Below, one piece after another: positions 1-37,070 of a stretch of 37,070 nucleotides of DNA. This stretch comes from Hydrogenophaga sp. (lineage in GTDB: Bacteria; Pseudomonadota; Gammaproteobacteria; Burkholderiales; Burkholderiaceae_C): assembly GCF_028698005.1 (NCBI RefSeq), contig NZ_JAQVEJ010000012.1:1-37070 (forward strand). Reading direction: 5' to 3'. Position 1 is the stretch's first letter; each line of letters begins with the position of its first letter. The position numbers were made by a program, and so were the translations under genes. The notes beneath the pieces are model-generated. The model saw only the letters and a list, made by a program, of their open reading frames with translations. It was not told the origin of the DNA and did not search any database.

Positions 1-77
1 AGCAGCAGGGCATCGGCAGCGCCCGCCGGGCGGGGCAGATGAAAGCGTTTGCCGGGAGTGAGCTTGGGCAGATCCAT
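1..77 (-). CDS. mfd: Transcription-repair coupling factor Mfd, N-terminal fragment (runs off the window)
   Basis: Only the first 25 codons are present, read on the minus strand from the ATG at 77-75; the gene continues beyond base 1. The N-terminus begins MDLPKLTPGKRFHLPRP and continues with an Ala/Gly/Asp-rich stretch, which matches the start of betaproteobacterial Mfd as I recall it. Mfd is the ATP-dependent translocase that removes stalled RNA polymerase and recruits UvrA to lesions. It is divergent from ispD, an arrangement common in Burkholderiales. The call rests on a short N-terminus plus synteny, so it is probable rather than certain. No clear Shine-Dalgarno sequence is visible upstream of this start. 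Confidence 0.7.
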   Translation of the reverse strand, partial: MDLPKLTPGKRFHLPRPAGAADALL

Positions 78-141
78 GGGAAGCCGGAGGAAATGGCAAA
101 ACCCCCCGACCGCGGGCGGTGGGGGGGACATGCCGCGATTT

Positions 142-147
142 TAGAAT
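142..147 (+). promoter_or_regulatory. Possible -10 element for ispD
   Basis: TAGAAT lies only 12 bases upstream of the ispD ATG at 160. If it is a real -10 box, transcription would start about 5-6 bases before the start codon, leaving almost no leader; no clear -35 box or ribosome binding site is visible. The assignment is tentative. Confidence 0.3.
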
Positions 148-159
148 GCAGGCGCCACC

Positions 160-876
160 ATGACAGACCTATCCTCCATTGCCCCCACCCCGGCGCGGCT
201 GCATGCGCTGATTCCCTGTGCCGGCACCGGCACGCGGGCCGGCACTGCCGAGCCCAAGCAATACCGGCCTTTGCTGGGCCAGCCGATGGTGCTGCACACG
301 CTGGCCACCTTCAAGGGTTGCGATCGCCTGGCCTCCATCGTGGTGGTGCTGGCCCCGGGTGACCGTACCCTGTCGATCGATGACGAGCGTGTCGTGCTGG
401 CCCAGGTGGGGGGTGCGACGCGTGCCGAGTCGGTGCTCAACGGCCTGGACGCCCTGTCCGCGCGCGGAGCGGATGACCGGGACTGGGTGCTCGTGCACGA
501 CGCCGCGCGCTGCCTGGTCACCAGGCAGCAGATCGAGGCCTTGGTGGATGCCTGCCAGGATGACCCCGTGGGCGGCCTGCTGGCGCTGCCCCTGCCCGAC
601 ACGCTCAAGGTCGCTGCCCATGGCCGTGTCAGCGCCACCGTGGGCAGGGAAGACAAATGGCTGGCACAAACACCCCAGATGTTTCGCCTCGGCGCACTGC
701 GTGAGGCCTTGCGCCAGCATGCCGACCGGGGTTTTGCCGGTGTCACCGACGAGGCCAGCGCCATGGAGATGGCAGGCCACGCGCCGCGCCTGGTGCCTGG
801 CAGCGCGGCGAACTTCAAGGTGACGTACCCCGAAGACTTCGCCCTGGCCGAGGCCATTCTCAGGAGCCGACAATGA
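160..876 (+). CDS. ispD: 2-C-methyl-D-erythritol 4-phosphate cytidylyltransferase (IspD)
   Basis: A 238-residue protein of normal IspD length. It transfers CMP from CTP to methylerythritol 4-phosphate, the third step of the non-mevalonate isoprenoid pathway, in the cytosol. The nucleotide-binding signature of the family is at residues 18-34 ([10 protein letters not shown] then EPKQY), and the conserved [11 protein letters not shown] segment follows mid-protein. The TGA overlaps the ispF start by four bases (ATGA), so the two are translationally coupled. The same window carries ispF immediately downstream and dxr at 25733. The start at 160 is the only reasonable one before the CTP-binding loop, although it lacks a convincing Shine-Dalgarno sequence. 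Confidence 0.96.
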
Positions 877-1370
877 GCCCCATTCCCTATCGCATCGGCG
901 AGGGCTGTGACGTGCACGCCCTGGTGCCGGGCCGGCCACTGATCATCGGCGGTGTGCGCATCCCGCACGAGACGGGTCTGCTCGGCCACTCCGACGCCGA
1001 CGTGCTGCTGCATGCCATCACCGATGCGCTGTTCGGCGCCGCCGCGCTGGGCGACATCGGGCGTCATTTCCCCGACACCGACGAGCGCTTCCGCGGTGCC
1101 GACTCCGCCGCGCTGCTGGCCGAGGCGGCGCAGCGCGTGCGCGAGGCCGGTTTCGAGATCGGCAACGTCGATGCCACGGTCGTGGCCCAGGCCCCCAGGC
1201 TCGCGCCGCATATCCCGGGCATGGTCGCGCGCATCACCGACGTGCTCGGCCTGCCGGCCGGCCGGGTGAACGTCAAGGCCAAAACCGCCGAGCGACTCGG
1301 CCCGGTCGGGCAGGGTTTGTCGATCGAGGCACGTGCCGTGGTGCTTCTGGCCTCCCCCCAGGGACACTGA
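873..1370 (+). CDS. ispF: 2-C-methyl-D-erythritol 2,4-cyclodiphosphate synthase (IspF)
   Basis: A 165-residue protein, slightly longer than the usual ~160 residues. IspF cyclises CDP-methylerythritol 2-phosphate to the 2,4-cyclodiphosphate with release of CMP. Metal ligands are recognisable: Asp13 and His15 in GCDVHAL and His47 in [15 protein letters not shown]. The conserved [11 protein letters not shown] segment and the C-terminal [12 protein letters not shown] motif that lines the nucleotide pocket are also present. The ATG overlaps the ispD stop, forming an ispDF operon. The gene converges on the histidine kinase gene across a 110-base spacer; a small GCCGGC-GAA-GCCGGC hairpin lies in that spacer at 1426-1440. 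Confidence 0.97.
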
Positions 1371-1425
1371 CGCGGTTTTACCCCTGCGCGGCGAGCCTGC
1401 CGTGTGTCGAGGGGGGGGATGGGTG

Positions 1426-1440
1426 GCCGGCGAAGCCGGC
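1426..1440. repeat. Short inverted repeat between convergent genes
   Basis: GCCGGC, a GAA loop, then GCCGGC form a perfect 6-bp hairpin between the convergent ends of ispF and the kinase gene. It resembles the core of REP-type palindromes known from other proteobacteria and could help end transcription. There is no T-tract, so I do not call it an intrinsic terminator. Confidence 0.4.
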
Positions 1441-1480
1441 TCCTCGGTACGCCCCGACGGCGCGACCTCGGCGCGGGCGC

Positions 1481-2971
1481 TTACGTGGCCTGGGCTGCCG
1501 TCTGGGTGTCTTCGGCGCGCGGCGCCGGCACGCTGGCGGGCGGGGTCTTGTCTTCGCCTTTGGCCGCCTTGGGCCTGAACTTGCGCAGCTTCATGTGGGC
1601 GGCCAGGCCGCCGGTGCTGCTGTTGGCCACGGCGAAGCGCCCGCCCATGTGCTGCACCGCACGCTCGACGATCGACAGGCCCAGCCCTGTGCCCTTGGCC
1701 GAACTGCGTGAGGCATCGCCCCGGAAGAAGGGCTGCGTCAGCTGCGAAAGCACCTCGGGGGGAACGCCCTTGCCGTGGTCGCGCAGCTTGATGAGCACCC
1801 AATCGTCCTTGGGCTTGGCCGCGATCTCGATCCGGCACACGCCGGTGACCGGCTCGCGCCCGTAACGCTGTGCGTTCTCCAGCAGGTTCGAGAACACGCG
1901 CTGCAGCTCGACACCATCGCCCATGACCATGGTGTCGGGCGGCACGTGCAGGGTGATGGCCAGGTTCGGATCATTGCCCAGCGCGAAGATGGCGGCGTCC
2001 AGCACCTGGTTCAGGTTCACCGGTTCGGTCCTGATGTGGTCGGGCCGCGCGTAGTCGAGGAACTTGTCGATGATGGCGTTGACCTGGTCGATGTCGGCCG
2101 CCATGTGCTCCCGCGCCTGGGGGTCTTCCACGCTCATCTCGGTTTCCAGCCGCAGCCGTGCCAGCGGTGTGCGCAGGTCGTGAGAAATCCCGGCCAGCAT
2201 CAGGGCCCGGTCCTGCTCGATCTTGGACAGGCGCTGGGCCATCCGGTTGAAGCCGATATTGACCTCGCGGATTTCGCTGGTGGCGACCGCCTCATTGAGC
2301 CGACTGGAGGAAAAATCACCCTCGCGCACGCGGCTGGCGGCCAGCGACAGTTTCTTGAGCGGGTTGTTGATCAGGCGTGCGATGACGGCGGCGCCTGTCA
2401 GCGAGAGCGCCGCGCCGATGCCGAGCCAGATCAACCAGGTCCTGCCGGTCACGAGGCCCAGACGGGAGGGGTCGGTCAGCAGCCAGTAGGGGTCGCCATC
2501 GATGGTGAAGCCCACCCACAGGCCGGGTGACCCGTTGACCTCGCTGGCCACGATGGTGTCGGCACCCAGGCGCGCCTGCAGGCGCTCGCTGACACCGCGG
2601 GTCAGGCCATCGGTACCGTAGGCCTGGTAGGAATCGGTCGGCTCGCGCGGCGCAATGCGCACGCCTTCCTCGTCGGCCAGGGTCTTGACCAGCGACACCC
2701 GCGCGATGGAGTCCGAATGCACCAGCGCGGCCCGGCTGAGGTTGACCAGCGAGGCGATCTGCTGGGCGCTTTGCAGCACGCGGGGCTCGAACTCCAGGGC
2801 ACGGAAGGTCTGCAGCCAGGCCGCAAAGCAGCCCAGCAGCAGCAGCGCCAACAGGAAGAAGGTCCGCCAGAACAGGCTGACCTCGCGTGGGCGGCGCGCC
2901 TCCAGCGGCGCCGGCGCTGTCTCCAGTGGTGTCGGCGCCGTCTCGAACGCAACCTGCGACTCTTCGGCCAT
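1481..2971 (-). CDS. envZ: EnvZ-type membrane sensor histidine kinase
   Basis: Read from the ATG at 2971 this is a 496-residue kinase. Segments in order: a Pro/Glu-rich N-terminal tail (1-32), a first transmembrane helix (about 33-54), a periplasmic sensor region (55-175), a second helix (about 177-200), a HAMP linker (200-252), the H-box with phospho-acceptor His264 in GISHDLRTPLARLR, an N-box around Asn366 (SNLLENAQ), and ATP-binding glycine motifs DHGKG (398-402) and GTGLGL (427-432). A Pro/Ala-rich tail of about 25 residues follows. It autophosphorylates and passes phosphate to the regulator encoded just upstream, whose TGA shares one base with this ATG. The longer reading frame upstream of 2971 overlaps the regulator gene, so I reject it. 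The exact signal sensed cannot be read from sequence. Confidence 0.92.
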   Translation of the reverse strand: MAEESQVAFETAPTPLETAPAPLEARRPREVSLFWRTFFLLALLLLGCFAAWLQTFRALEFEPRVLQSAQQIASLVNLSRAALVHSDSIARVSLVKTLADEEGVRIAPREPTDSYQAYGTDGLTRGVSERLQARLGADTIVASEVNGSPGLWVGFTIDGDPYWLLTDPSRLGLVTGRTWLIWLGIGAALSLTGAAVIARLINNPLKKLSLAASRVREGDFSSSRLNEAVATSEIREVNIGFNRMAQRLSKIEQDRALMLAGISHDLRTPLARLRLETEMSVEDPQAREHMAADIDQVNAIIDKFLDYARPDHIRTEPVNLNQVLDAAIFALGNDPNLAITLHVPPDTMVMGDGVELQRVFSNLLENAQRYGREPVTGVCRIEIAAKPKDDWVLIKLRDHGKGVPPEVLSQLTQPFFRGDASRSSAKGTGLGLSIVERAVQHMGGRFAVANSSTGGLAAHMKLRKFRPKAAKGEDKTPPASVPAPRAEDTQTAAQAT

Positions 2972-3702
2972 CAGGCGCCGCCGTCGGGAACGAACACGTA
3001 GCCGACACCCCACACGGTCTGCAGGTAGCGCGGCGATGAGGCGTCTTCCTCGATCAGCTTGCGCAGGCGCGAAACCTGCACGTCCAGGCTGCGGTCGAAC
3101 GGCTCGAACTCCCGGCCGCGCGCCAGTTGTGCCAGCTTCTCGCGCGACAGCGGCTGGCGCGGATGGCGCACCAGCGCCTTGAGCATGGCGAACTCGCCGG
3201 TGGTCAGGGGCAGGTCCTGGCCGTCCTTGCGCAGTGTGCGCAGGCTCAGGTCGAATTCGAACGGGCCGAACTTCACGTTCTCGGCTTCCTGCGATGGCGC
3301 ACCCGGCACTTCGGTGGGCGGGCGCCGGCGCAGCACCGCGTGGATGCGTGCCAGCAGCTCGCGCGGGTTGAATGGTTTGCCCAGGTAATCGTCGGCGCCG
3401 ACCTCCAGGCCGACAATGCGGTCCACGTCCTCACTTTTGGCGGTCAGCATGATGATGGGCGTGCGGTCACCATTGGTGCGCAGGCGGCGGCAGATGGACA
3501 GGCCGTCCTCGCCGGGCATCATCAGGTCGAGCACGATCAGGTCGACAGCATCGCGCTGCAACACCCGGTTCAGGGCCTTGCCATCCTCGGCCAGCATGAC
3601 CTCGAAACCCTCTTGCATCAGGTAGCGGCGCAGCAGGTCGCGGATGCGCACGTCATCGTCGACGACGAGGATCTTGTTCGGGCGGGGATTGGTTTGTGGC
3701 AT
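2971..3702 (-). CDS. ompR: OmpR-family response regulator
   Basis: A 243-residue protein with a receiver domain (about 9-125) and an OmpR/PhoB-type winged-helix DNA-binding domain (about 143-238). The acidic pocket is Asp15-Asp17 (VVDDDVRIRDLL), the phospho-acceptor is Asp59 in VLDLMMPGEDG, and the conserved lysine is Lys109 in LGKPFNPREL. The winged helix ends with LQTVWGVGYVFVPDG. The start at 3702 was chosen over upstream codons because GGAGAG sits about 8 bases before it and the receiver begins right after it. It forms a two-gene unit with the kinase. Inverted TGTAACA-type sites upstream (3719-3800) suggest autoregulation or control of the divergent genes. Confidence 0.94.
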   Translation of the reverse strand: MPQTNPRPNKILVVDDDVRIRDLLRRYLMQEGFEVMLAEDGKALNRVLQRDAVDLIVLDLMMPGEDGLSICRRLRTNGDRTPIIMLTAKSEDVDRIVGLEVGADDYLGKPFNPRELLARIHAVLRRRPPTEVPGAPSQEAENVKFGPFEFDLSLRTLRKDGQDLPLTTGEFAMLKALVRHPRQPLSREKLAQLARGREFEPFDRSLDVQVSRLRKLIEEDASSPRYLQTVWGVGYVFVPDGGA

Positions 3703-3718
3703 GAGGGCAACTCTCCAA

Positions 3719-3800
3719 ATATGTAACAAACGCGATTGTGGCAGCGGCAAGTCCTTGTCATGCCTTGTTTTTTGTATTTTTGACAGCATGTTACATTTGT
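3719..3800. promoter_or_regulatory. Divergent control region with inverted ATGTAACA sites (candidate OmpR operators)
   Basis: ATGTAACA at 3721-3728 and its exact reverse complement TGTTACAT at 3789-3796 frame an AT-rich island within very GC-rich DNA, between ompR (minus) and the small exported protein gene (plus). The GTAACA core resembles the E. coli OmpR box as I remember it. Binding by the adjacent regulator is an inference. Confidence 0.45.
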
Positions 3801-3869
3801 TGCCCCGGTACGTCACGCGTTTACCATGGCGCGCATCACACAATGCCTGCGTTGCGCATACTAGGCATC

Positions 3870-4166
3870 ATGATGAAATCTTGTTCGATTGCCCTGTGGC
3901 TGGCGGGCCTTGCCGCAGGCCCTGTTCTCGCCGGGGGCCCTGCGCTGCAGCCACCGCACACGCCACCAGCCGACCAGGTGCTGGGGGTTGTCGTCACGCC
4001 GGCGCCCACGGCGACCGGGGAACGGGCGCCGCGCCTGCGCGAGAGCCTGCGCCAACCGGTCAATGTGCAGCCGGCCATGGCCGAACCCTACCGCATGTCC
4101 GACGACGAACGCCGCAAGATGCGCGAATGGCTGCGCAACCAGGCGCAGGAGACCCCCCTGAAATGA
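3870..4166 (+). CDS. Small exported protein of unknown function
   Basis: A 98-residue product starting at the tandem ATGATG at 3870 (the second ATG, at 3873, would give 97). Residues about 1-22 form a typical signal peptide: Lys near the start, the hydrophobic core IALWLAGLAAGPVLAG, then a plausible Ala/Gly cleavage site. The mature part is Pro-rich in its first half and ends in a charged, probably helical segment, MSDDERRKMREWLRNQ. I do not recognise the family. The stop codon overlaps the start of the SIMPL-domain gene (ATGA), so the two are translationally coupled and probably act together in the envelope. A longer open frame starting at 3738 covers the operator region and has no start signal, so I prefer 3870. 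Confidence 0.7.
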   Translation: MMKSCSIALWLAGLAAGPVLAGGPALQPPHTPPADQVLGVVVTPAPTATGERAPRLRESLRQPVNVQPAMAEPYRMSDDERRKMREWLRNQAQETPLK

Positions 4167-4942
4167 TGCAACGCCTGCTGAAGCCGCTGCGTGGCCGGAC
4201 GACGGCATCCCGTGGTGCCTGGAGGCCTGCCGCAGGCCCGATGGCCGCTGCCCTGGCCGTGGCCTGGTCGCTGGGGTGGGCGCCCGCGCTGGCGCAGGAG
4301 CGCCTCCCCGAGGGGCCGGCCAATGTGGTCAACCTGATGGCCTCGGCCTATCAGGAAGTGGCGCAGGACCGGCTGGTGCTGCAGATGTCGGTCACGCGCG
4401 AGGGCAGCGACGCGGCACAGGTGCAGACGCAGATCCGGCAAGCGCTGGATGAAGCCCTCAAGCTGGCCCGTCCGCACGAGCGGGCGCCTGACATGGAGGT
4501 GCGCACGGGCGACTTCAGTCTGAACCCGCGCTATGCCAAGGACGGGCGCATTGCCACCTGGGTGGGCTCGGCACAGCTCGTCCTTGAAGGCCGCGATTTC
4601 GAGCTCATCGCCCGTACCGCCGGCCGCCTGACGTCACTGACCATGGCGGGCAGCCACTTCACGCTGTCGCGCCAGGCCCGCCAGGCCCTGGAGGCCGATG
4701 TGCAGCGCGCGGCCATCGAACGCTTTCGGGCCCGTGCCGACGACATTGCGCGGTCGTTCGGCTTCACCACCTACACACTGCGCGAGGTGTCCGTCAGCAG
4801 CACCGACAGCGGCGGCGGGATGCCGCGCCCGGTGATGATGGCTGCCGCCAAATCCTTCGAGGCGGGGGATGCCGCCATACCGGTGGAAGCGGGGCGCACC
4901 ACGGTGCAGGTCACGGTCTCCGGCAGCATCCAGCTGCAGTGA
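4163..4942 (+). CDS. SIMPL (DUF541 / YggE-like) domain periplasmic protein
   Basis: A 259-residue protein. A long basic N-terminal region leads to a hydrophobic stretch and AWAPALAQE-like cleavage site near residue 45, so it is probably exported. The rest fits the SIMPL/DUF541 family: an early VNLMASAYQEVAQDRLVLQMSV strand pair (shortened here to its sense), a QVQTQIRQALDEAL helix, a TGDFSLNPRY segment, and a C-terminal TTVQVTVSGSIQL strand. E. coli YggE is the best-known member and has been linked to oxidative stress, but the molecular role is unclear. It overlaps the small exported protein gene by four bases. The start could also be the ATG at 4166 or 4241; the last gives a more compact signal peptide. 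Confidence 0.8.
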   Translation: MMQRLLKPLRGRTTASRGAWRPAAGPMAAALAVAWSLGWAPALAQERLPEGPANVVNLMASAYQEVAQDRLVLQMSVTREGSDAAQVQTQIRQALDEALKLARPHERAPDMEVRTGDFSLNPRYAKDGRIATWVGSAQLVLEGRDFELIARTAGRLTSLTMAGSHFTLSRQARQALEADVQRAAIERFRARADDIARSFGFTTYTLREVSVSSTDSGGGMPRPVMMAAAKSFEAGDAAIPVEAGRTTVQVTVSGSIQLQ

Positions 4943-4948
4943 CGGCGC

Positions 4949-5134
4949 GTGGGGGCGCTGGCCGATCCCGCCGCCGGGCCGCCCCAAGGCGGGATCAGCC
5001 CCCTTGGGGGGCAGCGACCCGCGCAGCGGCGGAGCGTGGGGGCGCTGGCCGATCCCGCCGCCGGGCCGCCCCAAGGCGGGATCAGCCCCCTTGGGGGGCA
5101 GCGACCCGCGCAGCGGCGGAGCGTGGGGGCGCTG
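4949..5134. repeat. 87-bp tandem intergenic repeat, two perfect copies plus a 12-bp partial copy
   Basis: Units at 4949-5035 and 5036-5122 are identical, and the first 12 bases recur at 5123-5134. Each unit holds a 9-bp perfect stem (GATCCCGCC with GGCGGGATC; 4964-4972 with 4988-4996 in unit 1) and a second CCCCC-TT-GGGGG stem (around 4999-5010). The array fills almost the whole gap between two convergent genes, where hairpins could block read-through from both sides. Similar elements are, in my recollection, scattered through Comamonadaceae intergenic regions. Both strands stay open across the array, but this comes from the base composition and repeat length, not from coding. Confidence 0.9.
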
Positions 5135-5135
5135 T

Positions 5136-5906
5136 TTACTGCGCTGCCCAGCCGCCGTCCATGTTCCAGGCGACGCCGCGCACGTTGTTGGCGGCGGGCG
5201 AGCAAAAGAACACGGCCAGTTCGCCCAGCTCGTCGGGTGTGGTGAACTGCATCGACGGTTCTTTCTCGGCCAGCAGTTGCCGGGTGGCTTCCTCGTTCGA
5301 CAGGCCCAGCGCCTGGGCCTTGGCATCGACCTGCTGTTGCACCAGCGGGGTGAGCACCCAGCCCGGGCAGATGGCGTTGCAGGTCACGCCTGTGGGCGCG
5401 GTTTCAAGCGCGGTGACTTTGGTCAGGCCGACGATGCCATGCTTGGCCGCGACATAGGCCGATTTCTCGGCCGAGCCGACGAGCCCGTGGACCGAAGCCA
5501 CGTTGATGATGCGGCCCCAGTTGGCTGCGCGCATCGCCGGCAGGGCCAGGCGGCTGGTGTGAAAGGCACTGGACAGGTTGATGGCGATCACCGCGTCCCA
5601 GCGCTCGACCGGGAAATCCTCCACCCGCGCCACGTGCTGGATACCGGCGTTGTTCACGAGGATGTCGACCCGCCCGAAGCGGCGGGCGGCGAACGTCATC
5701 ATGTCCTCGATCTCGGCGGGCTTGCTCATGTCGGCTCCGTGGTAATCCACTTGCACGCCCAATGCGGCGAGCTCGGCCTTCGGGCCCTCAACATCACCAA
5801 AACCGTTCAGGACGATGTTGGCGCCCTGCCGCGCCAGCGCCTTGGCAATGCCCAGGCCGATCCCGCTGGTCGACCCAGTGACGAGGGCAGTCTTGTTCTT
5901 GAGCAT
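5136..5906 (-). CDS. bdhA: D-3-hydroxybutyrate dehydrogenase (short-chain dehydrogenase)
   Basis: A 256-residue classical short-chain dehydrogenase. The NAD-binding TGSTSGIGLGIA lies at residues 10-21, the NNAG motif at 85-88, and the catalytic triad Ser138 / Tyr151 / Lys155 in VASVHGLVGSAEKSAYVAAK (20 residues). The segment from about 185, with CPGWVLTPLVQQQ and the following helix containing EKEPSMQFTTP, matches 3-hydroxybutyrate dehydrogenases closely. It interconverts D-3-hydroxybutyrate and acetoacetate, the step after depolymerisation of polyhydroxybutyrate; phaR at 12406 fits with PHB metabolism in this organism. A GGAG sequence precedes the start. Its 3' end abuts the 87-bp repeat array. 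Confidence 0.92.
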   Translation of the reverse strand: MLKNKTALVTGSTSGIGLGIAKALARQGANIVLNGFGDVEGPKAELAALGVQVDYHGADMSKPAEIEDMMTFAARRFGRVDILVNNAGIQHVARVEDFPVERWDAVIAINLSSAFHTSRLALPAMRAANWGRIINVASVHGLVGSAEKSAYVAAKHGIVGLTKVTALETAPTGVTCNAICPGWVLTPLVQQQVDAKAQALGLSNEEATRQLLAEKEPSMQFTTPDELGELAVFFCSPAANNVRGVAWNMDGGWAAQ

Positions 5907-5971
5907 CGGTGATCTCCAGTTCCATTACGATTGATTGAACGACAGCGGAACCATTATCACGGAGCGAACGC

Positions 5972-6898
5972 ATGGACCGGCCTGAACTGGCTCCCCAGCT
6001 CAATTTTCTGACAGTGCCTGGCCCCGCGGCGCGGGGAGGCCGGCCGCGGCGCCTGGCCTGGTGGGACTGGCCCTGTGCGGGCCCGCAGGACCACATCGTC
6101 GTCTGCGTGCACGGGCTCTCGCGCCAGGGGCGCGACTTCGACGTCCTGGCACGCCATCTGGCCTCTCGGGCCCGTGTCGTGGCGGTGGATGTGGCCGGGC
6201 GGGGCCACAGCGACTGGCTGGCCGATCCCATGGCCTACCAGTTGGGTACCTACGTGGCGGACCTGACGGCACTCATCACCCACTTGCGCCAGGACATGCC
6301 GGCCGCGCGCCTGGACTGGGTGGGCACCAGCATGGGCGGCCTGATCGGTATCGCGCTGGCCGCGCAGCCGGCGGTGGGCCTGCGGCGCCTGGTGCTCAAC
6401 GATGTCGGGCCGCTCATCCGCTGGGAAGCCTTGCAACGCATCGCCAGCTACCTGGGCCTCGACCCGTCGTTCGCCTCCGAGCAGGAGGCGGTGGACTATC
6501 TGGCCGGTATCTCGGCCGGCTTCGGACCGCACAGCCCGGCCCAGTGGCTGGCGCTGTCGCGGCCCATGCTGCGCGAGTGCGGGGGACGCTGGCGGCTGCA
6601 CTACGACCCGGCGATTGCCGAGCCGGTGCGCGCCCTGATGACCCAGCCGGACGAGGCGGCGTCGCGCCAGGCGCTCGAACAGGGGGAGGCGGCGCTCTGG
6701 GCGTTGTACGATCAGATCACGGCGCCGACCCTGTTGCTGCGCGGTGCCGACTCCGACCTGCTGACGCCCGAAACGGCCCGGGCCATGGCGTCCCGTGGGC
6801 CGCGCGCGCGCTGCGTGACGTTCGCCGGGGTGGGTCATGCGCCCACGCTGGTGAGCGATGACCAGGTGGATGCGGTGGCTGCCTTCGTGCTGGATTGA
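5972..6898 (+). CDS. Alpha/beta-fold hydrolase
   Basis: A 308-residue protein with a full alpha/beta-hydrolase layout: an oxyanion-hole region VCVHGLSRQGRDF (about 44-56), the nucleophile elbow GTSMGG with Ser120, an acid in LRGADSDLL (Asp260 or Asp262), and the catalytic His289 in GVGHAPTL. No signal peptide or membrane segment is visible, so it should be cytosolic. The substrate cannot be told from sequence. GGAG precedes the ATG at 5972. It is divergent from bdhA and ends 17 bases before the relA ATG used here, so it may share a transcript with relA. Confidence 0.88.
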   Translation: MDRPELAPQLNFLTVPGPAARGGRPRRLAWWDWPCAGPQDHIVVCVHGLSRQGRDFDVLARHLASRARVVAVDVAGRGHSDWLADPMAYQLGTYVADLTALITHLRQDMPAARLDWVGTSMGGLIGIALAAQPAVGLRRLVLNDVGPLIRWEALQRIASYLGLDPSFASEQEAVDYLAGISAGFGPHSPAQWLALSRPMLRECGGRWRLHYDPAIAEPVRALMTQPDEAASRQALEQGEAALWALYDQITAPTLLLRGADSDLLTPETARAMASRGPRARCVTFAGVGHAPTLVSDDQVDAVAAFVLD

Positions 6899-6915
6899 CA
6901 CTTTGCCGGACGACC

Positions 6916-9246
6916 ATGAATCCTCCCAGCAGTGAACTTGACCTTGACGTGGTGACGGCACCGGCTTCGACAGGTGCTCCGAAGGTGCCGGTGGCATCGT
7001 CGGCCATCGTGGCCGCAACATCGGCGGGCATGCCCGACGACCACCAGGCGCTGGCGCGCGCGCGCGCCTTCGCCGAGCCGCTGCTGGCCTGCGAAAGCCT
7101 GGATACCGGCGAAAACACGCTCGCCCATGCCGATGCGGTGGCGGCCATCCTGCGCGACATCGGTGGCTCCGAGGCCATGCAGGCGGCCACTTATCTGGTT
7201 TACGCCTGTCAGTACCTCAATCGCCCGCAGGAGGTGATTGCCAAGGCCTTCGGGGAGAACTACGCCGCCCTGGCGGTCGAGACGAACAAGCTGGTGCGGC
7301 TGCAGCACCAGGCACGCCTGAAGGCGGCCGAGGCACAGGCCAAGAAGGCCGAGGAGCGCCTGGCGGCCCAGGATCCGGCGCTGCAACCGACGTCGGCCAG
7401 CAAACAGCCGGTGTCCGAGCTGGCCGCCAGCCAGACCGAGAACGTGCGCAAGATGCTGCTGGCGTTCTCGCGCGACCTGCGGGTGGTCATGTTGCGCCTG
7501 GCGTCGCGCCTGCAGACCCTGCGCTACTTCGCCACCATCAAGGGCAACCCGGGCGAGGCCCTGGCCCGGGAGGCCCTGCACGTGTTCGCACCGCTGGCGA
7601 ATCGACTGGGCATCTGGCAGATCAAATGGGAAATGGAAGACCTGGCCTTCCGCTTCCTGGAGCCCCAGACCTACCGCGAGGTGGCGCGCCTGCTGGATGA
7701 AAAGCGCGTCGAGCGCGAGCAGCACGTCGAGCAGGTCCGTGCCGAACTCGAACAGGCCCTGCGCGCACAGGGCATTGAGGCATCGGTGCAGGGGCGGCCC
7801 AAACACATCTACAGCATCGTCAAGAAGATGCGTGGCAAGTCGCTCGACTTCGGTCAGGTGTTCGACATCCGCGCTTTGCGCGTGGTGGTGCCGCACATTG
7901 ATGACTGCTACGCCGTGCTCGCGTACGTGCATGCGCGTTTCATACCGCTGCCGGAAGAGTTCGACGACTATATCGCCAAGCCCAAGCCCAACGGTTACCA
8001 GTCGCTGCACACGGTGGTGCGCGATGCGCAGGGCAGGGCGTTCGAGATCCAGATCCGTACCCAGGCCATGCACGACCATGCCGAGCATGGTGTGGCGGCG
8101 CACTGGGCGTACAAGGAGGCGGGCGCCAAGGGCTACGCCGGTGTCTCGGCCAGTTCCGAGTACGACGCGAAGATCGCCGTGCTGCGCCAACTGCTGGCCT
8201 GGGAACGCGACCTTAGTGGAGCCACGCAGAACCTGTTCGACGATCGCATCTATGTGCTGACCCCCGATGCCGCGATCGTCGAGTTGCCCAAGGGGGCCAC
8301 ACCCGTGGATTTCGCCTATGCGGTGCACACCAACCTGGGCCATCGCTGCCGTGGTGCACGGGTCGATGGCGTCATGGTGCCGCTGAACACACCGCTGCAA
8401 AACGGCCAGACGGTCGAAATCAGTGCCGCCAAGGAGGGTGGTCCTTCGCGCGACTGGCTCAACGCCGAGTTGGGTTACCTGGTCGGCCACCGTGCCAAGA
8501 GCAAGGTGCGCGCCTGGTTCAATGCGCTGGCGCTGGAACAGACGGTGGCACGCGGCCGTGAGGCGGTGGAAAAACTGCTGCAGCGTGAGGGCAAGACATC
8601 GATCCGCCACGACGAACTGGCGGCGGCGCTGGGACTGGCCTCGGCGCAGGAGCTGTTCGAGCAGGTGGGCAAGGACGAGCTGTCGCTGCGGGCGATCGAG
8701 GCACACCTGCGTCCCAGTGAGCCGGCCGTTTCGTCCGATGCCGAGGTGCTGCTGCGCAAACCCCGCAAGAGCCAGACGCCGTCGTCCGGCAGCGTGCTGG
8801 TCGTCGGGGTCGATTCGCTGATGACCCAGCTGGCGCGTTGCTGCAAGCCGGCGCCGCCCGATGACATCCGCGGCTTCGTCACACGCGGCAAGGGCGTGAG
8901 CATCCACCGTGCCGACTGCACCGATTTTGCCCATTTGCAGCGCAAGAGCCCCGACCGGGTCATTGACGTCGAGTGGGGCGGCGATGCGCAGGCCGGGCGT
9001 GATGGCCGACCCACGGTTTATCCGGTGGATGTGGCCGTCGAGGCGCTGGACCGCCAGGGCCTGCTGCGCGACATCTCCGATGTTTTCGCGCGCGAGAAGA
9101 TGAACGTCATCGGTGTGCAGACCCAGTCGGTCAAGGGCACGGCCTGGATGACCTTCACCATCGAGGTGAGCGATGCGCGCCAGGTGACGAGGGCCATGGC
9201 GGTGCTCAGCGACGTGCAGGGTGTGCGATCCGTGCGCCGAAAATGA
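6916..9246 (+). CDS. relA: RelA-type (p)ppGpp synthetase with inactive hydrolase domain
   Basis: A 776-residue long RSH protein that makes the stringent-response alarmone from ATP and GDP/GTP at starved ribosomes. The N-terminal pseudo-HD region (about 65-135) has ATYLVYACQYLNRPQE where active hydrolases carry a conserved His-Asp pair, so hydrolysis should be lost. The synthetase domain (about 290-405) has the acidic EFDD motif at 348-351 (basic RxKD in bifunctional enzymes), then KPKPNGYQSLHT and EIQIRTQAMHDHAEHG. A TGS domain (about 443-503), a cysteine-containing segment with ARCCKPAPPDDI (640-651), and a C-terminal ACT domain (about 702-776) follow. A Lys/Ala/Gln-rich linker at 133-175 breaks the pseudo-HD helices. 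I chose the ATG at 6916; a TTG at 6895 is possible. Confidence 0.93.
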   Translation: MNPPSSELDLDVVTAPASTGAPKVPVASSAIVAATSAGMPDDHQALARARAFAEPLLACESLDTGENTLAHADAVAAILRDIGGSEAMQAATYLVYACQYLNRPQEVIAKAFGENYAALAVETNKLVRLQHQARLKAAEAQAKKAEERLAAQDPALQPTSASKQPVSELAASQTENVRKMLLAFSRDLRVVMLRLASRLQTLRYFATIKGNPGEALAREALHVFAPLANRLGIWQIKWEMEDLAFRFLEPQTYREVARLLDEKRVEREQHVEQVRAELEQALRAQGIEASVQGRPKHIYSIVKKMRGKSLDFGQVFDIRALRVVVPHIDDCYAVLAYVHARFIPLPEEFDDYIAKPKPNGYQSLHTVVRDAQGRAFEIQIRTQAMHDHAEHGVAAHWAYKEAGAKGYAGVSASSEYDAKIAVLRQLLAWERDLSGATQNLFDDRIYVLTPDAAIVELPKGATPVDFAYAVHTNLGHRCRGARVDGVMVPLNTPLQNGQTVEISAAKEGGPSRDWLNAELGYLVGHRAKSKVRAWFNALALEQTVARGREAVEKLLQREGKTSIRHDELAAALGLASAQELFEQVGKDELSLRAIEAHLRPSEPAVSSDAEVLLRKPRKSQTPSSGSVLVVGVDSLMTQLARCCKPAPPDDIRGFVTRGKGVSIHRADCTDFAHLQRKSPDRVIDVEWGGDAQAGRDGRPTVYPVDVAVEALDRQGLLRDISDVFAREKMNVIGVQTQSVKGTAWMTFTIEVSDARQVTRAMAVLSDVQGVRSVRRK

Positions 9247-9249
9247 TGC

Positions 9250-9255
9250 TATAAT
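9250..9255 (+). promoter_or_regulatory. -10 element of the tRNA-Val promoter
   Basis: TATAAT preceded by TG one base upstream (TGCTATAAT) starts four bases after the relA stop codon and lies 28 bases before the mature tRNA. No good -35 box is visible, which suits an extended -10 promoter. The same GCTATAAT core occurs upstream of rpsB and carA. Confidence 0.6.
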
Positions 9256-9283
9256 TTCGTTCTTCGCTGATCACGAAGAACAC

Positions 9284-9360
9284 AGGCGCATAGCTCAGCT
9301 GGTTAGAGCACCACCTTGACATGGTGGGGGTCGTTGGTTCGAATCCAATTGCGCCTACCA
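9284..9360 (+). tRNA. tRNA-Val (anticodon GAC)
   Basis: A 77-base cloverleaf. The acceptor stem AGGCGCA pairs with TGCGCCT, followed by A and an encoded CCA. The D-arm contains GCTCAGCTGGTTAGAGC; the anticodon stem CCACC/GGTGG encloses loop TTGACAT, giving anticodon GAC (valine); the T-loop is TTCGAAT within GTTGG/CCAAT. It has its own promoter and a strong terminator five bases after CCA, and it borders the degraded region at 9403-11001. Confidence 0.97.
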
Positions 9361-9364
9361 ATTC

Positions 9365-9401
9365 AAAACCCTCGCAAGTCCTTGGCTTGCGAGGGTTTTT
9401 T
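9365..9401 (+). terminator. Rho-independent terminator after tRNA-Val
   Basis: A 14-bp perfect stem (AAAACCCTCGCAAG at 9365-9378 with its complement at 9386-9399), a 7-base loop, and a T-tract ending near 9401. It lies immediately after the tRNA CCA end and can terminate in both directions because of the A-run on the left arm. Confidence 0.92.
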
Positions 9402-9512
9402 CGTTTTTTGGTCCTGCTCGCTGGCGCCTGTTGAGACGAATATGGGACGATCAGGACGCTTTGGCCAGATCCTTGTCCTGGGCGGGCCCCCATCACAGCC
9501 GCCAGCATCGCC

Positions 9513-9665
9513 TCAGGCTCGGCTGGTAATGGGGTTCCAGAAAATGTGCCCGTCATCGTCCGAGAACGCGCCGCGCACAGCCTTGAACGCCATCATGGCG
9601 GGCGGCGTCAAGTCCACCCAGCGCTCCTCGTGCGTCTTCAGCGGCCCGATCTCTCCCGCCGAAAG
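9513..9665 (-). pseudogene. Fragment resembling a tyrosine recombinase (integrase) catalytic domain
   Basis: On the minus strand an open stretch ending at the TGA 9515-9513 reads ...GPLKTHEERWVDLTPPAM and, further on, GHIFWNPITSRA. This has the shape of the beta-hairpin region of phage-type integrases, where a Lys-Thr is followed by an Arg-x-Val-x-Leu strand, Pro-Pro-Ala and a helix, then an Ile-Phe-x-Asn-Pro turn. The second half of the catalytic domain (HxxR and the Tyr) is missing. It directly follows the AraC remnant in another frame. The match is by eye, with limited certainty; the alternative is an unrelated C-terminal tail. Confidence 0.45.
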
Positions 9666-9689
9666 CTGCGCTCCTTGCAATTCGATTGA

Positions 9690-9908
9690 GCTGAAGGGGG
9701 CGTGCCGAAGTGGCGCCGGAACATGGCGCTGAAGGCGCTCTGGCTGGCGTAGCCGCAGTCGAGAGCGATGTCGATGATCCGCTCGCCTTCGGCGATCCTG
9801 CGCAGCGCCAGCAGCAGATGGGGGCCTGTTCGCGCCACTGCGCGGAGCTCATGCCGGTTTCCTTCATGAAAAGCCGGTGGATGGTCTTGGTGCCCACGCC
9901 GCCCTGGC
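9690..9908 (-). pseudogene. AraC-family regulator, C-terminal HTH remnant, frameshifted
   Basis: Minus-strand reading gives GTKTIHRLFMKETGMS and AQWREQA in one frame, then from about 9820 LLLALRRIAEGERIIDIAL and DCGYASQSAFSAMFRRHFG in another. Joined, this is the double helix-turn-helix of an AraC/XylS regulator, with the second recognition helix and the RRHFG signature. The N-terminal effector domain is absent: homology stops near 9908, where plus-strand transporter homology begins. The missing 5' ends of both genes imply that one deletion removed the space between a divergent regulator and transporter pair. It should be non-functional. Confidence 0.8.
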
Positions 9909-10737
9909 CGCCCAGTCGGCGGCGGTGGCGGTGTCGGCGGGCTGCGCCAGCAGCGCCTTGCTCGCTTTTTCCACCAGCTACCCGATGCTGCTCGTCGCCT
10001 CGGCCGTGGTGGGCGTCGGCTCCGCCACCTTCCACCCCGAGGCCTCGCGCGTCGCGCGCATGGCCTCGGGCGGGCGCTTCGGCACGGCCCAGTCGACCTT
10101 CCAGGTCGGGGGCAATACCGGCTCGGCGATCGGCCCGCTGCTGGCCGCCGCCATCGTGATTCCCCATGGCCAGGTGGCCATCGCCTGGCTGATGCTGGCC
10201 GCGGTGCTGGCGATCCTGGTGCTCTCGTACCTCACCGGCCGGACACTGAACCACGGCCAGGCCGGGTCAACAGCCTGGCCTGCAGCCAGGCGGGCGGGCT
10301 GGGCGGGAAAGAAGTCATCCGCGCCATCGTGGTGGTTGCCATCCTCATGTTCGCGAAGTTCGTGTACATCGCCGCGTTCACGAACTGCTTCACCGTTTAT
10401 CTGATCGAGCGCTTCGGCGTGAGCGTCCAGCAAAGCCAAGTCTACCGGTTCATCTTCCTGGGATCGGTGGCCGTGGGCACCTTCGCCGGCGGCCCCGTGG
10501 GCGACTGGATCGGCCGCAAGGCCGTCATCTGGATCTCGTTCCTGGGCGTGGCGCCGTTCGCGCTGGCGCTGCCCTACGCCAGCCTGGCCTGGACCGCGGT
10601 GCTGGCCATCGCGGTCGGCCTGCTCATGTCGTCCGCCTTCGCCGCGCTGGTGGTGTACGCGCAGGAGGCCGTGCCGGGGCGGGTCGGCATGGTCTCGGGC
10701 GTCATGTTCGGCATCGGCTGGATCGGCGCGGCCGGCC
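9905..10737 (+). pseudogene. Fosmidomycin-resistance (Fsr)-type MFS transporter, truncated at both ends and frameshifted
   Basis: Plus-strand segments match the Fsr family of major facilitator transporters: GVGSATFHPEASRVARMASG and GTAQSTFQVGGNTGSAIGP in one frame, then after a frameshift near 10262, ERFGVSVQQSQVYRFIFLGS and GGPVGDWIGRKAVIWISF in the next. Roughly the first 75-100 residues are missing on the left, and the protein breaks off after GVMFGIGWIGAA, so the last helices are lost as well. Family members export fosmidomycin and related compounds; fosmidomycin inhibits Dxr, whose intact gene is at 25733, but I see no link beyond coincidence. At the right end the sequence changes directly to a NifQ fragment. 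Confidence 0.82.
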
Positions 10738-11001
10738 TGCGCCAGCCTGGGCGACCGCCACCTCTGGCAAGACCTGGGGCTGAACTCGCGTGATGAACTC
10801 TCGGCCCTGATCGCCCACGCCTTCCCGGCGCTGGCCGCGGCCAACCACCAGAACATGAAGTGGAAGAAGTTCTTCTACCGCCAGTTGTGCCTGCGCGAGG
10901 AGATCCTGATCTGCAAGTCGCCAACCTGCGCCGATTGCTGTGATCAGGCCAAGTGCTTCGGCCCTGAGGTGCCAGAGGAGGGTTCGTCGGCCATGAGCTG
11001 A
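10738..11001 (+). pseudogene. nifQ: NifQ, C-terminal remnant (molybdenum delivery for FeMo-cofactor)
   Basis: A frame without any start codon of its own reads CASLGDRHLWQDLGLNSRDE, then NMKWKKFFYRQLCLREE and CKSPTCADCCDQAKCFGPE, ending at TGA 10999-11001. The Cys-x4-Cys-x2-Cys-x5-Cys spacing followed by FGPE, and the MKWKKFFYRQLC segment, are hallmarks of NifQ, which passes molybdenum to nitrogenase cofactor assembly. About 87 residues remain, roughly the C-terminal half. The frame is entered straight from the broken Fsr transporter, so this is a rearrangement junction. There are no other nif genes in the window. The intact cysteine motif suggests a recent break or a functional second copy elsewhere. 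Confidence 0.83.
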
Positions 11002-11065
11002 CCCTGCGGCGAAACCCGGTTACGCTCCGGGGAGCCCGGCTCTTCGCGCACCAGGGAAAGCGTTC

Positions 11066-12268
11066 ATGACCCCCATCATCACCAGCCTGCTGGACACCGA
11101 CCTGTACAAGTTCACGATGTGGCAGGCCATGCTGCACCGTTTCCCCCAGTCGCAGGCCGAGTACCACTTCATCTGCCGCCACCCGCCGGCCTTCCCGTTG
11201 GCGGCGCTGTTGCCCGAGCTGCAACAGCAGCTCGATGCGCTGTGCGCGCTGCAGTTTCGCGAGGACGAACTGGCGTATCTGGGCGGGCTGCGCTTCATCA
11301 AGAGCGATTTCGTCGACTTCCTGCGCATCTTCCACTTCCAGCGTGCGTTCATCCGGGCCTGGGCCGAGGGCGATGTGCTGCGCGTCGTGGCCAAAGGGCC
11401 GCAGGTGCATGTGATGGCCTTCGAAATCTTCGTGCTGGCCATCGTCAACGAGTTGTATTTCCGGCGCTTCGATCAGGCCGCCGCGCTGGCTGAGGGCCGT
11501 CGGCGATTGAACGACAAGATCGCGCGCATGCAGGCGTTCGAGCGGGACAGCACCCGCTGGTACCCCTTCGAGGTCACCGATTTTGGCGTGCGCAGGCGCT
11601 TCTCGGGTGCCTGGCAGCGCGAGGTCGTGGCCACGCTCGCCAAGCGCCTGCCCCGGGTGTTCAAGGGCACGTCCAGCGTCCTGCTGGCCAAGGAGCTGGG
11701 CCTGGTCGCCATGGGCACCATGGCGCACGAGTACCTGCAGACCTACCAGACGCTGGGGGTCCGGCTGCGCGACTCGCAAAAGGCCGCGCTGGAGGACTGG
11801 GTGCAGGAGTACCGGGGCGACCTGGGTGTGGCGCTGACCGATGTGATCGGCATGGACGCCTTTCTGGCCGACTTCGACCTGTATTTCGCCAAGCTGTTCG
11901 ATGGCCTGCGACACGACTCGGGCGATCCGCTGGTGTGGGCCGGCAAGGCGCTGGCCCATTATGCAAAGCTGCGCATCGACCCGCGCACCAAGCGCCTGGT
12001 GTTCTCCGACGGACTGACCATCGACAAGGCCTTCGACATCCACCGTGCGCTGGCCGATCGCACGCAGGTGGGCTTTGGCATCGGCACCCACCTGACCAAC
12101 GACATGGGGCTGGAGCCGCTGAACATCGTGATGAAGCTGGCCAGCGCCAACGGGCAGCCGGTGGCCAAGCTGTCCGACTCGCCCGGCAAGACCTTGTGCG
12201 ACGACCAGACCTTTCTGGCCTACCTGCGGCAGGTATTCAAGGTGCCGCCACCGGAGGCGAATCCATAG
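11066..12268 (+). CDS. pncB: Nicotinate phosphoribosyltransferase (PncB)
   Basis: A 400-residue protein, the same length as E. coli PncB. It joins nicotinate and PRPP, with ATP hydrolysis, to nicotinate mononucleotide in the NAD salvage pathway. The N-terminus [20 protein letters not shown] is characteristic. Family motifs follow in order: [15 protein letters not shown]-like (here [19 protein letters not shown]), [42 protein letters not shown] in the PRPP-binding region and [10 protein letters not shown] near the C-terminus. AGGGAAAG precedes the ATG. It stands alone, downstream of the pseudogene region and before phaR in the same direction. Confidence 0.95.
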
Positions 12269-12330
12269 GCTGGTGCCCGCCTGCGCCTCCTCCAAGGGAA
12301 AACCCATGCTGCGGTGCACGCAGGGGCTCT

Positions 12331-12336
12331 TAGAAT
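12331..12336 (+). promoter_or_regulatory. Possible -10 element for phaR
   Basis: TAGAAT lies 75 bases upstream of the GTG chosen as the phaR start. If used, transcription would begin around the ATG at 12343, which argues against that ATG as the start and for the GTG at 12406. No clear -35 box. Confidence 0.35.
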
Positions 12337-12405
12337 GGCCGCATGCCCGCCCCGGTATGCGGGCTGCTTGCCCCTTGTTCCTGTTCCTTCCCGCGAAAGC
12401 CCACC

Positions 12406-12948
12406 GTGCAGAAAAGCCAGGCCGCCGACAACAGCTCCCGTCAGCCCGGGGTGCGCGTTATCAAGAAGTATCCCAACCGCCGTCTCTACGATACCGACAC
12501 ATCGTCCTACATCACGCTGGCCGAGGTCAAGGCGCTGGTGATGGACAGCGAGCCCTTCGTGGTGCGTGATGCCAAGACCAACGACGATCTGACGCGCAGC
12601 ATCCTGCTGCAGATCATCCTGGAAGAGGAAACCGCGGGCGTACCGATATTTACAGAACAGATCCTGGCCAACATCATCCGCTTCTATGGCCATTCCATGC
12701 AGGGCTACATGGGCGCCTACCTGGAAAAGAATGTCCAGGTGTTCATGGACCTGCAGGCCAAGATGGCCGAGCAGTCCAAGGGGCTGACCCCGGAGATGTG
12801 GCAGCAGTTCGTCAACATGCAGTCGCCCATGATGCAGGGCATGATGGGTGCCTATCTGGAGCAGTCGCGCAACGCGTTCACGCAGATGCAGGAGCAGATG
12901 CAAAAGAACAGCGAGCAGATGCTCTCGGCGTTCGGTCTGAAACGCTGA
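12406..12948 (+). CDS. phaR: Polyhydroxyalkanoate synthesis regulator PhaR
   Basis: From the GTG at 12406 the protein is 180 residues, the usual PhaR size. The N-terminal DNA-binding domain carries RVIKKYPNRRLYDT and SSYITLAEVKALV; the following PHB-accumulation domain contains ILLQIILEEE and ANIIRFYGHSMQGYMGAYLE. The C-terminal third is Met/Gln-rich and probably forms amphipathic helices that touch granules. PhaR represses phasin and its own gene, and leaves DNA when it binds nascent PHB granules. An in-frame ATG at 12343 would add a Cys/Pro-rich extension not typical of the family. Together with bdhA it indicates PHB storage. Confidence 0.9.
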   Translation: MQKSQAADNSSRQPGVRVIKKYPNRRLYDTDTSSYITLAEVKALVMDSEPFVVRDAKTNDDLTRSILLQIILEEETAGVPIFTEQILANIIRFYGHSMQGYMGAYLEKNVQVFMDLQAKMAEQSKGLTPEMWQQFVNMQSPMMQGMMGAYLEQSRNAFTQMQEQMQKNSEQMLSAFGLKR

Positions 12949-12999
12949 GGCTGCCCGCCGTGCTGCACGGTGGGGGCGGGTCTGAGACAATCCTGTCCC

Positions 13000-14385
13000 A
13001 TGACCGCATCCCACGCTTTGCCGGGCGCCGAAACGCCCAAGATCGGATTCGTCAGCCTTGGCTGTCCCAAGGCCCTGACGGACTCTGAACTCATCCTCAC
13101 GCAACTCAGTGCCGAGGGCTACCGCACATCCAAAACCTTCGATGGCGCCGACCTGGTGATCGTCAACACCTGCGGCTTCATCGACGATGCCGTGAAGGAA
13201 AGCCTGGACGCCATCGGCGAGGCCCTGGCCGAGAATGGCAAGGTCATCGTCACCGGGTGCCTGGGTGCGCGCGAAGGCGAGGGCGGTGCCAACCTGGTGC
13301 AGCAGATCCACCCGAGCGTGCTGGCCGTGACCGGTCCCCACGCCACCCACGAGGTGATGGAGGCGGTGCACCAGCACCTGCCCAAGCCGCATGACCCGTT
13401 TACCGACCTGGTGCCCCCGCAGGGCATCAAGCTGACGCCGCGCCACTACGCCTACCTCAAGATCAGCGAGGGCTGCAACCACCGCTGCACCTTCTGCATC
13501 ATCCCGTCCATGCGTGGCGACCTCGTCAGCCGGCCGATCGGCGATGTGCTGACCGAGGCGCGCAAGCTGTTCGAGGCCGGCGTGAAGGAGTTGCTGGTGG
13601 TCAGCCAGGACACGTCGGCCTATGGCGTGGACGTGAAGTACCGCACCGGTTTCTGGGACGGCAAGCCGGTCAAGACGCGCATGCTCGATCTGGTGCGGGC
13701 ACTGGGCGAGCTCGCCCGTGCCCACGGTGCCTGGGTGCGCCTGCACTACGTCTACCCATATCCGCATGTGGACGACGTGATCCCGCTGATGGCCGAGGGC
13801 CTGGTGCTGCCGTATCTGGACGTGCCACTGCAGCACAGCCACCCCGACGTGCTGCGGCGCATGAAGCGCCCGGCCAGCGGCGAGAAGAACCTGGAACGCA
13901 TCGCGCGCTGGCGCGAGATTTGCCCCGAGATCGTGGTGCGCAGCACCTTCATCGCGGGCTTCCCCGGCGAGACGGAAGCCGAGTTCCAGCATCTGCTGGA
14001 TTTCGTGCAAGAGGCGCGCATCGACCGCGCCGGCTGCTTTGCGTATTCGCCGGTCGATGGCGCCGCGGCCAATGAACTGCCCGATCCGGTGCCCGACGAG
14101 CTGCGTCAGGAGCGTCAGGCCCGCTTCATGGCCGTGGCCGAGGCCGTGTCGGTCGAGAAGCTGCGCTCGCGCGTGGGCGCCACCATGCAGGTGCTGGTGG
14201 ACTCGGCGCCGGGTCTGGGCAAAAAGGGAGGCCTCGGACGCAGCTACGCCGATGCGCCCGAGATCGATGGTGTGGTGCGCCTGCTGCCGCCCGAGAAGAT
14301 CAGCAAGACGATGAAGGTCGGTGAGTTCACCAAGGCCCGGATCGTCGCGGCCGAGGGGCACGACCTGGTCGGCCTGCCGGTGTAA
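13000..14385 (+). CDS. rimO: Ribosomal protein S12 methylthiotransferase RimO
   Basis: A 461-residue radical-SAM methylthiotransferase. The N-terminal UPF0004 domain has [15 protein letters not shown] and [14 protein letters not shown], whose cysteines hold the second iron-sulfur cluster together with the one in [11 protein letters not shown]. The radical-SAM motif is CNHRCTFC (Cys-x3-Cys-x2-Cys), followed by [15 protein letters not shown]-terminal TRAM domain starts near residue 390. RimO methylthiolates the conserved aspartate of S12; the order and motifs favour RimO over MiaB. I chose the ATG at 13000 because the frame upstream of it is not conserved-looking. A strong hairpin terminator follows at 14406. 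Confidence 0.95.
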
Positions 14386-14405
14386 AAGCCGGACCGGCCA
14401 AGAAA

Positions 14406-14436
14406 AAAAAGCCTGCTGGATCCCAGCAGGCTTTTT
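14406..14436. terminator. Bidirectional intrinsic terminator between rimO and tRNA-Leu
   Basis: GCCTGCTGG (14411-14419) pairs with CCAGCAGGC (14423-14431) around a 3-base loop, flanked by an A-run on the left and a T-run on the right. It can end rimO transcripts on the plus strand and tRNA-Leu transcripts on the minus strand. Confidence 0.92.
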
Positions 14437-14445
14437 CGTATGTTT

Positions 14446-14530
<85 letters not shown>

Positions 14531-14546
14531 ATCTCAGGAAGCTGGC

Positions 14547-14552
14547 ATTGTA
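14547..14552 (-). promoter_or_regulatory. -10 element for tRNA-Leu copy 1
   Basis: On the minus strand TACAAT (preceded by GCGC) ends 16 bases upstream of the tRNA 5' end, the same spacing as TATACT before copy 2. No clear -35 box is seen. Confidence 0.5.
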
Positions 14553-14630
14553 GCGCATTTTTTTCAGGTTACGCCAGTGTCTTCACATTTTTTGCGGACG
14601 GGTCCGAAGCTGCGGACGGGCGATGCAAAA

Positions 14631-14670
14631 AAGAAAAAAAAGGCTTGCCGCGCTACCGCTGGCAAGCCTT
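14631..14670 (-). terminator. Intrinsic terminator of tRNA-Leu copy 2
   Basis: AAGGCTTGCC (14640-14649) and GGCAAGCCTT (14661-14670) form a 10-bp stem with an 11-base loop. Read on the minus strand it is followed by a long T-run (the A-rich stretch 14627-14641). So each tRNA-Leu copy has its own terminator. Confidence 0.88.
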
Positions 14671-14689
14671 CTTCATGGCTATATGATGG

Positions 14690-14774
<85 letters not shown>

Positions 14775-14790
14775 ATCTCAGGAAACCGCT

Positions 14791-14796
14791 AGTATA
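14791..14796 (-). promoter_or_regulatory. -10 element for tRNA-Leu copy 2
   Basis: On the minus strand ATGCTATACT places a near-consensus -10 box 16 bases upstream of the tRNA. It lies only 26 bases from the rnr start codon on the other strand, so the rnr and tRNA promoters must overlap or rnr must use a distant start. Confidence 0.55.
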
Positions 14797-14822
14797 GCAT
14801 TTCCCCAAGACTCAAATCCATA

Positions 14823-17078
14823 GTGAACGAAAAAAACCACCTGCTGGCCGAATTCGAAGGCACCGTCTCCGGTCACCGTGACGGCCACGGATTCGTCGTC
14901 CGTGACGACGGACAACCCGACATCTATCTGCCCTCCAATGAGATGAGGGCCGTGCTCCACAAGGATCGCGTCAAGGCACGCATCGTCCGTGTGGACCGCA
15001 AGGGCCGGCCCGAGGGCCGTGTCACCGAAATCATCGAGCGCTCGAACGCACCCATCATCGGCCGCCTGCTGCAGGAAAGCGGGGTCTGGCTGGTGGCGCC
15101 GGAAGACAAACGCTACGGGCAGGATGTGCTCATTCCCAAGGGGGCCACCGGTGCCGCCAAGGCGGGGCAGGTGGTGGTGGTCGAGCTGACCGAGCCGCCG
15201 GCCCTCTACGGTCAGCCCGTGGGCCGGGTCAAGGAAGTGCTGGGCGAGATCGACGATCCCGGGATGGAAATCGAAATCGCGGTGCGCAAGTATGGTGTGC
15301 CGCACGAGTTCTCCGAAGCCGCCCTGGCCGAAGCCCGGGCGCTGCCCGAGAAGGTGCGGCCGTCCGACCTGCGCCAGCGGGTGGATCTGCGCGACGTGCC
15401 ACTGGTCACGATCGACGGCGAGGATGCGCGTGACTTCGATGATGCCGTGTACTGCGAGCCGGCCAGGGTCGGGCGCGGCAAGGGCTGGCGCCTGCTGGTT
15501 GCCATCGCGGACGTGAGCCATTACGTGAAGACGGGCTCACCCATCGACATCGACGCGTACGACCGCGCCACCTCGGTGTACTTCCCGCGCCGCGTCATCC
15601 CGATGCTGCCGGAAAAGCTCTCCAACGGGCTGTGCTCGCTCAACCCCGACGTGGACCGCCTGTGCATGGTCTGCGACATGCTGATCAACGCCAAGGGCGA
15701 GATCCATGCCTACCAGTTTTATCCGGCGGTGATGCACAGCCACGGGCGGCTGACCTATACCGAGGTGGCCGCCATCCTGCAAAACACCCGGGGGCCGGAG
15801 GCACAGAACCGCAAGGCGCTGGTGCCGCACCTGCTGAGCCTGCACGATGTCTACCGGGCATTGCTGGCGGCGCGCAACGCGCGTGGCGCGGTCGATTTCG
15901 AGACCGTGGAGACCCAGATCGTCTGCGACGATGCGGGCCGGATCGAGAAAATCGTGCCGCGCGTGCGCAATGACGCCCACAAGCTGATCGAAGAGGCCAT
16001 GCTCGCGGCCAATGTGTGCTCCGCCGATTTCATCGGCCAGAACAAGCATGCCGGCCTGTTCCGCGTGCACGAAGGTCCTACCCCCGAAAAGCAGGAGGTG
16101 CTGCGTGCCTACCTCAAGGCCATGGGCGTGCCACAGACGATCAGTGACGCGCCACACCCCTCGGAATTCCAGCACATTGCCAGCGCCACCAAGGACCGCG
16201 CCGACGCGCCGCAGATCCATGCCATGCTGCTGCGCTCGATGTCGCAGGCGATCTACACCCCGGTCAACGAAGGTCACTTCGGGCTCGCTTTCGACGCCTA
16301 CACGCACTTCACCAGCCCGATCCGGCGCTACCCGGACCTGCTGGTGCACCGCGTGATCAAGGCCATTTTGCTCAGGCAGCGCTACCAGCTGCCGGCACTG
16401 CCGACCCCGGGCGAGGCGCACGCCAAGCTCAGCAAGCGTCTCGCCAGCCGCGCAACGCCGGCGTCGGTGGCCGCGCAGAAAAAGCTCACCGCCGAAATGC
16501 AGGCCTGGCAGGCGGCAGGGTTGCATTGCAGCGCCAACGAGCGCCGTGCCGACGAGGCCAGCCGTGATGTCGAGGCCTGGCTCAAGTGCAAGTACATGCG
16601 CGAGCATCTGGGCGAGGAGTTCTCGGGTGTGGTCACGGCCGTGACCAGCTTCGGCCTGTTCGTGACGCTGGATGCGATGTACATCGAGGGTCTGGTGCAC
16701 ATCACCGAACTGGGCGGGGAGTACTTCCGTTTCGACGAGGCGCGCCAGGAACTGCGCGGCGAACGCACCGGCATCCGCTATGCGCTCGGTACGCGGGTGC
16801 AGGTGCAGGTCAGCCGGGTGGATCTGGACGGCCGGCGCATCGATTTCCGCCTGGTGCAGGGCGACGAAGAGCTGCTGCAGCGGGCCATGCGGGACAAGAC
16901 CGGCGATGGCTCATCGGGGCGCACCAGGGGGGCGGGGGAGACCCGGCGCAAGAGGGCCTCCGACGCCGCGCCGGAGGAAAAAAGCCTGCAGGGGGCCGTG
17001 CGGGCGGCCGCCAGTGCGCCGGCTCGCAAGGGCCGTGGCTCCGCCACGCCGCCCCGAGGCCGCAAATCGCGTCGCTGA
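14823..17078 (+). CDS. rnr: Ribonuclease R (3'-5' exoribonuclease)
   Basis: A 751-residue RNase II/R family enzyme that degrades structured RNA from the 3' end and helps tmRNA-linked decay and ribosomal RNA quality control. N-terminal cold-shock/OB domains (about 10-150) start with FEGTVSGHRDGHGFVV. The RNB catalytic domain contains TIDGEDARDFDDAVYC (about 196-211), whose aspartates bind the metal ions, and the later HFTSPIRRYPDLLVHR. An S1 domain spans about 598-690, and a Lys/Arg-rich tail of about 60 residues marks it as RNase R, not RNase II. The start is a GTG at 14823; it lacks a good Shine-Dalgarno sequence, but no later start keeps the first OB domain. Confidence 0.95.
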   Translation: MNEKNHLLAEFEGTVSGHRDGHGFVVRDDGQPDIYLPSNEMRAVLHKDRVKARIVRVDRKGRPEGRVTEIIERSNAPIIGRLLQESGVWLVAPEDKRYGQDVLIPKGATGAAKAGQVVVVELTEPPALYGQPVGRVKEVLGEIDDPGMEIEIAVRKYGVPHEFSEAALAEARALPEKVRPSDLRQRVDLRDVPLVTIDGEDARDFDDAVYCEPARVGRGKGWRLLVAIADVSHYVKTGSPIDIDAYDRATSVYFPRRVIPMLPEKLSNGLCSLNPDVDRLCMVCDMLINAKGEIHAYQFYPAVMHSHGRLTYTEVAAILQNTRGPEAQNRKALVPHLLSLHDVYRALLAARNARGAVDFETVETQIVCDDAGRIEKIVPRVRNDAHKLIEEAMLAANVCSADFIGQNKHAGLFRVHEGPTPEKQEVLRAYLKAMGVPQTISDAPHPSEFQHIASATKDRADAPQIHAMLLRSMSQAIYTPVNEGHFGLAFDAYTHFTSPIRRYPDLLVHRVIKAILLRQRYQLPALPTPGEAHAKLSKRLASRATPASVAAQKKLTAEMQAWQAAGLHCSANERRADEASRDVEAWLKCKYMREHLGEEFSGVVTAVTSFGLFVTLDAMYIEGLVHITELGGEYFRFDEARQELRGERTGIRYALGTRVQVQVSRVDLDGRRIDFRLVQGDEELLQRAMRDKTGDGSSGRTRGAGETRRKRASDAAPEEKSLQGAVRAAASAPARKGRGSATPPRGRKSRR

Positions 17079-17093
17079 CCGGCGCCAGACACC

Positions 17094-17645
17094 ATGGAGA
17101 TCCTTTTCTTCTTGCTGGAGACGGCATTCTTTCTGCTCATCGGCTCGGCCCTGCTGCGCGCCTGGATGAACCACCTGCGCATCCACATGAGGGCGCAGCC
17201 CGGCCGCTTCGTGATGGCGCTCACCGACTGGCTGGTCAAGCCGGTCCGGCGCGTGCTGCCACGCCCGCTGGCCCAGGGCCGCATCGACTGGGGCAGTCTG
17301 GTGGCGGCGCTGGCGCTGGCGCTGGCCTACGGTGTCATCCGCGCGCTGGCGCTGGATCTGGTCTACGGGGCGGACCTGTCGGCTGCCGCCTCGCTGTCGA
17401 TGATCCTCGTCATTGGCCTGAAGTTGCTGGTCCGTGTGCTGCTGCAGGGTCTGATGGTGCTGCTGCTGGTCTATGCCGTTCTGTCATGGGTCCAGCCGCA
17501 GTCACCCCTGATGGCCACGCTGTACCGCCTGTGCGAGCCGATCGTGCGGCCGGTACGGCGCATCGTGCCGACCGTCGGCGGTGTGGACCTGTCGGTGCTG
17601 GTGCTGCTGGTGCTGCTGCAGGTCGGTCTGATGCTGCTGGGCTGA
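17094..17645 (+). CDS. YggT-family integral membrane protein
   Basis: A 183-residue protein with two YggT repeats. Hydrophobic segments lie at about 1-22, 63-85, 95-125 and 165-183. The repeat signature of a helix followed by a short Pro/Arg hairpin occurs twice: TDWLVKPVRRVLP and YRLCEPIVRPVRRIVP, with the central LSWVQPQSPL turn. The molecular role is not settled; family members have been linked to osmotic stress and cell division or envelope functions in other bacteria. It starts 15 bases after rnr and is probably co-transcribed. It ends six bases from the convergent nnr gene, with no visible terminator between them. Confidence 0.87.
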   Translation: MEILFFLLETAFFLLIGSALLRAWMNHLRIHMRAQPGRFVMALTDWLVKPVRRVLPRPLAQGRIDWGSLVAALALALAYGVIRALALDLVYGADLSAAASLSMILVIGLKLLVRVLLQGLMVLLLVYAVLSWVQPQSPLMATLYRLCEPIVRPVRRIVPTVGGVDLSVLVLLVLLQVGLMLLG

Positions 17646-17651
17646 AAGCGC

Positions 17652-19190
17652 TCAGCCTGCCAGCAGCATGGCCAGGGTGCCGGCATCCAGGTGCCGGCCC
17701 GGTGTGGCGGCCACCCAGCGGTCGGCGGTCTGGCCGTGCAGAAACACGGCCCGAGCCACCGTGGCCGGGGCGTCGCCATCCGCCGGCGTCGGTTGCGCCA
17801 GCAGGCTGCCGATCAGGCCGGCCAGCACGTCGCCGGTACCGGCCGTGGCCAGTGCCGCATTGCCGCTCGGGTTGATGACGGGTGCTTGTCCGGGGCTGGC
17901 AATGATGCTGCCCGAGCCTTTGAGGACACAGATGACGCCCAGCCGGTCGGCCAGTTGCTGCGCGGCGCCGAGCCGGTCGGCCTGAACCTCGGCACTGCCC
18001 GTGCCCAGCAACCGGGCAGCCTCCAGGGGGTGGGGCGTGATCACGGTGACCTGCCCGGGGTGTTCGGCACGGCGCACGAGCTGATGCCGCATGGCCTCGT
18101 GCGCTGCGATGGTGTTCAGCGCGTCGGCGTCCAGGACGAGGCGGCGCGCATGTCGCAGCACGGACGGCAGGTGGCTGGCCACGGCCTGCCCGCCGCCGCA
18201 GCCGCAGACCGTGACCGCGCTGTCCAGCAATGCCGGATCCACCAGCAGGTCGGGGCGCCGGAACATCAGCGCCGGGCACAGTGGATCCCAGCCGGGCGCA
18301 CCCCCATCGGCATCGAGCAGGCCCAGGTAGACCCGTCCGGCGCCCGCGTGCAGCGCCGCACGCGCGGCCAGCACGGCGGCGCCCGTCATGCCCAGGCCTG
18401 CGGGCCGGATGTCCTGCCCGCCGATCACCACCACATCACCCTGGCTGCCCTTATGGGTTGCATGCAGGCGTGGCGCGGCCTCCGCCGTGGTGGCACCGAG
18501 CCAGGCGTCGGCCGTGGGTGGGGAGGCATCGACCAGCGGGGCCAGCCACACCTGGCCGGCCGCATCGCGCCCCTGGGCGGTGAACAGCCCGGGCTTGCCG
18601 GTCAGCATCGTCAGCGTGGCACGGGGCTGCCACGGTGCGGGGTGCGCGTCCCCGGGCATCAGCCACTGCCCGGTGTCGGCAGCGAGTCCGCTGGGCAGGT
18701 CGACGCACAGCACGGGCTGATCGGCCGTGAACAGGGCGCACCAGTGTTCGGCCAGGGAGCCGGTCGGCGCACGCGTGGCACCGATGCCGAGCAATCCATC
18801 GATGGCGGCGTCCCAGGTGTCCGGAGGTGCGTCGTGGATGGTGATTCCACTGGCGTGAGCCTGTGCCAGTGCCCACGCCGTATCGGTGGGTGGATCGCCG
18901 GCCCCGGGGCAGCGGCTGACGTGGAGGTCGGGACCGCCGCCGCGCTCGTGGCGCCAGCGCTGCAGGTGGCTCGCGGCGATGAGCGCGTCACCACCGTTGT
19001 TGCCCGGCCCGCAGGCTACCCATAGCCGACGGGCATGCGGGTGCAGCGCCAGCGTCAGGCGTGCCAGTGCCAGTCCGGCGCGCCTCATCAGTTCATGGGG
19101 AGGCAGGTGTCTGGCCAGCGCGGTTTCGTAGGTGCGCGTTGACGCGATGTTCAGCAGCGGGGCGGGGCGGCAATCAGGCAGAAGACGCAT
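17652..19190 (-). CDS. nnr: Bifunctional NAD(P)H-hydrate epimerase / ADP-dependent NAD(P)H-hydrate dehydratase
   Basis: A 512-residue fusion that repairs hydrated NADH and NADPH. The N-terminal YjeF epimerase domain (about 1-220) shows VACGPGNNGGDALIAASHL and, later, VDLPSGLAADTG. The C-terminal ribokinase-like dehydratase (about 230-512) shows GSQGDVVVIGG, TPHPLEAARLLG, VLKGSGSIIASPG and the nucleotide-binding NAALATAGTGDVLAGLIGSL (20 residues). Both halves look complete. It lies 36 bases downstream of the FAD-oxidoreductase gene on the same strand, so an operon is likely. It converges closely on the YggT gene. Confidence 0.95.
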   Translation of the reverse strand: MRLLPDCRPAPLLNIASTRTYETALARHLPPHELMRRAGLALARLTLALHPHARRLWVACGPGNNGGDALIAASHLQRWRHERGGGPDLHVSRCPGAGDPPTDTAWALAQAHASGITIHDAPPDTWDAAIDGLLGIGATRAPTGSLAEHWCALFTADQPVLCVDLPSGLAADTGQWLMPGDAHPAPWQPRATLTMLTGKPGLFTAQGRDAAGQVWLAPLVDASPPTADAWLGATTAEAAPRLHATHKGSQGDVVVIGGQDIRPAGLGMTGAAVLAARAALHAGAGRVYLGLLDADGGAPGWDPLCPALMFRRPDLLVDPALLDSAVTVCGCGGGQAVASHLPSVLRHARRLVLDADALNTIAAHEAMRHQLVRRAEHPGQVTVITPHPLEAARLLGTGSAEVQADRLGAAQQLADRLGVICVLKGSGSIIASPGQAPVINPSGNAALATAGTGDVLAGLIGSLLAQPTPADGDAPATVARAVFLHGQTADRWVAATPGRHLDAGTLAMLLAG

Positions 19191-19226
19191 ACCCCATGAT
19201 AGCTTTGCCGCCGCCGGGGCACGGGG

Positions 19227-20483
19227 TCATCGCCCCGGTGAGAAGGGTTCCGCTTCGATGGGTGTTGGCGCGCGTTCGATGAGTGCCGTCAGCAGCCGGG
19301 CGCTGCCTGGCGCCATCGCCCAGCCCTGCGCACCGTGGTCCATGTTCACCCAGATGCCGGGCAGACCGCAGACGCCGATCAGGGGCAAGCCGTCCCGGCT
19401 GCGGCTGATGAGGGCCTCCCAGTGCTGGACGGTGCCCTGGTGCTGGCCGCGCAGCCGGGCGGCGCCGGGAAACCAGTCCTCCGACGCGCGGTACAGGTCG
19501 GCGTAGGCTTCACGCGGGCTGGCCGGTGCCGACGCGCGGGCGGCGGCGAACGCACCCGCGATGCGCAGGCGGCCGCCCTGGGTCACCAGGAGCGTCTGAC
19601 GGTCGGCGTCGAACACCGGGTGGCGCGGCGCGAACACGGCATCCATCAGTGGTGCGCTCACCGATTTGCCCTGCAGCAACCAGGACTGGCCGCGCCAGCC
19701 CGCTGCACGCAGCAAGCCGGCGGAGGCCGCGCCGGCGCACACGGCCACGGCGTCGAAGGCGGCTTCGTGCGGCGCCTCGTCGTCGGGTGCGCGCCAGCGC
19801 AGTCGCGGCCGCTCGCCCGGCGTCATGCCCAAGACCTCATGCGCCATCTCGAACCGGGCTCCGGCGGCCAGCGCCTCGTTGCGCCAGCGCATGGCAGCCT
19901 GCCGTGGCACGGCGGTGAAGCTCTGGCCGATGCGCAGCACGCGTGCCAGCGGCGTGTCCGGATCAAGGCCGGGCTCCAGCGAACGCACCGTGTCGATGTC
20001 CAGCCCTTCCAGGGTCAGGCCCGCGTCGGCCAACTGATCGAGCCGCTCCCTGACGCGATCATGGTCATCGGCATGGCGCCAGAACACGAGCAGGCCATCG
20101 CTGGACGGCGGCGTGTCTTCACTGTCCGCATCACCGGTGGCCAGGTGGGCCTGGGGCGGGTCCAACAGGTCCTCGCCGAGCTGAATGAGCGCGCGCGCAT
20201 GGCGCACCCATGCCGCCAGGGCAGCGGTGTCGGCGCCCGCTGTCGTGCGCCGTACCCAGCCCAGCCAGCCTGGCGCCGCCCGGCTTCCCCAGGCAGGCAT
20301 GGGGTCTGCGCCGAGCGGCCATGGCCATGGCCAGCCTTGGGTGACCAGGCCGGTGCAGCCGAAACTGGCTTCCTCACCGATGGTGGCACGGCGGTCGAAT
20401 ACCACCGGTTCGTGGCCGCGTCGCGCGAGCGCGAGCGCCGTGGCCACGCCAACCACGCCCGCTCCGATGACGGCGATCCTCAT
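19227..20483 (-). CDS. FAD-dependent oxidoreductase, D-amino-acid dehydrogenase (DadA)-like
   Basis: From the ATG at 20483, preceded by GGAGG, the protein has 418 residues. The N-terminal Rossmann motif is IAVIGAGVVGVATALALARR, followed by the acidic VVFDRR. Near residue 40 comes an EASFGCTGLV segment like that around the flavin in DadA, and near the C-terminus a ISRSRDGLPLIG and NMDHGAQGWAMAPGSARLL segment that binds the FAD pyrophosphate, both typical of the DAO family. It should oxidise an amine or D-amino acid and pass electrons to the respiratory chain or oxygen; the substrate is not clear. It is divergent from rpsB and upstream of nnr. Confidence 0.85.
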   Translation of the reverse strand: MRIAVIGAGVVGVATALALARRGHEPVVFDRRATIGEEASFGCTGLVTQGWPWPWPLGADPMPAWGSRAAPGWLGWVRRTTAGADTAALAAWVRHARALIQLGEDLLDPPQAHLATGDADSEDTPPSSDGLLVFWRHADDHDRVRERLDQLADAGLTLEGLDIDTVRSLEPGLDPDTPLARVLRIGQSFTAVPRQAAMRWRNEALAAGARFEMAHEVLGMTPGERPRLRWRAPDDEAPHEAAFDAVAVCAGAASAGLLRAAGWRGQSWLLQGKSVSAPLMDAVFAPRHPVFDADRQTLLVTQGGRLRIAGAFAAARASAPASPREAYADLYRASEDWFPGAARLRGQHQGTVQHWEALISRSRDGLPLIGVCGLPGIWVNMDHGAQGWAMAPGSARLLTALIERAPTPIEAEPFSPGR

Positions 20484-20591
20484 TGGCGTGCCTCCGGCGC
20501 GGGAACAGGGAGCAACGACCGGGCGCAGTGGCTCGAGACGGGTGGAGGCATGGTGATGGGAGGAAAAGGGGGAAGGGCCCGGTAGGGCGAA

Positions 20592-20600
20592 TGCTATAAT
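20592..20600 (+). promoter_or_regulatory. Extended -10 promoter of rpsB
   Basis: TGCTATAAT, a consensus -10 with TG extension, is followed by a leader of about 185 bases before rpsB. No good -35 is visible. It is the strongest promoter-like sequence upstream of the translation and envelope gene array. Confidence 0.7.
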
Positions 20601-20607
20601 CGACCGG

Positions 20608-20792
20608 CTTTGCGCCTGATTGTCCTTCGATTTGCGGGCCGCCCTGGCGGAACTGCCATATCGAAGGCGCAAGCGTGATGCAAATCGCAAACCGGCCCAC
20701 CCGGGTGTTGTTCGTGCGAATCGAGCCAGATAGCCTGGCCTTCGCCGGGCGATCGGGGCCGGATTTTAGTCCCAACCTCAGGAAAGAAAATC
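20608..20792 (+). promoter_or_regulatory. Structured 5' leader of rpsB (candidate S2 autoregulatory RNA)
   Basis: The leader has three long complementary pairs that cannot all form together: CTTTGCGCCT (20608-20617) with AGGCGCAAG (20665-20673), CCTTCGAT (20624-20631) with ATCGAAGG (20660-20667), and CGATTTGC (20628-20635) with GCAAATCG (20680-20687). A further GC-rich segment precedes the ribosome binding site AGGAAAG. In E. coli, S2 represses its own operon through the leader; a similar role here is inferred. Confidence 0.5.
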
Positions 20793-21548
20793 ATGTCGAT
20801 CTCCATGCGCGAAATGCTGGAAGCCGGTGTCCATTTCGGCCACCAGACCCGCTTCTGGAACCCCAAGATGGCTCCGTTCATCTTCGGTTCCCGCAACAAG
20901 ATTCATATCGTCAACCTCGAGAAGACGCTGCCCAAGTTCGAGGAAGCCCAGAAGTTCGTGCGCCAGCTGGCCGCCAATCGCGGCACCATCCTGTTCGTCG
21001 GCACCAAGCGCACCTCGCGCGAGACCGTCGCCCAGGAAGCCCGCCGCGCCGGCATGCCCTTCGTCGAGCAGCGCTGGCTCGGCGGCATGCTGACCAACTT
21101 CAAGACCGTCAAGACGTCCATCAAGCGCCTGAAGGACATGCAGGCCCAGAAGGAAGCGGGCCTGGACAACATGAGCAAGAAAGAACAGCTCATGTTCACC
21201 CGCGAGATGGAAAAGCTCGAGAAGGACATCGGCGGCATCCAGGACATGACCGCGCTGCCCGATGCCATCTTCGTGATCGACGTGGGCTTCCACAAGATCG
21301 CCGTGGCCGAAGCGCAGAAGCTGGGCATCCCGCTGGTGGGTGTGGTGGATACCAACCACTCGCCGGTCGGCATCGACTACGTGATCCCCGGCAACGATGA
21401 CTCGGCCCGCGCCGTGGCGCTGTACGCCCGTGGCATCGCCGACGCCGTGCTCGAAGGCCGCGCCAATGCCGTGACCGAGGTGGCCAAGGCCGCTGCCGCC
21501 GAAGGCGGTGACGAATTCGTCGAAGTCGACGACGCTGCTGCCGCCTGA
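20793..21548 (+). CDS. rpsB: 30S ribosomal protein S2
   Basis: A 251-residue S2 protein. It begins [20 protein letters not shown] after the first few residues, and carries [11 protein letters not shown], the coiled-coil insertion region around [20 protein letters not shown], and [20 protein letters not shown], all strongly conserved. S2 assembles late on the head of the small subunit and is needed for initiation. AGGAAAG precedes the ATG by a normal distance. It is the first gene of the array and is followed by a hairpin at 21568 and then tsf. Confidence 0.98.
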
Positions 21549-21567
21549 TTTTCGTTCAGGGTCGCAC

Positions 21568-21595
21568 AAGGGGGGGGCTCTCGCAGCCCCCTTTT
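21568..21595 (+). terminator. GC-rich hairpin with T-run between rpsB and tsf
   Basis: AAGGGGGGGGCT and AGCCCCCTTTT form a stem with a 5-base loop. It is probably a partial terminator or RNA-stability element that sets S2 versus EF-Ts levels, as tsf has no obvious promoter of its own in the 70 bases that follow. Confidence 0.7.
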
Positions 21596-21666
21596 CGCCG
21601 GCCCATTTCCAATCACCGACTGCCGTGCGGCCCGAGGCGGGCAACGCGGCCCATGGAGAACATACG

Positions 21667-22560
21667 ATGGCAATTACCGCAAGCATGGTGGCCGAACTGC
21701 GCGCCAAGACCGACGCTCCCATGATGGAGTGCAAGAAGGCGTTGACCGAGGCCGACGGCGACATGGCCAAGGCCGAGGAGATCCTGCGCGTCAAGCTGGG
21801 CACCAAGGCCGGCAAGGCAGCGTCGCGTGTGACCGCCGAAGGCGCCGTGGCCGGTTTCATCGAGGGCACGACCGGCGCCCTGATCGAGGTCAACTGCGAA
21901 ACCGACTTCGTCACCAAGAACGACAGCTTCCTGGCGATGGTCCAGGCCGCTGCCGAACTGGTGGCCAAGCACAACCCGGCCGATCTGGACGCCCTGGGTG
22001 CCCTGGCCTACAGCCAGGACGGATTTGGTCCGACGCTGGAAGAGGTCCGCAAGGGCTTGATCGGCAAGATCGGCGAGAACATGTCTCTGCGCCGTTTCAA
22101 GCGCTACAGCGGTGGAGCCCAACTGGTGTCCTACCTGCACGGCAGCCGCATCGGCGTGATGGTCGAATTCGAGGGTGACGCCGTGGCGGCCAGGGACGTG
22201 GCCATGCACATCGCGGCGATGAAACCGGTGGCCCTGTCGTCGTCCGACGTGCCGGCCGAGCTGATTGCCCGTGAGCGCTCGGTGGCCGAGGCCAAGGCGG
22301 CCGAATCCGGCAAGCCGGCCGACATCGTGGCGAAGATGGTCGAGGGCTCGGTGCAGAAATACCTCAAGGAGGTGTCGCTGCTGGACCAGGTGTTTGTCAA
22401 GGCCGCTGATGGCAAGCAGACGGTGGGCCAGTACCTGAAGTCCGTCAACACCACGATCAAAGGTTTCACCCTGTACGTGGTGGGCGAGGGCATCGAGAAG
22501 AAGGCGGACGACTTCGCTGCCGAAGTCGCTGCCCAGGTCGCGGCCGCCCAGGGCGCCTGA
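21667..22560 (+). CDS. tsf: Elongation factor Ts
   Basis: A 297-residue EF-Ts, the nucleotide exchange factor for EF-Tu. The N-terminal UBA-like domain is [20 protein letters not shown] followed by ECKKAL; the core contains the EF-Tu-contacting [13 protein letters not shown] and [16 protein letters not shown] precedes the ATG at 21667; the open frame continues upstream to 21508 over the rpsB end and hairpin, which is not coding. It is coupled to rpsB in the usual order. The ~210-base gap to pyrH holds a GNRA-capped hairpin. Confidence 0.98.
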
Positions 22561-22605
22561 CCTGACACGGCTGGTTGCACCAGCCTTTGCTGTGCACAGC
22601 ACTCG

Positions 22606-22623
22606 ACGGGCCGCAAGGCCCGT
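22606..22623 (+). other. GCAA-capped hairpin in the tsf-pyrH spacer
   Basis: ACGGGCC and GGCCCGT form a perfect 7-bp stem with a GCAA tetraloop about 45 bases after tsf. A poor T-tract follows, so it is a weak terminator at best or protects the tsf mRNA end. Nothing else certain is seen in the spacer 22561-22773; TTGACG at 22728 and TACACT just before it look like isolated promoter halves. Confidence 0.5.
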
Positions 22624-22773
22624 TGTTGCGTGGGCCGTTCACCGTTCCGGTGATGCGCGCCCGTGGCGACTTTTTTTGCCTATCCGCGGTGCCCTCCCAC
22701 GAACGGGTGCCGGCGGCTGGGTACACTTGACGGTTAAGCCGATCTCCTCCTTCGTTCCAGCCCAGGACATCCC

Positions 22774-23484
22774 ATGCCTGCCTACAAACGGATACTTCTC
22801 AAGCTCTCCGGCGAAGCCCTGATGGGCGATGACGCCTTTGGTATCAACCGCACCACCATCGTGCGGATGGTCGAGGAGATCGCCGAGGTGACCCGCCTGG
22901 GGGTCGAGGTGGCCATCGTGATCGGCGGTGGCAACATCTTCCGCGGGGTGGCGGGCGGTGCGGTCGGAATGGATCGCGCCACGGCCGACTACATGGGCAT
23001 GCTGGCCACGGTCATGAATTCGCTGGCACTGGCCGATGCGCTGGACAAGACCGGTGTGGTGGCCCGCGTCATGTCGGCCATCGCGATCGACCAGGTGGTT
23101 GAGCCCTACGTCCGGCCCAAGGCGTTGCAGTACCTGGAGGAGGGCAAGGTGGTGATCTTCGCTGCCGGCACCGGCAATCCCTTCTTCACCACCGACACGG
23201 CGGCGGCTCTGCGGGGCGCCGAAATCGGCGCCGAGATCGTGCTCAAGGCGACCAAGGTTGACGGCGTCTACACGGCCGATCCGAAGAAGGATCCGTCCGC
23301 CACGCGCTACACCGCCATTTCTTTCGACGAGGCGATGGCCAGGAACCTGCAGGTGATGGACGCGACCGCGTTCGCGCTCTGCCGTGACCAGAAGCTTCCC
23401 GTCAAGGTATTTTCGATCTTCAAGCAGGGCGCGTTGCGCAATGTGGTGCTGGGGGGCGATGAAGGCACCCTGGTGCACGTCTGA
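22774..23484 (+). CDS. pyrH: UMP kinase
   Basis: A 236-residue bacterial UMP kinase of the amino-acid kinase fold, forming a hexamer that makes UDP from UMP and is normally activated by GTP and inhibited by UTP. Phosphate-binding residues lie in LLKLSGEAL (8-16, with Lys10) and GGGNIFRG (51-58). The UMP-binding [18 protein letters not shown] segment is at 130-147, and [17 protein letters not shown] at 158-174 contacts ATP. The start at 22774 directly precedes the conserved [10 protein letters not shown]. It is the first of a run of closely spaced genes reaching to 36022. Confidence 0.97.
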
Positions 23485-23531
23485 CCGCGATGCGTTCTGC
23501 CTCCACCCCGTCTTCGACAAGAGGAACCGTC

Positions 23532-24095
23532 ATGAGCAGCATTCCCGAGATCCGCAAGAACGCCGAGCACAAGATGCAACAGTCCATCGAAGCGCTCAAG
23601 GCGAACCTGTCCAAACTGCGTACCGGCCGTGCCAATCCCCAGTTGCTGGACACGGTGCATGTCGAGTATTACGGCTCCATGTTGCCGCTGTCGCAGGTGG
23701 CCAATCTCTCCTTGCTCGATGCCCGCACCATCGGTGTCGCGCCGTGGGAAAAAGGCATGGGGGCCAAGATTGAAAAGGCCATTCGCGAATCCGATCTGGG
23801 TCTGAATCCGGCCAGCCAGGGTGACCTGATCCGCGTGCCCATGCCGCCGATGACCGAAGAACGGCGCAAGGAACTGACCAAGGTGGCGCGTGGCGAAGGT
23901 GAAAACACCAAGGTGGCGGTGCGCAACCTGCGCCGCGATGCCAATGAGCATGTCAAGCGCCTGCTCAAGGACAAGCTGGTGTCGGAAGATGACGAGCGCC
24001 GCGCGCAGGACGACATCCAGAAGCTGACCGATCGCATGATCGCCGAAGTCGACAAGATCGTATCGTCCAAGGAGCAGGACATCATGGCCGTTTGA
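23532..24095 (+). CDS. frr: Ribosome recycling factor
   Basis: A 187-residue RRF, about the normal 185. It splits post-termination ribosomes together with EF-G. Conserved pieces are [19 protein letters not shown], the [16 protein letters not shown] strand region and [17 protein letters not shown] in the three-helix bundle. AGAGGAA precedes the ATG at 23532; the frame extends upstream to 23490 but lacks a start signal. It lies 47 bases after pyrH, the standard order in proteobacteria. Confidence 0.98.
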
Positions 24096-24142
24096 GCCAT
24101 ACGTGCTGCCTGCGCCCCGAGTCCACTGTTGCTGTGCCGACG

Positions 24143-24899
<757 letters not shown>

Positions 24900-24907
<8 letters not shown>

Positions 24908-25736
24908 GCAGCGCGTCATCACCGCGCTGGTGCTGCTGGCCTTCCTGTTGCCGGCGCTGTTTCATCCGGCGGTGGTGCCGTTTGCGGCCCTGACGCTGGT
25001 GCTGATCGCGGCCGCCGGCTGGGAGTGGGCTCGGCTCAATGGCCTCGGTACGGGCGCCGCGCTGTCGCTGGGCATCGGCCTGGGTGTGGCGATGGCCTCC
25101 CTGTGGTGGGGGGCGCTGCTGCAGGCCTGGTTGCCCCAGGTCTGGCTGGTGGCCGGCGTGGCCTGGTTCGTGCTCGGTGCAGTGTTGCTGCGGCGAGGTG
25201 TGGCCTGCTGGGCCGCCTGGCCCCGAGCGGCCCGACTCGCTGGTGGCATGCTGCTGCTGGCGGCTGCCTGGCTGGCCCTGGTGGAAGCGCGCCGGATCGG
25301 CCTGGTCTATCTGCTGTCGGTCATGACGCTGGTCTGGATGGCCGACATCGCCGCCTATTTCGGCGGCAAGTCGTTCGGGCGCCGCAAGCTCGCCCCATCG
25401 ATCAGTCCGGGCAAGAGTTGGGAGGGGGCCATCAGCGGCTTCATCGGTGTGTGCGCGCTGGCCGTGTTCTGGCTCTGGTTTGACAGCCTGTGGCCCGACG
25501 ATTCCCTGAGCATTTTCGGCGTGCTGCAAGGGCGTGGCTGGCCCTGGCTGGCGGCCGGCATGGTGCTGCTGACCGTGATGAGCGTGGTCGGTGACCTGGC
25601 CGAGTCGCTGGTCAAGCGCAGCGCTGGCGTCAAGGACTCCAGCGGTTTGTTGCCCGGGCATGGCGGCGTGCTCGACCGCGTCGACGCGCTGCTGCCGGTT
25701 CTGCCTGTGGCCCTTATGCTGACGGAGTTGCCATGA
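24900..25736 (+). CDS. cdsA: Phosphatidate cytidylyltransferase
   Basis: A 278-residue integral membrane enzyme with about seven or eight hydrophobic segments in the first 220 residues. It converts phosphatidic acid and CTP into CDP-diacylglycerol, the precursor of all phospholipids. The cytosolic loop has [20 protein letters not shown], and the CdsA signature near the C-terminus is [20 protein letters not shown] followed by DRVD, which holds catalytic aspartates. The ATG at 24900 lies inside the end of uppS; the last four bases overlap dxr (ATGA). Confidence 0.95.
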
Positions 25737-26920
25737 CCGACCAATGCCTGCGATTGACCGTTCTGGGCTCCACCGGCTCGATCGGCACCAATACCCTGGA
25801 TGTGGTGGCACGCCACCCGGAACGTTTCGAGGTGTTTGCCCTGTCTGCCTCGCGCCAGGTGGACCTGATGGTCGAGCAGTGCCGGCAGTTTCGCCCGCGC
25901 ATCGCCGTGATGGCCGACGAGGGCGCCGCCGCGCAGCTGCGCGATCGCCTGGCCGAGGCCGGCATCGATACGACGGTCGAAGCCGGCCCGCAGGCGCTGT
26001 GCGACGTTGCCGCCGCGCCCGAAGTCGATGCCGTGATGGCGGCCATCGTCGGCGCGGCTGGCCTGGCACCGAGCCTGGCGGCCGCGCGTGCCGGCAAGCG
26101 CCTGCTGCTGGCCAACAAGGAAGCGCTGGTGGTCGGGGGTGACCTGTTCATGGACACCGTGCGACAGGGCGGTGGTCTGCTGCTGCCCATCGACAGCGAG
26201 CATTCGGCGATCTTCCAGTCGCTGCCCGACGACCCGGCGAGTTGGGACCGGCGTGTCGACAAGATCATTTTGACGGCCTCGGGCGGTCCGTTTCGCCAGC
26301 GGGATCCCGGCACCCTGGCCGATGTGACGCCCGAGCAGGCCTGCGCACATCCCAACTGGGTGATGGGCCGCAAGATCTCGGTCGATTCCGCGACCATGAT
26401 GAACAAGGCGCTGGAGGTGATCGAGGCGCGCTATCTGTTCGGTCTGCCGCCCGAGCGCATCGAGGTCGTGATCCATCCGCAAAGCGTGATCCACTCGATG
26501 GTGCAGTTCCACGACAGTTCGATCGTCGCCCAACTGGGCACGCCCGACATGCGGGTGCCGATTGCCTATGGCCTCTCGTGGCCGGAGCGCATGGCGTCTG
26601 GCGCGGCACCGCTGGATTTCTCGGCGCTCGCGGGCCTGAGCTTCGAGCCGGCCGACGCGCACCGCTTCCCCGGCCTGCAACTGGCCTGGCAGGCGCTCAG
26701 GGGGGCGCCGGGCAGCACGGCGGTGCTCAATGCCGCCAACGAGGTGGCCGTCGCAGCTTTCCTCGATGGGAGGCTGCGCTTCGACCAGATCTACCGCATC
26801 AACCGGGAAACTCTCGAAGGCATGGCGCCCTCCAAACCGGTGTGCCTGGAAGATCTTCTGGCCATCGACGCCGATGCCCGTGCCTGGGCACGGCGCTGCA
26901 TGGACAGGGTCGTCACCTGA
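25733..26920 (+). CDS. dxr: 1-deoxy-D-xylulose 5-phosphate reductoisomerase
   Basis: A 395-residue enzyme, normal length. It rearranges and reduces DXP to methylerythritol 4-phosphate with NADPH, the committed step of the MEP pathway, and is the target of fosmidomycin. NADPH-binding [14 protein letters not shown] is at 12-25; the metal and substrate region has [21 protein letters not shown] and [30 protein letters not shown] (20 residues) carries conserved substrate ligands. The product feeds IspD and IspF, encoded at the left end of the window. It overlaps cdsA by four bases and lies 50 bases before rseP. Confidence 0.97.
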
Positions 26921-26970
26921 GCGGCGTCGGACGCATGGCCGGCGGCAGCGGGTGAAGGAGTGAGAAGAGG

Positions 26971-28335
26971 ATGACCACCGTAATCGCCTTTGTTGTGGCC
27001 TTGGGGCTGCTGATCGCCGTGCACGAGTACGGGCACTACCGCATGGCCGTGGCCTGCGGGGTCAAGGTGCTGCGTTTCTCGATTGGCTTCGGCAAGCCGC
27101 TGCTGCGCTGGCGCCGCAAGGACAGCCCGACCGAGTTCGTGCTGGCGGCTATGCCGCTGGGTGGCTATGTGCGCATGCTCGACGAGCGCGAGGCACCGGT
27201 GGCGCCCGCCGAGCGGCACCTGGCCTTCAATACCCAGCCGTTGCGCGCACGCGCCGCCATCGTGGCCGCCGGGCCGCTGGCCAACCTGCTGCTGGCCGTG
27301 CTGCTGTATGCCGTGGTGAACTGGTGGGGTGTGCAGGAACCCGAGCCCGTTCTGGCCCGGCCGGCTGCCGGCTCCATGGCCGAGCGCGCGGGCATCTCGG
27401 GCGGGGAATGGGTGGGCGGCCTGTCACTGGGCATGGGCGAGCCCCGGTCGGTGCGGTCGTTCGAAGACCTGCGCTGGCAACTGACACGCGCGGCGCTGGA
27501 CGGCCAGGACGCCACGCTCTGGGTGGGCCATCCCGATCAGGGCGCGACCCGGGCGGTGGTGCTGCCGCTGTCGGGCCTGGATGTGAAAGAGGCCGATGCG
27601 GCCCTGTACCAGCGCATCGGCATCGTCGCACCCTGGACCGAGCCGCTGATGGGCGAGTTGCTGCCCGATGGGGCGGCCGCGCGCGCCGGCTTGCAGGCGG
27701 GCGACCGGGTGCTGGCGCTGGATGGCCGCAAGGTCAGCGACGGGACGGAACTGCGGCAGCTCATCCGCGGCGCAGTCGGGCCGCGGGGAGAGCCGGTCAC
27801 GCAGCAGTGGGACATCGAGCGCGCCGGGCGGCCGCTGCGCCTGTCCGTCACGCCCAAGCCGGAGCAACAGGATGGCGCCTGGATCGGTCGTGTCGGCGCC
27901 TATGTGGGTGTGGCACCGGCCATGACCACGGTGCGCCTGGGGCCCATCGAGGGGCTGGGCAGGGCTGTCGAGCGCACCTGGGAGGTGTCCTGGCTGACGT
28001 TGAAAATGATGGGGCGCATGGTCATCGGAGAGGCCTCGATCAGGAACCTGAGCGGGCCGCTGACCATCGCCGAATATGCGGGCAAGTCGGCCAGCATGGG
28101 CATCACCCAGTACATCGTGTTCCTGGCACTGATCAGCGTCAGCCTGGGTGTGCTGAACCTGCTGCCCCTGCCCGTCCTCGATGGGGGGCACCTGATGTAT
28201 TATCTTTGGGAAGGTATCACGAGGCGAGCGGTACCTGACGTCTGGCTCGAACGCTTCCAACGTGGGGGCGTGGCCATCCTGATGGCGATGATTGCTGTGG
28301 CCCTGTTCAACGATGTGGCCCGACTGGCGGGCTGA
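26971..28335 (+). CDS. rseP: Site-2 intramembrane metalloprotease RseP
   Basis: A 454-residue inner-membrane zinc protease. The first helix carries the HEYGH zinc motif at 18-22, the periplasmic middle holds two PDZ domains (about 105-290; the second with DGAAARAGLQAGDRVLALDG, 20 residues), and the C-terminal helices carry LPLPVLDGGHLMYYLWEG with the third zinc ligand. RseP makes the second cut in anti-sigma-E release and removes leftover signal peptides. GAAGGAG and AGAGG lie just upstream of the ATG. It is followed by bamA after 13 bases, matching its role in monitoring outer-membrane assembly. Confidence 0.95.
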   Translation: MTTVIAFVVALGLLIAVHEYGHYRMAVACGVKVLRFSIGFGKPLLRWRRKDSPTEFVLAAMPLGGYVRMLDEREAPVAPAERHLAFNTQPLRARAAIVAAGPLANLLLAVLLYAVVNWWGVQEPEPVLARPAAGSMAERAGISGGEWVGGLSLGMGEPRSVRSFEDLRWQLTRAALDGQDATLWVGHPDQGATRAVVLPLSGLDVKEADAALYQRIGIVAPWTEPLMGELLPDGAAARAGLQAGDRVLALDGRKVSDGTELRQLIRGAVGPRGEPVTQQWDIERAGRPLRLSVTPKPEQQDGAWIGRVGAYVGVAPAMTTVRLGPIEGLGRAVERTWEVSWLTLKMMGRMVIGEASIRNLSGPLTIAEYAGKSASMGITQYIVFLALISVSLGVLNLLPLPVLDGGHLMYYLWEGITRRAVPDVWLERFQRGGVAILMAMIAVALFNDVARLAG

Positions 28336-28348
28336 CCATTTCTGATCC

Positions 28349-30646
28349 ATGAAAACCATTCGACGAGGGCTGCGCGGCCTGACACTGACTTCCATTGCCG
28401 CCAGTCTGCTGGCTTCCTTGCCCGCCTGGGCGGTCGATCCGTTCACGCTCAAGGACATCCGGGTCGAAGGCCTGCAGCGTGTGGAGCCCGGCACGGTGTT
28501 CGCATCGCTGCCGTTTCGCATTGGTGACCAGTACAACGACGACAAGGGCACCTCGGCGATCCGATCGCTGTTCGGGCTGGGCCTGTTCAGCGACGTGCGC
28601 CTGCAAGTCAACGACGATGTGCTGGTGATCATCGTCGAGGAGCGCCCCACGGTGGCCGACGTCAGCTTCTCGGGCATTCGCGAATTCGAGGAGGAAAACC
28701 TCAAAAGGGCGCTGCGCGATGTGGGCCTGACCGATGGCCGGCCCTATGACAAGGCGCTGGCCGACCGGGCCGAGCAGGAGCTCAAGCGCCTGTACATCGA
28801 TCGCAGCATGTACGGTGCCCAGGTGGTGACGACGGTGACGCCGATCGAGCGCAACCGCGTCAACCTGAACTTCAGCGTGACCGAGGGCGATGTCGCCAAG
28901 ATCAAGGACATCCGGATCGTCGGCAACCAGGCGTTCTCGGAAAGCACCTTGCGCAACCTGTTCGATCTGGACACCGGGGGCTGGCTGAGCTGGTACACCA
29001 AGGCCGACCGCTATTCGCGCAGCAAGCTCAATGCCGACCTGGAAACCCTGCGTTCGTACTACCTCACGCGGGGCTTTCTGGAGTTTCGCATCGACTCGAC
29101 CCAGGTGGCCATCTCGCCGGACAAGCAGGACATGTCGGTGACGATCAACATCACCGAGGGCAACCGTTTTGTGGTGTCCTCGGTGGCTCTGGAGGGTGAA
29201 TACCTCGGGAAGGAAGAGGAGTTCAAGTCCCTGGTTGCCGTTCGTGTCGGCGAGGCCTACAACGCGGAGGACGTGGCGGCCACGGTCAAGGCCTTCACCG
29301 ACTATTTCGGTGCGTTCGGTTACGCCTTTGCGCAGGTCGAGGCCGTGCCGCAGATCGACCGCACCAACAACCGCGTGGCCTTCGCCATCCGTGCCCAGCC
29401 CGCCCGCCGCGTCTATGTACGGCGCATCAACGTGGCCGGCAACAACCGCACGCGCGACGAGGTGATTCGCCGCGAATTCCGCCAGCTCGAGTCGGCCTGG
29501 TACGACAGCGACAAGATCCGCCTCTCACGTGACCGTGTCGACCGGTTGGGTTTCTTCACGCAAGTGGGCATCGACACCGAGCCCGTGCCCGGCACACCCG
29601 ATCAGGTCGATCTGACCGTGACCGTGGTCGAGCGTCCGACCGGCAACCTTTCGGTGGGGGCCGGCTATTCACAGGCAGACAAGCTCTCGTTCATCGCCAG
29701 CGTCAGTGTCGAGAACGTGTTCGGCACCGGCAACTACCTCGGCCTGGACCTGAACACCAGTGACTACTACCGCACGTTCTCGCTGAGCACCACCGACCCC
29801 TACTTCACGCAGGACGGCATCTCGCGCACCTTCGACCTGTACTACCGGACCACGCGCCCCTACGACGCGCAAGGTGGCGACTATGAGATCCGCCGGCCCG
29901 GGGTTGGGGTCAAGTTCGGCGTGCCGTTCACCGAGCGCGATACCGTTTATTTCGGTATCGGAGCCGAGCGGGTGTCCATTGTCGAAGGCAACGAGTTGCC
30001 TGAGGCCTATATCGGCCAGGATGGCAATTACATCCCCATCACCGTCGGCTGGTCCCGCGATGAACGGGACAGTGCACTGGTGCCCACCGAAGGCCGCTAC
30101 CAGCGCTTCAACACCGAGCTGGGCCTGGGCAACCGCAAATGGACCAAGCTGAACTACCAGTTCCAGCAGTACGTTCCGCTGACGAAGCAATACACCTTCG
30201 CGTTGAACTCCGAGTTGGGATGGGGCAAGGGCCTGGGCAGCCAGAGCTTCCCCGTCATGCGCAACTTCTATGGCGGCGGCCTGGGGTCGGTGCGCGGCTT
30301 CGAGCAGGGCACGCTGGGGCCGAAGTCGCCGGTCATCGGCTCGCCGACGGGTGAAACCGTGAGTGTGGGCGGTGCCAAGAGTTTCGTGCTCAATGCCGAG
30401 TTCATCGCACCATTCCCCGGTGCCGGCAACGACCGGACGCTGCGCTGGTTCGGCTTTGTGGACGTCGGCAACGTTTTCGGCGAGAAGGAGAAGTTCGACT
30501 TCTCGCAAATGCGTGCCTCGGCCGGTATCGGCCTGAGCTGGGTATCACCCATTGGTCCGCTGCGCTTTGCCTATGCCACCCCGATCCGCAAGTTCGACGG
30601 GGATGAAATTCAGAAATTCCAGTTTCAGATCGGGACCTCGTTTTGA
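28349..30646 (+). CDS. bamA: Outer membrane protein assembly factor BamA
   Basis: A 765-residue Omp85 protein. A signal peptide (about 1-28, ending SLPAWAVD) precedes five POTRA domains (about 30-425), the first starting FTLKDIRVEGLQRVEPGTVF. A C-terminal 16-strand barrel (about 430-765) follows. The loop-6 motif VRGFEQGTLGPKSP that reaches into the barrel is present, and the protein ends in Phe (QFQIGTSF), the usual beta-signal residue. It folds and inserts outer-membrane proteins as the core of the BAM complex. The stop overlaps the skp start by four bases. Confidence 0.97.
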   Translation: MKTIRRGLRGLTLTSIAASLLASLPAWAVDPFTLKDIRVEGLQRVEPGTVFASLPFRIGDQYNDDKGTSAIRSLFGLGLFSDVRLQVNDDVLVIIVEERPTVADVSFSGIREFEEENLKRALRDVGLTDGRPYDKALADRAEQELKRLYIDRSMYGAQVVTTVTPIERNRVNLNFSVTEGDVAKIKDIRIVGNQAFSESTLRNLFDLDTGGWLSWYTKADRYSRSKLNADLETLRSYYLTRGFLEFRIDSTQVAISPDKQDMSVTINITEGNRFVVSSVALEGEYLGKEEEFKSLVAVRVGEAYNAEDVAATVKAFTDYFGAFGYAFAQVEAVPQIDRTNNRVAFAIRAQPARRVYVRRINVAGNNRTRDEVIRREFRQLESAWYDSDKIRLSRDRVDRLGFFTQVGIDTEPVPGTPDQVDLTVTVVERPTGNLSVGAGYSQADKLSFIASVSVENVFGTGNYLGLDLNTSDYYRTFSLSTTDPYFTQDGISRTFDLYYRTTRPYDAQGGDYEIRRPGVGVKFGVPFTERDTVYFGIGAERVSIVEGNELPEAYIGQDGNYIPITVGWSRDERDSALVPTEGRYQRFNTELGLGNRKWTKLNYQFQQYVPLTKQYTFALNSELGWGKGLGSQSFPVMRNFYGGGLGSVRGFEQGTLGPKSPVIGSPTGETVSVGGAKSFVLNAEFIAPFPGAGNDRTLRWFGFVDVGNVFGEKEKFDFSQMRASAGIGLSWVSPIGPLRFAYATPIRKFDGDEIQKFQFQIGTSF

Positions 30647-31164
30647 TGAAGACGTTTTTTCACACCTCGGTGACGCGCTTGGTCGCGCTGGCCGCGGCCG
30701 CGCTGGTGGCAACCAGTGCCGCCGCGCAGGGCGCGAAAATCGGCGCCGTCAACGTCGATCGCATTCTGCGCGACTCTGCCGTGGCCAAGGCTGTGACGGC
30801 CAAGCTCGAGCAGGACTTCTCCAAACGCGAGAAGGATTTGCAGGCGCAGGCTACCCAGCTCAAGGCCGCGTCCGAGAAGCTCGAGCGCGAGGCGCCCACG
30901 TTGCCGGAGAGTCAACGCATGACACGTCAGCGCCAGCTGATCGAGCAGGACCGCGACCTGCAGCGCAAGCAGCGCGAGTTCCAGGAGGACCTGTCGCTGC
31001 GGCGCAATGAGGGTCTGCAGCAGGTACTGGAAAAGGTCAACCGCGTGCTCAAGCAGGTGGCCGAGACCGAGAAGTACGACCTGATCGTGCAGGAGGCCGC
31101 CTACATCAACCCCAGGCTCGACATCACCGACAAGGTGCTCGAGGCCTTGAACAACGCCAAGTAA
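30643..31164 (+). CDS. skp: Periplasmic chaperone Skp/OmpH
   Basis: A 173-residue protein. A signal peptide (about 1-28, ending [12 protein letters not shown]) is followed by a short strand ([13 protein letters not shown]) and two long charged coiled-coil arms (about 55-140) rich in Lys, Glu, Gln and Arg, then a C-terminal strand with [20 protein letters not shown]. Skp trimers hold unfolded outer-membrane proteins on the way to BamA, whose gene ends at this start (ATGA). The order bamA-skp-lpxD is widely conserved in proteobacteria. Confidence 0.95.
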
Positions 31165-31177
31165 GCGGGGGGATGTC

Positions 31178-32233
31178 TTGGTCATCACCCTGGGCACTTT
31201 GGTCGAGGCCCTGGGCGGGCGGCTGATCGGCGACCCTGGTACCTCGATCCGGCGGCTGGCGCCGCTGGGTTCGGCTACCGAGGGCGAACTGGCCTTCGTG
31301 GCCCATGTGCGTTATCGCGCGCAGATGTCGACGACGCGGGCTGCGGCGCTCATCGTGGGTCCGTCGCTGGCCGATGCCGCCGCGGCACGCGGCCCCTGCA
31401 TCGTTGCCGACGATCCCTATCTGTACTTCGCGCACCTGACCCAGTGGTGGCGGGCGGCGCACGATCCCCGTCCACCTGCCGTCGTGCACCCGAGTGCCTG
31501 TGTTGATCCGAGTGCCCGGCTGGATGAGGGTGTGGACGTGGGCCCCTTCGCGGTCATCGGGCCGCAGGCCGTCATCGGTCACGGTGCGCGCATTGGCGCT
31601 CACGCGGTGGTCGAGAGGAACGCCACGGTGGGCGCGGGGACCGTACTGCATCCGCATGTGACCATTGGTTACGACTGCCGGGTCGGCGCTCGCTGCATCC
31701 TGCACGCGGGCGTGGTCATCGGGGCCGATGGTTTCGGCTTCGCGCCGCACGAGGGACGCTGGATCAAGATCGAACAGCTCGGCGCCGTGTGCATCGGGGA
31801 CGACGTGGAGATCGGCGCCAACACCTGCATCGACCGTGGTGCCCTGGACGACACCGTCATCGGCAATGGCGTCAAGCTCGACAACCTGATCCAGATCGGA
31901 CACAACGTGAAGGTCGGCGAGAACGCGGCCATGGCCGGCTGCGTGGGCGTGGCCGGCAGCGCCGAGATCGGGGCCGGTTGCACCGTCGGTGGCGGCGCGG
32001 TGGTGCTGGGGCACCTGAGCCTGGCCGCTGGCGTGCACATCTCCGCCGCCTCCGTTGTCACGCGGTCGATTCGCGAGCCGGGCCATTACACTGGCATGTT
32101 TCCCCTCGACGCCAACGCGTCCTGGGAGAAGAACGCCGCTTCGCTCAAGCAGCTTCACCGGTTGCGCGATCGCCTCAAGGCGGTCGAGCAGGCCATTGCC
32201 CAAGTATTGGAAAAACAGAAGACCGCGCCATGA
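31178..32233 (+). CDS. lpxD: UDP-3-O-(3-hydroxyacyl)glucosamine N-acyltransferase
   Basis: A 351-residue LpxD, the third step of lipid A synthesis. The N-terminal uridine-binding domain (about 1-100) begins [20 protein letters not shown]; the left-handed beta-helix of hexapeptide repeats follows, with the catalytic histidine in [16 protein letters not shown] and a C-terminal helix. The start is a TTG at 31178, supported by GGGGGG five bases upstream and by the N-terminus matching the family; an ATG at 31173 is out of frame. It overlaps fabZ by four bases. Confidence 0.95.
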
Positions 32234-32670
32234 TGGACATTCACCAGATCCTCAAGCAACTCCCCCATCGTTACCCCATCCTGCTGGTGGACCGGGTGCT
32301 GGAGTTTGAAAAGGGGCAGCGCATCCGTACGCTCAAGAACATCACGGTGAACGAACCCCAGTTCACCGGCCACTTCCCGAACCGGCCGGTGTTCCCGGGT
32401 GTGTACATGCTCGAAGCCATGGCCCAGTCGGCCGCGCTGATGTCCTTTGCCACCATGGGCGTCACGCCGGACGACAACACGGTCTATTACTTTGCCGGCA
32501 TCGATGGCGCGCGCTTCAAGCGCCCGGTCGAACCGGGCGACCAGCTCATCATGGACGTGACACTCGACCGTGCGAAAGCGGGCATCTACAAGTTCAAGGG
32601 CGTGGCCCACGTGGACGGCGAGATGGCCTGCGAGGCTTCGCTCATGTGCACCATGCGCACCATCGCCTGA
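32230..32670 (+). CDS. fabZ: 3-hydroxyacyl-ACP dehydratase FabZ
   Basis: A 146-residue hot-dog fold enzyme. Catalytic His48 lies in [13 protein letters not shown] and Glu62 in MLEAMAQSA. It dehydrates 3-hydroxyacyl-ACP during fatty acid elongation and competes with LpxA for the 3-hydroxyacyl-ACP pool, which is why it sits among the lpx genes. The start is the first of two adjacent ATGs (32230 or 32233), the first overlapping the lpxD stop. lpxA follows after 14 bases. Confidence 0.97.
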
Positions 32671-32684
32671 GGCGGGGACTGCCC

Positions 32685-33479
32685 ATGGCACAGATTCACC
32701 CCACCGCGCTGGTCGATCCCGCGGCGGAGCTGGATGCGACCGTCACGGTCGGGCCCTTCACCATCATCGGCCCGCACGTGAAGATCGGTGCCGGCACCAC
32801 GATCGGCGCCCATTGCCTGATCGAGGGCCACACCACCATCGGCCGGGACAACCGCATCTTCCAGTTCACCTCGCTGGGCTCTGTCAACCAGGACAAGAAG
32901 TACGCGGGCGAGCCATGCGAGCTGATCATCGGCGACCGCAATACCATCCGCGAATACAGCACCTACCACATCGGCACTGTCCAGGGCGGCGGCGTCACCC
33001 GCCTGGGCAACGACAACTGGATGATGGCCTATACCCACCTGGCGCACGACTGCGTGGTGGGTGACCACACCATCTTTGCGAACAACACCCAACTGGCGGG
33101 GCATGTGCAGGTGGGCGACTGGGTGATCTTCGGTGGCTTCTCGGCGGTGCACCAGTTCGTGCGCGTCGGTGCCCATGCCATGACCGCCATGTGCTCGATG
33201 GTGGTGGCCGATGTGCCACCTTTCGTGATGGCCCAGGGCCATCCGGCCCAGGCGCGTTCGATGAACTTCGAAGGCCTGCGCCGCCGTGGTTTTTCGCCGG
33301 ATCGCATCACCGCCGTGAAGCGCATGCACAAGGCCTTGTACCGCGACGATCTGACCCTGGAGCAGGCGGGCGAGCGCATCGCCGGGCTGGCCAAGGACAC
33401 GCCGGACGCCGAGCAGGACGTGCGCCTGATGCTCGACTTCCTTGGCGGCGTGAACGCTCACCGCGGCATCGTGCGCTGA
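32685..33479 (+). CDS. lpxA: UDP-N-acetylglucosamine O-acyltransferase
   Basis: A 264-residue enzyme that starts lipid A synthesis by moving a 3-hydroxyacyl chain from ACP to UDP-GlcNAc. It is a hexapeptide-repeat beta-helix from [20 protein letters not shown] onwards. The catalytic His is in [20 protein letters not shown] (20 residues), the [17 protein letters not shown] turn is intact, and the C-terminal helical domain starts near [10 protein letters not shown]. The position after FabZ and before LpxB matches the standard order. I chose the ATG at 32685 because the family starts right there. Confidence 0.97.
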
Positions 33480-33484
33480 CTGAT

Positions 33485-34633
33485 ATGGGCAGTCCCTTGC
33501 GTTTCTCGCTGGTGGCCGGCGAGGCGTCAGGCGACCTGCTGGCCAGCCTGCTGCTGGGCGGGTTGCGCCAGCGCTGGCCCGACCTGCAGGCCGGTGGCAT
33601 TGGCGGCCCGCGCATGGCGGCGCAAGGATTCGATGCCTGGTGGTCCAGCGAGCGTCTGTCGGTGCGCGGTTACATCGAGGTGTTGCCGCGGCTGCGGGAG
33701 TTGCTGCGCATCCGGCAGACGCTGGGCGACCGGCTGCTGGGCGCCGAACGGCCGGATGTGTTCATCGGCGTGGATGCACCCGACTTCAATCTCGACCTGG
33801 AATGTCGGCTGCGCGAGGGCGGCGTGCCCACGGTGCATTTCGTCTGCCCCTCGATCTGGGCCTGGCGGCCCGAGAAGATCGAGAAGCTCAAGCGGGCGGC
33901 CGATCATGTGCTGTGCCTGTTTCCGTTTGAACCCGATCTGCTGGCCCGGCACGGCATTGCCGCGACCTATGTGGGGCATCCCCTGGCGGCTGTGATTCCG
34001 ATGGAACCGGATCGCGCAGCGGCGCGCCAGCGCCTCGGCCTGCCCCAGGAAGGGCACGTGGTGGCCGTGCTGCCGGGCAGCCGCGCCGACGAGGTGCGCT
34101 ACATCGGCCCGAAGTTTCTGCAGGCGGTGACGCTGATGCACCGGCAGCGCCCCGGCCTGCGTTTTGTGCTGCCGGCGGTGCCGGACCTCAAACCCAGGGT
34201 GGATGCGCTGGTGGCCCGCCACGGGCTGGGCGACGTGCTGACGGTGGTGGCGGGTCAGTCGCACGAGGTGCTGGCCGCCTGCGACGTGACGCTGATCGCC
34301 AGTGGCACCGCGACGCTGGAGGCGGCGCTGTTCAAGCGGCCGATGGTCATCGCGTACCACATGAACTGGGTCACCTGGAAAATGATGTGGCGCAAACGCC
34401 TGCAGCCCTGGGTCGGCCTGCCCAACATCCTGAGTCGCGAGTTTGTGGTGCCCGAGCTGCTGCAGGGCGCGGCGTCGCCGCAGGCGCTGGCCGACGCCAC
34501 GCTGGCGTGGTTTGACGAGCCTGCGAGAATGGCGGCCGTCGCGGCGCATTTCACCGAGCTGCACCGCAGCCTGCGCCGCGACACCGTGCAACTGGCGACC
34601 GATGCGATCGAAACGCTCCTTTCTGAACGCTGA
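33485..34633 (+). CDS. lpxB: Lipid-A-disaccharide synthase
   Basis: A 382-residue GT19 family glycosyltransferase that joins UDP-2,3-diacylglucosamine and lipid X into the lipid A disaccharide at the inner membrane. It begins with [18 protein letters not shown], and has [57 protein letters not shown] and the UDP-site [19 protein letters not shown]. The ATG at 33485 is five bases after the lpxA stop and has no strong Shine-Dalgarno sequence, so it probably relies on coupling. Its 3' end overlaps the rnhB start by 32 bases. Confidence 0.96.
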
Positions 34634-35255
34634 GCAGACCCGTCTGGTCTGGGATGGTCCTGGCCTGGTGGCCGGGGTGGACGAGGCCGGGCGTGGTCCG
34701 CTGGCCGGGCCGGTGGTGGCCGCCGCGGTCATCCTGGACGAGCTGGCGCCGATCGCCGGCCTGGCGGATTCCAAGAAGCTGACCGAGCGCCGTCGGGAGC
34801 AGCTGTACGACGAAATCCGCGCCAAGGCGCTGTGTTGTAGCGTGGCCCAGGCCTCGGTCGAGGAGATCGATCGCCTGAACATCCTCAACGCAACCATGCT
34901 GGCGATGCGCCGGGCGGTGCTGGGCCTGCGCCTGAGGCCGGCCAAGGTGCTGATCGACGGCAACCGGCTGCCCGAGATCGACGTGCTGGCCGAGGCGGTG
35001 GTGGGCGGGGACGCCCTGGTGCCGGCCATCTCGGCAGCGTCCATTCTGGCCAAGGTGACACGCGATCGCCTGCTGGTGGAACTGCATGGCCGCCATCCCG
35101 AGTACGGGTTCGGGCGCCACAAGGGCTATGGCACGGCCGAGCATCTGCAGGCCTTGCGCCGCCTCGGACCCCTGCCGGAGCACCGCCGCTCGTTTGCGCC
35201 GGTGGCACAGGCGGCCACGGCGCACCGGGCGCCGACACAGGAGGCCGCACCATGA
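34602..35255 (+). CDS. rnhB: Ribonuclease HII
   Basis: A 217-residue RNase HII that removes RNA from RNA/DNA hybrids and single ribonucleotides from DNA. Catalytic Asp27-Glu28 lie in [29 protein letters not shown] and [11 protein letters not shown] carry further active-site and substrate contacts, and [15 protein letters not shown] the last acidic region. The [14 protein letters not shown] segment near the C-terminus is typical. The chosen ATG lies inside lpxB (32-base overlap), which is usual in this cluster. It overlaps the next gene by four bases. Confidence 0.95.
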
Positions 35256-36022
35256 ACCCGCCCCAGCACATCAGCTCGCGGGACAACCCGCTCATCAAAC
35301 GCCTGCGCCAGTTGGCGCAGGACAACACGGCCTACCGCAAGCTGGGCCAGGTCTGGCTGGAGGGGGATCATCTTTGCCGCGCCTTGCTCGACCGGGGGGG
35401 CCGGCCGCTGCAGGCCGTGTTCACCGAGGCCGGCTGGCAGCGCGCCCCGGACGCGTTGCGCCGCGCCTGTACGCACAACACCATCGTCCCCGAGGCGCTG
35501 ATGGCCACCGTCAGCGGCCTGGAATCCCCGGCCGACATGGGCTTTGTGCTGGCCCTGCCGGCGCAGACGGGGCTGGTGCCGGGGCAGCCGGCTGTCGTGC
35601 TTGATCGGGTTCAGGACGCTGGCAACGTCGGCTCCATCCTGCGCAGTGCGGGCGCTTTCGGTTTTCGGCAGGTGCTGGCCATCCGGGGGACCGCGGCCCT
35701 GTGGTCCCCCAAGGTGGTGCGCGCCGGCATGGGGGCGCATTTCGGTCTGCGCCTGGTTGAAGGGCTGGCACCGGCCGACCTGGCCGGCCTGGGATTGCCG
35801 CTGCTGGTAACCAGTTCGCACCGCGGCCAGTGGTTGCACCGGGCCACGCTGCCCTGGCCCTGTGCCTGGGTGATGGGGCACGAAGGGCAGGGGGTGGCAC
35901 CGCAGATCGAGGCCATGGCTGCCGACGCCGTGCGCATTGCGCAGCCCGGCGGGGAGGAGTCGCTCAACGTGGCAGCAGCGGCGGCGATCTGTCTGCACGC
36001 CAGTGCGGCCGCCGCGGCCTGA
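35252..36022 (+). CDS. SpoU/TrmH-family RNA 2'-O-methyltransferase
   Basis: A 256-residue SPOUT methyltransferase. An N-terminal substrate-binding domain (about 1-95, with [14 protein letters not shown] and VWLEGDHLC) is followed by the knotted catalytic domain: motif 1 [20 protein letters not shown] with the conserved Asn and Arg, motif 2 [10 protein letters not shown], and motif 3 [19 protein letters not shown]. It should methylate a ribose in rRNA or tRNA from SAM; the family resembles RlmB, but the exact target cannot be set from sequence. It overlaps rnhB (ATGA) and ends the array. In E. coli dnaE follows rnhB; here it is replaced by this gene and carA. Confidence 0.88.
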
Positions 36023-36072
36023 AGCTGGCCCCGGGGTGCTGTTCGGCACCTGCGAAACCAGGCCTCGCAGGC

Positions 36073-36078
36073 TATAAT
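36073..36078 (+). promoter_or_regulatory. -10 element of carA
   Basis: A consensus TATAAT preceded by GGC, in the gap after the methyltransferase gene, about 180 bases upstream of carA. No clear -35. Confidence 0.6.
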
Positions 36079-36084
36079 TTCAAG

Positions 36085-36250
36085 GTTTACCCGCAATCGG
36101 CGCCACCTGCGTGCGCCCGCCCCGGTGCAGGCTTGTCCCGGCACCGGATTCCCGTCGACCGAACATCCGTCCGGTCCTCCGGGTGCCCCGGGCCGCCTGA
36201 GGCCCGGTTCTGCCCCCGGCGGGCGTGGGTGCGCCCCAACCCATCTGGAG
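36085..36250 (+). promoter_or_regulatory. Hairpin-rich 5' leader of carA
   Basis: Between the -10 box and the carA start the leader can form consecutive perfect hairpins: CCGGTGC (36122-36128) with GCACCGG (36141-36147), GACCG (36157-36161) with CGGTC (36172-36176), and CCGGGCC (36188-36194) with GGCCCGG (36201-36207). No T-run follows, so simple attenuation is not evident. Regulation of carAB by pyrimidines or arginine would be expected, but the mechanism here is open. Confidence 0.45.
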
Positions 36251-36256
36251 AACACC

Positions 36257-37070
36257 GTGCTTCCCGTCCACCCGAAAGCCATCCTCGCGCTCGCAGACGG
36301 CACGGTCTTTACCGGCATTTCCATCGGTGCCACTGGCCAGACCACCGGCGAGGTGGTGTTCAACACCTCGATCACGGGCTACCAGGAAATCCTCACCGAT
36401 CCGAGCTACTGCCAGCAGATCGTCACGCTCACATACCCTCACATCGGCAACACCGGGGTGAACCGTGAAGACGTGGAAGCCGACCGCATTCACGCGGCCG
36501 GCCTGATCATCAAAGACCTGCCGCTTCTGGCCTCCAACTTCCGCTGCGAAGAAACCCTGTCGCGGTACCTGCAGCGCGAAGGCACCGTGGCCATTGCCGA
36601 CATCGACACCCGTGCGCTGACGCGCCTGTTGCGCACCAAGGGTGCCCAGAACGGCTGCATCCTGGCCCTGCCAGCCGGCGAGGCCCTGACCGACGAACAC
36701 CGCGCCCGCGCCATCGCGGCTGCCAAGGGCGCGCCCGACATGACGGGTCTGGATCTGGCCAAGGTCGTGTCCACCCGCGAGCCCTATGCCTGGACGCAGA
36801 CCGAATGGCAATTGGGCTTTGGTTACGGCGAGCAGATCGCGCCCAAATTCCATGTGGTGGCCTACGACCTCGGTGTCAAGAAGAACATCCTGCGCATGCT
36901 CGCGCAGCGTGGCTGCAAGATCACCGTGGTGCCGGCCACGACATCGGCGGCCGATGTGTTCAAGCTCAAGCCCAATGGCGTCTTTCTCTCCAACGGCCCT
37001 GGCGATCCGCAGCCTTGCGACTACGCCATCGCAGCCGCGCGCGAGATCGTTGACAGTGGCACGCCCGTGT
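36257..37070 (+). CDS. carA: Carbamoyl-phosphate synthase small subunit, 5' part (runs off the window)
   Basis: The first 271 codons of CarA, whose glutaminase releases ammonia for carbamoyl phosphate used in arginine and pyrimidine synthesis. The start is a GTG at 36257 with CTGGAGAA upstream. The N-terminal domain is complete: [40 protein letters not shown] and [18 protein letters not shown]-type sequence, then [17 protein letters not shown]. The glutaminase domain starts near [18 protein letters not shown] and includes [14 protein letters not shown]; the nucleophilic cysteine lies beyond the window. Confidence 0.96.

Follow-up and report, generated by a model that had tools for sequence, protein, structure and literature searches.

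How did four broken genes come to lie directly behind a tRNA gene in Hydrogenophaga, and what did they once belong to? The window, that is, the whole stretch of DNA analysed, is the entire 37,070-base contig (C114) of a Hydrogenophaga genome whose draft assembly (G000) totals 3.17 Mb in 281 contigs and is 99% complete. Among named organisms, the RelA loci nearest to that of the window are mostly from Hydrogenophaga, and the closest genome found reaches 87% in RelA. The gene order in the window is relA, tRNA-Val(GAC), four broken pieces, pncB, phaR and rimO; relA, phaR and rimO are presumptive names, and phaR is otherwise identified by synteny only. As the original prediction had it, remnants of an integrase gene, an AraC-type regulator gene, a transporter gene and nifQ follow tRNA-Val between positions 9360 and 11001. 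The features of the locus are listed below.

9284–9360, plus strand: tRNA-Val(GAC), found with ARAGORN; putative attachment site.
9361–9515, no strand: left end of the probable inserted DNA, from the match to congener G022 and sequence comparison.
9516–9680, minus strand: tyrosine integrase fragment of 55 codons, without both ends, from congener matches, alignment and shuffles.
9689–9954, minus strand: AraC-type regulator, C-terminal portion carrying small indels, from profile and DNA comparison.
9955–10738 (right end approximate), plus strand: MFS (Fsr-like) transporter, middle and most of the C-terminal half.
10735–11001, plus strand: C-terminal half of nifQ, from the PF04891 profile and DNA homology with congeners.
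11066–12268, plus strand: pncB (nicotinate phosphoribosyltransferase), intact, inside the probable insertion.
12269–12290, no strand: right boundary, from comparison with empty sites and a scan for tRNA copies.
12343–12948, plus strand: phaR, the usual right neighbour of tRNA-Val, from synteny.

The tRNA-Val gene of the window (9284–9360) differs from that of most congeners at three positions, two of which resemble a compensated acceptor-stem pair. Behind rimO lies a tandem pair of tRNA-Leu(CAG) genes (14446–14774), and this pair is also present in congener G026.

The customary order in Hydrogenophaga is relA-tRNA-Val-phaR-rimO. For 66 congeners besides the source genome, we determined how far from the end of the tRNA gene the phaR match begins. 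phaR lies no more than 338 bp from tRNA-Val in 49 of the 66 and 650–680 bp away in three; it is not adjacent in seven, and seven others (G029, G030, G033, G035, G060, G066 and G075) were not judged (contig end, partial or missing match). In the first 31 congener loci, phaR is found at 84–338 bp in 22 cases and at 650–664 bp in two, and in the remaining seven it does not follow or could not be judged. Among 30 further loci, 26 have phaR within 270 bp, and single additions place it at 166 bp (G019) and 680 bp (G025). For 80 named loci from Hydrogenophaga and other genera, phaR is within 300 bp of the tRNA gene in 32, and a match to the integrase piece of the window is within 600 bp of it in two. 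The corresponding distance from tRNA-Val to phaR in the window is 2,983 bp. Since phaR is the usual right neighbour and is here displaced by this distance, the insertion extends from 9361 to about 12285, with pncB inside it. Sequence common to the empty sites resumes at about 12285, just before a conserved GGGAAAACCCATG motif ahead of phaR. We conclude that the ~2.9 kb from 9361 to ~12285 are very probably what remains of one or more elements that entered at tRNA-Val and then decayed; a decayed insertion at this tRNA gene is well supported.

The placement of pncB departs from the original prediction, which had taken it for an intact housekeeping locus flanking the scar. It sits within the inserted DNA, as its sole intact gene, and the usual neighbour is phaR. 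We considered pncB as a native gene of the tRNA-Val site and ruled this out: the usual gap between the tRNA gene and phaR is too short to hold pncB, and the gene lies elsewhere in the congeners compared (G020, G026 and G034). In these three it is directly followed by one conserved gene, presumably nadE; in G021 its neighbours differ. The best match in the source genome to the protein encoded by that following gene reaches only 42%, and hence pncB stands alone here, within the insertion. Matches to pncB at E 1e-3 occur in 19 of 60 genomes, including the source genome, and in nine of the 35 congeners within this set.

What was the nature of the element? We initially doubted the integrase reading because the fragment (9516–9680) had no match in Pfam, in PHROGs or in a tblastn search of phages; plasmid matches (E 0.8 or worse) were set aside as unrelated. 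A search of congeners restored the reading. Among 60 genomes, comprising the source genome and 59 congeners, the best matches outside its own genome are in G014 (E 6e-8) and G022 (E 6.7e-6), and the next is at E 0.08. The matching integrase genes of G014 and G022 sit 1.9 kb and 0.43 kb past tRNA-Val, respectively, on the strand opposite the tRNA gene, which is also the orientation of the window fragment. Both encoded proteins carry PF00589, with PF12167 on its N-terminal side. An alignment of the fragment with four such integrases has 13 invariant columns across the five sequences, and in it the fragment retains the motifs K-T, R-x-VDL and F-x-NP-x-T. Shuffled fragments never matched the real score (0 of 1,000 against each of the four integrases). 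The family alignment spans the 55 amino acids of the fragment, which lacks the C-terminal end of the catalytic domain. The integrase expected of a tRNA-borne element is represented in the window by this fragment only.

The left end of the insertion also resembles the G022 element, with a 119-bp match at 87% that extends 41–42 bp beyond the tRNA gene; the first ~42 bp after the tRNA gene, a terminator-like hairpin, are similar to the left end of that element. At the right edge, the scan of window positions 9361–12400 detected no copy of the tRNA 3ʹ end at up to 7 mismatches in 20 positions or 4 in 15, so a right attachment site is unproved. As the direct repeat at the far boundary is missing, the locus is the remnant of a tRNA element and not a complete one. 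We also weighed TGCGCCT, directly behind pncB, as the possible relic of an attachment site, and rejected it because this faint match fails the scan threshold.

The original prediction held that DNA had entered at tRNA-Val and decayed, and proposed that some relatives would have an empty site, others a larger island, and the larger forms a copy of the tRNA-Val 3ʹ end. Comparison with congeners bears this out on each count. Besides the 49 empty sites, there are seven congeners in which phaR is not adjacent to tRNA-Val: G002, G014, G015, G022, G026, G061 and G085. In G014, tRNA-Val and phaR share a contig at a distance of ~76 kb, and phaR is preceded by a tRNA 3ʹ-end copy that is identical at 20 of 20 positions. 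In G022, the integrase gene occupies 429–1568 bp past tRNA-Val, with phaR on another contig. The distance is 2,570 bp in G002; by eye, the ~2.5-kb gap in this genome (L264/L085) holds one long, acyltransferase-like frame of 691 codons. In G015, phaR is on the same contig as tRNA-Val, over 100 kb away, and in G061 and G085 there is no phaR in the ~19 kb after tRNA-Val. No integrase was seen in the stretches from these last three genomes, which may represent rearrangements rather than insertions. A further congener, G089, was counted as empty for its relA-tRNA-phaR locus, and has on another contig (C14, L261–L262) a 27.8-kb stretch with an integrase gene, flanked by tRNA-Val on one side and a 49-bp copy of it on the other; its integrase is of another kind than that of the window fragment. 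The filled and empty sites of G089 may reflect a strain mixture or a second copy. A Delftia assembly (L165) has a second full tRNA-Val gene immediately ahead of phaR, 9.3 kb beyond the first.

The occupied site of G026 is of a different content. Its tRNA-Val is on contig C17 and its phaR on contig C8. The stretch of C17 (L083, 1–17156) holds the tRNA gene, FixC-like and FixA-like genes that fall below curated cut-offs, NifV and HscA, which are over them, and an iron-sulphur assembly gene. On C8 (L099/L200, from 114271) are nifH, nifD, nifK, nifE, nifN, a NifX-associated gene and then nifQ; nifD, nifK, nifE, nifN and the NifX-associated gene are all over curated cut-offs. A 50-bp copy of the 3ʹ part of the tRNA gene, 94% identical to the window tRNA, is located between nifQ and phaR. 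The nifQ gene of G026 is on the phaR side and has the same orientation as that of the window. Contigs C17 and C8 are unjoined, and C8 was read up to 152,800; a single nif island at tRNA-Val is therefore something that we only infer.

The nifQ piece of the window matches PF04891 (E 2.3e-36) at profile positions 84–159 of 159, and the start of the match at position 84 indicates that the N-terminal half of the gene is absent. The breakpoint is sharp: 13 congeners have a nifQ match at the DNA level, and in every one of them homology starts at window positions 10731–10735. Left of this point the window matches the transporter, and the few bases common to both at the joint (GCCT) would fit joining at short homology. 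As for other nif genes, nothing in the source genome exceeded the curated cut-off for nifH, for which five of ten genomes tested were positive, and NifE was not found. No nif cluster, taken as nifHDK plus nifEN, was recognized in this genome: half of nifQ is present, and the searches for nifH and NifE found neither. The nifQ match in G014 (L063, C15) contains one internal TGA, and so this copy may be damaged or misread.

The two pieces between the integrase fragment and nifQ had been regarded as unrelated. They are instead a known divergent pair from which ~0.96 kb is missing. The AraC-type piece matches HTH_18 (E 5e-11, minus strand) at profile positions 33–76 of 80. The transporter piece matches PF07690 (MFS) in two separate frames, at 9778–10401 (E 1e-10) and 9870–10790 (E 1.5e-10); it is without its 5ʹ part, changes frame between about 10263 and 10329, and has its 3ʹ end replaced by nifQ. 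The name Fsr is tentative: the NCBIfam matches of the transporter include no Fsr-specific model, and only MFS_1 is over its cut-off. An intact relative likewise matches MFS_1, with other transporter models far below their cut-offs. In Comamonas antarctica (L035) and on Variovorax plasmids (L036), araC and the transporter gene are divergent neighbours. The pair of C. antarctica and of the Variovorax paradoxus plasmids consists of the same two genes, with 68–77% DNA identity over the surviving pieces, and is intact by annotation, in contrast to the window. Window positions 9954 and 9975 correspond to L035 positions 6250 and 7228, and the ~0.96 kb lost relative to Comamonas takes the 5ʹ parts of both genes. 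When the 66 congeners were searched at the DNA level (E 1e-12, with five candidates per genome scored), one (G010) gave an araC-like match and none a match to the transporter. Three genomes of other families (G037, G039 and G042) have transporter matches.

Did all of these pieces arrive together? Several independent elements may have used the tRNA-Val slot at different times, for example an integrase-bearing prophage or island and then a nif island, leaving overlapping scraps. We judge this to have somewhat less than an even chance of being correct; it is a variant of the favoured account rather than a contrary one. The occupants of the slot vary among congeners: G014 and G022 have DNA with a related integrase, G026 has nif genes and G089 has another kind of integrase. 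The stretches of G026 that were read contain no related integrase and no araC or transporter match, and the nifQ of the window is nearer to its counterpart in G074 (84%) than to the one in G026 (63%). Nothing counts directly against multiple elements, and the data do not separate them from one composite island. Among the genomes examined, none has the integrase, the araC-transporter pair, nifQ and pncB together, and the pieces may or may not derive from one island.

A more distant alternative is that nifQ and pncB came to this place by chromosomal rearrangement, through illegitimate recombination involving a resident nif cluster and a pncB locus, with no tRNA-borne element involved. Such an origin would suit the finding that 12 of the 13 congeners with nifQ lack phaR within 1.5 kb of that gene (within the 1.1 kb to the contig end in G020), and that ten of these 12 have no phaR, pncB or tRNA-Val copy in wider stretches around nifQ either. 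It would also suit the location of pncB elsewhere in G020, G026 and G034, ahead of a conserved gene whose protein is so poorly matched in the source genome, and the short run of common bases at the transporter/nifQ junction. However, the one remaining nifQ-bearing congener, G026, has its nif genes at the tRNA-Val site, with nifQ on the phaR side and oriented as in the window, and we consider rearrangement alone unlikely. The suggestion that an island was “rearranged with a nif locus” survives as a possible route but not as the sole one, given that the nif genes of G026 sit at tRNA-Val, with nifQ adjoining phaR. Finally, a draft of 281 contigs could in principle contain unrelated scraps that were misjoined. 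For this, contigs would have to be falsely joined at several separate points in a 3-kb span, and one such join must have put a matching integrase piece at the very tRNA gene where relatives have that integrase, and we regard an assembly artefact as highly improbable.

How might a decayed insertion at tRNA-Val have reached its present form? One or several successive elements would have entered at the 3ʹ end of the tRNA gene, between relA and phaR, most likely by means of a PF12167/PF00589-type tyrosine integrase. Nearly everything would then have been lost in large deletions. The integrase gene would have lost both ends in this process, the divergent araC-transporter pair ~0.96 kb, and the transporter would have become fused to the second half of nifQ. 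Deletion would likewise have claimed the right attachment site and the original terminator downstream of the tRNA gene, with pncB as the only intact survivor. We infer the order of the deletions, the carriage of all pieces by one element and the arrival of the nif genes at the same site; the entry of nif genes at tRNA-Val is best treated as a lead.

It is well established that tRNA genes harbour islands, with their integrases, and that such islands decay. The closest known systems are tRNA-borne islands and prophages with a tyrosine integrase (PF00589) near the tRNA gene. The window is like them in having an integrase piece beside the tRNA 3ʹ end, in a site that is empty in most of the congeners judged; G014 and G026 also show the far-end tRNA copies. 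Unlike complete islands of this type, the window is almost wholly deleted, has an integrase of only 55 codons and yielded no second attachment site. The literature likewise describes tRNA genes as island hotspots (PMC4174501). According to the same source, the nif islands of Pseudomonas stutzeri carry nif genes at a conserved chromosomal site, flanked by cobS and a gene for glutathione peroxidase, and are reported to lack integrase and transposase genes; that of strain DSM 4166 is not tRNA-associated (PMC4174501). In comparison with the P. stutzeri island, the window keeps only half of nifQ, and the counterpart in G026 is at tRNA-Val. Titles and the openings of abstracts, from a literature with few subscription journals, included no paper on a Hydrogenophaga nif island or on a tRNA-Val hotspot in its family.

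The window itself is an ordinary decayed tRNA-borne insertion, and the lead of interest is a tRNA-Val nif island in Hydrogenophaga. We tentatively propose, as a possibility that is on balance doubtful, that tRNA-Val(GAC), in its place between relA and phaR, is the slot by which Hydrogenophaga chromosomes gain and lose nitrogen fixation, such that the window would be the relic of a vanished nif island, with pncB as the one cargo gene retained. One tRNA-Val hotspot in one genus is seen here in empty, filled and nearly erased states, with its boundaries and likely history read by comparison. If the link to nif genes holds, one mapped locus could serve to trace how Hydrogenophaga acquires and loses diazotrophy.
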